Part shown: in pieces, positions 1-64,000 of the stretch
Layout: every line of letters begins with the position of its first letter
How positions within the stretch are numbered: position 1 is the stretch's first letter
Assembly: GCA_016350165.1 (NCBI GenBank)
Contig: CP066225.1
Coordinates: 4,774,001 to 4,838,000, forward strand
Length of the DNA stretch: 64,000 bases
Source of the DNA: Planctomycetota bacterium
GTDB taxonomy: Bacteria > Planctomycetota > Phycisphaerae > Phycisphaerales > Phycisphaeraceae
Direction: 5' to 3'
Translations under genes and position numbers: made by a program
Notes under the pieces: generated by a model
What the model was told of the DNA's origin: nothing
The model's database searches: none
The model's input: only the letters and a program-made list of their open reading frames with translations

Positions 1-2
1 GA

Positions 3-467
3 GGAGGGAAGAGAGATTTGTACGAAGGGGGCATCCGAACTCCATTTATTGTCAAATGGCCTGGAGTAGTTAAATCAGGATCAACAAGCGAGCATATTAC
101 AGCTTTTTGGGATTTTCTACCTACAGCCTGTGAGCTAGCAAACATTGGTATTCCTGATTGGACTGATGGCATTTCGATAGTGCCAACTTTATTGAATCAA
201 GAAAAACAGCAGAAGCAACATCAATACCTATATTGGGAATTCCATGAACAGGGTGGAAAGCAGGCTATCCGGTACGGACGTTGGAAAGGTGTACGCTTGA
301 ATGTAAAAAAAGATCGTTATAGTAAAATCGAGCTATATGATCTTGTCAAAGATCCAAAAGAAGAAAATGATATATCAGACCAAAATTCGGATGTTGTAGT
401 ACAAATTTCGAAGCTATTGGAAGAAGCTCATGAACCTTCGGAGAGATTTCAGTTGTTTAGCAAATAA
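3..467 (+). CDS. Sulfatase, C-terminal part (5' end outside window)
   Basis: The reading frame is open from base 3 and encodes the end of an arylsulfatase-type enzyme, which hydrolyses sulfate esters. The frame begins GGKRDLYEGGIRTPFIVKWP, the conserved stretch after the second metal/substrate lysine block in family S1 sulfatases, followed by the usual C-terminal subdomain (WEFHEQGG, YGRWKGVR, ELYDLVKDPKEENDI). The TTG at 18 is only an internal codon; the true start and the catalytic Cys/Ser motif lie to the left of the window. About 150 bases separate its stop from the sugar ABC transporter genes on the same strand, so a shared carbohydrate role is plausible. Substrate cannot be told. Confidence 0.9.
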   Translation, partial: GGKRDLYEGGIRTPFIVKWPGVVKSGSTSEHITAFWDFLPTACELANIGIPDWTDGISIVPTLLNQEKQQKQHQYLYWEFHEQGGKQAIRYGRWKGVRLNVKKDRYSKIELYDLVKDPKEENDISDQNSDVVVQISKLLEEAHEPSERFQLFSK

Positions 468-617
468 GGTAGCGATAGTTGTTACTAAATTGTTTTACAT
501 GAATTAATGAAAACCAATAGTATTACTGTGAAGTGTAATGATGATTCTTCTTTATAGAGCAAAATAAACAGTTTGAGGTTTTAGTTTTCTATAAAGACTT
601 TATAGAACGAAAAATAT

Positions 618-2108
618 ATGAAGTATATATTTCTATCGATATTTTTAGTGTTGTTATTAGCGACGTTTGCATTGTTGAGTAGCTATCCGGAGAACAACAC
701 AACAACACCGACGTTGTATTGGGTGACAGATGCAAATCCAGCCCGTAAGGATCAGGTGGAGGGTTTTCAAGAGTGGTTGGTTAAACATAATCATGTCAAC
801 GATGATAACGAGCCAGCGGTGCAGCTGAAGCTTGATACCGCGAACCGCTCAGATGACAAGATTATCATCCAGGGTGTCTCGGGTATCGGAGGGGATATTT
901 TAGATACCTATGGCGGTACAGGTATTCGATTCTTAGGAAAGATTGGCATGCTTGATGATGTGACTGAGCATGCCAAGGCGAATGGGTATGATGTTAGCCA
1001 AACCTATGCACCGATGAAAGAGGAGCTGATGGTTAATGGGAAGCAGTACGGATTCCCATGTAATGTAGGTGCTCAGATATTCTGGGTGAACAAGGATATC
1101 CTTGAAGAACACAACCAGCCAATACCTTCACTTAACTGGACGGTCGAAGAATTCGAGAAGTTGGGCAAGGCTTACATTAAGAGCGCCAATAAACCCGGTG
1201 AGCGTCAAAAAAACTTCTATATGGATCGTATCGATCTGATTCTGATTTACAGAAGTATGGGTTTTTCGAGTTTTAATGAGACCTTAACGGCCACGCAATA
1301 CAACGACGAGCGTTTTATAAAATCACTACGTTTATTGCACAAATGGACGTATGAAGACCGGATCCTGCCCAGTGCTTCGGACATTGCATCCTTCAATTCG
1401 CAGCAAGGTTATGGCGGAGCCAATTTGCAATTATTCTATCGTGGTAATTATGCCATGATACAAACCGGGCGTTATGCACTGATTCAGCTAAGAAAGTTTG
1501 GCGCGATGAATTTGGCGGCAGTGCGTCCACCTTACCTTGATTATCCCAATACGGTAGTTGGAACACGATCGGCTGTTGTTTATGTTGCAGGTAAGCATAA
1601 AGAATATGCAAAACTCTTTCTCGCATATCTTGCAAGCGAAGATTACAACATGCGTATTGTTAAAACAGCTGACGCATTGCCTCCGAATCCCGAATACACA
1701 AAAGTAGAAGAGTTCCTGAAACCCAAGGATTATCCTAACGAATGGGGTTGCCACGAAGTCTTTTCAGATGCCGCTAATGAGATTGGTATCGGTTATGTCT
1801 ACAGCCCGTATGTTCTTCGGCAGCAGATGAATCGTTACGAAGGCGATGCGATTAATGCGGTCATGTCCAATCGTATGAGCGCTGAAAAGGCAGCATCGCA
1901 ATTGCAGCAGCAAGTGATGGCTGATATCAAGCATAACGTTAATCTGAAAAAATATGCATTACCTGAGTTGGTAGAGCAATATCACAAGGACGTTGAATTG
2001 CAGAACAAAATAGATGAGCTGAAGAAGCAGGGAAAGAAAATACCGCTTTCCTATATCAAAAATCCGTTTTACCGTAAGTATTACCAAGACAAGGGAATGG
2101 TGGAGTAG
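618..2108 (+). CDS. Sugar ABC transporter, extracellular solute-binding protein
   Basis: 496 residues. A hydrophobic N-terminal stretch (residues 4-22) forms a signal peptide or membrane anchor. The rest fits family 1 solute-binding proteins: an early segment with GFQEWLVKHN, a central ligand-binding lobe (GGANLQLFYRGNYAMIQTGR, typical of the sugar-binding cleft) and a helical C-terminus. It would capture an oligosaccharide outside the cytoplasmic membrane and deliver it to the permeases encoded 9 bases downstream, with which it clearly forms an operon. The sequence does not show the sugar. Neighbouring sulfatases suggest a desulfated glycan product. No ATPase gene follows, so a shared MsmK/UgpC-type ATPase elsewhere in the genome is presumed. 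Confidence 0.88.
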   Translation: MKYIFLSIFLVLLLATFALLSSYPENNTTTPTLYWVTDANPARKDQVEGFQEWLVKHNHVNDDNEPAVQLKLDTANRSDDKIIIQGVSGIGGDILDTYGGTGIRFLGKIGMLDDVTEHAKANGYDVSQTYAPMKEELMVNGKQYGFPCNVGAQIFWVNKDILEEHNQPIPSLNWTVEEFEKLGKAYIKSANKPGERQKNFYMDRIDLILIYRSMGFSSFNETLTATQYNDERFIKSLRLLHKWTYEDRILPSASDIASFNSQQGYGGANLQLFYRGNYAMIQTGRYALIQLRKFGAMNLAAVRPPYLDYPNTVVGTRSAVVYVAGKHKEYAKLFLAYLASEDYNMRIVKTADALPPNPEYTKVEEFLKPKDYPNEWGCHEVFSDAANEIGIGYVYSPYVLRQQMNRYEGDAINAVMSNRMSAEKAASQLQQQVMADIKHNVNLKKYALPELVEQYHKDVELQNKIDELKKQGKKIPLSYIKNPFYRKYYQDKGMVE

Positions 2109-2117
2109 GCCCATATT

Positions 2118-3620
2118 ATGGCAGTAAAAGGATCAAAATACAGACAATTGTTTACCGGTTTGGCATTCATTGGGCCCAACATTGCTGGTGTTTTTACATT
2201 TGTGATTTTTCCAGTTTTGTTTGCGATCCTCTTGGCTTTTTCCAACTGGGATTTGACTAAGCATAATATCTTTAAAGATGAACCATTATACTTTGTAGGT
2301 TTAGATAATTTCACTAGGTTGTTTAACGAAGGTGATTTTGTCAGATTCCTGCTGAATACATTGTTCCTGATGATGGGGATTCCGTTCTGCGTTGCCGGTT
2401 CACTTTTTTGTGCCATGATGCTGAACAAGGACAATCGTGGTGGCGGCGGAAAAATCTATCTATACCTTACAGCATCGGCATTGCTGTTTGTTGGCTGCAT
2501 CATGCTCACGCTGGTTGGCATGGGTGCGAGTGCCATGACCTTGTTGCTTGCAGGTGTAGGCGGTACCGTTCTGATTAGTGGGCTTGGTTTTGGCCAGACC
2601 ATCTTCAGGACACTGTTTTATATGCCACACTTCACCACAGGTGTTGCGACATATCTTTTGTGGAAAAAGCTTTACGACCCTTATGACGGGCCGATTAACA
2701 ATGTCTTGAATCCGGTACTCGGTTACGTGGAAGCGGGCGTTAAGGTTGCGCCATCACCGATCGTCTACATGATGCATTTAGCATTAGTCGTGGTTGTTCC
2801 AGTGATGTTTGCTTTTGTATTAAAGCGTGTGTATCGCTGGTGGCAGGATGGCGATCTGGGCAGTCAGGGAGCGTTTGTAACGATCCTGATTACCTGCATC
2901 CCGATTGCTGTTTTAGTCATGAAATTCAGTGGGTTCGTTCATTGGACTGGCAAGCTTGAGGCTGTTGCGATAGGCGGGGCATCCGTTGTGATGTTGTTGC
3001 TGTTTGCGATTAAATGGTGGAACGGTAAGCCATTCCAGATTGTGGAAGGCATGTATGGCTTTGGATCAGCATTGGCGTTCTCTTTGTTAATGCTCGTTCT
3101 GATGTTTATTGCGATTGGCTTGTCAATGGTCGTTGGCAATCTTCCGGAGATGGCACAAAGTGGACTTGAAGCACCTCACTGGTTGACGGATTATCATTGG
3201 GCCAAGCCTTCGTTGATGATTATGGGCTTCTGGGCGGCAATTGGCTCAAACAACATGCTGCTTTATCTGGCAGCGCTCACGAACGTTCCTAAAGGTTTAT
3301 ATGAAGCGGCCGAGATCGATGGAGCAGGGCGTTTCCAGACGTTTTGGAATGTCACTTGGCCTCAGCTCGCACCAACAACGTTCTTTATTGCAGTGATGTC
3401 AACCATTGGTGGTTTACAAGGTGGATTTGAAGCTGCAAGAACAATGACAGAGGGCGGCCCTTCAGGCGCAACAACCACGCTCAGTTATTACATCTACATG
3501 GAAGGCTTCCAAACCGGTCGTCTTTCATTTTCCGCTGCGTTGGCGTGGGCACTGTTTATTTTAGTCTTTACGATCACTCTTTTTAATTGGAAGTTTGGTA
3601 ATCGTTATGTCAACGATTGA
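2118..3620 (+). CDS. Sugar ABC transporter permease, MalF/UgpA type, enlarged
   Basis: 500 residues of integral membrane protein. The N-terminal helix (FIGPNIAGVFTFVIFPVLF) and the cytoplasmic EAA loop near the C-terminus (EAAEIDGAGRFQTFWNVTWP) identify it as an inner-membrane permease of the carbohydrate-uptake type. Typical members have about 300 residues and six helices. Here extra hydrophobic segments are inserted at about residues 112-155 and 215-345, so it probably has ten or more helices. It differs from E. coli MalF, whose extra length is a periplasmic loop. The gene lies 9 bases after the binding-protein gene, and its 3' end overlaps the second permease. Confidence 0.87.
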   Translation: MAVKGSKYRQLFTGLAFIGPNIAGVFTFVIFPVLFAILLAFSNWDLTKHNIFKDEPLYFVGLDNFTRLFNEGDFVRFLLNTLFLMMGIPFCVAGSLFCAMMLNKDNRGGGGKIYLYLTASALLFVGCIMLTLVGMGASAMTLLLAGVGGTVLISGLGFGQTIFRTLFYMPHFTTGVATYLLWKKLYDPYDGPINNVLNPVLGYVEAGVKVAPSPIVYMMHLALVVVVPVMFAFVLKRVYRWWQDGDLGSQGAFVTILITCIPIAVLVMKFSGFVHWTGKLEAVAIGGASVVMLLLFAIKWWNGKPFQIVEGMYGFGSALAFSLLMLVLMFIAIGLSMVVGNLPEMAQSGLEAPHWLTDYHWAKPSLMIMGFWAAIGSNNMLLYLAALTNVPKGLYEAAEIDGAGRFQTFWNVTWPQLAPTTFFIAVMSTIGGLQGGFEAARTMTEGGPSGATTTLSYYIYMEGFQTGRLSFSAALAWALFILVFTITLFNWKFGNRYVND

Positions 3621-4488
3621 ATCTACAAAAGAATTAATGCGCAAGCCAGCGAAGCGCAGCCGCAAGATCTTTATTCAAAAGTTCCTCAATACAGGTATTT
3701 TGAATGTTTTTCTAACGATCTTAAGCATGCTTCTGATACTGCCCTTTATTTGGATGTTGCTGACAAGTGTCAAGCCACTTTCAGAAGTAGGGACAGATAG
3801 TTGGATACCCTCAACTTGGCAGTGGCATAATTATCTTGATGTTTTTGATGCGATTCCATATGCACGCTATTACTGCAATTCGCTGTTGATTGCGACATGG
3901 ATTACATTTTTGCAAGTTACAACCAGCGCGCTTGCGGCTTTTAGCTTCTCACGTTTGGAATGGCCAGGAAGAGACAAGGTATTTATGTTGTATCTTTCTA
4001 CCATGATGTTGCCCGGTCTGGTGATGATGATTCCGAACTATCAGATCATGATCCAGCTTGGTCTGGTTGATTCGATTGCAGGACTTATTTTACCGGGTGC
4101 GTTCTCAGCGTTTGGTACATTCCTGCTGCGGCAGTTTATGTTGTCGATCCCGAGCAGTCTTGATGAAGCTGCGGAGATTGACGGTGCAAGCAAATGGCGT
4201 TTGTTTTGGGATATTATTTTGCCACTTTCTCGTCCGGGTGTTATCGCGCTTGCAATTTTTACATTCGTAGGAAATTATCATAGCTTCTTTTGGCCATTGG
4301 TTATGCTCAAAAGTCAGCATAAATACACTTTGCCTATCGGGTTGCTTTATTTTGATTCATCAGCAGGTCAGGAAACCAATTTACTTATGGCTGCAGTAGT
4401 AATGTCTGTGATCCCTTTAGTATTTGTATACGTTATTCTTCAAAAGCAACTCGTAGCCGGTATACAACTTGGAGCAGTCAAAGGGTAA
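3607..4488 (+). CDS. Sugar ABC transporter permease, MalG/UgpE type
   Basis: About 293 residues with six predicted helices and the EAA loop EAAEIDGASKWRLFWDIILP near residue 200, as in inner-membrane permeases of the MalG type. It would pair with the preceding permease to form the transport channel. I chose ATG at 3607, which overlaps the upstream stop by 14 bases (translational coupling). An in-frame TTG at 3595 would add four residues. The C-terminus (KQLVAGIQLGAVKG) is the family's standard ending. No nucleotide-binding subunit follows; the next 200 bases hold no gene. Confidence 0.9.
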   Translation: MSTIESTKELMRKPAKRSRKIFIQKFLNTGILNVFLTILSMLLILPFIWMLLTSVKPLSEVGTDSWIPSTWQWHNYLDVFDAIPYARYYCNSLLIATWITFLQVTTSALAAFSFSRLEWPGRDKVFMLYLSTMMLPGLVMMIPNYQIMIQLGLVDSIAGLILPGAFSAFGTFLLRQFMLSIPSSLDEAAEIDGASKWRLFWDIILPLSRPGVIALAIFTFVGNYHSFFWPLVMLKSQHKYTLPIGLLYFDSSAGQETNLLMAAVVMSVIPLVFVYVILQKQLVAGIQLGAVKG

Positions 4489-4689
4489 ATTATCATTATT
4501 ATTCGTTTAATTTTGTCTTATGTTTTCCGATTGCTTAAACGCGCAATCGAAAAAATAGTAAGTTTAGGTTGGGCGATTACAGATTAAACATTAGGTAATA
4601 CAATCAGTACTATTGGACTAAATTAGGTTGGATTATTTATCCAAGTTGACTTTGTTATCTTAACTTATTAATTAAGGATTTCTTGTAAG

Positions 4690-6192
4690 ATGTCAAATTT
4701 TGATATTAGCTGTAATCAACCAAATATTATTTATATTCTAGCGGATGATCTTGGTTATGGTGATGTATCTTGCTATAACCCTGATGGTAAAATTCATACT
4801 CCCAATCTTGATCGTTTAGCCAAGCAAGGCAAACGTTTTACAAATGCTCATGCAAATTCAGCGGTATGCACCCCAACTCGCTATGGCATAATCACCGGAC
4901 GCTATTGTTGGCGTTCAGAACTCAAATCCAGCGTTATTGGAGGATATACTCCAGCCCTAATCGAAAATGATCGTATGACCGTTGCCTCATTCCTCAAAGA
5001 CAATGGCTACCAAACAGCTTGTATTGGCAAATGGCATTTGGGCATGGACTGGACTCAACAGAACGGTGAGAAAGTCAAAGACTATAAAGGCTTCACGGAA
5101 ATTAACAATATTGACTTTAATCACCCAATCGAAAATGGGCCAACGACAAATGGCTTTGATTACTACTATGGCATTAGTGGTTCGCTCGACATGCCACCAT
5201 ATGCTTACATTGAAAATGATGCTGTCACTGAAATACCCGACCGCACAACCAAAATGATGGGGGGAAAAGAATTTTGGCGTGAAGGTTGGACCGCTCCTAA
5301 TTTTAAGCATGTTGAGGTACTTGAGCACTTAACTGATAGAGCTATCGATTACATCGCTGATCAAGCCAAATCACGAGCCCCTTTCTTTTTATATCTTCCA
5401 CTACCAGCACCTCATGGCCCTATCCTTCCTACCGAAAAGTATATTGGGGCAAGCAACACAAACTTATACGGTGATTTCGTAGTTATGATGGATGATATGA
5501 TTGGCCGTATTCTTGATTCGATCGACAACGCCAACATCACAGAAAACACAATCATTGTTTTCACCAGCGATAATGGCTGCTCTCCAATCGCAAACTTCAA
5601 AGAACTAGCCGAAGCCGACCATTCGCCAAGTTATAAATTTCGTGGCCACAAAGCTGATATTTACGAAGGTGGTCATCGCATCCCATTCATTGTCCGCTGG
5701 CCTGCAAAAGTAGAAGCTGACACTATCGACAATGGCATCATCTGCTTAACAGATTTGCTTCGCACTTGCTCCGATATGCTCGATACCTCTTTGCCCGACA
5801 ATGCAGGCGAGGATAGCTTCAGTTTCCTTCCACGACTCACCGACTCTTCCGAGGATACACTCACGCGACCATACACCGTTCTGCACTCATTCAACGGTTC
5901 GTTCGCAATCCGTATGGATGACTGGAAACTGGAAATGTGCCCGGGCTCAGGCGGATGGAGTTTCCCCTATCCTGGAAGCGACGACGAAGCTGATCTTCCA
6001 TTGATCCAACTCTACAACCTTGCTGATGACATCAGCGAACAGCATAACTTACAACATCTCTACCCTGACAAGGTGAGTATTATGAAAAAGCAATTAGCAG
6101 AATGCATTGAAATGGGCCGTAGCACACCGGGTGAAAGGCAGCAGAACTCGCCAACTGACGAAGGGTGGCCTGGTATCGAATGGCTTCACTGA
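4690..6192 (+). CDS. Sulfatase, Cys-type, without signal peptide
   Basis: 500 residues, family S1 sulfatase. Metal ligands D19-D20 lie in YILADDLGYGD. The catalytic motif is C60-T-P-T-R, followed by TGRYCW. The Cys would be converted to formylglycine, which needs an aerobic FGE-type or radical-SAM maturase encoded elsewhere. IGKWHLG, HGPILP, FTSDNGCSP and DIYEGGHRIPFIVRWP are the other conserved blocks. The protein begins MSNFDISCNQPNIIYILADD with no signal peptide, so it probably acts in the cytoplasm on imported sulfated oligosaccharides, consistent with the importer genes 200 bases upstream. The substrate position is unknown. Confidence 0.93.
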   Translation: MSNFDISCNQPNIIYILADDLGYGDVSCYNPDGKIHTPNLDRLAKQGKRFTNAHANSAVCTPTRYGIITGRYCWRSELKSSVIGGYTPALIENDRMTVASFLKDNGYQTACIGKWHLGMDWTQQNGEKVKDYKGFTEINNIDFNHPIENGPTTNGFDYYYGISGSLDMPPYAYIENDAVTEIPDRTTKMMGGKEFWREGWTAPNFKHVEVLEHLTDRAIDYIADQAKSRAPFFLYLPLPAPHGPILPTEKYIGASNTNLYGDFVVMMDDMIGRILDSIDNANITENTIIVFTSDNGCSPIANFKELAEADHSPSYKFRGHKADIYEGGHRIPFIVRWPAKVEADTIDNGIICLTDLLRTCSDMLDTSLPDNAGEDSFSFLPRLTDSSEDTLTRPYTVLHSFNGSFAIRMDDWKLEMCPGSGGWSFPYPGSDDEADLPLIQLYNLADDISEQHNLQHLYPDKVSIMKKQLAECIEMGRSTPGERQQNSPTDEGWPGIEWLH

Positions 6193-6349
6193 AGTATTAT
6201 TTCGTGATATCTATAAACAATTTATGCCATTTTGAGATTAATGTTAATGCTGTCAGAATATCCAGAGTTATTTTATATGAGTCAATAAAAGTATTGCAAA
6301 TCGTGTTTGAACTATAGAACCATCAATAATACTTTTAGATGAATCAACA

Positions 6350-6610
6350 CTACAATTTTTCGATTTTATCAGCATCGAGCAATGTACCAAGCATATTAAC
6401 CGGCATAAGTTCCTTCTGATTAGTTTCGGCATACCAACCTGTGTTATGTACGATTGTATGAAGAAGGTTTTGCTCATGCTTTAAATATTTGCAGATCTTT
6501 TAATTCTCTGCGATGATCTTTTAGCAGCACCTAATGACATTGTAACTATGTTAATCAGGATAGAAATAACAACAAAAATAACCATTAAAATGAATGCGTT
6601 TTACTGTACG
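6350..6610 (-). pseudogene. Decayed third copy of the pseudopilin-like gene
   Basis: Read on the minus strand, bases 6600 down to about 6480 translate as NAFILMVIFVVISI..., then SLGAAKRSSQRIKRSANI, then a stop. This matches the N-terminus of the two intact genes at 6732 and 7712 (NAFTLIELLVVISI..., ALGAARRSAQQIKNSANI). After the stop the match goes on with SMSKTFFIQS (compare SVSQAFFIHS). A frameshift follows, then HNTGWYAET (compare NNGWYAGVN). The frame ends at a TAG at 6350-6352. The start codon region is also degraded. It is therefore a truncated, frameshifted remnant of the same family. Confidence 0.75.
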
Positions 6611-6671
6611 CGATATTATAATTTCCGTGGTGTATTGAGTAATATGTGATATGTCGTTAAAGATAGAAATG

Positions 6672-6712
6672 AATAAAGAAGACAAAGCCCATTTGACTAT
6701 GTCTTCTTTATT
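6672..6712 (-). terminator. Hairpin terminator after pseudopilin-like gene
   Basis: Thirteen-base perfect stem (6672-6684 with 6700-6712, AATAAAGAAGACA and its complement) just downstream of the stop of the minus-strand gene at 6732. The loop-proximal sequence resembles that of the terminator at 7657. Confidence 0.6.
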
Positions 6713-6731
6713 TATAGATTGTAAGTGTAGA

Positions 6732-7592
6732 TTAATCTGCGCCCCATTCCCATACAGTGCCGCCCGTATGAGCAATGATCATTGCGGCGTTCTTCTGGGA
6801 TATTTGAGGTATGCTCCAATCATTGCCGGGAGCACCACGATGGAAAATGTTATCGTCATATTCAGAAACATGACCGTCAAAGCTTAACTTGCCCGCACTA
6901 ACCAATGAAGTTCTTTGAAGTTCAACATGATTGTCACTAAATGCGATTGAGCCAATCCAGCGAGGTTCACCTTTACTCCATACACTTCTATGTGTAATAG
7001 GGTTATTTCGTTGTACTCCAACTCCCCCATATAATCTATCCGAAACAGTAATTGATCGAGAACTTGCTGAATCTCTCCATTCAGACAGTAGCCCTTTTAG
7101 GATTGTGCTATCTGTTGAAAGCTGGGGAACGGCATATGAGTTGAATTTAGGGTGATTGCTACCATTATAATCATATGATTGACCGTGCACATATTCGGTT
7201 ACGTTTTCATTGATTTCACCTGGACAGTAAAGAGCATCGCCAGACATATATCCACCATTTAAAAGGATCATAAATCTGGCAGCAACTGTTGAGCCTGCAA
7301 AAGCACTTCGGTTACTATCAGAGAAATTTACGATTTCGGTATCATCAACAAATGTGTCGTTAACACTATCAAAATTTATCGTAGTATTGACGCCTGCATA
7401 CCAGCCGTTATTGCCTTGAGAATGGATGAAGAATGCCTGACCTACACTACGAATGTTTGCAGAATTCTTCATTTGCTGGGCAGATTTTCTCGCCGCGGCT
7501 AATGCTGGCAAAAGTATACCGATCAGAAGAGCGACGATCGAGATAACAACTAAAAGCTCAATTAATGTAAATGCATTTTTTCTATCTGTCAT
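6732..7592 (-). CDS. Prepilin-type N-terminal cleavage/methylation protein
   Basis: 286 residues. The N-terminus carries a type IV pseudopilin signal: a short charged leader (MTDRKNA), then FTLIELLVVISIVALLIGIL, followed by the LLPALAAARKSAQ helix. PilD-like peptidase would cut before F8. The remainder is a globular extracytoplasmic domain with SDNHVELQRTS near the C-terminus, the counterpart of the DGHV motif in the large planctomycete family of such proteins (DUF1559-like group). Function is not established for the family. A closely related gene lies 119 bases upstream and a decayed copy about 120 bases downstream. The neighbourhood is polysaccharide degradation, so a role at the cell surface is possible. 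Confidence 0.85.
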   Translation of the reverse strand: MTDRKNAFTLIELLVVISIVALLIGILLPALAAARKSAQQMKNSANIRSVGQAFFIHSQGNNGWYAGVNTTINFDSVNDTFVDDTEIVNFSDSNRSAFAGSTVAARFMILLNGGYMSGDALYCPGEINENVTEYVHGQSYDYNGSNHPKFNSYAVPQLSTDSTILKGLLSEWRDSASSRSITVSDRLYGGVGVQRNNPITHRSVWSKGEPRWIGSIAFSDNHVELQRTSLVSAGKLSFDGHVSEYDDNIFHRGAPGNDWSIPQISQKNAAMIIAHTGGTVWEWGAD

Positions 7593-7656
7593 ATGAATAG
7601 TTCCGATATGCTATGTAATTATAGCTAAATGTAGTTAAATAGAATATGAAATATTA

Positions 7657-7690
7657 TAAAAGACAAAGCTCATCTGGCTTTGTCTTTCTT
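7657..7690 (-). terminator. Hairpin terminator
   Basis: Stem AAAGACAAAGC (7659-7669) with GCTTTGTCTTT (7677-7687); on the minus strand it is followed by a T-rich stretch. It lies just downstream of the stop of the gene at 7712. Confidence 0.6.
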
Positions 7691-7711
7691 ATAAAAAATG
7701 ATCAATTTAAA

Positions 7712-8593
7712 TTAGTCTACTTTCCATTCCCAGACTGGGCCCCAAGGTCCATTGATAACCATATTGGCGTTTTTGTTCCATACTTTTTCTACAGCATTCC
7801 AATCGTTGCCGGGCGCTCCGCGATGAAAAATATTGTCATCGTATTTGGACGTATAATTGCCAAAACTAAGTTTGCCAGCTTCTAATAAGGAAGTACGATG
7901 AAGTTCGACATGATTGTCATTAAAAGCAATCGATCCAATCCATCTTGGTTCGCCTTTACTCCACACACTTCTATGTGTGCTTGGAATTTTACTATCAACG
8001 CCTAGGCCGCCGTACAAACGGTCAGAGACTGTGATTGCTTTTGAGCTCGCTGAATCTCTCCATTCACCAGCGAGACCGTCTAGAGCACCATTGTCAGTAG
8101 AAACACTTTGAGCCAATTGCGCTGTGGCGTATGAATTGAATTTGCCGGGCCTATCAGAACTCTGATCCTGGCCATATATAACATTGGGTTCCCAAATTTC
8201 GAGATCTTCGTTTATTTCGCCGGGGCAAAAAAGAGCATCGCCAGCCATGTAGGAGCCGTTGAGCAATATCATGAATCGTCCTTGGACAGTTGAACCGGCA
8301 ATAGTGTCAAATGGTGTTTCAAAATTTTCGATCATATCATTGTCAACAAAAGTGGCTGGCGCATTACCGGGTACAAGACCGCTTGATTCAATCCCTGCAT
8401 ACCATCCGTTATTGCCTTGTGAATGGATGAAGAATGCTTGGCTAACACTGCGAATGTTAGCAGAATTTTTAATCTGTTGAGCAGATCTTCTCGCAGCACC
8501 TAATGCTGGCAAAAGTATACCGATCAGAAGAGCGATAATAGAAATTACAACTAGAAGCTCAATTAGTGTGAATGCTTTTTTGCTGTGTATCAT
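7712..8593 (-). CDS. Prepilin-type N-terminal cleavage/methylation protein (paralogue)
   Basis: 293 residues, paralogous to the gene at 6732 along its whole length. Shared blocks include FTLIELLVVISI, SANIRSVSQAFFIHSQGNNG, RFMILLNG, GDALFCPGEINE, EWRDSASSKAITVSDRLYGG, HRSVWSKGEPRWIGSIAF and DDNIFHRGAPGNDW. The leader is MIHSKKA and the predicted cleavage is before F8. The globular part would be outside the cytoplasmic membrane. The pair plainly arose by tandem duplication; loop regions (residues 65-90 and 125-165) differ most. No biochemical function can be assigned from sequence. Confidence 0.85.
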   Translation of the reverse strand: MIHSKKAFTLIELLVVISIIALLIGILLPALGAARRSAQQIKNSANIRSVSQAFFIHSQGNNGWYAGIESSGLVPGNAPATFVDNDMIENFETPFDTIAGSTVQGRFMILLNGSYMAGDALFCPGEINEDLEIWEPNVIYGQDQSSDRPGKFNSYATAQLAQSVSTDNGALDGLAGEWRDSASSKAITVSDRLYGGLGVDSKIPSTHRSVWSKGEPRWIGSIAFNDNHVELHRTSLLEAGKLSFGNYTSKYDDNIFHRGAPGNDWNAVEKVWNKNANMVINGPWGPVWEWKVD

Positions 8594-8720
8594 AGTAGTT
8601 TGTTCCGATATATTATATATGATTTAGAGAAGATGTAGTTACAAAATTATAAAAATGAAGTTGCGACTAACGTTATTTATTTGACAATCCAGGCGTAAGT
8701 GTGAAGTTTAATTCACATAG

Positions 8721-10679
8721 TTAATTTATTAATGGTTTTAAAATCATACAGAAACCGCCGCCAGGCGCCATATTGATATCAAGTGTTTCATTTGGTTTAA
8801 CTAATGATGTTCGTTTTACATAGCTTGAAGGATTGTCCTGATAATGCGCATCATCGGCATCTTCATAGATCGTCGCGGAATACTCACTTGAGGTTAAGAA
8901 GTTCATCTTTAGCTGTACTTTGCCTCCTTTGTTGTTTGCTGCCCCAGCTACATACCATGTATTTTTATATTTACGTGCCATGAAGATGTATTCGTTTAGT
9001 TTGATATCTATACAGCGACTATCATCCCACGTGTTTGGAAGTTTTTTGATAAATTGAAATAAATCAGGCTTACTGAGATAAGCCTCGGGTGCGTCTGGAA
9101 TGGTTTGTAAACCTCCCCATGAAGTGATCAAAATACGAGCAGCTTCCGATACGATTGTAGATTCGACAACCCCATTTTCGAAGCCCAGCCAGCGTGATTT
9201 GAGGCTCGAAAAACTGAAGTACCCATTACATTGATCCATGGGGCCAGCGATGAGATTAATTTGCGCTTGGCGTATAAATGAATTTGGAGAGAATGTTGTA
9301 TGTCTGTCTGCTTGTGCATGGCAATACTCTCGTGTTATTGCATTTGGATATGTGCGTCGAACACCAATCATGGGTACAGGATAATCGTGAAAATTTATCA
9401 GAAGCTTGTATTTTGCAGCGAGTTTAATAGCATCCCGTGTAAAGTTAACGTTGTATCCTTTGAATCCAAATTTTATGCCAGCGGCTCCCAAATCAGAGAT
9501 AAATTCAAATACACTTTTTATCGGTAAAACTTTCTCGCCTCGATAGTTCTTTCTATTGGGGTCAGCGTAATGCTCATCATAATATAGTAGTAATTTGACA
9601 TCATTTTCTTTGGCATAAGAGATGATTTTATTCATATCATATTTTTCATCTCTTACTTGCATTTGCCCGTTTTTCACACGAAACCACATGCCATCTATGA
9701 GTAAATATTCAAAATTATTGCTACTAGCAAAATCTACCATTCGCAGCATGGTTTCTTGGTTGTTCTCATATTGAAAATTGTTAAAGATAGCGCCTCTCGT
9801 TCTCAATTCCCATGTTGAAATACCCGGTGAAATCCAGGATGTGTCTGCGATTTGGCATGGAGTTGCTAGGTTTAAAGGAATATCAGAGGTTAAAAAATCG
9901 CCCGGAGAATTCGCTGTTAATATGATGCGCCAAGGAGTTTGGAATTGACGGCTACTAATATTTGAGAAAGCACTATCTGATTCTAAGCCAAATAATACAT
10001 CACCTTTAAAAATATTCATTGGTTCGCAATTACTTTGCGTGGATGATTTGTACAAATCAGATTCAAGAAGGCATAAAAAAGTATTTTTTCCAGCATCTAC
10101 AACCATCGGCATACGAATGGTACTACCATGCTTATCGTAGCTACTAATTTTGATAGGGCCCTCAGGTTGAAATTCTCCGTTAGGATAATATACGCTGAAA
10201 TCCTCCGGGAAATTGTATGTTGTTTTTAAGCGTAATGTTTCACCTAAAAACTGTTTTGTATTAGTAATGTGAAAGCGAAATGCCAATCCTTCATTGTACA
10301 TTCTTGCTGTAAAGATAATGTTCTTACCTGAAGAATAGTTGATTTGTAAAACTAGTTCATTGTAATGATCAATGAAAGTGCTTTTATGACCATAAACAGG
10401 TTTCCATGTATTAGAAACGTCTAGTGTTTTGCTTAGCTGATTGAGATCGCAGCTTTCATCAAATAACTTAATTGATGATGAATTGATAACTTGTTTGCCT
10501 GCAAAGGTAAGGTTGTAAAGAATATTGGCTGATTTAGACTGTGTATTGGAAAAGGTTGCAACAAGTTTTCTATCAGGTGATGTTAAGGTATGAATGCTGG
10601 CCTCAATTCGCGAAACGTAAGCGAATATTGCAAAAAAAAGTGACAGATGTATCAATAATTTAGAAATGTAAGTTGGCAC
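8721..10679 (-). CDS. Glycoside hydrolase family 97-like protein, secreted
   Basis: 652 residues. A hydrophobic signal peptide (about residues 1-27) is followed by the GH97 N-terminal beta-sandwich (SPDRKLVATF, FTARMYNEGLAFRFHI), the (beta/alpha)8 catalytic domain (STWELRTRGAIFNN, YLLIDGMWF, LLLYYDEHY) and a C-terminal beta domain (VAGAANNKGGKVQLKMNFL). RRTYPNAITRE (441-451) is the conserved active-site block of GH97 alpha-glucosidases/alpha-galactosidases. The site where retaining members carry the nucleophilic Asp in GIKVDF reads GIKFGF (401-406), and the block before RRTYPN reads HDYPVP rather than HG or HE. It may be an inverting or non-catalytic variant. The divergent AraC gene at 10923 is a candidate regulator. 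Confidence 0.82.
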   Translation of the reverse strand: MPTYISKLLIHLSLFFAIFAYVSRIEASIHTLTSPDRKLVATFSNTQSKSANILYNLTFAGKQVINSSSIKLFDESCDLNQLSKTLDVSNTWKPVYGHKSTFIDHYNELVLQINYSSGKNIIFTARMYNEGLAFRFHITNTKQFLGETLRLKTTYNFPEDFSVYYPNGEFQPEGPIKISSYDKHGSTIRMPMVVDAGKNTFLCLLESDLYKSSTQSNCEPMNIFKGDVLFGLESDSAFSNISSRQFQTPWRIILTANSPGDFLTSDIPLNLATPCQIADTSWISPGISTWELRTRGAIFNNFQYENNQETMLRMVDFASSNNFEYLLIDGMWFRVKNGQMQVRDEKYDMNKIISYAKENDVKLLLYYDEHYADPNRKNYRGEKVLPIKSVFEFISDLGAAGIKFGFKGYNVNFTRDAIKLAAKYKLLINFHDYPVPMIGVRRTYPNAITREYCHAQADRHTTFSPNSFIRQAQINLIAGPMDQCNGYFSFSSLKSRWLGFENGVVESTIVSEAARILITSWGGLQTIPDAPEAYLSKPDLFQFIKKLPNTWDDSRCIDIKLNEYIFMARKYKNTWYVAGAANNKGGKVQLKMNFLTSSEYSATIYEDADDAHYQDNPSSYVKRTSLVKPNETLDINMAPGGGFCMILKPLIN

Positions 10680-10922
10680 AAATAACTCCAGTCCGAAATA
10701 AACGATGCGCTACAAACAGGGCAATCTTTTGAAATATTAGTGCGAGTCTAAACCTAATAAATCATGACAATTGATCAAAAAGACATAAGTAAATAGAGTG
10801 AAAATCTAGTATTCATGTTTATTGATTGTGTGATATATGTTAGAATTATATGATTAGTATTCCTCGTTAAAAGTCGGAATACGTGATACTGAATCGTTAT
10901 TTGGTGATATGGAGCGCGTTCT

Positions 10923-11744
10923 GTGAATGCTTATAATCCAAACACGCTGTGGCAATTTGAACTTGCTTTGATTGATAAGCGTTTAAAAGGAAGTAAATAC
11001 TGGTGGTTGAACAAATATCGATCGCCAAAACAACTTGCTTCTCTCCAGTTGACGTTAGAGGGAAATATTGTTTTTGAGGACGAGAGAGGTGCTTATGAAG
11101 CTGGTCCAGGAAGCTTAACGATTATAGTTTTTGGCGACAATACCATGTATGGTTCGGATAAACCGTTGAAGCATGACTATTCATGTAAACATATCAATTT
11201 AATAGGAAGCGGCTTATCAGATCATTTACTGGCAATTTCACAAATACATCAACCGGTAATCGATTGCGGAATGGGTCATCCGTTGATAGATAAATTTCAA
11301 GAACTGTGGACATTGGCTCGATCGAATCCTGCAATACCGGAGACGGAGCAAGCCGTATTAATTCACAATTATATTATTCAATTATACAAGTATGTAAATG
11401 ATCAAGTTATTGATTGCTATACACCTGTAGATAGAGCTATTCACAATATTATCAAAAATCCGTATATCGAATGGAGTGTGAAGGAATACGCAGCAAATTC
11501 AGGGTGTAGTCGTGAGCATTTAAGTCGCATATTCTACGAACGAATGGAGACATCGCCGACCGAATATTTATCAAAGGCAAGAACCGAACGTGCGCTTTCA
11601 TTATTACTGAATACTAATTTGAAAATTAAAAAGATTGCAGAGTTATCAGGGTTTAGAAATGTAGATATTTTAGCCAGACAAGTAGGAGGAGAGACTGGAA
11701 TGACGCCTACAGAATATCGAACTCTCTACAGGAATAAAGAATAA
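10923..11744 (+). CDS. AraC-family transcriptional regulator
   Basis: 273 residues, GTG start. The N-terminal part (about 1-150) resembles an AraC-type effector-binding cupin-like domain. The C-terminal 100 residues carry the two helix-turn-helix motifs: WSVKEYAANSGCSREHLSRI and IKKIAELSGFRNVDILARQV, with MTPTEYR at the end. This is a cytoplasmic DNA-binding protein that senses a small ligand, usually a sugar. It is transcribed divergently from the GH97-like gene (243 bases between the starts) and lies upstream of a sulfatase on its own strand, so either or both are likely targets. The second HTH has an unusual NVDILARQVGGETG in place of the common SYFSRVFKKxxG. Confidence 0.9.
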   Translation: MNAYNPNTLWQFELALIDKRLKGSKYWWLNKYRSPKQLASLQLTLEGNIVFEDERGAYEAGPGSLTIIVFGDNTMYGSDKPLKHDYSCKHINLIGSGLSDHLLAISQIHQPVIDCGMGHPLIDKFQELWTLARSNPAIPETEQAVLIHNYIIQLYKYVNDQVIDCYTPVDRAIHNIIKNPYIEWSVKEYAANSGCSREHLSRIFYERMETSPTEYLSKARTERALSLLLNTNLKIKKIAELSGFRNVDILARQVGGETGMTPTEYRTLYRNKE

Positions 11745-12005
11745 AGGCCAGAAACAGATTAAGCTTTATAAAGAGTTTATTATATGATTAATAGTGGTCA
11801 CGTTATAAGGCAAAGATATCACAGAAAAGGGTTTTTAAAATTGATAAATATTTTTTAAAATGATCCATGTATTTATGAATATGTAAAATATTTATTATGC
11901 AAACAGTAGTATTAAGTTGTGCGTTAAAAATGATGAATTTGGAGATGTTTGATACTGATAGAAATATTTCTAGTTTACTCATAAATAAAACAATACTACT
12001 TCAAA

Positions 12006-13538
12006 GTGTATTATGTGAAAAAGTTTATGTATTTGGATATGCTGAAAATGCAAAAAAATTCATTAGTGAAAATTGGTTCATCAATTCTTTTAGGTTGCTC
12101 TTTTATTACGAGTTCATATGTTCAGGCGGAAAATCTCAAAAATATTGATCAGCAACCCAATGTCCTTTTTATTTTGGTTGATGATTTGGGATGGCGAGAT
12201 TTAGGATATATGGGAAGCGAATTTTACGAGACTCCCAATATTGATCGCTTAGCAGGGCAGGGTGTGAGAATGATGGCTGCATATGCTGATCCTGTTAGTT
12301 CGCCCACGAGAGCAGCATTAATGACAGGAAAGCATTCCGCAAGACTTGGCATAAGCACCTTTATACCCGGTAATAATCACGGAAAACCATTCGAACCTAA
12401 GCATCCAGAATTTAAATTGCCTCCAGTAAATGATCATGTCCCTTTAGAAGAAATTACGATAGCGGAAGCTTTTAAACAAGCGGGTTATGTTACTTTCTTC
12501 GCTGGAAAGTGGCATCTTGGGGCAGAAGGGTATTGGCCGGAGGAGCAAGGGTTTGACATTAATGTAGGTGGGCATACTTCAGGGGCCCCTCGAAGGCCAG
12601 GGCAGTATTTTGTGCCATACAACAACCCACGTTTGAAAGATGGACCGCTAGGCGAGCATTTGCCCGCTCGTTTAGGTGAAGAAACTTCAAAGTTCATTAA
12701 GCAAAATAAAGATAATCCATTTTTTGCATATCTATCTTTTTATTCTGTGCATACACCTATCCAGGGGCGTCCAGATTTAGTAGAAAAATATAAAAAGAAA
12801 AAACAAAATCTAGGCATCAAAGATACTTATATACCTACCAAAACAGGGGCTAGTAACAATCCGAAAAAACCATGGCAACGCGTAGAAAGAAGTCGTACCT
12901 CGCAAAGCAACCCGACTTACGCCGCAATGATTGAGGCAATGGATCAAGCTGTTGGTACGGTAATCGATACTCTAGAAGAAGAAAATCTACAAGATAACAC
13001 GATCATCGTCTTTTTTGCAGATAATGGTGGGCTTTCTGTAAATGCTGCTCCGACATCAAATCTTCCCTTAAGACACGGCAAGGGGTCTGTATATGAAGGC
13101 GGTGTGCGTGAACCATGTATAATTGTTTGGCCAGGAAAAACAGACGCAGGGCGTCAGATTGAAGAACCAATATATTGTACAGATTTCTATCCTACACTTT
13201 TAAGTATGGCAGGTCTGCCAGCAAAGTCTGAACAGCATCAAGATGGTGTTGATTTTACAGAATTATTAAAAGGTAAGAAATTTAATCGCGCGCCAATTTT
13301 TTGGCATTTTCCACATCCCGCCAATCAAGGGGCTGGCAATCGCGGAGCTATTCGTGATGGTGAATGGAAACTAATTATCAATTATTTTACTGGTAAGAAT
13401 GAATTGTTTAATCTTCAAAATGATTTGGGTGAGCAAAATGATCTGTCAGAAAAATACCCAGAAAAAGTTCAGGACATGAATATTAAGTTTAAACAATGGT
13501 GTGACCAAATTGGTGCAGAAATGCCTGTTAAAAAATGA
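12006..13538 (+). CDS. Sulfatase, Ser-type, exported
   Basis: 510 residues from the GTG at 12006; ATG codons at 12027, 12039 and 12048 are equally possible starts for the signal peptide, whose hydrophobic core is IGSSILLGCSFITSSYVQA. Metal ligands sit in LVDDLGWRDLG. The catalytic motif is S98-S-P-T-R (numbered from the GTG), a Ser-type sulfatase whose formylglycine is made by an anSME radical-SAM enzyme. Other S1 blocks: AGKWHLG, FYSVHTPIQGR, FFADNGGLS, GSVYEGGVREPCIIVWPG. It is closest in style to planctomycete arylsulfatase A/GalNAc-6-sulfatase-like enzymes, but the specificity is not readable. It stands alone downstream of the AraC gene. Confidence 0.92.
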   Translation: MYYVKKFMYLDMLKMQKNSLVKIGSSILLGCSFITSSYVQAENLKNIDQQPNVLFILVDDLGWRDLGYMGSEFYETPNIDRLAGQGVRMMAAYADPVSSPTRAALMTGKHSARLGISTFIPGNNHGKPFEPKHPEFKLPPVNDHVPLEEITIAEAFKQAGYVTFFAGKWHLGAEGYWPEEQGFDINVGGHTSGAPRRPGQYFVPYNNPRLKDGPLGEHLPARLGEETSKFIKQNKDNPFFAYLSFYSVHTPIQGRPDLVEKYKKKKQNLGIKDTYIPTKTGASNNPKKPWQRVERSRTSQSNPTYAAMIEAMDQAVGTVIDTLEEENLQDNTIIVFFADNGGLSVNAAPTSNLPLRHGKGSVYEGGVREPCIIVWPGKTDAGRQIEEPIYCTDFYPTLLSMAGLPAKSEQHQDGVDFTELLKGKKFNRAPIFWHFPHPANQGAGNRGAIRDGEWKLIINYFTGKNELFNLQNDLGEQNDLSEKYPEKVQDMNIKFKQWCDQIGAEMPVKK

Positions 13539-13721
13539 GAGTTATTGGCTTTACTCTTCATTTGATGCCCAATATTTTCGTCGTGCTATCGTCTCCTTTA
13601 TTCGGCGCGTGATCTGGAATCTGCTACCCTATTGCTCTTCTCCACTTGTTTCTAGAGTAGGGGAGTGATTTAATTCACGAGTCGGCGTCACAATGACGCA
13701 TCGAAATGCAGGAGTAATACG

Positions 13722-14198
13722 ATGTCAGACTACAAACAAGTCAAATTCGAGACATCCGAGGGTGATTTCATCGTTGAGCTTTGGGACGATGTCGCACCAG
13801 GCCACGCAGAAAACATGATCAAGCTCGTCAGTGAAGGTTTCTACGACGGCATCACCTTCCACCGCGTCATCCCCGGTTTCGTCATTCAAGGCGGCTGCCC
13901 GCGTGGTGATGGAACAGGCGGACCAGGTTGGAACATCAAAGCAGAATTCAACGACCGTGAGCATCAGCCAGGTGTCCTCTCCATGGCTCGTTCAGCTGAT
14001 CCGGACTCCGCTGGCTCACAGTTTTTCGTCTGTCTCACACGTGAATACTGCCAGCATCTAGACAAGCAGTACACAGCGTTCGGCAAAGTTGTCGAAGGTT
14101 TTGAGAACGTCGAAAAAATCGCAGCCACTCCACTCAGCAACCCACAAGCAGGTACACCTGAAAACGCACCTAAGATCAACAAGGCGACATGCCTCTAA
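13722..14198 (+). CDS. Peptidyl-prolyl cis-trans isomerase, cyclophilin type
   Basis: 158 residues, the length of a single-domain bacterial cyclophilin (PpiB type). The fold's signature runs from FYDGITFHRVIPGFVIQGG (42-60) through GDGTGGPGW, EFNDREHQPGVLSMARS, AGSQFFVCL and LDKQYTAFGKVVEG. It catalyses proline isomerisation during protein folding. There is no signal peptide, so it is cytoplasmic. The gene is monocistronic, with a strong hairpin terminator 22 bases after the stop. The codon choice is C-rich, unlike the AT-rich sulfatase upstream, which marks the start of a housekeeping segment. Confidence 0.95.
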   Translation: MSDYKQVKFETSEGDFIVELWDDVAPGHAENMIKLVSEGFYDGITFHRVIPGFVIQGGCPRGDGTGGPGWNIKAEFNDREHQPGVLSMARSADPDSAGSQFFVCLTREYCQHLDKQYTAFGKVVEGFENVEKIAATPLSNPQAGTPENAPKINKATCL

Positions 14199-14219
14199 TT
14201 GATCCGCAATTCAAAACAA

Positions 14220-14252
14220 AAAGCACAGCTGATCAAAGCTGTGCTTTTTTTA
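14220..14252 (+). terminator. Rho-independent terminator of the cyclophilin gene
   Basis: Perfect 11-base stem (14220-14230, AAAGCACAGCT, with 14237-14247), followed by a run of T. Confidence 0.85.
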
Positions 14253-14331
14253 TTTCATAAATCAAAATGCACCGCGTGGTGAATAATGGTATTTAGCGAG
14301 TACGAATGGGGTAGATCATCAAACGTCCCAT

Positions 14332-14371
14332 AATTAAACAAACCCCGCTGTCACCGAAGCGACAACGGGGC
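14332..14371 (-). terminator. Terminator of the ROK kinase gene
   Basis: On the minus strand a GC-rich hairpin (CCCCG.TGTC paired with GACA.CGGGG, 14343-14370) closes with a C(TTCG)G tetraloop and is followed by TTTGTTT. It lies about 120 bases past the stop of the minus-strand gene at 14493. Confidence 0.65.
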
Positions 14372-14492
14372 GGAGGGGAGAAAGCAATGTTGATAGTCAC
14401 AAAGTCGTCATAAACGCCTTTGAAACTATAATTTTTTTGATCAAATCTGATAATTAAATCAATATGCTTGCTGCAGTTGTGTGAATTGCAAC

Positions 14493-15461
14493 TTACTTCT
14501 CACTATCAAATCGATCGAACGCCAAAAGCGCAGCTCCGATAACTCCAGCGTCGTCACCAAGCTCGCTTGCGACGATATTACAATCGTGGCCATGCGGAAA
14601 TACATACTGCTCGTACTGTTCGCGAACCATCTTCACCCAAGGCTTACCCAACGCTTCAGTCAGCCCGCCACCAAGCACCACATGAGGCAAGCTCAGCATC
14701 GTCACTGTATTCGCAACTGCAATGCCCACATACTTCGCAGCATCCTGCAACACCCTGCTAGTCAACTCATCACCTTGTGAGAAGGCTTCAGCAATCACAC
14801 GTGATTTGATCTTTGAAAGGTTGCCATCGGTCAGTTCAGTGATCAGGCTCTTGTGATTCGCATTAATCAGTTTACGAAGCACAGCAGCGATACTCGTGCG
14901 GCTCGCCAGATTTTCCAGCGTACGTCTGCCCAAACTTCCATCCGCCTTCACCAAAGTATGCCCAATCTCACCAGCCGTCATGTGATGCCCATAGTAAAGC
15001 TGCCCATGGATCACCAGCCCGCCACCAATACCTGTGCCAATGAAGATACCCAGCATGTTGTTTGTATTGTGGCCACCACCAACTTTAAATTCACCCCACG
15101 TCCCAACATTCACATCATTGTCGATCGTGACGGGCAGGTGGGTATGCTGCTGCAAAGTCGTCGCCAGCGGAAAATTATTCCACCGTAAATTCGGCGCAAC
15201 AATTACGCTGCCTGTTTTAATATCAATAGCACCCGGCGCACCAATTCCCACCCCTTTAATATCATCAACCCTCACGCCAGCTTTTTCGCAGACGCGATCA
15301 ATGATCTTCGCAATCCGTTCGATCACAGCATCGCTGCCAAGCTCTGCTTTCGTCTTCATTTTGTCACTCGAAAGGATCGCACCTTCACTCGTAACAACTC
15401 CTGCTCCGATATTTGTTCCCCCCAAGTCGATTCCAATATAAAGCTCGTGCTTGTTTGGCAT
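14493..15461 (-). CDS. ROK family sugar kinase, glucokinase-like
   Basis: 322 residues. The N-terminal ATP-phosphate loop GIDLGGTNIGAGVV (10-23), the sugar-binding/catalytic NDVNVGTWGE region, GIFIGTGIGGGLVI and the adenosine loop VLGGGLTEA identify the ASKHA fold of ROK kinases, which phosphorylate glucose or N-acetyl-hexosamines in the cytoplasm. The CxCGxxGCxE zinc site found in many ROK proteins is absent: after GEIGHTLVKADG comes SLGRRTLENLASR with no cysteines. The gene is separated from gatA upstream by 178 bases and a terminator, so it is probably expressed on its own. Exact sugar preference is unknown. Confidence 0.88.
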   Translation of the reverse strand: MPNKHELYIGIDLGGTNIGAGVVTSEGAILSSDKMKTKAELGSDAVIERIAKIIDRVCEKAGVRVDDIKGVGIGAPGAIDIKTGSVIVAPNLRWNNFPLATTLQQHTHLPVTIDNDVNVGTWGEFKVGGGHNTNNMLGIFIGTGIGGGLVIHGQLYYGHHMTAGEIGHTLVKADGSLGRRTLENLASRTSIAAVLRKLINANHKSLITELTDGNLSKIKSRVIAEAFSQGDELTSRVLQDAAKYVGIAVANTVTMLSLPHVVLGGGLTEALGKPWVKMVREQYEQYVFPHGHDCNIVASELGDDAGVIGAALLAFDRFDSEK

Positions 15462-15590
15462 ACAGACGTCTCACCTAGATACAACTAAATTCAAAACCCA
15501 ATGACGGTATATTTGCGACACTGCCGGAATGATCGAATTTTAATTCACATCGGCAGCTTTTGCCGGATGAATACTGAAAAAATAGAAATA

Positions 15591-15624
15591 AAAAAAGCTG
15601 ACAACGTGATGCTGTCAGCTTTTA
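15591..15624 (-). terminator. Terminator of gatA
   Basis: Stem AAAAGCTGACA (15593-15603) paired with TGTCAGCTTTT (15613-15623); on the minus strand it is followed by a T run. It lies just past the gatA stop. Confidence 0.8.
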
Positions 15625-15639
15625 CTTAAATTCGCATTT

Positions 15640-17100
15640 TTACATTTTCGGACGCATCGGACTGCACTCCGATGCCGCTTCATAGATCCGTGCAATTCGA
15701 AGCAGATTCGTCTCTTCAAACGCAGGTCCAAGTAGCTGCATACCGATCGGTAGCTGCTTGCCATCAACCTCAGCTGTACCCGCAGGCATGCTGATGCCCG
15801 GAATACCAGCAAGGTTTGCTGTCACCGTGTAGATGTCGTTCAAGTACATCGATAGTGGATCGTCTTTCTTCTCACCCAGTTTAAACGCAGGTGCAGTCGT
15901 CGTTGGGCAAAGGATCGCATCGCACTTCTCGAACGAAGTCTTAAAGTCATTGCTGATCAAGCGACGAACCTTCAATGCTTTGTTGTAATACGCATCGTAG
16001 TAACCACTACTCAGTGCATACGTACCAAGCATGATCCGACGCTTCACTTCATCACCAAATCCCTCCGCACGGCTACGTGCATACAAGTCCACCAAATCGT
16101 CAGGCGTCTTCGTTCGGTGACCATAGTGCACACCGTCATAGCGAGCCAGGTTCGATGAAGCTTCAGCCGTTGCAACGATGTAGTAAACCGGAATGCCATA
16201 CTCAGTATGTGGCAAATCAACTTCAACAATCTCGGCACCAGCGTCCTTGTAAATCTCAATCGCCTTGATCAAAGCCGCTGCAACTGCAGGATCATTCGCC
16301 TCATCACTCATGTACTGCTTTGCAATACCAATGCGAAGTTTCTCAGGACGTGTATTAACATCATCCAGATCTTCAGGTATCGCAATGTTCGCACTCGTTG
16401 AATCAAGCTCGTCATGTCCACCCATATACTTGAGCAATGTCCCACAGTCTTTAACGCTGTGGGCGAATGGGCCGATCTGATCCAAGCTGGAAGCGAATGC
16501 AACCAAACCCCACCGTGACACACGTCCATAGGTCGGCTTCATCCCTGTGACACCGCACAGAGCCGCTGGCTGACGGATCGAACCGCCAGTATCCGAACCA
16601 AGTGAACCAACACAGAAGTCCGCAGCCATCGCCGCAGCAGCGCCACCGGATGAACCACCAGGAACGCGATCAACATCCCAAGGATTCTTAGTCGGACCAA
16701 ATGCACAGGTTTCTGTCGAAGAACCCATTGCAAATTCGTCCATGTTCGTCTTGCCCAACACAATCGCACCAGCATCTTCAAGACGCTTCACTGCTGTGCT
16801 GTTATAAAACGCTTCAAAGTTCGCGAGCATTTTCGATGAGCAGCATGTTTTACCATACTCAGTACACATCAAGTCCTTGATCGCAATCGGCACACCTGCC
16901 AACGGACCCGTCACTTCACCAGCATCAACAGCTTTCGCCTTCGCCAGTGCACGCTCGTTATATGTTTCACGAAATGCGTTGATCTCGCCGTCATATTTCT
17001 CAATACGGTCAAGATAAGCCTGCGTCATTTCCGTCGCAGAGACCGTTTTTTCTGCAATCGCATCACGCATTTCATTCAATGTCGTCTTCGTAATATCCAT
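15640..17100 (-). CDS. gatA: Asp-tRNA(Asn)/Glu-tRNA(Gln) amidotransferase subunit A
   Basis: 486 residues, full length for GatA. The amidase-signature catalytic triad is visible at the expected spacing: K75 (PIAIKDLMCT), cis-S150 (PGGSSGGAAAA) and S174 (GSDTGGSIRQPA). GatA releases ammonia from glutamine or asparagine, and GatB uses it to amidate mischarged tRNA. It forms the cytoplasmic GatCAB complex with GatC, encoded 81 bases upstream on the same strand. gatB is not in the window, so it is encoded separately. Indirect Gln- and/or Asn-tRNA formation is implied for this organism. Confidence 0.97.
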   Translation of the reverse strand: MDITKTTLNEMRDAIAEKTVSATEMTQAYLDRIEKYDGEINAFRETYNERALAKAKAVDAGEVTGPLAGVPIAIKDLMCTEYGKTCCSSKMLANFEAFYNSTAVKRLEDAGAIVLGKTNMDEFAMGSSTETCAFGPTKNPWDVDRVPGGSSGGAAAAMAADFCVGSLGSDTGGSIRQPAALCGVTGMKPTYGRVSRWGLVAFASSLDQIGPFAHSVKDCGTLLKYMGGHDELDSTSANIAIPEDLDDVNTRPEKLRIGIAKQYMSDEANDPAVAAALIKAIEIYKDAGAEIVEVDLPHTEYGIPVYYIVATAEASSNLARYDGVHYGHRTKTPDDLVDLYARSRAEGFGDEVKRRIMLGTYALSSGYYDAYYNKALKVRRLISNDFKTSFEKCDAILCPTTTAPAFKLGEKKDDPLSMYLNDIYTVTANLAGIPGISMPAGTAEVDGKQLPIGMQLLGPAFEETNLLRIARIYEAASECSPMRPKM

Positions 17101-17181
17101 GTCGAATCAATTCCATTGATATCAGGACCCGAGCTGCTGTGAGCTGGGCAATAATCAAATCTTTACAAATGCGTTAGTCAC

Positions 17182-17493
17182 TTAAGCCCCTGAGCCGTCA
17201 CCCAGAACCTTTGGCACCTCAAAGTACGCACCGTCTCTCGCCGGCGCATTCTTCAAAGCATCATCAACTGCAATACCATCCACTTCCTTGTCCTCACGCA
17301 GCACATTGCTCATGTCCATCGCGTGGGCCATCGGCTCAACACCTTCAACATCAAGCTCATTCAGCTTGCTGATATAACCCAGCACAGCCTCAAGCTGCTC
17401 GGTGAAGTGGTGGATCTCTTGGTCATCCAGACGCAGTCGACTGAGCTTCGCTACGTGCCTAACGTCATCTTCAGTAATTTTCTGCTCACTCAT
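17182..17493 (-). CDS. gatC: Asp-tRNA(Asn)/Glu-tRNA(Gln) amidotransferase subunit C
   Basis: 103 residues from the ATG at 17493 (MSEQKITEDDVRHVAKLSRL). An upstream in-frame extension to 17550 encodes MKKWGGTPKRT..., which is not part of the family and is rejected. The family features are the N-terminal helix (VRHVAKLSRLRLDDQE), YISKLNELDVEGVEPMAHA and the C-terminal tail YFEVPKVLGD that wraps round GatA. GatC stabilises the A-B interface of the amidotransferase. It is followed by gatA in the same operon. Divergent queF starts 192 bases away. Confidence 0.95.
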   Translation of the reverse strand: MSEQKITEDDVRHVAKLSRLRLDDQEIHHFTEQLEAVLGYISKLNELDVEGVEPMAHAMDMSNVLREDKEVDGIAVDDALKNAPARDGAYFEVPKVLGDGSGA

Positions 17494-17685
17494 AATGCTC
17501 AACAGGATACCAGAAACTGTCCTCTTTGGTGTTCCTCCCCACTTTTTCACCGACCAATTTTCACTCGCCCCTTACTAGCCCCCAAAATCGTCCCTTTCTG
17601 TCTTCTAAGCCCATTATTCCACCGTCTCTCACCCACCTCACACCCTCATTTGCCCGCCACCATCCATGATCACTATCATAGGGGC

Positions 17686-18051
17686 ATGGCTGACCCAAAT
17701 ATCCTCGAATTTTTCGATAATCCCAACGGTACCGATGGCTCCGCGCACCCGTTCGTCATTGAACATATTGCAGAGGAGTTCACCAGTGTCTGTCCAAAAA
17801 CCGGACACCCTGACTTCGGCACCGTCGTCCTTCGCTACATCCCAGACACGACATGCGTCGAACTCAAGAGCCTCAAGCTCTACTATCACGCATTCCGCAA
17901 CGAAGGTATCTTCTTCGAAGCCGTGACAAACAAAATCGCTCGTGACCTCAACGCCGCCATGAAACCAAAATGGATGCAGCTTGAGACGCAGTGGAAAGGC
18001 CGCGGAGGCATCCGCTCCAACGTCACCGTCGAATTCGGCCAAAAACCTTAG
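17686..18051 (+). CDS. queF: NADPH-dependent 7-cyano-7-deazaguanine reductase, QueF type I
   Basis: 121 residues from the ATG at 17686, the length of the short unimodular QueF group; a longer upstream frame from 17323 overlaps gatC on the other strand and is not homologous. The nucleophilic Cys is C36 in FTSVCPKTGHPDFG, with D43 behind it. The QueF signature ELKSLKLYYHAFRNEG spans 59-74, and E78 is the substrate glutamate. The enzyme reduces preQ0 to preQ1 in queuosine biosynthesis in the cytoplasm. Other queuosine genes are not nearby. A terminator-like hairpin follows the stop. Confidence 0.95.
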   Translation: MADPNILEFFDNPNGTDGSAHPFVIEHIAEEFTSVCPKTGHPDFGTVVLRYIPDTTCVELKSLKLYYHAFRNEGIFFEAVTNKIARDLNAAMKPKWMQLETQWKGRGGIRSNVTVEFGQKP

Positions 18052-18061
18052 CATTAAATGC

Positions 18062-18098
18062 CAATCCTCTCGCAATCGCCCTGCAGGAGGATTTTTTC
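18062..18098 (+). terminator. Terminator of queF
   Basis: Stem AATCCTC (18063-18069) with GAGGATT (18087-18093), followed by TTTTTCTT. Confidence 0.65.
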
Positions 18099-18289
18099 TT
18101 GTATATTTCACATGAGCGCAACCACACCATCGGCCTCGACACGCAAGTACTCACATACAAATGCCGATAATCAACTTAGCCGCCCTTTCATATAGGACGA
18201 CTTGCCCGATGTATTTGGAACCTTCCCACACCGGTTCCTGTATCACACAATTCAATGCACCCACTAAATGCAAAGTGTAGCTTCAAACC

Positions 18290-19195
18290 ATGAGCATACT
18301 TGTCGACAAAAACACACGCGTCATCTGTCAGGGTATCACCGGCTCCGCCGGCGCATTCCACACCAAAGGTTGTCTTGATTACGGTACCAAAATGGTTGGC
18401 GGCGTTACCCCCAACAAAGGCGGCACCAAAGACGCCAACGGTCTCCCAATCTTCAACACTTGCTTTGAAGCCGTTCAGAAAACCGGCGCTAACGCGACCA
18501 TGATCTTCGTCCCACCAGCTTTCGCTGCAGACGCAATCATCGAAGCTGCCGACGCTGGCATCGAACTCATCGTCTGCGTCACCGAAGGCGTCCCCGTTTC
18601 AGATATGATGCGTGTGCGTCGTGTGCTCGACCAACCTCGTTTTCGCACGCTCCGTCTTATCGGTCCAAACTGCCCCGGCGTTATCACTCCCGGTCAGTGC
18701 AAAATCGGCATCATGCCCGGCTACATCCACAAACCACCTATGGAAGCCGAAGCAAAACGCTCCGTCGGCATCATCTCGCGTTCCGGTACACTCACCTACG
18801 AAGCTGTTTGGCAAACATCAAACCTCGGTATCGGTCAGACCACATGCGTCGGCATCGGCGGCGACCCTGTCCGTGGCATGAACTTCATCGACTCACTCAT
18901 CATGTTCAACGCAGATCCTGAAACCGATGGCATCATCGTCATTGGTGAAATCGGTGGCACCGATGAAGAAAAAGCAGCAGACTTCATCAAGAACCATGTA
19001 CACAAACCAGTCGCAGCATTCATCGCTGGCCGCACAGCCCCTCCCGGCCGTCGCATGGGTCACGCAGGTGCAATCATCTCAGGCGGCGAAGGTACTGCCG
19101 ACTCAAAGATCAAAGCACTCCGCGAAGCCGGTTGCTTCATCGCTGAATCACCAGCCGACCTCGGCTCAACAATGCACGCAGCCCTCGGCCTCTAA
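18290..19195 (+). CDS. sucD: Succinate-CoA ligase (ADP-forming) subunit alpha
   Basis: 301 residues, full length. The CoA-binding Rossmann domain (residues 1-130) holds [21 protein letters not shown] and IGPNCPGVI. The ligase domain holds the phosphohistidine H258 in [20 protein letters not shown]. The enzyme makes succinyl-CoA/ATP in the TCA cycle. The beta subunit gene sucC, usually immediately upstream, is not present here; the upstream neighbour is queF. The codon use is strongly C-ending, as in the surrounding housekeeping genes. A clear terminator follows 26 bases after the stop. Confidence 0.96.
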
Positions 19196-19221
19196 TCAAT
19201 CGCTGCACAAATACAAACAAC

Positions 19222-19250
19222 AAAAGACTGCATTTTTGCAGTCTTTTTTT
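19222..19250 (+). terminator. Terminator of sucD
   Basis: Eleven-base stem (19222-19232, AAAAGACTGCA, with 19237-19247), then T-rich sequence. Confidence 0.85.
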
Positions 19251-19305
19251 ATTACCCCAACCACTCACACACCAATATCTTTCTAACTCACAATTCACCA
19301 ACCAC

Positions 19306-19687
19306 CGATACGTTTCAGTGAAACAGCACTCCAACTACACCAAGCCACATACTTGCTGCAACTAAAGTAGCCGCCGATCCACGATCGGCGCGCTCATCCC
19401 ACACACCTCCCCACTCACCATTAACCCCACTTCCAAACCAACGATACGTTTCAGTAAAACAATCATCTCCAAATATCAACCAACATATTACCTCACATCT
19501 CATTCATCACGACTGACGAATCAGCGATACGTTTAAGTGAAACAATTCAACATTAGCCGCGGAGCCACGCTCCGCGGAAGCCACAAAGCTCTTCACCTCA
19601 AAGTGCAGAACCCGAATTCTAATCTATCCAACCAACGACACGCTTAAGTGAAACAACACCCCAACAGCCGGCGAGCCACGCTCGCTG
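19306..19687. repeat. Intergenic repeat: CGATACGTTTCAGTGAAACA units with CAC-loop hairpins
   Basis: The 565-base gap 19196-19760 contains four copies of a 20-base motif: 19306 (CGATACGTTTCAGTGAAACA), 19442 (one substitution), 19525 (TTTAAGTG variant) and 19636 (CGACACGCTTAAGTGAAACA). Three perfect hairpins with the same three-base loop CAC follow: 19372-19390 (8-base stem CGCCGATC), 19557-19577 (9-base stem CCGCGGAGC) and 19669-19687 (inner stem GCGAGC). Stem sequences differ while loop and architecture stay the same, which points to selection for structure. There is no coding frame. Confidence 0.75.
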
Positions 19688-19760
19688 TGCCCATCCCTCA
19701 AACCCCCTCATCTCATTATTAAACCTTCCAACAATCCATAGCTTCTGATACTCTCGAACC

Positions 19761-20336
19761 ATGAGCACTCCGGCCGCAAAACCATCTACACCAACAACTC
19801 AAGATCAATCGCTCATTGATCTCCTTAAACATCACGATATCCTCTGTCCAATATGCAACTACAACCTTCGTTGCGCTACCACCTGTGCCTGCCCAGAATG
19901 CGGCCGACCCTTCGACTTCAAATCATTCACGCAAAAATCAAACAAACTCAATAAGCCATTTGTAATCACCCTCATCATGCTCGCCATGACAGTCCCCGAA
20001 TCATTGATTAAATGGCAGAGCATAATGATGTCAGGCGAAATTAGTGACGGAATATCCATTTCTCCGCCTGAGAGTATTTGGCAATATTGTTTACAATCAG
20101 CTGCAAGAGCTTTTTGGTTAGTCGCTCCAATTTGCATGCTGTTTCTGTTGAAAATTCATTTGGCATTCAAACGTTTGCCACGCAAATACCAATGGCTCAT
20201 CGCCTTTATAGCCACATTTCTTGTTGTGCTCGCATTTCGAAGGCAACAATTCTGGTACTACTTCATATATAGCCATGGCGGTTCTCATCGTTGGGATGGA
20301 TATTTCTTCTGGGAGTTCACAGAACTGTTTAATTAA
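19761..20336 (+). CDS. Zinc-ribbon membrane protein of unknown function
   Basis: 191 residues. An N-terminal zinc ribbon (CPICNYNLRCATTCACPECG, residues 34-53) ending in GRPFDFKSF is followed by four hydrophobic segments (about 71-85, 111-133, 145-160 and 165-175). CPxCxYNLRG-type ribbons fused to membrane segments recur in planctomycetes; no function is established. A paralogue starts 104 bases downstream with the same order of parts, including AFRRQQFWYYF (compare AYRRYQFWYYTF). The ribbon presumably faces the cytoplasm. The gene sits between two intergenic repeat clusters. Confidence 0.75.
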   Translation: MSTPAAKPSTPTTQDQSLIDLLKHHDILCPICNYNLRCATTCACPECGRPFDFKSFTQKSNKLNKPFVITLIMLAMTVPESLIKWQSIMMSGEISDGISISPPESIWQYCLQSAARAFWLVAPICMLFLLKIHLAFKRLPRKYQWLIAFIATFLVVLAFRRQQFWYYFIYSHGGSHRWDGYFFWEFTELFN

Positions 20337-20439
20337 TCATGCTCACCTCTCACCCCCAATTCCCATCACTCACTACAAACATATTGCATAATCACCAATC
20401 TCTATTCACACTCGCGCCAATTTTTGATACCCTCCCCAC

Positions 20440-21072
20440 ATGAGTGCACCCCAGACAAAACCGCAGCCAAAACCCAAAGCCCCTAAAAAACCTGTTAAAA
20501 AGCAGGCTTCCGCTACCGCTGCAACAAAAAAGAAGAAAAGCGCACTCACTGTCTTGCTCAAGAAATACAACGTCCATTGCCCAAACTGCAACTACAATCT
20601 CCGAGGCAGCGAAAACAACCAATGCCCAGAGTGTGGCAAAAACTTCGACTTCAAAACACTCACCAATCATCGCCGTGAAAAACTCGCCCCCTATCTCACC
20701 ATCCTCATCTCATTCGTCATGATCCTCCCAAGCTCATTCACAAATTGGCAGCGATTCCTTATGCGAGGCAAAGCACACTACGGCACACAATGGACCGACG
20801 GCAAGTGGCAACTCCCAGTGATGAATTTCTTCGAACACGCAATCATGTGGTCCTCCCACCTCTTCTGGTTTGGCATGCCCCTCTGGATCACACTCCTCAT
20901 CATCTTCCGCCGCAAATTCACCGCACTCCCCAAGTGGCTTCAATGGTCCCTCGCCATCATCGCCGCCGTCCTCACTTTCCTCGCCTATCGTCGCTATCAA
21001 TTCTGGTACTACACCTTCAATCTCCACGGCAACCGTTGGCCACCATCCGACCTCTGGTATCTCTCCCAATAA
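20440..21072 (+). CDS. Zinc-ribbon membrane protein of unknown function (paralogue)
   Basis: 210 residues, tandem paralogue of the preceding gene. It has a Lys/Pro/Ala-rich N-terminal tail (residues 5-36, very basic), a zinc ribbon with CPNCNYNLRG and CPECGKNFDFK, then hydrophobic segments at about 84-99, 135-160 and 170-190. The basic tail is absent from its neighbour and could bind nucleic acid or phospholipid, but this is only inference. The conserved WYY motif near the C-terminus is shared by both copies. No function is assigned. Confidence 0.75.
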   Translation: MSAPQTKPQPKPKAPKKPVKKQASATAATKKKKSALTVLLKKYNVHCPNCNYNLRGSENNQCPECGKNFDFKTLTNHRREKLAPYLTILISFVMILPSSFTNWQRFLMRGKAHYGTQWTDGKWQLPVMNFFEHAIMWSSHLFWFGMPLWITLLIIFRRKFTALPKWLQWSLAIIAAVLTFLAYRRYQFWYYTFNLHGNRWPPSDLWYLSQ

Positions 21073-21102
21073 TCAATCAACATAACTAAGCTGCATGCAA
21101 AA

Positions 21103-21170
21103 CGATACGCTATAGTGCAACAACCAGCTGATACGTTTTGTACTTGTGTCGATACGTTTGAGTGAAAATC
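21103..21170. repeat. Further copies of the CGATACG... repeat
   Basis: Degenerate copies at 21103 (CGATACGCTATAGTGCAACA), 21130 (GATACGTTTTGTAC) and 21150 (CGATACGTTTGAGTGAAA) belong to the family seen at 19306-19656. They flank the zinc-ribbon gene pair on its right side. Confidence 0.6.
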
Positions 21171-21296
21171 CCTCAGACCTCCACCCCATCTTAAACCCAA
21201 TCTTTCGCGCATAATCTCAATGGCCGGTCCGGCCCCATAGAGGACCCAACCAAAACCACACAGCAAAAACCATACCAAATAAAACTATTTACAAAC

Positions 21297-21613
21297 CGCG
21301 CGCACAAACACGCATTCACCTTTTCAAAACCCCTTCAATTTCAAACCAAAACCAGCCCCAAACTAACCATTTTGACTACATTTCAAGCTGAAACTGCTCA
21401 TTTCTTACTACGGAAAAGTCACCGAAAATCAATAAACTTTCACATTCGTGCGCACAAAGACGCTTCTCAATTTTCATAACTTCTTTGTTTTCAAAAATAC
21501 TTCACAATACCGCTCGTCAATTTGGCTAATACGCGCATAGAACCATTTTCAAAACCCAATTTTAAGACCATCTCAAAAACCAACTTCCGCGCAAAACGCG
21601 CGCACAAAAGCGT
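21297..21613. repeat. 150-bp spaced intergenic repeat (CGYGCGCACAAANRCGY), three copies
   Basis: The 575-base gap 21073-21647 has 17-base copies at 21297 (CGCGCGCACAAACACGC), 21447 (CGTGCGCACAAAGACGC) and 21597 (CGCGCGCACAAAAGCGT), each exactly 150 bases after the last. The AT-rich spacers share short blocks such as ACCATTTT but are otherwise diverged. The same motif with a 149-base step occurs at 40573 and 40722. No coding frame or known element is recognised. Confidence 0.7.
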
Positions 21614-21647
21614 ATACCCCAAACGAAACATCATCTAAAACTCAAAA

Positions 21648-22574
21648 TCATTTCTTCGTCAGACTGAAAATCTCAAAATCGTCATACGCCCCCTTCGCAG
21701 TATTCATCAGCCGCAATCCCCAGCTACCACCACCTAAAACCTCACCAAACTCATCTGTATGTTCAAAGTTAAATGACAGTTTGTCATCCACATAAAACAA
21801 TACGCGGTTTTCCCATTTTACAATCACCAGATCATGCACCCCTTCACTTTCCGATGCATAATCTCTTCCTTTAATCGTTAATTGTCGACCCGGCGACACA
21901 CGCATGTTTGCTGTCCCGCGTTCCGGTGCAAAATACGACACGCGATAACATCGCAAATCCCCATACATCAGCTGTGCCGCAACCCCATTACGCTTCGCCA
22001 TGCTTTCGTCAAAGATGTTTTGCCCCTCTAAACCCAGTGCAGAAAACATGATCATGTGCAATGACTGTTTTGAAAGTGATTCAAACTTGCAACGGATGAT
22101 ATAGTTCTCAGGCAGCTCGAATTGATGCCAGAAATTAATATGCCCGCCTTTAAACTGTTCATTCCAAACCATTTCAGATTGATCAACGTCCGGGCGTTCT
22201 TCCGCTAAAAACTGTTGTGTGTATTTGTAGTAATCACCCTTTTGTCCGTCGTTCATGCCCAGCACGCCTTCGTCATAAAGTGCGCTCATTTTCGGTTGTA
22301 CGACCGGATAAATGATCAGCCGTTCATCTTCGACCTTCGCAATCCCCGGCCCTTCCATTATCCAGTCATCCAGTTTCACGGATTCGTCTGTATCAAATCG
22401 TTCTTCAAAAATCAGTTTTGCATTCGCACTTTCCGGCACGAACGATGCGATTGCCGTTTCACTTTGAATTGCAGATTCAGATTGATTTGAATCTGATGAT
22501 GCGCAGCCGATACTAAGACCGAATGCTGTTGCGATGAGACCAGATAAGATCAGGCGTTTGGTTTCCACACTCAT
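21648..22574 (-). CDS. Lipoprotein with DUF1961/YesU-like concanavalin-fold domain
   Basis: 308 residues. The N-terminus is a lipoprotein signal with lipobox LSIGC (Cys24), followed by an acidic/Ser linker. The rest resembles the DUF1961 (YesU-like) jelly-roll group: IFEERFDTDESVKLDDWIMEG, HINFWHQFELPENYIIRCKF, WENRVLFYVDDK and a C-terminal GGGSWGLRLMNTAKGAYDDF. Members occur in polysaccharide loci and are thought to bind or cleave glycans; the activity is not proven. It would be anchored at a membrane and face outward. No partner genes are adjacent; the YacL-like gene upstream is separated by its own terminator. Confidence 0.75.
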   Translation of the reverse strand: MSVETKRLILSGLIATAFGLSIGCASSDSNQSESAIQSETAIASFVPESANAKLIFEERFDTDESVKLDDWIMEGPGIAKVEDERLIIYPVVQPKMSALYDEGVLGMNDGQKGDYYKYTQQFLAEERPDVDQSEMVWNEQFKGGHINFWHQFELPENYIIRCKFESLSKQSLHMIMFSALGLEGQNIFDESMAKRNGVAAQLMYGDLRCYRVSYFAPERGTANMRVSPGRQLTIKGRDYASESEGVHDLVIVKWENRVLFYVDDKLSFNFEHTDEFGEVLGGGSWGLRLMNTAKGAYDDFEIFSLTKK

Positions 22575-22685
22575 ACCTCTATTAAATTGCAGTTGTCTGT
22601 AACATGCGAGTTGTGTTGTGAGTTACATACATTGTAAATCATTGAAGAGCTTAAAATATGCGTAAATTGTGACATTTTTTGCCAT

Positions 22686-22712
22686 AGAAAAAGGACGCAG
22701 CTTTGCGTCCTT
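22686..22712 (-). terminator. Terminator of the PIN/TRAM gene
   Basis: Stem AAGGACGCA (22691-22699) with TGCGTCCTT (22704-22712); the minus-strand 3' side continues into TTTTT. Confidence 0.8.
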
Positions 22713-22740
22713 GTGTGTTAATCCAAATTGTCATGTCAGT

Positions 22741-24024
22741 TTAGTTGCGTCGTGGATTTCGCTTCGAACTGCGTTGCTGTGATCGCTCCTTGGGTTGCAC
22801 ATCTTGTGTTGGAGCAGTGGTTTCGGGTTTGCTGCTGGCTTGTGGTTCGGTTGCCGGTGCCGCTTTTGATTTTGATGCATCCTTCCCCGCGAACTGACTG
22901 AAAATCATGCGGCCAGCTGAGGTTTGCAATGTACTGGTCACTTCAACGTCACATGATTCGCCGACATGATTCTTGCCGCCTTCAATCACGACCATCGTGC
23001 CGTCATCAAGATAACCAACACCTTGTCCCTGACCTTCACCCTGTTTAACGATCTTCACGTGGAAGTGTTCGCCGGGCAGGACAACAGGACGCATTGCTTT
23101 TGAGAGGTCATTGATGTTGATCACTTCAACGCCGCGGAGTTGTGCGACCTTGTTCAGGTTGTAGTCATTGGTCATCACACGTCCCTGCATCTCACTGGTG
23201 ATTGAGAGCAGTTTCTGGTCAACCGTGCCGCCTTCGACGTCGCGTTCTTCGATCATCACTTCAATGAAATGACTTTCCTGAAGTTGTTTCAGAACATCCA
23301 GTCCGCGGCGGCCGCGTGCACGCTTGAGTTTGTCGTGTGAATCCGCAATAGTTTGCAGTTCATTGAGAATGAATTTCGGGATGACCAAAATCCCCTGCAT
23401 GATCCGCGTTTCAGCGATATCGAGGATTCGCCCATCGACGATCACGGAACTGTCGACAATGATCGGGCGCTGTCCTCGGATTTGCTTCGTGAACTCGACA
23501 TAAGGGATGACGAATCGGAAGTCGTCTTTGGTTTGCAGGACCAGTGAGATGCCGAGGTAGACGCAGATGAGGCCGACAACGACCTTGACGCCTTCGAGTA
23601 GATTCCAGAACGCGCGATTGGCTGATGTGGCTCGTTCGTATGCATACCACTCAGAATCAATTTTGACCTGCTCTGATTCTGGGAGTTGCTGATAGAGTGC
23701 ACTATCGGGTGAGAATGCAGGTCGAGGTGTCTCAACAGATGGTGCGTTGAGAACGCCAACGAGGTTGATAACGAATGAGAGTGCGTACGCTGCGAGAAGG
23801 CCTGCGATGAGCCCGAGGAAGATGCCGGAAACGGATGAAAGTTTTTTGTCCTTGAACCCTGCATCGATGGCGATGATGCCGATCATCATTGCCATGAGCC
23901 CGCCCATGATGAGGACGAATTTTACATCGTCCACGTTGGCTGCCCATTGGTTGGACAGCAGGTACAAACTCGCTACTGACATGACCAGTAGCAGTAATGC
24001 ACCGCGCATGATTAAAAGAATCAT
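22741..24024 (-). CDS. PIN/TRAM domain membrane protein, YacL-like
   Basis: 427 residues. Four hydrophobic segments (about 5-24, 36-55, 66-92 and 145-165) precede a PIN nuclease-like domain that starts at RPIIVDSSVIVDGRI (acidic residues D191 and D197) and goes on with VIPKFILNELQTIADS, RARGRRGLDVLKQLQ and MTNDYNLNKVAQLRGV. A TRAM domain (LPGEHFHVKIVKQGEGQGQG to VEVTSTLQT) probably binds RNA. The C-terminal 45 residues are low complexity and basic. B. subtilis YacL has the same order; the family's role in RNA metabolism or signalling is not settled. It is monocistronic, upstream of and divergent from the SRP RNA. Confidence 0.9.
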   Translation of the reverse strand: MILLIMRGALLLLVMSVASLYLLSNQWAANVDDVKFVLIMGGLMAMMIGIIAIDAGFKDKKLSSVSGIFLGLIAGLLAAYALSFVINLVGVLNAPSVETPRPAFSPDSALYQQLPESEQVKIDSEWYAYERATSANRAFWNLLEGVKVVVGLICVYLGISLVLQTKDDFRFVIPYVEFTKQIRGQRPIIVDSSVIVDGRILDIAETRIMQGILVIPKFILNELQTIADSHDKLKRARGRRGLDVLKQLQESHFIEVMIEERDVEGGTVDQKLLSITSEMQGRVMTNDYNLNKVAQLRGVEVININDLSKAMRPVVLPGEHFHVKIVKQGEGQGQGVGYLDDGTMVVIEGGKNHVGESCDVEVTSTLQTSAGRMIFSQFAGKDASKSKAAPATEPQASSKPETTAPTQDVQPKERSQQRSSKRNPRRN

Positions 24025-24296
24025 CAGAGTGCTCCAAATTGTGTATAAATAATAAAAATATATATTTTGTGACCGGTCAAATAGATCGGATCACAGATCA
24101 ATCAGGTATGTATATACTGAGAATAATCGCAAATGGCCGCAAAGCCAAGACAAATACGGACTTGTGGCAGTTTGGGTCGTAAGAGTCGCACTTTTACACC
24201 TCCGTATTGTCCCCATATTCTCATTTGAGATATCGCGCATTCCCCGCTATCATGCTCCCCACGAACGGCTATGCCGTTGGCTACATAACGCCGTAA

Positions 24297-24409
24297 GGAT
24301 ATGTGGCCGGACCCAATGCACGGGTTGGCTCGCGAACCGGGTCAGGCCTTGATCGGAGCAGCCCTAAGTGGTGTCAGCCCGGTGCCGTTGGTGTTCTGGC
24401 CACTTATCC
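24297..24409 (+). ncRNA. ffs: Signal recognition particle RNA (small bacterial 4.5S type)
   Basis: Ends pair strongly: GGATATGTGGCCGGAC (24297-24312) matches the complement of the 3' end GTTCTGGCCACTTATCC. The SRP core is visible: GGGTCAGG (24339-24346) opposite AGCAGCCC (24357-24364), the asymmetric and symmetric loops bound by Ffh. The apical loop (CC TTGATC GG) is not the common GGAA. A T run lies at 24418-24423. The position directly upstream of dnaX and ebfC is a classic synteny for this RNA. The length of about 113 nt fits the form without an Alu domain. End positions are approximate. Confidence 0.85.
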
Positions 24410-24464
24410 ACGCGGCGTTTTTTCATGCCACAAGAACGCCTGAATCACGTATGATCTTTGTCTA

Positions 24465-26348
24465 ATGGGTTACACAGTTTTAGCAAGACGGTATCGCTCG
24501 CAGTCCTTCGAACAAGTCGTAGGTCAGCAGCCTATCGCGTCCACTTTGAAGAACGCGATTACTCAGTCACGTGTGGCCCATGCTTATCTCTTCTGCGGCA
24601 CGCGTGGGGTCGGCAAAACCTCCATGGCTCGTATCTTCGCAAGAGCTTTGAACGCTCCCGATACGATTGAAGATGCGCCCAAATCTGAGTCATTGCAGTA
24701 TCCTGAATTGGAAGTTCAGGAACGCATGGCCAACGCGATCATGCGTGGTGAAGACCTGAATGTCATCGAAATCGACGGTGCTTCAAACCGTGGTGTCGAT
24801 GAGGCCAGGCAGTTGATCGCCAATGCTGGTCTGGCGCCTACGGGGAATGCAAACTACAAGATCTATATCATTGACGAAGTTCACATGCTGACGCGTGAAG
24901 CGTTTAATGCGCTGCTCAAGACGATGGAGGAGCCACCTGAGCATGTGAAGTTTATTCTGTGTACGACCGAGCCTCACAAGGTTCCGCCGACGATTCAGTC
25001 GCGGTGTCAGCGGTTTGACTTCCGTAATATTCCGACTGCACAGATTGCAGATCACCTGAAGAATGTTCTTGCTGGTGAGAAGATCGAAGCTGACGAATCG
25101 GTCGTGTGGCAGGTTGGTCGATTGGGTAACGGATCGATGCGTGACGCGCTGTCGTTGCTTGATCGATTGATTGCGACAGGGCAGTCGCCACTGACGTCGA
25201 ATACGCTTGAAGAGATGTTCGGATTGCCGGCTGCATCTCTGGTCGCGAATCTGGTTGATGCACTGGCTGAGGGTGATCTGAAAAAGACGCTTGAATCAGC
25301 GAACGGTATTTTGACGACTGGAATTTCGCAAGAGCAGTTTATTGATGTGCTGATCGAACGGTTCCGTCAGTTGATGCTCATTGCAGCTTGTGGTGTGGAA
25401 TCAGATCTGGTTGAATTGTCTGAAGAAGCGAAGAAAGAAGCGGCTGAGCAAGCGAAGAAATTCGATGCACCTGCACTGACTTACATGATTTCGCTTTGTG
25501 AAAATCTGCAGCGGTTGACGAAGCAGACTGCGAATCCGAGAGCATTGTTTGATGCGACGATGGTTCGTTTGGCACTTGCTGAAAAATATGCAGATATCTC
25601 ATCTCTTTTAACTGGTGGCTCACCAGCTCAAAAAAAAAACGTAATTCCTAATTCTCTTGGTAGTGCGAAACCTGCAATGCCGATGGGGAATGGTGCGCCA
25701 AATCAGCAACCTGTACCGATGCAGAATCGCAGTGCGCCGCCGATGCAGAATAGACCTGCACCTCAACAGCAGTCACAACAGGGTTCGCAAACGCAGACGC
25801 CGCCGGGTGCGCCGCCACAAGCGCCAAAGAAACAGATCGCTCCAACTGCTGATGCTCAGGAAGCATGGCGTAATTTGACGCGTGATATTTCATCGAAAGC
25901 AGCGTATGCCTGGTTGAAATTCTTTCAGCTTGTTTCGCTTGGCGAGAAGGAAGGCGTACTTGCACTGACGACTGGTGAGGTTGGGATTCTGAGGATTGTG
26001 AATACGCCTGATCGTATGAGGGCACTTGCAGCGGAGCTTGAGCCTTACATTGGGCGTCGGGTGAATTTGAAGATTGATACGTCGATCACGCCTGCACAAA
26101 CGGCTCCAGCGAGAGGTGGCAGACAGAATCAGGCGCCGCGTCAGATGTCACAGAATGATCGTCAGGAGGCATTGGATTTACCTTTGGTGCGTAAGGTTCT
26201 GGAGGTGTTCCCGGATGCGATAATGGTTGGGCTGTCAGACTCAGTCGTGCCAGCGGATCTTGAAACGCCTAAGGAGGCTCATACGGATGAGTTTGGTGTA
26301 TCTGATGGTATGGAGCCTGATGATGGTGAAGCGGGTGATGAGGAATAA
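24465..26348 (+). CDS. dnaX: DNA polymerase III subunits gamma/tau
   Basis: 627 residues. AAA+ clamp-loader ATPase: Walker A GTRGVGKT (45-52), Walker B IIDEVH (135-140), SRC finger (179-181), and the domain III collar (about 240-370). The region 61-97, where DnaX normally has a four-cysteine zinc module, has no cysteine (ALNAPDTIEDAPKSE...). After a Pro/Gln/Ala-rich linker (about 385-465) comes a C-terminal domain (residues 470-540) that may contact polymerase alpha or DnaB. It loads the sliding clamp at the replication fork. It follows the SRP RNA and precedes ebfC by about 100 bases. Codon composition shifts from C-rich to G/T-rich along the gene. Confidence 0.96.
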   Translation: MGYTVLARRYRSQSFEQVVGQQPIASTLKNAITQSRVAHAYLFCGTRGVGKTSMARIFARALNAPDTIEDAPKSESLQYPELEVQERMANAIMRGEDLNVIEIDGASNRGVDEARQLIANAGLAPTGNANYKIYIIDEVHMLTREAFNALLKTMEEPPEHVKFILCTTEPHKVPPTIQSRCQRFDFRNIPTAQIADHLKNVLAGEKIEADESVVWQVGRLGNGSMRDALSLLDRLIATGQSPLTSNTLEEMFGLPAASLVANLVDALAEGDLKKTLESANGILTTGISQEQFIDVLIERFRQLMLIAACGVESDLVELSEEAKKEAAEQAKKFDAPALTYMISLCENLQRLTKQTANPRALFDATMVRLALAEKYADISSLLTGGSPAQKKNVIPNSLGSAKPAMPMGNGAPNQQPVPMQNRSAPPMQNRPAPQQQSQQGSQTQTPPGAPPQAPKKQIAPTADAQEAWRNLTRDISSKAAYAWLKFFQLVSLGEKEGVLALTTGEVGILRIVNTPDRMRALAAELEPYIGRRVNLKIDTSITPAQTAPARGGRQNQAPRQMSQNDRQEALDLPLVRKVLEVFPDAIMVGLSDSVVPADLETPKEAHTDEFGVSDGMEPDDGEAGDEE

Positions 26349-26451
26349 GTGCGCGGAGCAGGGGTGTTGAGTGGTATAATGATAGTGATGCAGCGAAATG
26401 TATGAGGCTGCTTCGGTTAATAAAAATAACTATAAAAGACAAGCAAAGAAT

Positions 26452-26817
26452 ATGTTTGATCAACTGAAAAATTTGAAAAATCTAGCGGGCTTGATGGGTA
26501 ATGCAGGCGAGTTGAAAGAGAAGTTTGAGCAGTTGCAGGCTGAGCTTGCACGCATTGAGGTTGAAGCGGACGCTGGCGCTGGTGCGGTACGTGTGACTGT
26601 CAATGGTAAGTTTGAAGTCAAACGTGTTCAGCTTGATCCAGCGATGATCAGTGCGCTTGCAGGTGATGGTGCTGACACTGATAAAGAAATGATTGAAGAG
26701 TTGATTGTTTCAGCAACGAATGCAGCGATCAAGAAGGCACAAGATACAATGCGTGATCAGATGTCAGAGTTGACTGGCGGTATGAACTTGCCGGGGCTTG
26801 ATGGATTGATGGGGTAG
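26452..26817 (+). CDS. ebfC: YbaB/EbfC family nucleoid-associated protein
   Basis: 121 residues from the ATG at 26452 (MFDQLKNLKNLAGLMG); an in-frame ATG at 26398 adds 18 residues unlike the family and is not chosen. The helix-strand pattern with ELKEKFEQLQAELARIEVEA, VTVNGKFEVKRVQLDP and the C-terminal AIKKAQDTMRDQM helix is typical. The dimer binds DNA as a small nucleoid-associated protein. The ffs-dnaX-ebfC order is common in bacteria; recR, the usual next gene, is absent, and a terminator follows at once. Confidence 0.93.
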   Translation: MFDQLKNLKNLAGLMGNAGELKEKFEQLQAELARIEVEADAGAGAVRVTVNGKFEVKRVQLDPAMISALAGDGADTDKEMIEELIVSATNAAIKKAQDTMRDQMSELTGGMNLPGLDGLMG

Positions 26818-26861
26818 GGTGTTGCAGCGGTTGAATAGATTGCTGTAATCAATTGATAATG

Positions 26862-26892
26862 AAAAACACCAGTATAAAACTGGTGTTTTTTT
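26862..26892 (+). terminator. Terminator of dnaX-ebfC
   Basis: Stem AAAAACACCAGT (26862-26873) with ACTGGTGTTTTT (26879-26890), followed by TT. Confidence 0.85.
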
Positions 26893-26900
26893 AGTGTATT

Positions 26901-26933
26901 AAAAAAAGACCGGCCCCAACCCAGGCCAGTCTT
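26901..26933 (-). terminator. Terminator of the CBM48-like gene
   Basis: On the minus strand AAGAC-GGCC pairs with GGCC-GTCTT (one mismatch on each side), followed by a run of seven T. It lies about 60 bases past the stop of the gene at 26992. Confidence 0.7.
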
Positions 26934-26991
26934 GAATGAACGTTGTTGTTTATGATCTAATCACATATTAGTGATATGTGATATCTTTTTA

Positions 26992-27399
26992 TCAAGCTGA
27001 AGCTGCTTCTGCAAACGGTTCAATGATGACGTCGTTATCCACGCCCGATATCAATTCACGCATTAAACCATGAGTACCGCAGTTGAAGTAAGTGCTGCCT
27101 GTTGCGGTGTAATATTTGAAGCGGTACCAGCCAGCGACAAGGTGCATTCTGATGGACCATGCGCCGTGTTTGAAACTGTTCATTGGTATCCATGAGGTGA
27201 CGCCGTCAGCAGTTTCGTGTACGAGGAAAACTTGGTCGACAGGATCGTAACAGCGAACGTGAAAATCCCATGTTTCCCCTGATGTGTGATCAGGTATTTT
27301 GTTTATGTTTTGCGGCATTCCCACACCCTTCTGATAGTTGGCGATAGACACCGAACGCACGATCCCATCATGCGCAGCTTGATCATCATTAGCCTGCAT
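26992..27399 (-). CDS. Small protein with CBM48/AMPK-type beta-sandwich, function unknown
   Basis: 135 residues, no signal peptide. The middle (about 42-110) has the pattern of an isoamylase-N/AMPK glycogen-binding (early-set) domain: DFHVRCYDPVDQVFLVHE, then WIPMNSFKHGAWSIRMHLVAGWYRFKYYT. Members of this fold bind alpha-glucans, usually as part of an enzyme; here the domain stands alone with short tails. The aromatic residues of the G-W-Y-R-F-K-Y stretch are conserved in the fold, but ligand binding is not shown. It has its own terminator and no partner gene. It could be a regulator of a glycogen enzyme, which is speculation. Confidence 0.65.
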   Translation of the reverse strand: MQANDDQAAHDGIVRSVSIANYQKGVGMPQNINKIPDHTSGETWDFHVRCYDPVDQVFLVHETADGVTSWIPMNSFKHGAWSIRMHLVAGWYRFKYYTATGSTYFNCGTHGLMRELISGVDNDVIIEPFAEAASA

Positions 27400-27735
27400 T
27401 ATCTAACTACTCTCGTGATTTATGATTTCGAGGAACTGAAATTTCCTTTATCAGACCAAAAAAAATGGAAAAAGAAATTCAGTTAACCAATACTTCGGCC
27501 AACAACCGCTTGCAGTTCACTTTTACACGAACAAATTTGCTGCTGTGAGCCCCGGAAAATGTGAATACGGCTTTGTGCTAGTTACGTTCTCGATTCTTTG
27601 AGTATTCACACGCTTTTGTCTTAATTCTATCGGTCAAATCTGGTGTTTTTGATGAACCGACTTTTAATTTATCTATGACTTACCCGAGTGATTTATAATC
27701 CTTTTGTTTAGCAGTATTAAAAACACTTATTACAG
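27400..27735. other. Intergenic region, nothing recognised
   Basis: AT-rich stretch between the convergent-side end of the membrane-protein operon and the start of the CBM48-like gene. It must hold the promoter of the latter. I see no repeat, RNA or coding frame. Confidence 0.5.
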
Positions 27736-28224
27736 TTAGCCAGCTTTTTTATCAGTATGATTATCAGGCGTTCGGTGTTGCCGATGGGATAATTCTTTAC
27801 TGCGATCACGCCAAAGTGCGACTTGTTCGAGTGCTTTCATTTCTTTGATGAGTCGATTGTTTTGCCGTTTGACGTACCACATCATGCCGATGCTGCTGAG
27901 AGTGTACATGCCAATAACCAAGGCTAACCCATGAAGTGCGAATTCGTGTGGTTGTGCATCGAGCTTTGCGTGAAGGAAGAAGATGTCGCCCCATGCGTGA
28001 AGTTTTTGCTCGAGGCTTTTTTGGCCAAGGAAGGTGGCACCGGGTAGCCAAGTGAAGTCTTCACGCCAAATGCGTGGAAGGTCAGGGATAAGTGCCCATA
28101 CGCCGCCAAGTGTCATGCCGATGGGAATCCATCTAACACCTCTTCTGAGGATTAAGCTGCCTAAGCTTGCAGCGACACCGCCGCCCATCATTCCCACTGC
28201 AAAGTGCATACTTGTCCATGCCAT
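27736..28224 (-). CDS. Membrane protein of unknown function
   Basis: 162 residues. Hydrophobic segments at about 8-24, 33-47 and 95-116 are followed by a basic, charged cytoplasmic tail (VKRQNNRLIKEMKALEQ onward). The N-terminus MHFAVGMMGGG and the later ALIPDLPRIW recall the H...PD pattern of YdjM-type inner-membrane putative metal-dependent hydrolases, with a possible further ligand in HAWGD, but the match is weak. It is the last gene of a three-gene minus-strand operon, 38 bases after a glycosyltransferase, so it may work in surface glycan assembly. I do not assign a function. Confidence 0.65.
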   Translation of the reverse strand: MAWTSMHFAVGMMGGGVAASLGSLILRRGVRWIPIGMTLGGVWALIPDLPRIWREDFTWLPGATFLGQKSLEQKLHAWGDIFFLHAKLDAQPHEFALHGLALVIGMYTLSSIGMMWYVKRQNNRLIKEMKALEQVALWRDRSKELSHRQHRTPDNHTDKKAG

Positions 28225-28262
28225 CTTTCAAACCTCTACTGATAATGATTCACAAAAACATA

Positions 28263-29603
28263 CTAGGCTGCACGACGATTTCGGTACTCGCGTATTTTCT
28301 GACGATCGGTTTTATCCATCGTTGTTTGATGAGAATTTTCGATTATCATCTGTTCGTCCAAAGGCAGCATTGGGTTGATGTATTCAACGAGTTGAGTTGC
28401 TGCTGTTTTCCAATGGTGACGCCTTTCGACCCATTGCCTTGCTTGGTCACGCATTGTTTTTTGTCTGATGGGATTGTTCCATAAACCCCAGATTTGTTCG
28501 ACCCAATCGTTTGCTTTGTTCGCGATGATGAATGGCTTTTCGAAACGACTGATCTCTAACCCCTGAATAGCGTGATCAGTTGCGATGATGGATAGGCCCA
28601 TTGCGGCGGCTTCGAGTAGTTTGTTTTTGATGCCAGCACCACAACGCATAGGAAGAATGGTTACGGCTGCGTCACGTGCATATGGGCGTACATCATCGAC
28701 TTCGCCTGTGACTTCGATGCCTTTGATATTGTTGAGTTGCAGGACTTGGTTGGTTGGGTTTTTGCCAACGATTTTGAATGTTGCGTTGGGTGAACGACGA
28801 ATAAGGTTCGGCCACACTTCTTTTGCAAACCATTTCACTGCGTCGATATTTGGTTCGAAATCCATGCGACCCCAGAAGACAATGCTGCGAGATTTTGCGC
28901 TGTATGGTTCGACGGTGAATTTGTTCAGGTCAACGCCGTTGCGTATGGTTGCGCAGCTTTTGATGCCGCCGATGAGGCGAAGACGTTTTGAATCATGTGG
29001 GCTGACGCCAATTGCTCCATCGAGACCTTTGGAAAAGAGCCTTTCAATCAATCCAAATAAAGCGATGTTGCGGAATCGATTTTTCCATTGGCTGATTGGT
29101 TCGTGCTTGATGCATGAGAGATGGAAGGTAACGGGTTCGTCTGCGGCGTACCAGATCATTTTGACGCGTGGGAAGGCTTGTTGAAGTCCTTTGAGCATGA
29201 TGGAACCGTGGAGGCCGAGGGCGATGACGGCTTTTGGCTTATGACGCTTGATTAGACGGATTGCGCCTGCATATTGCTCAACATCAATGCCTTGATGGTT
29301 TGCAACTTTTTCGCGAAGCTTGAGCCAACGACCGCTCCAGCCTTCAATGAATGAGCGGTAATCGGATTCTTGAGATTGCTCCCAAGGGACGAGCATTTCG
29401 CTTAGCCATGTGGGAGCGTTGTCAGTATTTTCAATGCTTGCGATTTTTGCGTTGATGCAGAGTTCACGCATGGCTTTGATTATTTGGCAGCCGTGTACGC
29501 GGAAGCCTTGGTCATGCGGCCACATGCTTTTTTCACTCAACATTAAAACGTCGAGTTTTTCGTTTGGTGTTTGATCTCTGAATTGTGCTTTAAAATTACG
29601 CAT
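28263..29603 (-). CDS. Glycosyltransferase, group 1 (GT4-like)
   Basis: 446 residues. GT-B fold: an N-terminal acceptor domain beginning LDVLMLSEKSMWPHDQGFRV and a C-terminal nucleotide-sugar domain with SRSIVFWGRMDFEPNIDAV, FKIVGKNPTNQVLQLNNI, IEVTGEVDDVRPYARDAAV and the acidic motif region GAGIKNKLLEAAAMGLSIIA, typical of GT4 enzymes, where a glutamate of E-x7-E contacts the donor. It transfers a sugar to an unknown acceptor at the cytoplasmic side. It lies 19 bases after another GT4 gene in one operon, with a membrane protein following. The divergent neighbour is the squalene operon. Confidence 0.88.
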   Translation of the reverse strand: MRNFKAQFRDQTPNEKLDVLMLSEKSMWPHDQGFRVHGCQIIKAMRELCINAKIASIENTDNAPTWLSEMLVPWEQSQESDYRSFIEGWSGRWLKLREKVANHQGIDVEQYAGAIRLIKRHKPKAVIALGLHGSIMLKGLQQAFPRVKMIWYAADEPVTFHLSCIKHEPISQWKNRFRNIALFGLIERLFSKGLDGAIGVSPHDSKRLRLIGGIKSCATIRNGVDLNKFTVEPYSAKSRSIVFWGRMDFEPNIDAVKWFAKEVWPNLIRRSPNATFKIVGKNPTNQVLQLNNIKGIEVTGEVDDVRPYARDAAVTILPMRCGAGIKNKLLEAAAMGLSIIATDHAIQGLEISRFEKPFIIANKANDWVEQIWGLWNNPIRQKTMRDQARQWVERRHHWKTAATQLVEYINPMLPLDEQMIIENSHQTTMDKTDRQKIREYRNRRAA

Positions 29604-29622
29604 TTATATACCAGACTATTAA

Positions 29623-30834
29623 CTAAGCTGCTGCGTTTCCGCGAGCATGTCTTGCAATATTTTCGATGGTTTGAGCAAAACGTTCAGCACAATTTTGCCA
29701 CGAGAAATCAGTGACGCGTTCGGAGCCCTTTTCGATGAGTTTGTCGCGAAGTGTTTTGTTGTCCATGACAGAGTGCATAGTTTGAGCCATCTGCTCTGCG
29801 TCAGTGGGGTTAACGAATACGGCTGCATCACCTGCAATTTCAGGGAGGCATGTACGATCGCTTGTAATGACGGCTGTCTTTGCCTCAAAAGCTTCGAGTA
29901 CAGGTAAGCCAAAGCCTTCAGAGAGGCTTGGGTAAGCGAGAATGTCAGCGCCTTGCATGAGGCCGGGCAGATCGGATTCATCGACGAAATCGTAGAGCAG
30001 GACGGAATCGCCGAGGTTGAGTGATGAGGCGTAGCGTTTGAGTTCGTAGAGTGTAGTGAAATCAAGGCCGACGACGACGAGTTGCCAATCCTGTTGCAGT
30101 TGGAAGGGTAGCATTGACCAGCTTTTAATCAGGCGGCGCGTATTTTTTCGCACTTCACCTGCACCGAAATGGATCATGTATTTGTTTGATGTGATGCCGT
30201 ATTTGTTGACGATTCGATCACGTGATTGATTTGTGCCTGTTGATTCAGTCGTGACACCCCAGTGTGTTGTGACGACCTGATCTGGATTGGCATGGTAATC
30301 GTTGATTAGACGGGCACGTGTGTATTCACTTGGGCAGGTGATTGCGTTGGCTCGTTGGCATGCATGTTTGACAGATTGATCGAAGCGTTTGATGAGCCCA
30401 GGTTGCTGGCCGTGCGGCATGTCGATGGGGATGAGGTCATGCACGGTCACAACTGTTGGGACAGGCATCCATTTGGGACACAAATTTGCAGGGCAGTGCA
30501 TAACATCGACGTGATCCTGAACCATGGCGAGCGGCAGACGCATTTTCATCCAAGCATCAAAGCGATCGCCTGGCATGTCGATCATCTTGCCTTCAGCCCA
30601 GTTTTTTGGGAGACGGTCTTGGTATGCTTCTGTATCCACTTCACGGTGGTATGCGATGACACGCCAATCAGGGCGGATCTCAGCAAGATGACGATACATG
30701 AGCTCCAAGCTACGTGCGATGCCACGCCGCTCTGCTGCATAAATCGTTCTTGCATCCAACCCAATGAGCATATGTTTCGTGTCTTTCGGAGGTGATCCAC
30801 GCAGCAGTGCACTTGCATAACGACAAAATTGCAA
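29623..30834 (-). CDS. Glycosyltransferase, group 1 (GT4)
   Basis: 403 residues from a TTG at 30834 that has a strong AGGAGG eight bases upstream. An in-frame ATG at 30771 (MLIGLDARTIYAAERRGIAR) fits the usual GT4 N-terminus but has a weak ribosome site, so the start is uncertain by 21 residues. The family's blocks are present: VDVMHCPANLCP, VTVHDLIPIDMP, ITCPSEYTRARL, MIHFGAGEVRKNTRRLIKSW and the donor-binding PSLSEGFGLPVLEAFEAKTA with the E-x7-E pair. A retaining sugar transferase, first gene of a three-gene operon. Confidence 0.9.
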   Translation of the reverse strand: MQFCRYASALLRGSPPKDTKHMLIGLDARTIYAAERRGIARSLELMYRHLAEIRPDWRVIAYHREVDTEAYQDRLPKNWAEGKMIDMPGDRFDAWMKMRLPLAMVQDHVDVMHCPANLCPKWMPVPTVVTVHDLIPIDMPHGQQPGLIKRFDQSVKHACQRANAITCPSEYTRARLINDYHANPDQVVTTHWGVTTESTGTNQSRDRIVNKYGITSNKYMIHFGAGEVRKNTRRLIKSWSMLPFQLQQDWQLVVVGLDFTTLYELKRYASSLNLGDSVLLYDFVDESDLPGLMQGADILAYPSLSEGFGLPVLEAFEAKTAVITSDRTCLPEIAGDAAVFVNPTDAEQMAQTMHSVMDNKTLRDKLIEKGSERVTDFSWQNCAERFAQTIENIARHARGNAAA

Positions 30835-31200
30835 TTTGCTCTCCTCCTACTGCGATGGAAATAAAGTAATTGGCACGATCACGCATCATGCACACCACAC
30901 CAACAGCACGCAGACCCCAAACGTCCGCACAAGTTACATCGACAACCCGCACACTCCGCTTAATCGGCTCATCGTCAAAAGCCGCAAATAACATTCACCG
31001 GACCTAGACTTATCCGGACCTAATTCAGGGCGATATCAATACCAAGCTCTCCATTGTCCCCACATTCACACGAATCACACAGGTTAACCCCTAAAAAAGC
31101 TATTTCATCATTCCACAATGCGCCTAAACTCATTCCCAAACACATGTTTATCAAATATCATGAAATACGAAAGTCAGGCGAGGATAGGGGAGGGCCACGT
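30835..31200. other. Divergent promoter region, glycosyltransferase operon / hpn operon
   Basis: The space between the two divergent starts must contain both promoters. An in-frame upstream extension of hpnC (from 31054) crosses it but lacks family similarity. The clear elements are the AGGAGG of the leftward gene at about 30843-30848 and the AGGGGAGG ahead of hpnC at about 31185-31193. Confidence 0.5.
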
Positions 31201-32256
31201 ATGCTCACCCAAGTCCGACCAACACATCATGTGAGCAAAATGCACTTTTCGATTCACGACGATCTCAAACGCTTCGGCCCAGAGCAACTCAACAGTCATC
31301 CTCTTTCAGTTGAAGAGGCGACTCAGTACACGCGCTCGTTGACGCTTTCTCATTACGAGAACTTCACTGTTGTGTCATGGTTTCTGCCCAAGCGGCTGCG
31401 AGCAGATTTTTCCAATGTGTATGCGTTCTGCCGATGGGCTGATGATTTGGGTGATGAGATTGGTGATCCTGAACGATCTTTAGAGTTGCTTGGCTGGTTC
31501 AATGAGCAATTGGATTTGTGTTACAAAGGTAAGCCTCAGCATCCAGTATTTATTGCATTGGCACCAACGATTGAGAAGCATGATATTCCGAAGAAGCCGT
31601 TTGCTGATCTGATTAATGCGTTTGAGCAGGATCAACGTGTAACGCGATATGATTCATGGGATCAGTTGCTGGACTACTGCACTCGCTCAGCGAATCCTGT
31701 CGGACATCTGGTTCTTTATATGTGTGGTTATCGTGATGAGCATCGTCAAAGATTAGCGGATGCAACATGTACTGCGTTGCAGTTGGCGAATTTTTGGCAA
31801 GATGTGCGTCGGGATGTGATAGATCGGGATCGCGTTTATTTACCATCAGATATTGCTTCGATGCACGATTTATCTGTATCCAATCTCGTTGATGCGATTA
31901 AGCACGATTATGCTCATAAGAACCCCAATTCCTGTGCAGCATGTCCAACGACCACCGTTGCGCTTTCTGCACTACGTGAACCTGCACAAAAAACTGTACG
32001 CCAACTCGTCCAAAAAACTTGGCCACTTTTTGAAGAAGGTCATCAACTCCTGCCACTCATCGCTCCTGATGTCCGTTTAGACATCAAGCTTTTCTCCCTC
32101 GGCGGCGAGTCCATTCTTCGCATGATCGAACACAATGGATACGATACACTCACACAGCGACCTTCTTTATCAAAACCTGCTAAAATTTCGTTAATGCTAC
32201 GGGCCTTTGTCGGCAAAATCCTAACTCCATTCGCACCAGCTCAATCCACAGCATAA
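31201..32256 (+). CDS. hpnC: Squalene/phytoene synthase family, hydroxysqualene synthesis enzyme HpnC
   Basis: 351 residues from the ATG at 31201, chosen because AGGGGAGG lies seven bases upstream; the open frame reaches back to 31054. The first Asp-rich motif is ADDLGDE (about 80-86) and the second block is FWQDVRRDVIDRDRVYLP, both binding diphosphate-magnesium in trans-isoprenyl synthases. With HpnD it converts two farnesyl diphosphates to hydroxysqualene through presqualene diphosphate; HpnC acts on presqualene diphosphate. It is first in an hpnC-hpnD-hpnE operon. A squalene-hopene cyclase gene is not in the window. Confidence 0.93.
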   Translation: MLTQVRPTHHVSKMHFSIHDDLKRFGPEQLNSHPLSVEEATQYTRSLTLSHYENFTVVSWFLPKRLRADFSNVYAFCRWADDLGDEIGDPERSLELLGWFNEQLDLCYKGKPQHPVFIALAPTIEKHDIPKKPFADLINAFEQDQRVTRYDSWDQLLDYCTRSANPVGHLVLYMCGYRDEHRQRLADATCTALQLANFWQDVRRDVIDRDRVYLPSDIASMHDLSVSNLVDAIKHDYAHKNPNSCAACPTTTVALSALREPAQKTVRQLVQKTWPLFEEGHQLLPLIAPDVRLDIKLFSLGGESILRMIEHNGYDTLTQRPSLSKPAKISLMLRAFVGKILTPFAPAQSTA

Positions 32257-32295
32257 CATCTAATCAACGACTACTAACATGCGCTTAGATTTATC

Positions 32296-33240
32296 ATGCT
32301 AGATTCACCAGCTCAACAACAACCTGCTGTTACACCAGAAGTCGAGCAATCGTTCGCTCATTGTCATCACGTCTCAAAAACGCGTGCCAAGAATTTTTAC
32401 TACGGCATGAAACTCACACCTGAACCTAAACGTTCTGCACTTTATACCATCTACGCGTTCATGCGAGCTTGCGATGATCTTGCAGATGAACCGCTTGATG
32501 AGTCCCCACATACACCGACATCAGATCCGAGGCCTGAAGTCAGACGTGAGCGCATCAATGTATTTCGTGAACAGATGCAGAAAATAGTTGATAATCCACA
32601 TGCACCGCTGCCAGATGATCCGAGTTGGCCTGCATTTAACTATGTGATGCAAACGTACAATATCGATCCAGCTTACTTGCACAGTATGCTTGATGGCCAA
32701 ATTGCAGATCTAACGCAGCATCGCTACGAAACGTTCGATGATCTATACAACTACTGTTATAACGTCGCTTCGACTGTTGGGCTTACATGTACCGCTATAT
32801 GGGGTTTCTTGCCACATACAGATATGTGTGAGAATCTGAAGCTAGCTGAGTATCGTGGTATTGCGTTGCAGCTTACCAATATTCTTCGAGACTTGGCAGA
32901 GGATGCGGAGCGTGATCGCATATATTTGCCGTTGGATGAATTGAATGAGTATGGATTAACTGAAGATGCGCTGTTGTCGCTCGTGCCTTCCCCTGAGTAC
33001 GATCGATTTATGAATTTTCAGATTGAGCGGGCTTACGACTATTACAATAAAGCAGTTGATCTTGAGACGAAGTTATATCCGGATTGTCGAGGTACGTGCT
33101 GGGCGATGATGCGTATTTACAGAGGTTTGCTTGATCAGATTGCTGTGAATCCTCGTCGAGTACTGACTGATCGTGTAAGGTTATCAACGCCTTCCAAGCT
33201 AACGATCATGCTTGCTGCGAAGTTTAAGAAGAAGTATTAA
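32296..33240 (+). CDS. hpnD: Presqualene diphosphate synthase HpnD
   Basis: 314 residues. Asp-rich motifs are RACDDLADE (57-65) and LTNILRDLAEDAERDRIYLP, as in HpnD-type squalene/phytoene synthases. The N-terminal block HHVSKTRAKNFYYGMKLTPE is typical of HpnD and distinguishes it from HpnC. It joins two farnesyl diphosphates to presqualene diphosphate. It lies 39 bases after hpnC and 57 bases before hpnE. The protein has no signal peptide and probably associates with the inner face of the membrane. Confidence 0.95.
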   Translation: MLDSPAQQQPAVTPEVEQSFAHCHHVSKTRAKNFYYGMKLTPEPKRSALYTIYAFMRACDDLADEPLDESPHTPTSDPRPEVRRERINVFREQMQKIVDNPHAPLPDDPSWPAFNYVMQTYNIDPAYLHSMLDGQIADLTQHRYETFDDLYNYCYNVASTVGLTCTAIWGFLPHTDMCENLKLAEYRGIALQLTNILRDLAEDAERDRIYLPLDELNEYGLTEDALLSLVPSPEYDRFMNFQIERAYDYYNKAVDLETKLYPDCRGTCWAMMRIYRGLLDQIAVNPRRVLTDRVRLSTPSKLTIMLAAKFKKKY

Positions 33241-33297
33241 ACGTAAAACATACATATCACATCTGCTTTACACCAAGAAATTGACTATCATTGCTAT

Positions 33298-34815
33298 ATG
33301 ACAACGCCGAGTTCACCCAATATCCCTAGCGATCTTTTTGCCAATCAACGTGTTGCCATTATTGGCGGCGGTGTTGCTGGTATCGCTGCTGCTGTTAGGC
33401 TATCGGAATATCATGTGCCTGTAACGCTAATTGAAACACGGACCAAGCTTGGTGGTCGCGCGACTTCCTTCATTGACCCAACCACCAAAGATCCACTTGA
33501 TAACTGTCAGCATGTTCTGATGGGTTGCTGCACGAATTTGATTGATCTTTACAAGCGTCTTGGTGTATTTGATCGCATAGAGTGGCATCAAAAACTTTAT
33601 TTTGCAAACACACAATCGAAAAAAAAGCCATACGATGTGATGAAGGCTGATCCATTGCCCGCTCCGCTTCATCTTACACGTGCAATGCTCGGTTTTAAAA
33701 CGCTTACATTGAACGAAAAATATGCAATTGCACGCGCAATGTCAGCTATCATCAGGACCTCATTCAATAATCGAAACAAACTCGATTCGCTTTCATTTTT
33801 GGATTGGCTTAAACAGCATAAACAACCCGAATCAGCAATTAAAAAGTATTGGGAAGTTGTCATTGTTTCTGCATGTAATGAATCGCTCGATCGTTGCTCT
33901 TCTCGATATGCACTTCAGGTGTTGCAGGAAGGTTTTCTTCATAACAAAAACGCATGGACAATGGGGCTATCAACAGTTCCATTACTCGATCTATATGATC
34001 CTGCAGAATCACTGATCGAAAGAGCAGGGGGAACACTGGATCTTTCGCAAGGTGTGCAATCGCTTGATTTTAATGAGCAATCTCAATTGATCGATTCATT
34101 GACACTCACAAAATCAAATCATTCATTTGCAGCAGATGCGTTTATATCGACAGTGCCCTTTGATCGTCTCGATAAACTTGCTTCGGATCAACTTAAAGAA
34201 ACTGATTCACGTATGCAGAATCTCGATAAGTTTACAGTTTCACCGATCATTGGCATTCATGTCTATGTGCAAACCTATGGTAAGCAAGTGATGGATCTGC
34301 CTCATATGATTTTGACTGACTCACCAATTCAATGGATATTTAACAAAGGCAATGAAAAAGGCTATCAGCATCTACATTGCGTTATATCCGCAGCCTATGA
34401 GCTCGTTGACATGCCAGCCAAGAAACTGAATGAGATTACTGAGTCAGAGCTTCGCAGAGTTTTGCCACAGATGAACGGCACCACGATCGATCACATGCGT
34501 CCTGTTAAAGAAAAACGTGCGACATTCTCTGTCTATGCAGGCCTTGATAAATATCGTCCTTCAACAATGCCCAACCCTGACCAGACACAGAACCTCTTCC
34601 TCGCTGGTGACTGGGTTGATACAGGGTGGCCAGCTACAATGGAAGGCGCGACCCGATCAGGTTACAACGCGGCGCATGCTGCGGTTAAATACATGCTTGA
34701 TGTATCAAATCATTCAGAAGCTAGAAAAGTCGAAGCTCAGTTACCGAATTCTTTCCAAGTGCCGGATCTTCCAACATCATCTCTCTACAAGTTCGCCAGT
34801 CATCTTCCGTTCTGA
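33298..34815 (+). CDS. hpnE: Hydroxysqualene dehydroxylase HpnE (FAD-dependent)
   Basis: 505 residues. The Rossmann FAD-binding motif VAIIGGGVAGIAAAVRL (19-35) ends with the acidic residue in TLIETRTKLGGRATS. The C-terminal FAD site is NLFLAGDWVDTGWPATMEGA, followed by SGYNAA. It belongs to the amine-oxidase/phytoene desaturase superfamily; the HpnE subgroup reduces hydroxysqualene to squalene. It is third in the hpn operon and followed by a terminator. Squalene would feed hopanoid or sterol synthesis, neither of which is encoded in the window. Confidence 0.93.
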   Translation: MTTPSSPNIPSDLFANQRVAIIGGGVAGIAAAVRLSEYHVPVTLIETRTKLGGRATSFIDPTTKDPLDNCQHVLMGCCTNLIDLYKRLGVFDRIEWHQKLYFANTQSKKKPYDVMKADPLPAPLHLTRAMLGFKTLTLNEKYAIARAMSAIIRTSFNNRNKLDSLSFLDWLKQHKQPESAIKKYWEVVIVSACNESLDRCSSRYALQVLQEGFLHNKNAWTMGLSTVPLLDLYDPAESLIERAGGTLDLSQGVQSLDFNEQSQLIDSLTLTKSNHSFAADAFISTVPFDRLDKLASDQLKETDSRMQNLDKFTVSPIIGIHVYVQTYGKQVMDLPHMILTDSPIQWIFNKGNEKGYQHLHCVISAAYELVDMPAKKLNEITESELRRVLPQMNGTTIDHMRPVKEKRATFSVYAGLDKYRPSTMPNPDQTQNLFLAGDWVDTGWPATMEGATRSGYNAAHAAVKYMLDVSNHSEARKVEAQLPNSFQVPDLPTSSLYKFASHLPF

Positions 34816-34845
34816 TACTTTTTTAGTTATTTGAAAGCAAAAAGC

Positions 34846-34877
34846 AACCGGTCGTCCTGAAAAGAACGACCGGCTGA
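34846..34877. terminator. Hairpin between convergent genes (probably bidirectional)
   Basis: Stem CCGGTCGT (34848-34855) with ACGACCGG (34866-34873). It is followed by GAATTTT on the plus strand and by TTGCTTTTTGC on the minus strand, so it can end both hpnE and the redoxin gene. Confidence 0.7.
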
Positions 34878-34936
34878 ATTTTAACAACATTATAGGTAGA
34901 TAGATCAAGATCTATCACACTTAGTATACTCGTGCT

Positions 34937-35590
34937 TTAACGCTTTTCACGCTTAATTGAGCACCCTTTGCTTTTGGTCACTTTGTATGGTGGCATCTTA
35001 TTAACCAATACTGCATCCAGAACAGGCACCAAGTACTGTTCATTCATATTGCCACATTGTTCTGGCGTATTAGGTGCCTTTTCAAAGCCGCCCATATACT
35101 CAAGAATGCCTTCTTTATTGATTACATAAAAGTGAGGCGTTGTTCTGCCGCCATATTCATCCGCGACTATATTGTCCGAGTCTTTCAGAACCGGATAAGG
35201 TATTTCGCTTTCTTTTGCATATACTGAAATTTCATTTGCAGGTTCATTGTAATTCGAGTTGATCGCAATGAACTGAACATCACGTGGTTCATACTTCTTG
35301 GCTAGCTTATTTAGTACACGCTGATAACCACCCTCTTCACGGTAGCGATCCCATGGGCAGTTAAAACTCTGGAACGTCATCACGACAACTTTTTTATCTC
35401 GGAACTGATCAAGACTGACCAGCTTACCTGAAACAGTGTCACGCAATTTGAAGTCAGGAGCCCGCTTCCCAACTTTCGCTTTCATGTTGTCTGAAATTTC
35501 GTCAGCCCCAACTTCTGTCTGTAACCCAAACCACGCCAAGCCCAGCATTAGAAAAACTGCCAAGCTACTTACAAAATATTTTTTCATCAA
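34937..35590 (-). CDS. Thioredoxin-fold redoxin (AhpC/TSA-like), exported
   Basis: 217 residues. A signal peptide (about 1-29, ending near VGA) precedes a thioredoxin-fold domain: GKRAPDFKLRDTVSGKLVSL, KVVVMTFQSFNCPWDRYREE, then the cis-Pro region RTTPHFYVINKEG. Only one Cys is in the active-site region (NCPWD, no CxxC), as in peroxiredoxin-like or redoxin proteins common in planctomycetes. A C-terminal KSKGCSIKR adds a second Cys that might act as the resolving one. The gene is monocistronic and convergent with hpnE. The substrate is unknown; reductase or peroxidase activity outside the cytoplasm is likely. Confidence 0.85.
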   Translation of the reverse strand: MMKKYFVSSLAVFLMLGLAWFGLQTEVGADEISDNMKAKVGKRAPDFKLRDTVSGKLVSLDQFRDKKVVVMTFQSFNCPWDRYREEGGYQRVLNKLAKKYEPRDVQFIAINSNYNEPANEISVYAKESEIPYPVLKDSDNIVADEYGGRTTPHFYVINKEGILEYMGGFEKAPNTPEQCGNMNEQYLVPVLDAVLVNKMPPYKVTKSKGCSIKREKR

Positions 35591-35853
35591 ACAGGCTCCT
35601 TGTGTTCATCTTATTGACCTGCCACTCAATCTTCTGATCGTCGATCAAATAGCAATTCTTTAACATCGCACGGCAATGGATGCCAGTACTAAATATTAAA
35701 CGCACATCTGCGTACCAATATTTCCACCAGCAAGAAAAACAATGTCAACGGAATGTTCACCCTCCATAAATGCTCCTGAGCCCATTTACCAGTACGCTAT
35801 ATCCCTTAGTTTATATCAAATATGCTTTCCTCAACCCCAATAAATGCACAAAA

Positions 35854-37038
35854 TCACGCTTTGCTACTGCCTACAACATCTACCATTCTGACGTCTACAA
35901 CACCAAGCCCATCCACATGCACATCTCGTTGAGGATATGCGATCACAATACCTTCATCTCTGAAATGCCGATCTATTTCGAATCGAATATCACTTTGAAG
36001 TAACATCCTCTGCATCGGCCTTTGCAGCTTTGCCCAGAAGTAAACTTCGAACATCAACGAGTTGTCGCCAAAGTCCTCAAACACAACCAGAGGCTCAGGC
36101 ATCTTTAATACCTTTTCATGCTCACGTACAACCGCGAGTAACAGTGTTTTGACGAGATCCACATTACTGCCATATGCAACGCCCACACGTACGCAGCTAC
36201 GAATAACATCATCACTTAAAGTCCAGTTCGTCACGGAATCATCAACAAACCTGCTATTAGGCACAATCACATCCACGCCATCCACACGTCTGACTCGTGT
36301 TGAACGCTGACCAATATCTTCAACTAATCCCTCCATCCCACCTTCAAGCACGATCGTGTCACCCAAGCGTATCGGTCGCTCTGTCATCACAATGATGCCT
36401 GACAAGAAATTGCCGATCACATTCTGAGCACCAAAACTGATACCGATTGCAACTGCACCACCCAACACTGTAAACAGCGTAATCGGAATACCCATTAATT
36501 GCAGTGCAAACAACGTTACAAATATCGCTAGCAAATAAAACAACAGCTTTTGAGCTTGTAACGCTGAAGTCGCGCTTACCCGTTTCATCTTGCGCAAACG
36601 ATGGTAAATAATCATGCTGATGCGTTTACTCAACCAGAACCCGATTACAGCAGCCAATATTGCGACCACCATATGTTGAATCGAAATGTTACTATTGCCC
36701 ACTTCGTAAATCGGTGTATACCAAACTTTCTTCGTGATATACACCACTTTCTGCCAAACACGCTTCCAACCCTCAACGCTTATCGCATCACTTGCTGACA
36801 AATCTATATCTTGTGATGGATCGACGCCTAATTCAACAAGTGTTACCTCCTTTGCATTTACCTCTTTGCTGATATTTGCCACAGGCGTTGTTTCTGCAAC
36901 CCCATCTTCAGGTAATTGACTGACTACGACAATACCCGCAACATAGCTGCCGCCATGAGTTAATCCATGACCTACGCTGCAAATGAGCAATATGAAAACA
37001 AAGATCAATCCTCTAACACAGCGCATCCGTTTCTCCAA
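35854..37038 (-). CDS. Mechanosensitive ion channel, MscS family
   Basis: 394 residues. A cleavable signal or first helix (8-27) and an extracytoplasmic stretch lead to the channel domain. TM segments lie at about 127-142 and 165-188, and the pore-lining TM3 with AVAIGISFGAQNVIGNFLSG (197-216) is the MscS signature. The beta domain follows (RPIRLGDTIVLEGGMEGLVEDIG, RVDGVDVIVPNSRFVDDSVTNW) and the C-terminal vestibule ends with DRHFRDEGIVIAYPQRDVHV. The channel opens on membrane tension during hypo-osmotic shock. It is a single gene without evident operon partners. Confidence 0.93.
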   Translation of the reverse strand: MEKRMRCVRGLIFVFILLICSVGHGLTHGGSYVAGIVVVSQLPEDGVAETTPVANISKEVNAKEVTLVELGVDPSQDIDLSASDAISVEGWKRVWQKVVYITKKVWYTPIYEVGNSNISIQHMVVAILAAVIGFWLSKRISMIIYHRLRKMKRVSATSALQAQKLLFYLLAIFVTLFALQLMGIPITLFTVLGGAVAIGISFGAQNVIGNFLSGIIVMTERPIRLGDTIVLEGGMEGLVEDIGQRSTRVRRVDGVDVIVPNSRFVDDSVTNWTLSDDVIRSCVRVGVAYGSNVDLVKTLLLAVVREHEKVLKMPEPLVVFEDFGDNSLMFEVYFWAKLQRPMQRMLLQSDIRFEIDRHFRDEGIVIAYPQRDVHVDGLGVVDVRMVDVVGSSKA

Positions 37039-37481
37039 AGATGTGAAAGCTAAGTAAATGATAAAATCTTTAACATTATGAGCTTATCATTACAGTGATA
37101 GATTGACAATGAATTTAGTATCAGTCACTTACCCCAATAATCGCACATAATATTTTCCATTTGTATCTAATTACATTTATACTTTCAGCTTTTTGGAGCA
37201 GATTAGCAATCGGAAATTTCATTCGTATGTTCTTTTAAAACTCTTTTCATATCGCACGAAACAATATCAATACAGTGTTGTATACCGTATTTCAATACGC
37301 TTAATTTAAAAACTTTAAAAAAAGCATGTAACGCACTGTAACAATTTGTGGATCAGCGTTTCATACGTAAAATTCAAACATAGTTAATCGAGAGATTTGG
37401 TTGCAATGCTTCCTCTCAAATTACTTACACATCAGTAGAGAGACAGCGATCCATTTTCATTAATACTTAATTGGAGGTCAT
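37039..37481. other. Intergenic region upstream of PEP-CTERM gene
   Basis: About 440 AT-rich bases between divergent genes. It ends with a good ribosome site (TTGGAGGTCAT, 37471-37481) for the gene at 37482. No repeat, RNA or coding frame is recognised. Confidence 0.5.
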
Positions 37482-38102
37482 ATGAAGAAACTATTAACAA
37501 TAGCAGCAATGTCGGTCATCGCATTAAGCGCAACAGCTAATGCAAATTTATTAGTAAATGCAGGTTTTGAGGATGGGGAAGCCGGTGGAATTAATGAAGT
37601 AGCGATTCCTGGTTGGACACCATGGTGGGACGCTGGCAAAGTATATGATGAAAATGAAGCAACTCCACGGCCTACCTTTGGCGATCAAGCGTTGATGTTC
37701 TGGTGGGATACTGGTGGCATTTTCCAAGATGTTACTATCGAGGGTGGCGATACCCTTAATTGGGGTGTAATGGCACAAACACCATCTGACGATCAATCCA
37801 CATGGAATGGTTTGTGCAAGATGGAATTCTTCAACAGTGCTGATATGGGCAATATGCTCGCAGTCGAAGAAATTAAATTTATGCCCGCTGAACAGCCAGC
37901 CGATGAATGGGTGAAAATCTCATCAACGACTATTGCACCAGAAAATGCTGATGTGGCACGTATTGTTCTTCTCGTGACAGATTGGGTTGATGGTGCTCAC
38001 GGTATTGTTCTTTTTGACAATGCTTTCATCGCAGTTCCAGAACCTGCTAGCCTCGTTCTCCTAGGGCTAGGTGGACTTACAATGCTACGCCGTAGAAAAT
38101 AA
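37482..38102 (+). CDS. PEP-CTERM sorted secreted protein
   Basis: 206 residues. Signal peptide MKKLLTIAAMSVIALSATANA, then NLLVNAGFEDGE, the opening of a beta-sandwich like carbohydrate-binding CBM4/9 or CBM-like domains. The C-terminus is a canonical PEP-CTERM tail: VPEPASLVLLGLGGLTMLRRRK, with Pro-Glu-Pro, a hydrophobic helix and a basic end. Exosortase would process the tail and release or anchor the protein at the cell surface. A good ribosome site (GGAGGT) precedes the ATG, and a strong terminator follows. Function beyond surface display, perhaps glycan binding, is not known. Confidence 0.88.
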   Translation: MKKLLTIAAMSVIALSATANANLLVNAGFEDGEAGGINEVAIPGWTPWWDAGKVYDENEATPRPTFGDQALMFWWDTGGIFQDVTIEGGDTLNWGVMAQTPSDDQSTWNGLCKMEFFNSADMGNMLAVEEIKFMPAEQPADEWVKISSTTIAPENADVARIVLLVTDWVDGAHGIVLFDNAFIAVPEPASLVLLGLGGLTMLRRRK

Positions 38103-38124
38103 CATTCCGAAACAACAGATTTTC

Positions 38125-38160
38125 AGAACCTGCAGCCAACAAGCGTTGCAGGTTCTTTTT
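38125..38160 (+). terminator. Terminator of the PEP-CTERM gene
   Basis: Ten-base perfect stem (AGAACCTGCA, 38125-38134, with 38147-38156), followed by TTTT. Confidence 0.85.
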
Positions 38161-38233
38161 AAATACATATTTAACGTGCACACTCATATCAACTACAATC
38201 ATGCCATTGTTAACCACACTAACGGGGCTGAGT

Positions 38234-40351
38234 ATGTCACTGAATTTTGTATCTCGTTATTTTGTTGTATTAGTCTGCACGTTTGTATCCATTTCTTCAC
38301 TTCCTGCTGAAGATACTCAATACACATGGCAAGAACTGTCCGATCAGTCAGATCGCCAATTTTATCTCGATGAAGAACTGAAAGCGATAAAGCTTTCCGA
38401 ACAAGCGCTTCAAGCCGTCAAAGATGAGTTTGGTGATGATCATTCAAACTATGCGATAGTGTTGATTGATTTAGCATCTATATATGAAAGCCGAGCATTA
38501 TTTGACAGAACAGAACAGTTGCTCAATCGCGCATTGGCAATTCAAACCAAAAATCTTCCTCCCGACCATATTGACATTGGGACCACCCATCGTTGGTTCG
38601 GGGAGTTCTACAATGACCAAGCTCTCACAAAATTAGCTCAAGAGCACTTTGATAAAGCGTTGCAAATTCATGAGAAATCTAGAGAAGTGTCAGTTGATGA
38701 ACTAGCTAAAACATATCGATACTATGCAAAGTATCAAATGAATTTGGAAAACGTTGACAAGGCTAAAGAGTACATTTACAAGGCGCAAGAACTCACTGTC
38801 TCATTAAAAGATGAAGATCCAGTGAGTCACATCAAAACACAACTGGCGCTTGTTCGTATCTATAAAAACAATAGTGAATATGAAGCTGCCATTAAAGTTT
38901 TGTCTGAACTATTAGTTTTTATGGATAACTACCAGCCTGATGATAGTTTGAAATTTTATTACAGACTAACCGGAGTATACGAATGGCTATCATCAGTGTA
39001 CTTAGACATGGGTGATTTTGATAAAGCGGAAAAAGCAGCCAATAAAGCTGTAGAAATAGTAGAAAAGAACTTCTCTGATGAGAGTATCCAATATGCATTG
39101 ACGATTGAAACAATAGCAGAAGTTTATGATAAGCAATCGAAATTCCAACAAGCTGAAGAGTATCTGCAAAAATCACTTCATGTCATTAACAGCCAATCCG
39201 AAGTCGATATGATGCGACTAGGCGATATACATATAGCTCTTTCAGAAATGTATTCTGATTATGATGAGTATCAGTTGGCTGATGAGCATACCCAAAAAGC
39301 ATTTAAAGCTTTTAGAAAGATTTATGGCTATGAACATCTCACACTAGCTTATTTACTCGGTGAATTATCATCGACATGCGCGAGCCAACTTCAGTATAAA
39401 GCAGCTGAATCACATTGCATGCAGGCAATCAATATGTTGACCGGTCTTTATAGCAATGAGCATATCATGATCGGTATGATGAAAATGCAACTCGCCAGGA
39501 TTTATTTGAAGCAACAGAGATCATCCGAAGCAGAGCAAGCAATTCTCCAAGCTAGAAAAATATTGCAAAATGACTTTAAAGATCAGTCCGCTCTCATAGC
39601 TTTCTCGTCAAGAATGCTTGGCGAAATGTATCTGCAGCGTGGTATGTACGACAAAGCAAAATCGGAATTTTTACAAACACTCAATACGATTAATAATAAT
39701 AAAATGATCCCCCAAACTTTTGCAGGTAGTATCTATCAAAATCTCGCAGAAGTATCTAGTGAACAAGGTAATTTTAAACAGGCCAAACTCTACATCATTA
39801 AAGCAGCTAAAAGAACGATTGAGGGATATGGGCCCGATTCTAACTATCTTATTAATATATACTCCGATCACGCATACATCTGCTACAAGCTTGAACAGTT
39901 AAAAGAAGCTGAAAAACTATTCAAAAAATCTTTTGAAATTAGTACGAAAAGTGTGGGCGAAAATAATCCAGCATCAATTTTCACCATCAACGATCTTGCA
40001 CTCTTTTATCAAAACACTCAAGATTTTGAATCAGCAATTCAATATTATGATCAGGCAATTGAAATTATTAACACGATGGATCAAACGCGGTTGCCAATTC
40101 ATGGCACGATCCTGTTAAACAAGGGCTCACTCCACGAGCGGCAAGGGGAAGATAAAAAAGCAGAGTCACACTACAAGCAAGCAATTCAGGCCTATATTAA
40201 AGCCACGCCTGATAAATTAGAATCGCAAATTTACTGCTACAAATTTCTAGCAGCACTATATGATCGTCTCGAACGATATCATGATGCAAGTAATGCAAGA
40301 AAAGAAATTGTACGTCTCGAATTCCGTATGGAAGGCGTTAAAAAACAATAA
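38234..40351 (+). CDS. TPR-repeat protein, exported
   Basis: About 705 residues from the ATG at 38234 (MSLNFVSRYFVVLVCTFVSI), which places a signal peptide at the N-terminus; an ATG at 38201 would add 11 residues. The mature part is almost wholly tetratricopeptide repeats of the 42-residue kinesin-light-chain type: YAIVLIDLASIYESRALFD, LAKTYRYYAKYQMN, FDKAEKAANKAVEIV, SIFTINDLALFYQNTQDF and others, about 12-14 in all. There is no catalytic domain. It probably acts as a protein-protein scaffold outside the cytoplasm. It stands alone between a PEP-CTERM gene and the recA upstream region. Confidence 0.85.
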   Translation: MSLNFVSRYFVVLVCTFVSISSLPAEDTQYTWQELSDQSDRQFYLDEELKAIKLSEQALQAVKDEFGDDHSNYAIVLIDLASIYESRALFDRTEQLLNRALAIQTKNLPPDHIDIGTTHRWFGEFYNDQALTKLAQEHFDKALQIHEKSREVSVDELAKTYRYYAKYQMNLENVDKAKEYIYKAQELTVSLKDEDPVSHIKTQLALVRIYKNNSEYEAAIKVLSELLVFMDNYQPDDSLKFYYRLTGVYEWLSSVYLDMGDFDKAEKAANKAVEIVEKNFSDESIQYALTIETIAEVYDKQSKFQQAEEYLQKSLHVINSQSEVDMMRLGDIHIALSEMYSDYDEYQLADEHTQKAFKAFRKIYGYEHLTLAYLLGELSSTCASQLQYKAAESHCMQAINMLTGLYSNEHIMIGMMKMQLARIYLKQQRSSEAEQAILQARKILQNDFKDQSALIAFSSRMLGEMYLQRGMYDKAKSEFLQTLNTINNNKMIPQTFAGSIYQNLAEVSSEQGNFKQAKLYIIKAAKRTIEGYGPDSNYLINIYSDHAYICYKLEQLKEAEKLFKKSFEISTKSVGENNPASIFTINDLALFYQNTQDFESAIQYYDQAIEIINTMDQTRLPIHGTILLNKGSLHERQGEDKKAESHYKQAIQAYIKATPDKLESQIYCYKFLAALYDRLERYHDASNARKEIVRLEFRMEGVKKQ

Positions 40352-40572
40352 CGTATTCATCTGAACTCAATGCTCTAATCGTAAGATATAGTCAGTTTTA
40401 CTACACTGGCTGATGAAATGAAGATCACATAATTGATCACAATCATGTTGTTAGAAATGAATACCTGTATCGAGAGCCGAAACAGATGATCAGTCATTGC
40501 TCAAATGTTGGCTGATCAACCTACTGTTCATGCCAGTAGATACGTGTTTAAATGTAGGTAAATAAATTATTT

Positions 40573-40771
40573 TGCGCGCACAAAAGCGTTTTTAGCCCCT
40601 ATTTATCTGTCGAAAACTGACGATTTCTGACCATTTTTAGCTCAAAACGAGCAAAAGTGTGCTCATTTTGCCCATTTTCTAGCGATTGTTGACTACAGGT
40701 AAATACTTTAAATCGATAAAACGTGCGCACATTTACGCATTTCAGATTCGCTTTCGTGTGCGCAAACACGC
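40573..40771. repeat. Second cluster of the GCGCACAAA intergenic repeat, upstream of recA
   Basis: Within the 725-base gap 40352-41076, 17-base copies lie at 40573 (TGCGCGCACAAAAGCGT), 40722 (CGTGCGCACATTTACGC) and 40755 (CGTGTGCGCAAACACGC, which can fold on itself). The first two are 149 bases apart, like the 150-base step of the cluster at 21297-21613. The spacer shares ACCATTTT and GCTCATTT blocks with that cluster. The rest of the gap contains no coding frame; the recA promoter must lie at its right end. Confidence 0.7.
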
Positions 40772-41076
40772 AGCGAGTATCAAATAACTCTCATATAATT
40801 CAGGTGTGGAAAACTGCACTTTCGCTCATTTACTACCTAACAAGCAAGTGAGTAGAGCAGATAATTTGCCTTCGAAATCCGTCTTCTAGGACCTCAAACC
40901 ACACCGTACTGACATGAGGTTGTCATTTGGCAGTATGTTTGGGGTACGTTAACCCGAACAAAAACATAAAATAATGCCGATATCACCCTTGACAGAACCC
41001 GAACACAAGTTACTGTAAGACCTACAGAATTTAATCGAACATATAACAAAATTTAAGCCCGAGCAGGGAGTACGAC

Positions 41077-42147
41077 ATGGCAAGGAAGAAATCACTACAA
41101 AGTACTATCGTTAAAGAAGATGCAGGCCGCGAGCAAGCTCTTGAAAGAGCTCTCGGACAGATCGAACGCTCCTTCGGTAAAGGCTCGATCATGCGTCTCG
41201 ATGACGACCCGACCAACCTGCCAGTGGGTATCCCAACCGGCGCGCTTAGCCTCGACCTCGCTCTTGGCGGACGTGGTATCCCCAAAGGCCGCATCATCGA
41301 AGTCTACGGTCCAGAAAGCTCTGGTAAAACTACACTTAGCCTCCATGTCGTCGCTTCATGCCAGAAAGATAAAGGCGTCGCAGCCTTCATCGACGCTGAG
41401 CACGCACTCGATCCGTCATGGGCCCGCCGTCTTGGCGTCAACCTCGAAGATCTCCTTGTGTCGCAACCTGATACAGGTGAACAGGCTCTTGAAATCGTTG
41501 AAATGCTCGTTCGCTCCAATGCCGTTGACATCATCGTCGTCGACTCTGTCGCTGCTCTGATCCCACGATCAGAAATCGAAGGTGAGATGGGTGATTCACA
41601 TGTCGGGCTCCAAGCACGACTTATGTCACAGGCCATGCGTAAGCTCACCGGTGCGATTGCACGTTCCAACTGTACCGTGATCTTCATCAACCAAATCCGT
41701 GAAAAGATCGGCGTCATGTTCGGTAACCCAGAAACCACTCCAGGTGGCCGTGCATTGAAATTCTACTCATCGGTCCGCATCGACATCCGCCGCACAGGCA
41801 GCATCAAAGATGGCGACACCCCAATTGGTAACCGCGTGCGTGCGAAGGTTGTAAAGAACAAGGTTGCACCGCCATTCCGTCAAGCTGAGTTCGACATCAT
41901 GTTTAACGAAGGCATCAGTGTGACAGGTGACTTGATTGATCTTGCGGTTGCAGAGAATGTGGTGCAGAAATCTGGTGCTTGGTTCAGTTTTGGTGAAGTA
42001 CGATTGGGGCAGGGGCGCGAAAACTCGAAGAACTTCATTAAAGAAAACCCAGATTTGTTTAATGAAATCAAGCAGTTGGTTCTGAAAGCTAAAGGCATTA
42101 TTTTGGACGATAAGGCCGAAGTACAGGCAGAGCCAGAAGAAGGATAA
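41077..42147 (+). CDS. recA: Recombinase RecA
   Basis: 356 residues. Walker [10 protein letters not shown] (78-86), then [32 protein letters not shown] with Walker B, and loop regions [34 protein letters not shown]; the C-terminal domain ends in an acidic tail ([11 protein letters not shown]). It forms filaments on single-stranded DNA for homologous recombination and SOS signalling. Only a half-site resembling a Gram-positive SOS box is seen upstream, which is not convincing. The base composition of the coding strand changes sharply at about 41,900, inside the gene. Confidence 0.98.
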
Positions 42148-42299
42148 GTCTGTATTTGTAGGGGTATACGAACTATAGATTGCATTGATTGTGATCTATT
42201 AATCAATTAGATAGTGAAGTCGTTCTTTGTTTTGCATAATGTAGCGCATGAATCTAATGAACATGAGTTCGTGGGTATAAATTAATTTGACGGAGCTAG

Positions 42300-42342
42300 G
42301 TGGCGACACATTTCAAATATGAAGTGTGTCGCCTATTTTTTT
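42300..42342 (+). terminator. Terminator downstream of recA
   Basis: Stem GGCGACACA (42302-42310) with TGTGTCGCC (42325-42333), then TATTTTTTT. It is 150 bases after the recA stop; the stretch between holds no gene. Confidence 0.8.
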
Positions 42343-42588
42343 GTAGCTGTTTTGCGATCGTCATATTCTATTGAAGGGGTAAGCCAGTCGGGATGCTTGA
42401 TTACTTTGTGATGTAGTGATATTTGAATTAATCCGTAAAAATTTTCTCAAAGATTGTCAAAGAATCATATGGTAGGGATTTGGTGAGTTTTGGTTGTAAC
42501 GGTCTGATTATGGGTTTAGTTTATGCTGGAATGGGATGTTGTTGCTGGGTTAGTGGAGTGTGTGCATGTGGGATTTTGTGATTACAAT

Positions 42589-42900
42589 ATGGGTATGCGT
42601 GATCAGGATTATATTTTAGATTTGAGTAGTTCCCGTGGCGATGAGCCGTGTGAGGATGTTAATCGTGGGCAGGAGGGACTTGCTAATGATGGGCAAGGTA
42701 AGAGTGGTGGACAACAGGGGCCTGCTGGACAGGGTCGTGGTTGGATAGCGATGAAGTGGAAGTGTTGTGGTGCATATAGCAGGGTATATAAAAATCGTGT
42801 TGGTGATGCGTATGAGGGAAGATGTCCGAAGTGTATGAAATTGGTGAAGGTGAAAATTGGGCCAGGCGGGACGAATGATCGATTCTTTGAGGCCCATTAG
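42589..42900 (+). CDS. Small zinc-ribbon protein of unknown function
   Basis: About 103 residues from the ATG at 42589 (MGMRDQDYILDL); the frame is open back to an ATG at 42523, whose added residues look non-coding. After a Gly/Gln-rich linker (GKSGGQQGPAGQGRG) comes a compact ribbon: WKCCGAYSRVYKNR, RCPKCMKLVKVKIGPGG, ending TNDRFFEAH. The CC...CPxC arrangement should bind one zinc. I believe similar short proteins occur in other planctomycetes, but I could not check. It is probably cytoplasmic. It shares a bidirectional terminator with the PL8 lyase gene on the other strand. Confidence 0.65.
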   Translation: MGMRDQDYILDLSSSRGDEPCEDVNRGQEGLANDGQGKSGGQQGPAGQGRGWIAMKWKCCGAYSRVYKNRVGDAYEGRCPKCMKLVKVKIGPGGTNDRFFEAH

Positions 42901-42960
42901 TTAGATGAGATGTGATTGGGTATGGGTGTCGGGTTATTAGTTAGATCTATATGAAAATGA

Positions 42961-42994
42961 AAAACGCCACGGTTATGGCCGTGGCGTTTTGTTT
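42961..42994. terminator. Bidirectional terminator
   Basis: Perfect 12-base stem AAAACGCCACGG (42961-42972) with 42979-42990, loop TTATGG; T-rich on both strands. It ends the zinc-ribbon gene (plus) and the PL8 gene (minus). Confidence 0.85.
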
Positions 42995-43014
42995 GGTGAA
43001 CTTAGATGTCTGTA

Positions 43015-45636
43015 CTAATCGAGTTTCTTCAATGTCGCTTGTGTGGTAGATGCATCAATGCATGCGAAGAGTAGAGTGGTTGAGTTGCTGCTTTGAGATG
43101 TGACCTTGACGTTCTTGTTGTCGGTTACTTCCCATTTGCCTTGGAGCGTGATTTTAACTGGCATGGTTTGGCTCTTTGAGTAGAGCATTGCAGCATCACG
43201 GACGTGCTTGAGTTCCATGAGGCGAGGCTTTTTGATCCAACCAAAATCCGGGTTAGAGACACTGATCTTAACGTAGCCATCGGTTGCATCTTCGTTTTCA
43301 GTCATGACGATGCATGGTGTTGAAGCACGTTTGATGAATGTTTTCTTGAGGTCAGCTTTTTGTGGGTTGAAGATTGCGTAGCCGGTTTGGTTGAGTGCAT
43401 TGTGTTTGACGATGTGTGCGCCGGATGATTGCTGAATGATTTGGATGTTTTGATCGATATCAGCAGTTGCTGCAGCGGCATTGTCTTTGCCCGCTTTCAT
43501 TGTAATTGTGTATGCATAACTTTGATTTTTCGGTGTGATGCCGTGATCAAAATATGCCGTGACAAAAGCGCCTGAGTTTTTCCTCTTGCCCGTATGGTCG
43601 TATGAGTTTTGTTTAGCTCTTGTAACTTTGAGATTATGTGCATTAAGTGCGTAGAAGACGTTGCCGACGGCATCGCTGAGGATGACTTTGCTGTCTGCTT
43701 TACCTGTGAATGTAGTGTTTAAACCAGTAACAGCTTTACCGTCGATGATGCTGACGGTCTTCTGTGAAAGAAGAGCTGATTGGAAGAGTGTGGTTTCGAC
43801 GTGCATGCTGCCGAAGCCTTTGTCGTTGTCTTTCTTGGTGTCACCAACTTCAGAAGCTTTCTTAGGTTTGCCTTCGAGAGTGATGTCGGAGCCAAGTGCG
43901 ACGACTTGGTTGTCGAAGAAAAACCAACTCTTATTTGCGAAAACATCAATGTTACCTGCGAGGTTACGAAGTCTCATAACAGAGACGCCGTTCATATTAT
44001 CGAGGTTGACACCGCCTACGTAGGTTTGGTCGGTGAAACGACGTGTGCGCTGGTTTTGTTTGTTGAGGAAGAGAGGGATATTGACGGATGTTGCGCCTGG
44101 AAGACGGTTCCAGTTCCAACCATTGTCGCTGTAGCCGCTGTCATTGCGGTTGACTGGTGAGCCATGTGTATAGAGGGTCATGGTGCCGTTGCCTTCGTAA
44201 CGTCCGAAGATGTTGGTTGAGCCCTTCTTGCCAAGCTTGGCTTCATAATCCCAGATGTATTGACTGATACCTTTGATTGAGACGAGCCAATCATCGCGAC
44301 GGTGCGAGGTTAGTGCACCGTATTGCATGTACTTATAACCTTGTGGATCAGCTTCTGCGGTTGGTTTTTCAGCTGCGAGTTCGAGCATCAGAATGGTTGT
44401 GCCGATTTCGCCGAGTCCTTTACCTGAACCGAAGTTGCTGAAGAGAGTAGAGTGCTCGCGAAGATGATTTTCATCCCAAAGACGTGCGAAGATTGCACGT
44501 GCTTCTGGGTCGTTATAGCCTCTGCTTGTGCCGAGGTAAGCGGCGCTGCCAACGAGTTTTTGTGCTGTTTCAAGGCTTGTAGGGAAGCGGCCGCAGATTG
44601 GACGTGGCATGTCATACTTTTGGCAGTAAAAGCGAACTGATTTCATGCAGTTTTTGATATTGTCTATGCTTTGATTAGTTGGCGCGTATGAAGAGCCATT
44701 AAGGAGGTAGATCATACGTGAGGCAGCTTCGATGGCAGAGGTTGTGTATGCACCGCCATAGATGCTTTTGTGATGATAACCAACGCCATCAGCTTTGAAT
44801 GTATCAGCCCAGCCAGGAGCAATGGTGTAGCCTTTGTTAAGTAGGGCTTGTAAATATTCGAGGTTGCGTGTTTGGTCTTTGCCTTCTTTCATCGTGAGGA
44901 TGTAGGGGAGTCGATTGTTGGTGAGTGACTTGAGCATATCGGAATTGATGCCATCGTATGCAAAGATGTTACTTTTTGTACCTTTGGCAGGTGGAGAGAA
45001 CATGCGTGTTACTGAGTTGAGTGTATCGAGTTCACGTTGAAGGCGGTTAGTGTCGCGGAGCTCATTACGAAGAAGGAAGACAGATTTTGAGTAGCCACCA
45101 ATGTTGTTGTTGATGGAGCCACCGAAACCTGCAAAGCCTGTAGCTTCAAATGATTTGTAATCAAAGCCTGTATCTACGCCTTTTTTCCAGCCACGAACAT
45201 TGAGATGATCAAAGAGAAGCAGTGTTTTGTCGAGTGTTTGCTTGTTGTTGTAGTAAGGATTTTTGGCGCCTGGAAGGCCGGGGTATTTGTATGCAATACT
45301 GAGTGTTGGAAGAACTTCGTTTAGAAGGTAGCGTGCCTCTGCTTGGTAACTACCTGTACGTGAGACGTCGAGGATTTTGCTGTTATCTGTGAAGTCGAGT
45401 TTTTTAATGTCCTTGAGCGTTTTCTCAATCTTGGACATGATGCTTTGGTGCTGAGATTTGAGTGCAGGTGCGCTGCTGAGTGACTGAGGTGTGCCAACGA
45501 TGAGAGCATGAAGGCGGTCCTGCAGCATTTTTACTTCATCAGAAGCAAATGAAGTGTTTGACATACAAAAAATAAGCGAAAGTCCAGTTAGTATGGCAAA
45601 TTTAATATGCCTACGAATGATCATTTTGAACTCCAT
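43015..45636 (-). CDS. Polysaccharide lyase family 8 (hyaluronate/chondroitin lyase-like), secreted
   Basis: 873 residues. Signal peptide to about residue 31 (SLIFCMSNTSFA); the start may be the second Met at residue 5. An alpha/alpha toroid holds the catalytic block GYHHKSIYGGAY (286-297), with the His and Tyr that abstract and donate the proton, and the site NGWNWNRLPGATS (505-517), a hallmark of PL8. The C-terminal beta-sandwich domains include NKSWFFFDNQVVALGSDI. PL8 enzymes cleave hyaluronan, chondroitin sulfate or xanthan by beta-elimination outside the cell. It is the last gene after two BNR-type propeller genes on the same strand (109 bases), ending at a terminator. Exact substrate is not decidable. 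Confidence 0.92.
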   Translation of the reverse strand: MEFKMIIRRHIKFAILTGLSLIFCMSNTSFASDEVKMLQDRLHALIVGTPQSLSSAPALKSQHQSIMSKIEKTLKDIKKLDFTDNSKILDVSRTGSYQAEARYLLNEVLPTLSIAYKYPGLPGAKNPYYNNKQTLDKTLLLFDHLNVRGWKKGVDTGFDYKSFEATGFAGFGGSINNNIGGYSKSVFLLRNELRDTNRLQRELDTLNSVTRMFSPPAKGTKSNIFAYDGINSDMLKSLTNNRLPYILTMKEGKDQTRNLEYLQALLNKGYTIAPGWADTFKADGVGYHHKSIYGGAYTTSAIEAASRMIYLLNGSSYAPTNQSIDNIKNCMKSVRFYCQKYDMPRPICGRFPTSLETAQKLVGSAAYLGTSRGYNDPEARAIFARLWDENHLREHSTLFSNFGSGKGLGEIGTTILMLELAAEKPTAEADPQGYKYMQYGALTSHRRDDWLVSIKGISQYIWDYEAKLGKKGSTNIFGRYEGNGTMTLYTHGSPVNRNDSGYSDNGWNWNRLPGATSVNIPLFLNKQNQRTRRFTDQTYVGGVNLDNMNGVSVMRLRNLAGNIDVFANKSWFFFDNQVVALGSDITLEGKPKKASEVGDTKKDNDKGFGSMHVETTLFQSALLSQKTVSIIDGKAVTGLNTTFTGKADSKVILSDAVGNVFYALNAHNLKVTRAKQNSYDHTGKRKNSGAFVTAYFDHGITPKNQSYAYTITMKAGKDNAAAATADIDQNIQIIQQSSGAHIVKHNALNQTGYAIFNPQKADLKKTFIKRASTPCIVMTENEDATDGYVKISVSNPDFGWIKKPRLMELKHVRDAAMLYSKSQTMPVKITLQGKWEVTDNKNVKVTSQSSNSTTLLFACIDASTTQATLKKLD

Positions 45637-45745
45637 AAAATGCGATTCGAAAGATAGCTTAACACATCAACTATCGAGTACCAAGAACCGCGTATCGGAT
45701 ATTAATAAGTTTTAAAAACACCTATGTTTATAGGTTATTATTTGT

Positions 45746-47572
45746 TTATAAACGTTGTTTTCGTGACAATGTAATGAGTGATCCAAGGATAAGTAACGAC
45801 AATGAGGTTGGTTCGGGGATTTGTGGCCAAGGTGTGTCGCTGATTTGAGTTGCCAAACGATCGGTTGTGACTTGAAGCCAAGTGTTGCCACCATCGTAAC
45901 TCGCCCATGTGACGGGGTCGTGTGCAAGGTTTTCAGGATCATCAGGCCAAAGTGCTTTGTACTCAGCTAGTTCCTCTTGAGAGATAGCATCCCATGTTGA
46001 ACCAGCTTTGTATGAGTAAGTGAGGTAGAGATTATCGTTGTTATCGATGGTTAGTTGTTGGTAGTAGATGTTGTAGCCGCCTCGTTCGGGGTTGACGAGT
46101 TCACGTTCGTCTGTTTCCCATTCCCACTGACCTTCAGCGTTCTTTTTGCCTCTGAGGTATGAGAGCGCGAATCCTCTTGTGCTGCCATCTAATGGTTTTT
46201 CAGAATCACGTACGACAAGATGGATGGTATCATCGGAATCCATGACGCCGCTGAGATAAGTGAAGCCACCACCACGATCGCCGCCTTCATAGCCTAAGTT
46301 AGCAGGACCAATGTCGCCTAGACTGTTGTATGTTCCATCCCAGTTGCTGTTATCGACCGCATCGGATGTTCGGAAGTGGCCGATTTGATCGTTGTGTGCA
46401 CCGGTTATGACGTGAGCATATCCATCGGAGTCTATCAATGAGATAGGTGAATTGTGTTGATCGGGAACGTTATCGTAGTAATCGCGTTTATTTGAGTAGG
46501 TGACTTCGAGGAATTGCGGTGATGATGCGGAGTCAGTATTCCAATCGTAGGATGCAGCAAATTGAGGAGAACCTGCGTTGTGTGTTGTTCCTGTACTGTC
46601 GGTGAAACCTGTATGGTTGCTCATGAATGAGATGACAGTGTGACCGTTATGTGTTGCTGTGATGTTACCTGCTCCTGAATGACCAGCAGGAAGTTTGGGG
46701 GCTACTGGGAATGATGATGCGTTTTGGCCTGATGGGTCTATTGCTGTTTTGAGGTTAGAAAGTGTTAAGTAACCATTCGAATTTGTGACTAATCCTTGGT
46801 TAGATATTTCAGCTTTGAAATACTGTAAAGAATCAGGAGCTGATTTTGTGCGAACAGAAACGATCGGGGTGTCGCGATCTTGTCCCGGACTGAAGTGCCG
46901 TTCGACAGAAGTTACATCCTCAACGTTCATGCGTCCAACTTGCCACGTGACAGGGTTAATTCCTGATGCTGTTGAAAGATCTTGGTCATTAGAGTAGAGG
47001 TAGTAGCTTGTGTCGTTGGTACCACGAACAATAACATGAGCATGATTGTTTTGATCAAAGTAGATTTTGGGGCGATTTTTAGTGCCACCATATAGCTCGG
47101 CGTTTTTAAATTGACTTTTTACAATGTCGTTGACTGAGTAAATAATCCATTGGTTGTCGGACTGGTTTAATGTTTGAATATAGATGTCATTTAAACTGTC
47201 AGTGGAATTTTTGGCGTGGCCGAAGATTGAAGTTTTGGTGGGGTTAGTGCCTGAAGGGGTTTGATAAACAGTTGAGATAACATAGGGGCGATTGTATGCA
47301 TCAAATGAAAATGCCTCAGGCATATAACGTGGGTTATATGTGAACTTCTCACGTTCCCTGTAGTACGTTTGGCGATATTGTACAGGGTGATTGCCGGGCT
47401 TGATTTTCCAGTTTGGTTTAGCACTCTCAACTTGATTCAGGTCGTATGGTGATATTTGAGCTGTTGTTTCAGTTTGCAGTATTGCTCCGCTTGCAGTGCT
47501 AGTAATGCAGGGAGAAATTGCTGCGAGTGATAGAACTAGAATGTGTTTGCAATATGGTAGATACATCATCAT
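45746..47572 (-). CDS. BNR-repeat (BNR_4-like) beta-propeller protein with PEP-CTERM tail
   Basis: 608 residues. Signal peptide (about 1-30); the mature part begins SPYDLNQVESAK and has propeller motifs YNPRYMPEAFSFDAYNRPYV, GGTKNRPKIYFDQNNHAHVI, HNSPISLIDSDGYAHVITGA, GGFTYLSGVMDSDDTIHLV and NIYYQQLTIDNNDNLYLTYS. Repeated HxN/H pairs in such propellers are catalytic in ulvan-lyase-like families (PL24/PL25), which share the BNR_4 fold; whether this protein is a lyase is inference. The C-terminus is IPEPTSLSLLILGSLITLSR plus a basic end, so exosortase sorting is expected. It is paralogous to the gene 17 bases upstream and precedes the PL8 gene. Confidence 0.82.
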   Translation of the reverse strand: MMMYLPYCKHILVLSLAAISPCITSTASGAILQTETTAQISPYDLNQVESAKPNWKIKPGNHPVQYRQTYYREREKFTYNPRYMPEAFSFDAYNRPYVISTVYQTPSGTNPTKTSIFGHAKNSTDSLNDIYIQTLNQSDNQWIIYSVNDIVKSQFKNAELYGGTKNRPKIYFDQNNHAHVIVRGTNDTSYYLYSNDQDLSTASGINPVTWQVGRMNVEDVTSVERHFSPGQDRDTPIVSVRTKSAPDSLQYFKAEISNQGLVTNSNGYLTLSNLKTAIDPSGQNASSFPVAPKLPAGHSGAGNITATHNGHTVISFMSNHTGFTDSTGTTHNAGSPQFAASYDWNTDSASSPQFLEVTYSNKRDYYDNVPDQHNSPISLIDSDGYAHVITGAHNDQIGHFRTSDAVDNSNWDGTYNSLGDIGPANLGYEGGDRGGGFTYLSGVMDSDDTIHLVVRDSEKPLDGSTRGFALSYLRGKKNAEGQWEWETDERELVNPERGGYNIYYQQLTIDNNDNLYLTYSYKAGSTWDAISQEELAEYKALWPDDPENLAHDPVTWASYDGGNTWLQVTTDRLATQISDTPWPQIPEPTSLSLLILGSLITLSRKQRL

Positions 47573-47589
47573 TCCCTTGTTGGGAGAGG

Positions 47590-49359
47590 TTATTTCTTAC
47601 GATTTCGAACGAATGCTAGACAGCTTATGAGTAGGGTTGTACAAGCAGCGGCTGAGGGTTCGGGGATGATATCCATTTGTTTTATGAATTTGTCGGTTGT
47701 TACTAATCGCCAGTTAGACCCGCTGTCGTAGCTTGCAAGCATTACAGGGTCATGAGCTAAGTCGATTTCAGCATCTGGATATTTTTCGAGATAAGCTGCG
47801 TACTCAGTTGAGTTCATATTTCTAGCCAAATAGCTGTACGAGAGGTATAAGTTACCTTTGTTGTCAATATTTAACTGGTGATAGTAGTTGCTATATGGGA
47901 GGTGGGCAGGTTCAATTAGTGTGGTACCTTCATCATCCCAATCCCAGCTTCCTTGAGCATTTTTTTTTGCACTTAGATATGCGAGGCTGTAGCGTTGCTT
48001 GCCGTTCTTGTACTCGGTGTCACGAACAACCATATGAATCTTATCATTTTGATCCATCACAGCAGCAATGTATGTAAAGCCGCCGCGTCCGCTGCCTAGA
48101 TCATGTGAAGAGATATCGCCAAGATCATCGAATTGGCTTATCCATGAGCTATCATCGATAGCTTTGGTTGAGCGAAAGTGACCCATTTTATCATTGTGTG
48201 CACCGGTGATGACGTGAGCATAGCCTGTTGAATCAATCAGGACGGCAGGTGCATTGTGTGAATCAGGTTTATTGTCGTTGACTAGATTTGAGTAAGTATT
48301 CTCTAAATAGGTGGGACTGGTGATGTGATTGTTATTCCAATCATAGGTTGAAGCGAATTGGCCAGTACCCAAGTTCTGGACGATACCATCTTGATTGACG
48401 TATTGGTTGTCTTTATTAAAGAACACAGCAATTGTATTGCCGTTGTAAGTACCTAATACGTTTGCTCCACCTGAATGACCGAGAGCGAATCCGGGATCAC
48501 CTGGTTGGTTGGAAGGCGTGGCGTTTTCTGCATTGTAGACAGTTACGCGGTTTGAAAGATCAAGATTACCTTTGGAGTCGGTTTTCAAGCCTTGGCTATC
48601 TATAATGGGTTTTAAGATATCGATATGCTTGTTTTTTTTGGGTGCTAGTGCAATGATTGGGAGGTTGTGGTCTTGTCCGGGGCTGAAATTTCTCTCTATG
48701 CCAGCTGATTTTATGCCTTTGATTTTTGCGACCTGCCAGTGAACTTGGTTGAGTCCTGATTTGTCTGTGAGGTTTGTGTCATCGGAGTATAGATAATAGG
48801 AGGTATTGCCTTCGCCGCGTATAACGATGTGAGCGTTGTTTTCATAGTCGAAAAATAATTGGGGTCTATTTTTTGTCCCGCCATAGAGTGCGGCATCAGG
48901 AAAGATCTGTTTTACAATTTCATTGACGGAGTATTTAACCCATTGGCTGTTATCAGCGTTCAGGGTTTGAATGTAAACATCCTCGAGGTTATTGCTGGTA
49001 GGTTTGGCGTGACCATGCCATGCTGTTGATGTTGGGTTATTGGGATTATTTGGCTGTTGGTAAACCGTATTGATAATAAATGGGCGGTTGTGCTTATCAA
49101 AGGTTACGGCTTCAGGCATATATCGCGGATTGTAACCATATTGCTCGCGTTCACGGTTATAGGTTGGTTTGTAGCGAATGTAGTTGGAGCCAGCCTGGAT
49201 ATGATAATCTTTGACAGTTTCTGTTTGGCCAAGATCATAGGGTGACACAGATGCTTGGGAATATGCATCTATAGAAACAGCGTTAACTGTATGAAACAGC
49301 AGGCAAGCAGAAAAAATAGCGAAGGTACAATTAAACATCGTTCTCAACAAAACAGTCAT
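47590..49359 (-). CDS. BNR-repeat (BNR_4-like) beta-propeller protein with PEP-CTERM tail (paralogue)
   Basis: 589 residues, tandem paralogue of the preceding entry and first gene of the operon. Shared blocks: YNPRYMPEAVTFDKHNRPFI, GGTKNRPQLFFDYENNAHIV, RNFSPGQDHNLPIIAL, HNAPAVLIDSTGYAHVITGA, NDKMGHFRSTKAIDDSSW and NYYHQLNIDNKGNLYLSYSY. Signal peptide to about residue 28. The C-terminal tail IIPEPSAAACTTLLISCLAF followed by RNRKK is a PEP-CTERM signal. The two copies differ most in linker loops, which suggests related but different substrates. A surface polysaccharide lyase or glycan-binding propeller is proposed; activity is unproven. Confidence 0.82.
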   Translation of the reverse strand: MTVLLRTMFNCTFAIFSACLLFHTVNAVSIDAYSQASVSPYDLGQTETVKDYHIQAGSNYIRYKPTYNREREQYGYNPRYMPEAVTFDKHNRPFIINTVYQQPNNPNNPTSTAWHGHAKPTSNNLEDVYIQTLNADNSQWVKYSVNEIVKQIFPDAALYGGTKNRPQLFFDYENNAHIVIRGEGNTSYYLYSDDTNLTDKSGLNQVHWQVAKIKGIKSAGIERNFSPGQDHNLPIIALAPKKNKHIDILKPIIDSQGLKTDSKGNLDLSNRVTVYNAENATPSNQPGDPGFALGHSGGANVLGTYNGNTIAVFFNKDNQYVNQDGIVQNLGTGQFASTYDWNNNHITSPTYLENTYSNLVNDNKPDSHNAPAVLIDSTGYAHVITGAHNDKMGHFRSTKAIDDSSWISQFDDLGDISSHDLGSGRGGFTYIAAVMDQNDKIHMVVRDTEYKNGKQRYSLAYLSAKKNAQGSWDWDDEGTTLIEPAHLPYSNYYHQLNIDNKGNLYLSYSYLARNMNSTEYAAYLEKYPDAEIDLAHDPVMLASYDSGSNWRLVTTDKFIKQMDIIPEPSAAACTTLLISCLAFVRNRKK

Positions 49360-49625
49360 CCCTTTAAGGTGTTTTTGAGGACTTAAATAATGTTTAATTG
49401 TCTATGAATAGTGATTTCAGTGAGTACATCTATTGTAACGATTTATATGGTTTAGGTAAATAGAATCAAGCCGATTGTGTTGTGCTTTTTATTAATTGAA
49501 ATTAACTTAAAATTAAAATACCTTATCGGCTGCTCTATGTGTTTAAGTTCGTTAGAAAATTCAATTAATGTTATGATATCAGTTGTTTGCAGTTAGTACG
49601 ATGTGATGTTTTTTAGGAGTTAGTC

Positions 49626-50402
49626 ATGATACATGGTGGTTTAGTATCAATTACTTTTAGACAATTAGACGCTCGTCAAGTTGTGGCATTGGTTAAGCAG
49701 GCTGAACTAACATGTATTGAATGGGGTGGTGATGTGCATGTACCTCATGGTGAAGTGATAGTAGCCAAAGAAGTACGTGATATGATGAATGGAGAGGGAT
49801 TGGTTACAGCTGCGTATGGTTCCTATTACAAAGTAGGCGAAAGTGAGCTAGACGGCTTAGCATTCAAGCAAGTTGTTGATAGTTCAGTTGCTCTTGATGC
49901 GCCTGTTATACGAGTATGGGCGGGTAGTCAGGGAACATCGGTAGCTGATGAACAACAATGGGGCAGAGTTATTGATGATGGGGCACGTATTGCAGAGATG
50001 GCGAAGGAGGCAGATAAAGAGATTTCGTTTGAATTTCATGGCAATACATTGACTGATCATGGTGAAGCGGCTGTTAAATTGATTAATTCCATTGGAGCTG
50101 AGAATGTTAGTTTATATTGGCAGCCATTGGATCATTCAATGCCGGGCGATCCGTTACACGATTTGGAATATATTCAAGAATATGTGCATCACGTGCATGT
50201 TTTTAGCTGGACACGTGAAATTCAAGATGAGCCCGTAACGAGGCATCCACTTATTGAACGTGAAGATCGTTGGTTGAAGTATTTCGAGCGTATTGCTTCA
50301 ATTGATGGAGATCGATGTGCAATGATTGAGTTTGTTAAAGACAATAACCCGGAGCAATTTTTGGATGATGCTAAGGTTCTGAGAAATTGGATAAATAAAT
50401 AA
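49626..50402 (+). CDS. Sugar phosphate isomerase/epimerase (xylose isomerase-like TIM barrel)
   Basis: 258 residues, no signal peptide. The AP-endonuclease-2/xylose-isomerase-like barrel is seen in CIEWGGDVHVPHG (strand 2 region), ISFEFHGNTLTDHGEAAVKLI (metal-binding Glu and His), VSLYWQPLDHSMPG and VHHVHVFSW, with a late MIEFVKDN. Divalent-metal isomerases or epimerases of this fold act on free or phosphorylated sugars in the cytoplasm. It stands alone between two minus-strand catabolic operons and probably feeds a degradation product into central metabolism. The substrate is unknown. The gene is followed by a hairpin shared with the sulfatase on the other strand. Confidence 0.85.
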   Translation: MIHGGLVSITFRQLDARQVVALVKQAELTCIEWGGDVHVPHGEVIVAKEVRDMMNGEGLVTAAYGSYYKVGESELDGLAFKQVVDSSVALDAPVIRVWAGSQGTSVADEQQWGRVIDDGARIAEMAKEADKEISFEFHGNTLTDHGEAAVKLINSIGAENVSLYWQPLDHSMPGDPLHDLEYIQEYVHHVHVFSWTREIQDEPVTRHPLIEREDRWLKYFERIASIDGDRCAMIEFVKDNNPEQFLDDAKVLRNWINK

Positions 50403-50403
50403 T

Positions 50404-50430
50404 AAAAGCCCTGAGAGATCAGGGCTTTTA
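50404..50430. terminator. Bidirectional terminator
   Basis: Stem AAAAGCCCTGA (50404-50414) with TCAGGGCTTTT (50419-50429), between the convergent epimerase and sulfatase genes. Confidence 0.85.
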
Positions 50431-50436
50431 CGATGG

Positions 50437-51891
50437 TTATTTCATTTGAGGAGCTGGCGTGTAAGCTAGTATATCGTGTTTCGATAGTTTCAAAGTATCG
50501 CCCCAATAAACTTGCTCTTCTAACATAGCTGATGTTAGTTTCGATATGATGTTTTTATAAGCAGTGTTCTCAGCTATGTTCCTTACCTCATCTGGATCAT
50601 TTACTAAATCAAATAGCTGAATGTATTTTGATTGAGGGTAAATGATCAACTTGAATCTATTGTTACGAATTGAGCGTTGAACGTCTTTATATGCGTTGAA
50701 AACATATGAACGTTGTATCATCTGGTTTGAAACGATGTTTTGCGTGAGGTCAATGCCTTGGATATTTTCAGGTAATTGAGTGTTTGTTAAAGAGCAAATC
50801 GTTGGGAATAAATCGAGTAAATATGTAAATGCTTCACGTTTTTGATTAACTGGGATATTTGGACCAGCGAAAATTAATGGACAGCTCATACTTTGTTCGT
50901 AAAGGTTTTGTTTGCCCATGAGTCCGTGAGATCCGATTGATAAACCGTGGTCTGCAGAGTAGATGATGATTGTGTTGTCCAATTCGCCTTGCTCTTTGAG
51001 TGTATTCAGGATACGACCTATCTGCGAATCTAAATGCTCAATCATTGCATAGTAATCTGCAATATGTGATTTAACTTCAGATGGAATGCGTGGCGTTGTT
51101 GCGAGTTGTTCGTCACGGATTGTCATTTCACCTGTATCGAATGGATGCTCGGTCATGAAATTACTTGGTAGTTTGATTTGAGTATCAATGTATTTACTAC
51201 GATATGAGGTAGGAGATTGCCGAGGATCATGTGGTGCAGTGAATGAAACGTAGGCAAAATATGGTTTATCTTTATCCCGAGTTTTAAGGAAATCAATCGC
51301 GGCATCGGCAAAGATTTCAGAAGAGTGCCTTTTGTCGGTGTAACGAGTGAACTGGTTTTCAGGATTTGATGGATCGTAATGATTGAGTTTGACGTTGTAT
51401 TGATCGCTCATGCCACCAAGGAAAACCGCTTCGCCAGTAGAAAAACTACGAATAAATGAGTTTTCCTTATTGTGCCATTTACCTGTACCAAAAGTGGTAT
51501 AACCATTCTTTTGGAGTAGTTCACCTAATACAGGAGCGCCTTCTAGTGTTCGTTGGTTTGGAAGAGTGAAATATGAGCGTCCGGTATTGAGCATCGCACG
51601 TGAAGGCATACTTACAGCGCCTGCATTTGCTCCCAAGCAGTAATTTTGAGTATAAGTTGTACCTCGAGATACAAGACTATCGATGTTAGGTGTACGCGTT
51701 TGTGTATGACCTAATGCAGCGATAGAATCAGGGCGTTGATCATCAGCAAAAAGAAAGAGAATGTTAGGTTTTGCGATCGTGCTTTCGGATTGCTCTGTAA
51801 TCACTGGCTGAGTTTGCATGCAGCCAAGTGTGTTTGCGATCAGAGCTGATGAAAGAGTGATCCCAAGTTTTGTATGTGTATTCATTTTCAT
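50437..51891 (-). CDS. Sulfatase, Ser-type, lipoprotein
   Basis: 484 residues. The N-terminus is a lipoprotein signal (IANTLGC, Cys24), so the enzyme is tethered to a membrane. Metal ligands lie in FLFADDQRPD. The catalytic motif is S94-M-P-S-R (SMPSRAMLNTGRS), a Ser-type site that needs an anSME maturase. GTGKWHN, SFTAPHDPRQSP, YSADHGLSIGSHGLMGKQNL follow. The DDQRPDSIAALG start and DHGLSIGSHG block resemble choline-sulfatase/iduronate-2-sulfatase-like enzymes more than arylsulfatase A. It is the third gene of a GH29-sulfatase-sulfatase operon on the minus strand. Confidence 0.93.
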   Translation of the reverse strand: MKMNTHTKLGITLSSALIANTLGCMQTQPVITEQSESTIAKPNILFLFADDQRPDSIAALGHTQTRTPNIDSLVSRGTTYTQNYCLGANAGAVSMPSRAMLNTGRSYFTLPNQRTLEGAPVLGELLQKNGYTTFGTGKWHNKENSFIRSFSTGEAVFLGGMSDQYNVKLNHYDPSNPENQFTRYTDKRHSSEIFADAAIDFLKTRDKDKPYFAYVSFTAPHDPRQSPTSYRSKYIDTQIKLPSNFMTEHPFDTGEMTIRDEQLATTPRIPSEVKSHIADYYAMIEHLDSQIGRILNTLKEQGELDNTIIIYSADHGLSIGSHGLMGKQNLYEQSMSCPLIFAGPNIPVNQKREAFTYLLDLFPTICSLTNTQLPENIQGIDLTQNIVSNQMIQRSYVFNAYKDVQRSIRNNRFKLIIYPQSKYIQLFDLVNDPDEVRNIAENTAYKNIISKLTSAMLEEQVYWGDTLKLSKHDILAYTPAPQMK

Positions 51892-51917
51892 TGCTTTACA
51901 AAATATTCGTAATGATA

Positions 51918-53378
51918 TTATTCCGTACCGTTGAAGCTATTTGTACAAGACTCTCGCCAATCTTGTAATGATTGATTGAGTGATTTCACTATTTGTGGGT
52001 ATTGGGAAGCGATATCAGTTGTTTCAGCAGGATCCGCGACTAAATCGTAAAGCTCAATATTATCTAAGTTTTTCTTACCTGCAATAATTTTGTAACGATC
52101 ATCCATGATCGCAACATGGGTTTTAGATTCAAAAGGTAGAAGGTTATTGCGAAGCATCTTATCGCTACTAATAACAGGGAGAAGGCTGATCCCATCGTAT
52201 TGTTTGGCCGCTGGTAAATCGTAGCCTAAAGCATCGAGAATTGTTGGGAAATAATCGAGTGTAGATGTTGCTGCACCGATTACTTTAGAAGAATGAGTGA
52301 ACTGAGGCCAAATAAATAAACCGGGAACTCGTACGCCGCCTTCGTATAAAGACCTTTTTCGCCCCCTAAAAGAGCCTGAAGATCCTGGCACTTCGCCAAA
52401 GTCGCCTTCTGGACCATTATCAGATGTGAACCAGATCATTGTGTTATCATCGATATTCAAATCAGCTAATTTGTTTCTTAGACGACCAATTTGCTCGTCC
52501 ATCGCAGTAATTGAGCCGAAGAAGTTTTGTTCAAGGCTTGATAGGTCTTTGTATAAAGCGCGATACTCAGGGCCTGCAACGACAGGTAAATGAGGAGTAT
52601 GGAACCAGATAACCGTAAAGAATGGCTGTTTGTTTTTCGTTTGGTTTTCAATAAAAGGTATGACCCGATCCATGATGACACGTGAATCATCGCCCTCTAA
52701 ATTAGTAGTTACGATTTTACCTTTTTCATTCCAATAGTATGTGCCAAACCTTTTTGCATTACTTTTGTCATCGATTGAATCCCACCCATACTTATTTTTC
52801 TTACCACTTGGCTTGAGCATTGGGTCCCAAGTTGGCACTTTTGATTCAGTTGTGAAGCAACGATCGAAGCCATTAAGCCATGGAGGTGAAAATTCCTCAG
52901 CATGTTTGGCGCCGCCGCGATTGCCATCTTTAGCCTCGGTAGTCAGTGTACCAAGATGCCATTTGCCAAAGTGGCCAGTAGCATAGCCATGCTCTTTGAG
53001 TATTTCAGGGAGAGTGAGTTCACGGCTAAGAAGATGGCCTGTGTTTGCGTGAAATACGCCATATCTAAATGGATGACGTCCTGTTAAACAACCGCCACGT
53101 GTTGGTGAGCTTACTGGTGAATTTGCATAAAAGCGTGTAAAGCGAATACCTTCTTGTGCCCATTGGTCAAGATTAGGCGTTTGGACATGTGGATTGCCGT
53201 TATAAGCAGTGTCGCCATAACCAAGGTCGTCGGCCATGATGAGTATGATATTCGGTGCTTCCGAGTCACTTGATGGCTGCGCGAATGCTTGAGTACTGGC
53301 AACAGCACACATGCCTGTAATGCCAGCTAAACATAAGTTTTTGAGCGATGTTGTTTGCTTGATTGTTTTGTAATACAT
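51918..53378 (-). CDS. Sulfatase, Ser-type, exported
   Basis: 486 residues. Signal peptide ending near STQAFA (about residue 33). Metal ligands in IMADDLGYGDTAYNG. Catalytic motif S90-S-P-T-R, followed by GGCLTGRH. Other conserved blocks: FGKWHLGTL, WFHTPHLPVVAG, WFTSDNGPEGDFGEVPG, RSLYEGGVRVPGLFIWPQ. It is an arylsulfatase-type enzyme with specificity unknown. It is the middle gene of the operon: 12 bases after the fucosidase and 26 bases before the lipoprotein sulfatase. It would desulfate a glycan outside the cytoplasm. Ser rather than Cys implies a radical-SAM anSME maturation route. Confidence 0.93.
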   Translation of the reverse strand: MYYKTIKQTTSLKNLCLAGITGMCAVASTQAFAQPSSDSEAPNIILIMADDLGYGDTAYNGNPHVQTPNLDQWAQEGIRFTRFYANSPVSSPTRGGCLTGRHPFRYGVFHANTGHLLSRELTLPEILKEHGYATGHFGKWHLGTLTTEAKDGNRGGAKHAEEFSPPWLNGFDRCFTTESKVPTWDPMLKPSGKKNKYGWDSIDDKSNAKRFGTYYWNEKGKIVTTNLEGDDSRVIMDRVIPFIENQTKNKQPFFTVIWFHTPHLPVVAGPEYRALYKDLSSLEQNFFGSITAMDEQIGRLRNKLADLNIDDNTMIWFTSDNGPEGDFGEVPGSSGSFRGRKRSLYEGGVRVPGLFIWPQFTHSSKVIGAATSTLDYFPTILDALGYDLPAAKQYDGISLLPVISSDKMLRNNLLPFESKTHVAIMDDRYKIIAGKKNLDNIELYDLVADPAETTDIASQYPQIVKSLNQSLQDWRESCTNSFNGTE

Positions 53379-53390
53379 AAGTCAGCCGTA

Positions 53391-55187
53391 TTAATTGTTG
53401 CAGTAGATTAGTTCAAGACGCATCAGGCGAATTGTGTTGAGACTATCCGTTAAGAATTCGTCTGTAATCGTGTGACGCTGAGCAGTGCCGAGCTTGGTCG
53501 CAGAGACTAATATTTCATGTGTACCAACAGAATCGATTTTGATTTTGCCCACTTCGCTGATAGAAGTTGGGTATGAGTGCAAGGTTATATCACGTAGCTC
53601 TTTGTGCTGAAGTAGTTCAGAGTTTAATGTTTGCTCGGCACAAGTAATTTTAACGTTGTGGCCTTGTGGGAAATCCTGACGCCAATGCCGGTTGGTTTTG
53701 AACTGAACAATAAAACTGCCAGGTTTATTGACTTTGAACTTCCATACCAAGGAGCCAGATTCAGGATTTAGTGAAGCTGCTTCCCCTGAAGGCTCTGTGA
53801 ATGTTTGAGTGTATTGATTGTCTTTAATGCAAGACGATTTGTATGTAGGTAAGAAAATGTTACCAGATAGATCCTGCTCAATTGACTCTGCAATATCAAG
53901 TTCGTTTTCAAATGATACTTTGATTACAGAGGCAGGGACATCTGATATATACTCTGGTAATTGAATTACAAGACGATGTTGGTCATCGATGGAATTGTGG
54001 GAATCGTCAAATGCTAATACATGCGAAGAGTCATGTAACAAAGAAACAGAGGTAACTTTGTTACGTATGCCGTTCATATCTATATGAGAAATATTCTGCT
54101 TATGCACATGTAAATATAGTGTATTTGCTTTTTGTGTAGTGTAGCCCCACTCATGAGCATCTATAAATGGTGATGGCTTGCAGTTGTATATAGCTTCGCC
54201 ATTACGCCAGAGCCATTCGCCTACAATTTTTAGACGTAAAATTGAGTCTGCTGGAATCGAGCCTTGTGCATCTGGACCGATGTTTAGCATGTAATTGCAG
54301 CCTTTTGATACAGACTCAATCAAGGCCAAAATTAATTCATCAGAAGATTTCCATTCGTTGTCCCATGATTTGTAACCCCATGTGCGATTCATGGTGCCAA
54401 CCATTTCCCAGTCTCCTGGCATGATTCGGGCTGGCATCTGGTTGTCGCCAAGAGTTCCATAGTCGCCAAAACCACAGCCAACACGAGAGTTGACAATGCA
54501 ATCGGGATTTATTGATTTTACATGATCATAGAAAATTTGGGCATGCTCTGGTGTAATATCAAATGGTGTGTCATACCAAATCAAATCAACAGGATGATAT
54601 TTCCTGAGAATTTCTTCAACTTGGGGTAGGGCTTTAGTTTTCATGTAATGAGCGAAATCGACCTCACCACGTTCAGGTGTCAGATCGTATTGGTTCTCCC
54701 ATTCCATCATACCCGCGTGAGGATCGTGCCAATCTTGTCGATGTGAGTAATATAAGCATAGTTTTAGTCCATACTTTTTACACGCTTGCGATAGCTCTGC
54801 AATAGGGTCATGCTTATACGAAGTCGCATCGACAATGTTGTATTCCGAAACATCGGATTTATACATTGCAAAACCATCATGATGTTTTGCAGTAAAACAG
54901 ATGTATTTCATTCCTGCGTCACGTGCAGTTTTGACCCATTCATCAGCATCAAATTTCTCAGGATTAAATTTACTAGCTAATTTTGTGTATTCGCTATTTG
55001 GAATTTTAGCAAAGCGCATGATCTGTTCTGCGATACCTAGAATACGCTCATCCTTCCAGGTTCCTGCTGGAATGGAGTATAGTCCCCAGTGTATGAAAAG
55101 ACCGAAACGAGCATCTCGCCACCAATCTAATTTACTGTTAGATGTAGCGGAACTTTGATTATCCATAAAAACTTGAATGTGACTCAT
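53391..55187 (-). CDS. Alpha-L-fucosidase, glycoside hydrolase family 29
   Basis: 598 residues, no signal peptide. The GH29 barrel is clear: WWRDARFGLFIHWGLYSIPA (22-41), ICFTAKHHDGFAMY (96-109), LCLYYSHRQDWHDP, and DLIWYDTPF (201-209), with D206 the likely nucleophile. NYMLNIGPDAQGSIP is another family block. A C-terminal beta-sandwich of about 150 residues follows. It removes terminal alpha-L-fucose with retention; lack of a signal suggests action on imported oligosaccharides. It is the first gene of an operon with two exported Ser-type sulfatases, which points to a sulfated fucose-containing glycan as the target. Confidence 0.92.
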   Translation of the reverse strand: MSHIQVFMDNQSSATSNSKLDWWRDARFGLFIHWGLYSIPAGTWKDERILGIAEQIMRFAKIPNSEYTKLASKFNPEKFDADEWVKTARDAGMKYICFTAKHHDGFAMYKSDVSEYNIVDATSYKHDPIAELSQACKKYGLKLCLYYSHRQDWHDPHAGMMEWENQYDLTPERGEVDFAHYMKTKALPQVEEILRKYHPVDLIWYDTPFDITPEHAQIFYDHVKSINPDCIVNSRVGCGFGDYGTLGDNQMPARIMPGDWEMVGTMNRTWGYKSWDNEWKSSDELILALIESVSKGCNYMLNIGPDAQGSIPADSILRLKIVGEWLWRNGEAIYNCKPSPFIDAHEWGYTTQKANTLYLHVHKQNISHIDMNGIRNKVTSVSLLHDSSHVLAFDDSHNSIDDQHRLVIQLPEYISDVPASVIKVSFENELDIAESIEQDLSGNIFLPTYKSSCIKDNQYTQTFTEPSGEAASLNPESGSLVWKFKVNKPGSFIVQFKTNRHWRQDFPQGHNVKITCAEQTLNSELLQHKELRDITLHSYPTSISEVGKIKIDSVGTHEILVSATKLGTAQRHTITDEFLTDSLNTIRLMRLELIYCNN

Positions 55188-55219
55188 TGAACTAATTTTA
55201 CCAAAATGTGTTAGTTTTA

Positions 55220-55262
55220 AATGCCCAAAAATTAAAGGGCAAGATGTGATTCTTGCCCTTTA
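55220..55262 (-). terminator. Terminator of the PEP-CTERM gene at 55309
   Basis: Stem AAAGGGCAAGA (55234-55244) with TCTTGCCCTTT (55251-55261); on the minus strand it is followed by AATTTTTGGG. Confidence 0.75.
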
Positions 55263-55308
55263 AATCTCACTAAAACTCACTAAATATAGACAATTAGTGG
55301 TTTTACAT

Positions 55309-55944
55309 TTATTTACGACGGCGTGTCAGTAGTAATGAGCCGATCCCGAGCAATACGAATGAAGCGGGTTCAGGAATTGCCTCAAATGTAATGCTTTCCA
55401 TTCTGTATGCGCCAATTGATTCGAAACGTACTTTTTGGCCAGCTTCGAATACAATATCAGCAACAGGATCTTGGCCATCTTTGGCGTCGCCCTTTAACCA
55501 ATCGTCACCTTCACCAACAGCACGATGATCACTTGTGATTGTATATACAATTGTTGCATCGTCACCAACGGAAATCTTTACTCCATCACCTTTGCCTACG
55601 CTACTACTAAAAGTAATGGCTGTAATTTCACCAGCAATATTGGATGTAAATTCCCAATATTCACCTTCCTCAAATTGCTTATTATCACCAGTGCCAATAC
55701 CGACCCACGAACCGCTACTGTTTGTATTAATAAAATTACCGCCAGTGTTGGTTTCACTGCCGTTAACAGTAACAGTTGTAATTTCAAATTCGCCAATATC
55801 AGTTGTTAGTAAATTTGATTCATCAGTACCTGCTTCAAGGTCCTTCCATGCTACACCACCAAGGATGTCGGCCTGGGAAACACCAGCCATCGTTATTGAT
55901 AGTAGCGATGTAAACGCGAGTTTTCTCCATGTCTCACTTTTCAT
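55309..55944 (-). CDS. PEP-CTERM sorted secreted protein
   Basis: 211 residues. Signal peptide to about residue 25 (SITMAGVSQA). The mature part is rich in Thr, Gly and acidic residues, with beta-strand patterns and no domain I recognise. The C-terminus has AIPEPASFVLLGIGSLLLTR and a basic end, the exosortase-recognised PEP-CTERM tail. It is likely displayed on or released from the surface. It sits 121 bases upstream of the fucosidase gene on the same strand but has its own terminator between. The role is unknown; glycan binding or extracellular matrix is a guess. Confidence 0.82.
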   Translation of the reverse strand: MKSETWRKLAFTSLLSITMAGVSQADILGGVAWKDLEAGTDESNLLTTDIGEFEITTVTVNGSETNTGGNFINTNSSGSWVGIGTGDNKQFEEGEYWEFTSNIAGEITAITFSSSVGKGDGVKISVGDDATIVYTITSDHRAVGEGDDWLKGDAKDGQDPVADIVFEAGQKVRFESIGAYRMESITFEAIPEPASFVLLGIGSLLLTRRRK

Positions 55945-56082
55945 ATATACCTCCTTTGAGTTAAGAGTGTTGTTAAGGTGTTAAAAATATATTTGTCAAT
56001 AGTTTTGATGATTGAAGTGAATTAACTCAAAACAACACTGAGCGACACTTGTAAGTTATAAAATGGCCTTGGAGTTATTTAA

Positions 56083-56113
56083 AATCTAACTGTGACGTTA
56101 ATCACAGTTAGAT
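56083..56113 (-). terminator. Terminator of the pseudopilin-like gene at 56129
   Basis: Stem ATCTAACTGTGA (56084-56095) with TCACAGTTAGAT (56101-56112); on the minus strand it is followed by TTTTAAAT. Confidence 0.75.
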
Positions 56114-56128
56114 AAATTTTATAGATTG

Positions 56129-56875
56129 TTATGGTTTTTGCGGTGTATTTTGACGGGTGATGTTTTCAACGTGACCGTCAAAGAACAGGTAGTTGCGTGT
56201 GTCGTTGTGTACCGCATCAGCTGCATAGAAAAGGCTAGGATTGACTGGGCCGCCAAACCCCGCATCTTCATATACAAACATATCAATATCGCGGATTGCC
56301 CAGTAGTTAGTTGGGTTAGGAATTGCTTCGATCGAGACAGGTGGTTTGCTTACAACACCAGTACCTGAATTGATTTTGCCAAATGGCTGAACAATTTTAC
56401 TATAAGCACTATTCTTCATACGTACTGGATCTGGATTCCAAGAATCGCCATCTTCTAGATAAAGAATATTTGGGAGTTCGATAGATCTTGTTTTTGCTTT
56501 ATCCGAATCTGTACTGCCGGAATAGTCCGTCGCATTGTCAAAGGCAGGGCACAGCAGCATTGGGTTGTCTTCATTATTAGCAGAAATTCCACCAGCAACA
56601 TATGGCGCCAAGATTGTTGCCATGCGATATGGTTGGGCTTCGCTGTACTGCGGCGTTTGCTCGGCCTGAATGACAGGGCCTGGCAATGATTGCTTGTAAT
56701 CATTGCCGTAGGTATAAATTGTTGTACCAAGTTGCCTGTAATTACTTGCACATGAAATTCTGAGAGCCGTTTCACGTGCAGCACCAAGTGCGGGTAAAAG
56801 AATACCAATTAGCAAAGCGATGATTGATATGACGACGAGTAGTTCGATTAAGGTGAATGCATGTTTCGTTTTCAT
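56129..56875 (-). CDS. Prepilin-type N-terminal cleavage/methylation protein
   Basis: 248 residues. Leader MKTKHA, then FTLIELLVVISIIALLIGIL (7-26) and LLPALGAARETALRISCASN. The C-terminal YLFFDGHVENI is the DGHV motif of the planctomycete pseudopilin-like group. It shares the N-terminal third with the genes at 6732 and 7712, but its globular domain is different and shorter. Cleavage by a type IV prepilin peptidase should occur before F7. It lies between the PEP-CTERM gene and the LacI regulator on the same strand. Function is not established. Confidence 0.85.
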   Translation of the reverse strand: MKTKHAFTLIELLVVISIIALLIGILLPALGAARETALRISCASNYRQLGTTIYTYGNDYKQSLPGPVIQAEQTPQYSEAQPYRMATILAPYVAGGISANNEDNPMLLCPAFDNATDYSGSTDSDKAKTRSIELPNILYLEDGDSWNPDPVRMKNSAYSKIVQPFGKINSGTGVVSKPPVSIEAIPNPTNYWAIRDIDMFVYEDAGFGGPVNPSLFYAADAVHNDTRNYLFFDGHVENITRQNTPQKP

Positions 56876-57064
56876 GTTGCCTTCTCACTAATGAAAATTG
56901 AGCATTAGTATGCCAGAGATAAAACTCTGCGAGTTAGGGGTTTATGGTGCAAATTTAGCAGAATAGAAATTTGTATAAAACGCAATGAGAAAGAAGTCGA
57001 ATGAGGTTTCTATTCAATGGCATTTAGCTAAAGTTTGTTGTTTCTTGTTCCTTAATAAGTCAGA

Positions 57065-58096
57065 TTAAATCTGCTCGGGTTTTACAAGAATTGGTTCAAT
57101 TACTACGTGTACCCCACGGTCCTGCTCTGGATGCCTGATCTGCCAGAGAAGTTGTTCTACACCTCTTTCACCACGTGAAATTGGTCCGATGTCAATAGTT
57201 GCTGGTCTAGGATAAAGTCCTGCTAGGTAAGGGGCTTCATTGTCGACAGAGATAATTTCTACGTCGATACCAGGCTTGATGTTGTGTTTACGTAACAGGC
57301 GATAAACGATAGCAGTCATCAGGTCAGACGGGACAAATATGCCAGTTGGCCTTGGTGATGATTTTGCGTATTGCTCAACAAGAATTTCCAAGCGAGATTC
57401 GATCGCAGACAAATCTTCAATGCCAGCTCCCGATGTCAATTGGTTGCCAATGTCATCAATGAATTCGACAACTTCAGCTCCGCCAGACTTGGCTGCGTAC
57501 ACAAACATTTCGCCGCGATATTGGTATGAAGGATTCTTCCCATCCGCACAGATGTAAGCAAGATTCTTCAGATTGCGACTACTTAAATAGTTTGCAGCAA
57601 TACGGCCAATCATCTCGTTACCAGAAAGGACAACGCCGCCAGATGTAGATGAGTGAGATGTCAGCCAAACAGCTGGAATATCTTTTACTGCATCAACAAC
57701 CCAGCCACAATCGCCTTCGCCGACGAGTAACACACCCTTGTATTGGTGTGCTTCGAGATACATTGCTAAGCGACTTGGCGTGGATGCATAGAGCAGTGAG
57801 CTGCATACACCTTCTGATTCACATACTCGCTCAACACCGTAATAAAGCTTTTGCAGGAAGGAGGAATGCTGCTTGCATGCCTCGCCTGTGACGATGACTG
57901 CAATTTCCATAATGTTGGTTCGATATTGTTTTAGTTGCGATCGCCGACGGTCTGCGCGAGGCTTGTAACCCATGTCGTCAATGATCTTTCTGATCTGGGC
58001 TGCAGTCTCTTCACTAACGCCTGGTTGGTCGTTAATGACTCGCGACACGGTCACGTGTGAAACACCTGCGATTTTTGCAATTTCCATCATGGACAT
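57065..58096 (-). CDS. LacI-family transcriptional regulator
   Basis: 343 residues. The N-terminal DNA-binding domain has the LacI helix-turn-helix SMMEIAKIAGVSHVTVSRVI (2-21), the hinge region and NDQPGVSEETAAQIRKIID. The periplasmic-binding-protein-like effector domain includes TNIMEIAVIVTG, YKGVLLVGEGDCGWVV, AVWLTSHSSTSGGVVLSGNE and PTGIFVPSDLMTAIVYRLL. It is transcribed divergently from the PHP-sulfatase-PL8 operon; three TTACGTAA-type half-palindromes with CG centres between the two genes are likely operators. It probably represses that operon until a glycan breakdown sugar binds. Confidence 0.93.
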   Translation of the reverse strand: MSMMEIAKIAGVSHVTVSRVINDQPGVSEETAAQIRKIIDDMGYKPRADRRRSQLKQYRTNIMEIAVIVTGEACKQHSSFLQKLYYGVERVCESEGVCSSLLYASTPSRLAMYLEAHQYKGVLLVGEGDCGWVVDAVKDIPAVWLTSHSSTSGGVVLSGNEMIGRIAANYLSSRNLKNLAYICADGKNPSYQYRGEMFVYAAKSGGAEVVEFIDDIGNQLTSGAGIEDLSAIESRLEILVEQYAKSSPRPTGIFVPSDLMTAIVYRLLRKHNIKPGIDVEIISVDNEAPYLAGLYPRPATIDIGPISRGERGVEQLLWQIRHPEQDRGVHVVIEPILVKPEQI

Positions 58097-58189
58097 ACGC
58101 TTGATCCTGTTGAATTGCTTATATATTAAAATTTAATTAGGTACATTCAAGAGTAAAACCATTAAATTTGCAAATATTTTTAATTTAAA

Positions 58190-58199
58190 TTTACGTAAA
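58190..58199. promoter_or_regulatory. Candidate LacI-type operator 1
   Basis: Perfect CG-centred palindrome TTTACGTAAA in the divergent region next to the LacI gene; centre between 58194 and 58195. Confidence 0.6.
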
Positions 58200-58207
58200 A
58201 AGTAGGC

Positions 58208-58237
58208 TTGACAGTGGTTAATTTACGTTGTTATACT
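58208..58237 (+). promoter_or_regulatory. Sigma-70 promoter of the PHP-sulfatase-PL8 operon
   Basis: TTGACA at 58208-58213 and TATACT at 58232-58237, separated by 18 bases. This is close to consensus and directed at the gene starting at 58392. Operator 2 lies inside the spacer. Confidence 0.7.
58218..58229. promoter_or_regulatory. Candidate LacI-type operator 2, inside promoter spacer
   Basis: TTAATTTACGTT lies between the -35 and -10 hexamers. It is the exact reverse complement of the sequence at 58308-58319. Binding here would block RNA polymerase. Confidence 0.65.
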
Positions 58238-58307
58238 GATTTCACTCTTGATTTTCAGTGATGAGCTCGACGTAAGCTCAGAACTTAAAAATGAGTATAT
58301 TGAAATT

Positions 58308-58319
58308 AACGTAAATTAA
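58308..58319. promoter_or_regulatory. Candidate LacI-type operator 3
   Basis: AACGTAAATTAA, the inverted copy of operator 2, 90 bases from it, between the promoter and the start of the first gene. A pair at this distance would allow DNA looping. Confidence 0.6.
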
Positions 58320-58391
58320 CAAATGTTTGCCGTTATCCAATATTAAAACAAAAAACCTTTATTAGTCTTTATTTAATAATCGAGTTTTCAG

Positions 58392-59888
58392 ATGTTGAAT
58401 CACAAGCTTTATTGGGGGGATCTTCATAGCCACTGTGCCATTAGTTATGGTCATGGTACAGTTGAGCAAGCGATTGCTCGTGCGGCTCAGCAGTTAGATT
58501 TTTGTTCCGTAACTGGCCATGCATTTTGGCCTGATATGCCTACAGACAGAGAGCAATACGGCGATATCATCGATTATCACAATGTTGGTTTTTCTACACT
58601 CGCAGGCAACTGGGATAAGCTGATACAGCTGCAAAAAGAAGGCTCGAAAGACAATAAATTCCTCGCATTGCCTAGTTATGAGTGGCATTCAATGAAATAT
58701 GGGGATCATAACCTGTATGTCCCCGGCCCAGATATGGATTTATGCGATCAACCAGATCTACCTATGCTTCGTGAAATGATGGCAAAGGCTGGCGGTTTCG
58801 CGATTCCTCACCATATCGGTTACGCAGCAGGCTACCGTGGCATCAATTGGAAGCACTTTAAAGAAGATGTGTCTCCATTCGTCGAAATTTTCTCATTGCA
58901 TGGCTGTTCTTGCGATGAATACTCACCATATCCGATGCTTCACGACATGGGGCCACGTGACTGGGGCTCAACAGCTGAAGCTGGCTGGAGTATGGGTCAT
59001 AAATTCGGCATCGTAGGCGGTACTGACCATCACGCAGCATACCCAGGCAGTCACGGCGATGGCCGAATGGGTGTCTTCGCTGAATCACTCACACGTGAGT
59101 CGTTGTTCAAAGCGTTCAAAGAGCGTCGAGTTTACGCTGCAACAGGCGATAAGATTGACGCTCGCATGTACATTGACGACGCATTCGTCGGTGATGTCAT
59201 CAAAAATGGTGGCAAACGTAAAGTAAAGATTAAAGTGCAGAGTATGGATGCACTGGATCAAGTTTACGTAATTAAGAATGGTCGCATCATTAAACGTATC
59301 ATCCCAACAACACATAGTCGTTGTAGCAGCGGTAAATATCGCCTGCGTGTTTATTGGGGCTGGGGAAAAAATTCTGAACGCCACGATTGGAATGCAAACC
59401 TTCAACTTACGAACGGTTGCATTGAGCAGGTCGAGCCTTGCTTCTCCGGTCAAGCTGTTGTTGCTCCAAACACCAATGGCGTGAACAATCATAAAGAAGC
59501 ACTTCTGCCTCACGAAATCGTCAGCACTGACGACAAGTTATGCACATGGAAATCCATCACATCCGGCAACATCACCATGCGGCACCCAACTGTTCAATCA
59601 GTTTCTATGCTCATCGATTCGAACATCGATGGCAACGTCACGCTAGATGTCAACGGCCACAAGATTGAACACAAACTTGAAGATCTTCTTCATAAGGGCC
59701 GCAGCCACTACATGCGTGGTTGGCTCAGCGAAGCTGTTCGTTTTGGTCCACTTGTACCAATCGAAGATTGTGTTGCGGAGATGGAATTCGAAGACGAACC
59801 TGAGAACGATACAGATGTTTATCGTCTGCAAGTATCTCAGTTCAACGGCCAGCAAGCATGGCTCTCACCAATTTGGGTTGAACGTTAA
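58392..59888 (+). CDS. PHP-type metalloenzyme of unknown function
   Basis: 498 residues, no signal peptide. The first 270 residues follow the PHP (polymerase and histidinol phosphatase) metal-binding layout: GDLHSHC (9-15), VTGHAF (H43), YEWHS (E97, H99), PHHIGY (H140, H141), EIFSLHG (E165, H170) and GGTDHHA (D212-H214). The rest is beta-rich. Similar stand-alone PHP proteins (DUF3604-like) occur in glycan loci, without a known reaction; a phosphoesterase or other metal hydrolase is likely. It is the first gene of a LacI-controlled operon with a Ser-type sulfatase (60 bases) and a PL8 lyase, so it should act on a glycosaminoglycan-type fragment in the cytoplasm. Confidence 0.82.
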   Translation: MLNHKLYWGDLHSHCAISYGHGTVEQAIARAAQQLDFCSVTGHAFWPDMPTDREQYGDIIDYHNVGFSTLAGNWDKLIQLQKEGSKDNKFLALPSYEWHSMKYGDHNLYVPGPDMDLCDQPDLPMLREMMAKAGGFAIPHHIGYAAGYRGINWKHFKEDVSPFVEIFSLHGCSCDEYSPYPMLHDMGPRDWGSTAEAGWSMGHKFGIVGGTDHHAAYPGSHGDGRMGVFAESLTRESLFKAFKERRVYAATGDKIDARMYIDDAFVGDVIKNGGKRKVKIKVQSMDALDQVYVIKNGRIIKRIIPTTHSRCSSGKYRLRVYWGWGKNSERHDWNANLQLTNGCIEQVEPCFSGQAVVAPNTNGVNNHKEALLPHEIVSTDDKLCTWKSITSGNITMRHPTVQSVSMLIDSNIDGNVTLDVNGHKIEHKLEDLLHKGRSHYMRGWLSEAVRFGPLVPIEDCVAEMEFEDEPENDTDVYRLQVSQFNGQQAWLSPIWVER

Positions 59889-59948
59889 ATTAGTTCAGTG
59901 TATCGGGTATCCAAGACAATATTTAAACATTGATAGTAGTTTGAGATA

Positions 59949-61376
59949 ATGAGTAAGAAACGTCCAAACGTTATTTTCATTCTGACAGACGACCATGCCT
60001 CGCACGCAATGAGCTGTTATGGCAGCGTACTGAATGAAACACCGCAACTCGATCGTATCGCCAACAACGGTGTACGCTTCGATAATTGCTTCTGCACAAA
60101 CTCTCTTTCAGGTCCTAGTCGTGCAAGCATTCTCACCGGACAGCACACGCACATCAACGGCGTCACAACACTTGATACCGGTCTCGACAACAGACGCATG
60201 ACTTACATCAAGCTTTTAAGAGATGCAGGTTACCAAACCGGTATCGTTGGTAAGTGGCATCTTGGTCATGGTAAAGAATACGAACCAACTGGCTTCGATT
60301 ACTGGGAAGTACTACCAGGGCAGGGCGATTACATTAATCCGAAGTTCTATAAGATGGGTGAAGAGGTTCAGTATGATGGTTATGTAACTAATATCATCAC
60401 CGACCTGTCTTTGGATTACATGAAGAATCGCGACAAAGATCAACCATTCTGTCTGCTTTGTCATCACAAAGCACCACACCGTTGGTGGATTCCTGATGAG
60501 AAGTACAAAGATCTTTACGAAGATATTGAACTGCCAGTTCCTGAAACGTTTGATGATGACTATACAAATCGTGCACGTGCTGCATCAGTCGCTGAAATGC
60601 GCATTGATCGTGATCTAAAAGAGCGTGACATCAAAATGCCTGTACCTGAAGGGCTTTCACGTGAAGAACGCAAACATTGGCTCTATCAGCGTTACATTCG
60701 TGATTACCTCAAGTGTGTGAAGTCAGTTGATGATAGCGTTGGCCAAATTCTCGATTATCTCGAAGAAGAAGGTATTGCTGACGACACCATCGTAGTCTAC
60801 AGCTCTGACCAAGGTTTCTTCCTCGGCGATCACGGTTGGTACGACAAGCGATTCATGTACGAAGAATCACTCCGTATGCCTTTCATCATGCAGTACCCCA
60901 ATGGCTTTGACAAAGAGCAAGCCAATGATGACATCATTACCAACGTTGACTTTGCACCGACACTACTCGAACTCTGCGGCGTAGAAGTTCCCGAAGAAAT
61001 GCAAGGCACAAGTTTTGTCCCAATCCTCGAAGGTACGACCCCAGATGATTGGCAGCAATCCATGTACTACCGTTACTGGATGCACCTTAATCAGCACAAC
61101 GTCTACTCACACTACGGCGTTCGCACCAAAGATTACAAGCTGATCTTTTATTATGCTGATCACTGCGATCAGCCCGGTGCACTCAAAGACCTACGCACAC
61201 CAGAATGGGAACTTTTCGACCTCAAGAAGGACCCATGTGAAATGAATAACGTTTACCATGACTCAGCTTATGCAGACGTTATCAAAGAACTCAAAGCAGA
61301 ACTTCGTCATCTACAAGACAAGTTCCAAGACACGCCTAGCGAGCGTGAAGCATTGCCAACAGCCGTGCCGTACTAA
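59949..61376 (+). CDS. Sulfatase, Ser-type, without signal peptide
   Basis: 475 residues, beginning MSKKRPNVIFILTDDHASH, so there is no export signal. Metal ligands D14-D15. The catalytic motif is S54-G-P-S-R (SLSGPSRASILTGQHTH). Other blocks: GIVGKWHLGHG, LCHHKAPHRWW, YSSDQGFFLGDHGWYDKRFM, RMPFIMQYP, DLKKDPCEMNNVY. The DHGWYDKRFMYEESLRMP pattern is that of sulfatases acting on glycosaminoglycan or heparin-type substrates, though the exact position is unknown. Being cytoplasmic and in one operon with a PHP enzyme and a PL8 lyase, it probably removes sulfate from imported unsaturated disaccharides. It needs an anSME maturase encoded elsewhere. Confidence 0.94.
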   Translation: MSKKRPNVIFILTDDHASHAMSCYGSVLNETPQLDRIANNGVRFDNCFCTNSLSGPSRASILTGQHTHINGVTTLDTGLDNRRMTYIKLLRDAGYQTGIVGKWHLGHGKEYEPTGFDYWEVLPGQGDYINPKFYKMGEEVQYDGYVTNIITDLSLDYMKNRDKDQPFCLLCHHKAPHRWWIPDEKYKDLYEDIELPVPETFDDDYTNRARAASVAEMRIDRDLKERDIKMPVPEGLSREERKHWLYQRYIRDYLKCVKSVDDSVGQILDYLEEEGIADDTIVVYSSDQGFFLGDHGWYDKRFMYEESLRMPFIMQYPNGFDKEQANDDIITNVDFAPTLLELCGVEVPEEMQGTSFVPILEGTTPDDWQQSMYYRYWMHLNQHNVYSHYGVRTKDYKLIFYYADHCDQPGALKDLRTPEWELFDLKKDPCEMNNVYHDSAYADVIKELKAELRHLQDKFQDTPSEREALPTAVPY

Positions 61377-61473
61377 GCATATTCGTATGTGATGGTTTAG
61401 CGACCACCACATACTTTCCGCTATTTATTAGCGTCTTTTCGTTTTGTGTTTAAATAATAAAGTGACAAGTAGC

Positions 61474-64000
61474 ATGATCAGGATGAAAACCACAGCAAAG
61501 ATCTCATACACTTTAATCGCTTTAGTATTAATAGTTTTACTACAGATAGAAACGATACACGCGAAATCTAAAAATGATCTCGGTAAATTTGCATCTTTCG
61601 AAAATGCCTCTGCTCTAACGACTTGGCAAGACAATAGTGGCACCCTTTCTATTTCACCACGTCATTTCAAGCATGGCAAAAACAGCCTCAAATGGCAGTG
61701 GTCTGCGAACTCAATTCTAAAACATTCATCCAAAGATTTGATCGCAGCCACAACCTTACGTGGTGGTAAAACCGAACGTTTTGAACAGCATTTTATCGAT
61801 AGGCAAGCACTCGTAGGCGGCATTCTTTCATGGGTATATAACGAAAACCCAATCGACGATCAGCTTACCTTTGTGTTTGGTACTTCAGAATCACTTGCTG
61901 TAAACAATCCACGCTATCGATACACATTCAACCTGAATTTTAAAGGGTGGCGTGCGATGTGGGTGCAACTCGATGCCGATGCCGCAGTCGAAAATTATGT
62001 AGGTAATCAACTTGTCGATTCAATGTGGGTATATCCACCAAAGAACAATGTAGCCGGATCAGTTTTCTTCGACATGATCGAATTTACATCGCATGTAACC
62101 AGCAAGAGAAATGCTGACGATCAGCTACCTTTCCTTAATAAGGAATATGAAGTTTGGGGTGAAAACGAAATCTCAAACCAATGGGGCCCACCTCTTCATT
62201 GGCGTGCATTACAACCATCACGTTTGATAGCAGATAAAATTACCGATTCGCAAATCGAAACATTCGATAGAATTCTTCAACGTTATGACAATTGGATTCT
62301 CAGCAACCAAAATGTAGACATTGATAATCAAGCATATCAGATACGACTTGCTAATCTTCAAAAAGCAATCAGCAAAGCAAAAAAAAGCTACGGCAAACTA
62401 AACATTAAGCGTCTTTCCGATGGCACAATTGTTGGTAATGCGTTTTTCAGTGAACGTGATAAATACGATCCGCGTTTTGGCAGTTTACTTAAGAACGGCC
62501 TTCCGCTCATGTTAGCCTTTGATTACAAAATCAACGGCAACACTGAAAGTAAACAAAAGCTCTTTGATTTCCTTGATTATATTCACGATCAGGGTTGGGC
62601 GGACGGCAGCGCGATCGGCACAATTAATCACCAAACGAATAGCGTTTCTTCATATATCCATGCTGTAATGGTCATGCGTAAAGAATTGAAAGAAACTGGC
62701 CGCCTTGCTCGTGAAATCGCAAAGATTCGCTGGTATTGTTTGTTTGGCAAAATCTATGATCCAAATCCACGTCAAGACGTAACCGCTGATACCGTGCGAA
62801 CAAATCTACTCTATCATTTGCTTGTCATTCTCATGATGGATGATACGCCAGAAAAAGTAACAGCCATTCAAAACTATCTTGCATGGTTAGATTACGCACT
62901 CGGTGTCATGCCCGGCTTCAAAGATACAATCAAGCCCGACTATCTCGGCTATCACCATCGCGGCGCATACCTCAACGCTTACTCATCTGAAGCGTATCAT
63001 GTGGCTTCTGTTGTCGCATATCTACTGCATGGCACACAGTTCTCCATGCCCGAAAATGCAACACACAACCTCAAGCAATCGCTTCTCACACTTAGAAGCA
63101 TTTCCCAAGTTTACGATACACCGCAAAGTGTTGCAGGTCGCTTTCCTCATAATATCAGACCACTTGCAAAGCTTCTTCCTGCATACGGCTATCTTTCATT
63201 CGATCAAGATTCAGAAAGTGCCAATCAGTACGATCCACAGATGATCGCCGCTTTCAAACGCCTTTGGCTAGCTGATCCAGAATTACTTCAAAGCGAACTG
63301 TTCCCCAAAGCTTTCAGTCGCATCAGCTACTACGACACACTCGGCGCAATTCAGCTAATGAACAAACTAGCTGCAGTTGAAGCATCTGCAGAAGCTGATC
63401 CAGAATTGACAACCTACAAGCCATATGCAGCTTTATTTGTACATCGCAAGGGCAATTGGCTTGCAAATGTTCATGGCTGGAGTCAGTATATTTGGGACTT
63501 TGAATCAAGTGCATCCGAAAACCTCTACGGTCGCTACTGGAGTTACGGTATGTTGCAAATCCTCGCAACAGGTAATCCAGTTAACACAATCGATAGTGGC
63601 ATTAACGTCGAGAATGGTTGGGATTGGAATAGACTTCCTGGCTCAACGACAAAACATTTAGACTTAGATGAACTAATTGTCGATCGTAAACCATCAGCTA
63701 ACTACAAAGAAGGTCGGCATCGCAATTTTTCCGATGAAACCTTTGTCGGCGGCGTCACATCACAAAACAAAGCAGGCATCTTTGCGATGAAGTTGCATGA
63801 CACTGCATATGATCCAACCTTCAAAGCACGCAAGTCATACTTCTTCTTTGATGACCGAATCATCTGTCTAGGCACTGGTATTCAAAACCAGGATTCGCAG
63901 CACAACACTGAAACAACTTTGTTCCAATTCAGCCTTAATAACCTCTCTAACCCGCTTGAAATGAGTGATAGTAATGACTTGCATGATAGTCATTTCACCC
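61474..64000 (+). CDS. Polysaccharide lyase family 8, chondroitinase ABC-like (3' end outside window)
   Basis: The frame from the ATG at 61474 (or 61483) stays open to the right edge, about 842 codons. A signal peptide (TLIALVLIVLLQIETIHA) is followed by an N-terminal beta-sandwich with HFKHGKNSLKWQW, as in chondroitin ABC lyases, then the toroid with catalytic block GYHHRGAYLNAYSSEAYHVA (residue about 483 on) and ENGWDWNRLPGSTT at 63613-63654. Numbering of the His and Tyr fits the PL8 base and acid pair. It cleaves chondroitin/dermatan-type chains to unsaturated disaccharides outside the cell. It is 97 bases after the sulfatase in the LacI-controlled operon. This PL8 differs in subfamily from the one at 43015. 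Confidence 0.9.
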   Translation, partial: MIRMKTTAKISYTLIALVLIVLLQIETIHAKSKNDLGKFASFENASALTTWQDNSGTLSISPRHFKHGKNSLKWQWSANSILKHSSKDLIAATTLRGGKTERFEQHFIDRQALVGGILSWVYNENPIDDQLTFVFGTSESLAVNNPRYRYTFNLNFKGWRAMWVQLDADAAVENYVGNQLVDSMWVYPPKNNVAGSVFFDMIEFTSHVTSKRNADDQLPFLNKEYEVWGENEISNQWGPPLHWRALQPSRLIADKITDSQIETFDRILQRYDNWILSNQNVDIDNQAYQIRLANLQKAISKAKKSYGKLNIKRLSDGTIVGNAFFSERDKYDPRFGSLLKNGLPLMLAFDYKINGNTESKQKLFDFLDYIHDQGWADGSAIGTINHQTNSVSSYIHAVMVMRKELKETGRLAREIAKIRWYCLFGKIYDPNPRQDVTADTVRTNLLYHLLVILMMDDTPEKVTAIQNYLAWLDYALGVMPGFKDTIKPDYLGYHHRGAYLNAYSSEAYHVASVVAYLLHGTQFSMPENATHNLKQSLLTLRSISQVYDTPQSVAGRFPHNIRPLAKLLPAYGYLSFDQDSESANQYDPQMIAAFKRLWLADPELLQSELFPKAFSRISYYDTLGAIQLMNKLAAVEASAEADPELTTYKPYAALFVHRKGNWLANVHGWSQYIWDFESSASENLYGRYWSYGMLQILATGNPVNTIDSGINVENGWDWNRLPGSTTKHLDLDELIVDRKPSANYKEGRHRNFSDETFVGGVTSQNKAGIFAMKLHDTAYDPTFKARKSYFFFDDRIICLGTGIQNQDSQHNTETTLFQFSLNNLSNPLEMSDSNDLHDSHFT

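Follow-up and report, generated by a model that had tools for sequence, protein, structure and literature searches.

The window, by which we mean the whole 64,000-nucleotide stretch of DNA analysed here, closes inside a five-gene operon that continues past its end (Table 1). The first gene is an ORF of 498 uninterrupted codons encoding a PHP protein; it is followed by genes for a Ser-type sulfatase, a PL8 lyase, an SSS (sodium) symporter and a Tat-signal sulfatase, the last two lying beyond the window, with intergenic gaps of 60, 97, 48 and 48 bp in gene order. The lyase, sulfatase and transporter genes are co-directional, as in a glycosaminoglycan (GAG) utilisation operon, and the initial annotation was right in making the PHP gene the leader of an operon with a signal-less sulfatase and a secreted lyase. 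The lyase has chondroitinase 2q1f as its best solved relative (E 4e-108) and also matches 1hn0; the solved chains nearest to the adjacent sulfatase are a mucin-desulfating sulfatase (7p24) and an N-acetylglucosamine-6-sulfatase (5g2v).

Table 1. Features of the PHP operon and its surroundings, in window coordinates
Feature	Position	Strand	Basis
Second PL8 lyase, same region	43015..45636	-	Pfam
Two secreted BNR_4 proteins	45746..49359	-	Pfam; 30% homologue adjoins PL8 in G018
LacI-type regulator, divergent from the PHP operon	57065..58096	-	Pfam
Operator-like palindrome TTTACGTAAA	58190..58199		exact TTWACGTWAA
Promoter-like TTGACA-18-TATACT, 11/12, TG before second hexamer	58208..58237	+	consensus match only
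Second operator-like palindrome TTAACGTAAA	58306..58315		exact TTWACGTWAA
PHP metallohydrolase gene, 498 aa, without signal peptide	58392..59888	+	NF038032 72.4 bits, PF12228 33.1 bits, predicted structure
PHP (metal-binding) domain, residues 4-253	58401..59150	+	invariant columns, motif table, 2anu match over residues 4-253
C-terminal beta-rich region, residues 254-498	59151..59885	+	DSSP of predicted structure; only ordinary beta-sandwich matches
Ser-type sulfatase lacking a signal peptide, active site LSGPSR	59949..61376	+	nearest solved chains 7p24, 5g2v
Secreted PL8 lyase, chondroitinase-ABC type, 1068 aa in all	61474..64000, past window end	+	profile and solved-structure match

Exact matches to TTWACGTWAA, a pattern picked after inspection of the stretch between the LacI-type regulator and PHP genes, number two in the window against 0.33 expected, and both lie in that stretch; the promoter scan overall gave no excess over shuffles. 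Two more exact copies occur elsewhere in the same genome (L060, positions 7838 and 7980), within 337 bp upstream of a distant PL8 gene that is preceded by a GntR-LacI-type regulator gene. Because of how the pattern was chosen, the paired palindromes before the PHP operon and the distant PL8 gene only suggest a shared regulon.

The PHP protein starts with MLNHKLYWGDLHSH... and, as described earlier, carries no signal peptide. The PHP fold claimed for it is reproduced by a five-model structure prediction based on 26 sequences (mean pLDDT 88.8, pTM 0.91), for which 2anu (TM0559; Z 18.8, rmsd 3.4, 212 aligned) and 3e38 (BVU_3505; Z 18.8, rmsd 3.8, 237 aligned) are the equal-best solved folds, alike in fold but only 15-17% identical to the window protein and with functions that are themselves predicted. 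PDB searches with the single sequence and with a profile found nothing at E up to 1, and PHROGs gave no match. The closest family model is NF038032 (CehA/McbA), matched by all 26/26 aligned relatives and by the window protein at 72.4 bits (E 4e-20), which is below the curated cut-off of 80. The sole Pfam family found is PF12228 (DUF3604), at 33.1 bits against a gathering cut-off of 20.4 but over only 49/591 model positions (residues 224-272); a search of the DUF3604 literature found nothing relevant. Taken together, the sequence matches and the predicted structure indicate that the protein belongs to a subfamily of its own near CehA/McbA, with a PHP fold.

Invariant columns of the core-family alignment within the PHP domain are H12, H14, Y19, H43, E97, H99, H140, H141, E165, H170, D212 and H214. 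Measured against the full PHP motif set (HxH...D, H, E...H, H, DxH), the expected metal ligands H12, H14, H43, E97, H140/H141, D212 and H214, assigned by motif, are kept; the proposal that every metal-ligand position is visible therefore goes too far, with exceptions at three points. Tyr19 replaces the Asp of the usual HxHxxxSDG throughout the core family, the Asp of the motif II DH is Gly42 (GH for DH), and the H106 position is variable. Tyr19 and GH are a subfamily trait, since the more distant CehA-like proteins L045 and L046 retain both SDG and DH. The extra invariant H99 and the glycan-operon context further separate the window protein from CehA/McbA.

What reaction might such a centre catalyse? 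The usual PHP activity is that of a phosphoesterase, and 2anu and 3e38 bear that annotation, though by prediction; action on a phosphorylated sugar is nonetheless highly improbable here, where the first-motif Asp is lost, the operon transporter is a symporter rather than a PTS, and the operon holds no sugar kinase. Named CehA/McbA members hydrolyse carbamate esters (PMC8292978). With sugar dehydrogenases (Gfo/Idh/MocA or SDR) the commonest neighbours of PHP genes, this likeness leads us to favour acyl-type hydrolysis, tentatively: by analogy it is a possible chemistry, less than an even prospect, and its transfer from CehA/McbA is uncertain because the family score is too low for the cut-off and Tyr stands in place of the first-motif Asp.

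The neighbours were counted in 39 loci, which are not independent; the counts are cluster-based and Pfam-checked for part of the members, and gene calls in high-GC loci were composition-scored. A same-strand Gfo gene lies within 5 kb of PHP in 22/39 loci, a sulfatase in 11/39, an SDR in 4/39 and a PL8 in 2/39; the sulfatase figure is no test against chance because planctomycetes are sulfatase-rich. The second PL8 locus belongs to a genome of the same class but another family, G018, where the gene order is sulfatase-sulfatase-PL8-PHP-sulfatase and where BNR_4, PL8, heparinase-like, SSS, GH3 and GH154 genes lie within 25 kb upstream. Its SSS symporter and Tat sulfatase are each 53% identical to their homologues at the window locus, its PL8 35% and its BNR_4 protein 30%. 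A tree of 32 PHP proteins places the window protein within a set from Verrucomicrobiota and Planctomycetota (support 100/99), beside Opitutales (90/78), and the G018 protein in a different starred clade with a Verrucomicrobiales protein. Since that clade is distinct and well supported, the PHP-PL8 pairing probably arose twice; alternatively, the PHP gene may have been swapped within one shared PHP-PL8 operon. In a third genome, G422, the PHP and sulfatase genes overlap by 4 bases. The sulfatases beside PHP in the window, G018 and G422 are 22-25% identical and not one subfamily, and therefore give no indication of the substrate position.

Other loci vary on this theme. The Opitutales operon runs sulfatase-Gfo-MFS-PHP-Gfo-DUF1080-like-sulfatase, and sulfatases recur in neighbouring Opitutales operons (L003, L006, L008, L013), with a NagB-like fusion and a PIG-L-type gene upstream in L008. 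In a Trueperaceae locus (L030), PHP follows a D-mannonate oxidoreductase-type SDR; genes for NagA, a NagB-like protein, sulfatases and an enolase resembling sugar-acid dehydratases lie upstream. For most Pirellulales-type relatives the setting is a Gfo-MFS-PHP operon, in some cases including M81, with neither lyase nor sulfatase. The Gfo - Nuc_H_symport-type MFS - PHP arrangement is conserved in Pirellulales-type and Opitutales loci (L010 7361-11491 and similar) and often takes in M81 (MlrC-like) or a second Gfo.

The operon itself, the second PHP-PL8-sulfatase locus and the sister operons, in which sulfatase and amino-sugar genes occur, make it probable that the PHP enzyme has a role in a chondroitin-type GAG pathway, even though PL8 adjoins PHP in two loci only. 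In the explanation that we favour, the secreted PL8 lyase would release unsaturated (sulfated) disaccharides outside the cell and the SSS symporter would import them; in the cytoplasm, the disaccharides or sugars released from them would then serve as substrates for both PHP and the Ser-type sulfatase. In the least certain step, the metal centre would activate water for acyl-type hydrolysis of a sugar lactone, an ester or an N-acyl bond. The lactone version draws on other loci, because no dehydrogenase lies beside PHP in the window operon, G018 or G422. As a whole, a cytoplasmic metal-dependent hydrolase that leads a GAG operon and performs acyl-type chemistry is a realistic prospect, somewhat short of even. 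No PHP enzyme in a GAG locus was found in the open-access literature; an enzyme of this fold acting on a lyase product would add a new step to GAG breakdown.

One particular form of acyl-type hydrolysis would make the enzyme an N-deacetylase of GalNAc, a GalNAc sulfate or the disaccharide, in place of NagA. The source genome (5.23 Mb, one contig) has no NagA, the best match reaching 23.7 bits, and the NagB-like and PIG-L genes of the neighbouring Opitutales operons would fit; we consider this version quite unlikely, given that L030 has PHP together with a NagA above the cut-off, that G018 has a partial NagA-like match (179 bits), and that the Pirellulales-type Gfo/MFS/PHP operons contain no amino-sugar gene. 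The Gfo neighbours could instead mean that a Gfo/Idh/MocA dehydrogenase produces a 3-keto glycoside which PHP then cleaves, through metal-assisted elimination or hydrolysis, as the conserved Gfo-MFS-PHP-Gfo operons and a putative DUF1080 (3-keto-disaccharide hydrolase) cluster beside PHP in four loci would allow. This, too, is very improbable for the window protein, whose operon lacks Gfo and whose genome is nearly devoid of DUF1080 (best match 26.5 bits).

The main rival to acyl-type hydrolysis is the proposal of the initial annotation that PHP supplies a new step on the unsaturated disaccharide in place of GH88/GH105. Metal-bound water would hydrate the enol ether, the glycoside would fall apart, and the 4,5-unsaturated uronate would be removed from the imported disaccharide; the PHP protein would thus occupy the pathway position of the unsaturated uronyl hydrolases but has no match to their family (PF07470). 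We know of no PHP-fold glycosidase. That the window has no GH88/GH105 is true and extends to the whole source genome, in which controls were detected: it has five PL8 matches and a single match to this PHP, the window gene, but none to PF07470, GH154 or KduI. The missing KduI is not decisive because DhuI is an alternative isomerase; PMC12838403 mentions KduI "or" another. G018 has two PL8 genes, with GH154 near one of them, but lacks the GH88/GH105 partner for which GH154 should provide unsaturated ends (PMC12269599). No glycosidase is seen in these PHP operons, and two Opitutales genomes with PHP-sulfatase operons, G508 and G509, yielded no GH88, in assemblies that may be incomplete.

A survey of 150 genomes of the class, in which GH88 was scored as absent when PF07470 had no match at E 0.001, weighs against such a replacement as a rule. 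PL8 occurs in 19/150 genomes, 11 of which have no GH88 (G000, G053, G066, G006, G018, G037, G043, G044, G080, G094, G147); PHP (E 1e-20 or better) is present in only three of the 11 (G000, G018, G044), and in G044 it is distant and on another contig than PL8. The contrast with PL8 genomes that have GH88 (3/11 against 0/8) is not significant, at about 0.17. PHP and PL8 do go together somewhat in the class: three of the five genomes with PHP at E 1e-50 or better also have PL8 (hypergeometric ~0.015, kinship ignored). This PHP was found in 0/7 sampled genomes of the family to which the source genome belongs.

The idea that PHP generally stands in for GH88 was accordingly rejected, with eight of the 11 GH88-less PL8 genomes lacking PHP, most PHP relatives residing with Gfo/MFS in loci without PL8, and PHP coexisting with GH88 in G010, G419, G311 and G510-G515. 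Since only 3/11 have PHP, most GH88-less PL8 genomes need another answer. Of the earlier proposal, then, the part that assigned PHP to GAG catabolism stands, on the strength of the operon, its chondroitinase-ABC-type PL8, the G018 locus and the sister operons that contain sulfatase and amino-sugar genes. The suggested co-occurrence is seen somewhat with PL8 and, as a rule, is not supported for GH88 absence. As a specific proposal GH88 replacement is weak; it is compatible with the source genome and G018, both GH88-less, and we regard uronyl removal by the window protein as unlikely. If true, it would be a glycosidic reaction not known to us for the PHP fold, and a bacterium that has five PL8 genes but no GH88 would have its GH88/GH105 step filled. 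GH154 is also absent from eight of the 11 genomes (G000, G053, G066, G037, G043, G044, G094, G147), and KduI is absent from G000, G018, G053, G066, G037, G043, G080 and G094; in PL8 genomes without detectable GH88/GH105, GH154 or KduI, the route taken by unsaturated uronates is a directly testable question.

GH154 uronate dehydratases are an earlier example of chondroitin breakdown drawing on an enzyme that had not been expected there (PMC12269599); they form a different family from PHP and are named beside GH88 in PMC13260240. The G018 gene for such a dehydratase (L083 3929-5803, - strand) lies near PL8, SSS and GH3 genes in a genome without GH88/GH105, the usual GH154 partner. Secreted BNR_4 proteins adjoin PL8 both in the window and in L083 (14668-16932, - strand), with 30% identity between the two places, and may be GAG-active propellers. 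Finally, an operon neighbouring that of PHP encodes a GH29-type alpha-fucosidase (PF01120; 53391-55187, - strand) together with two sulfatases, which makes fucosylated chondroitin sulfate an obvious candidate substrate to test.
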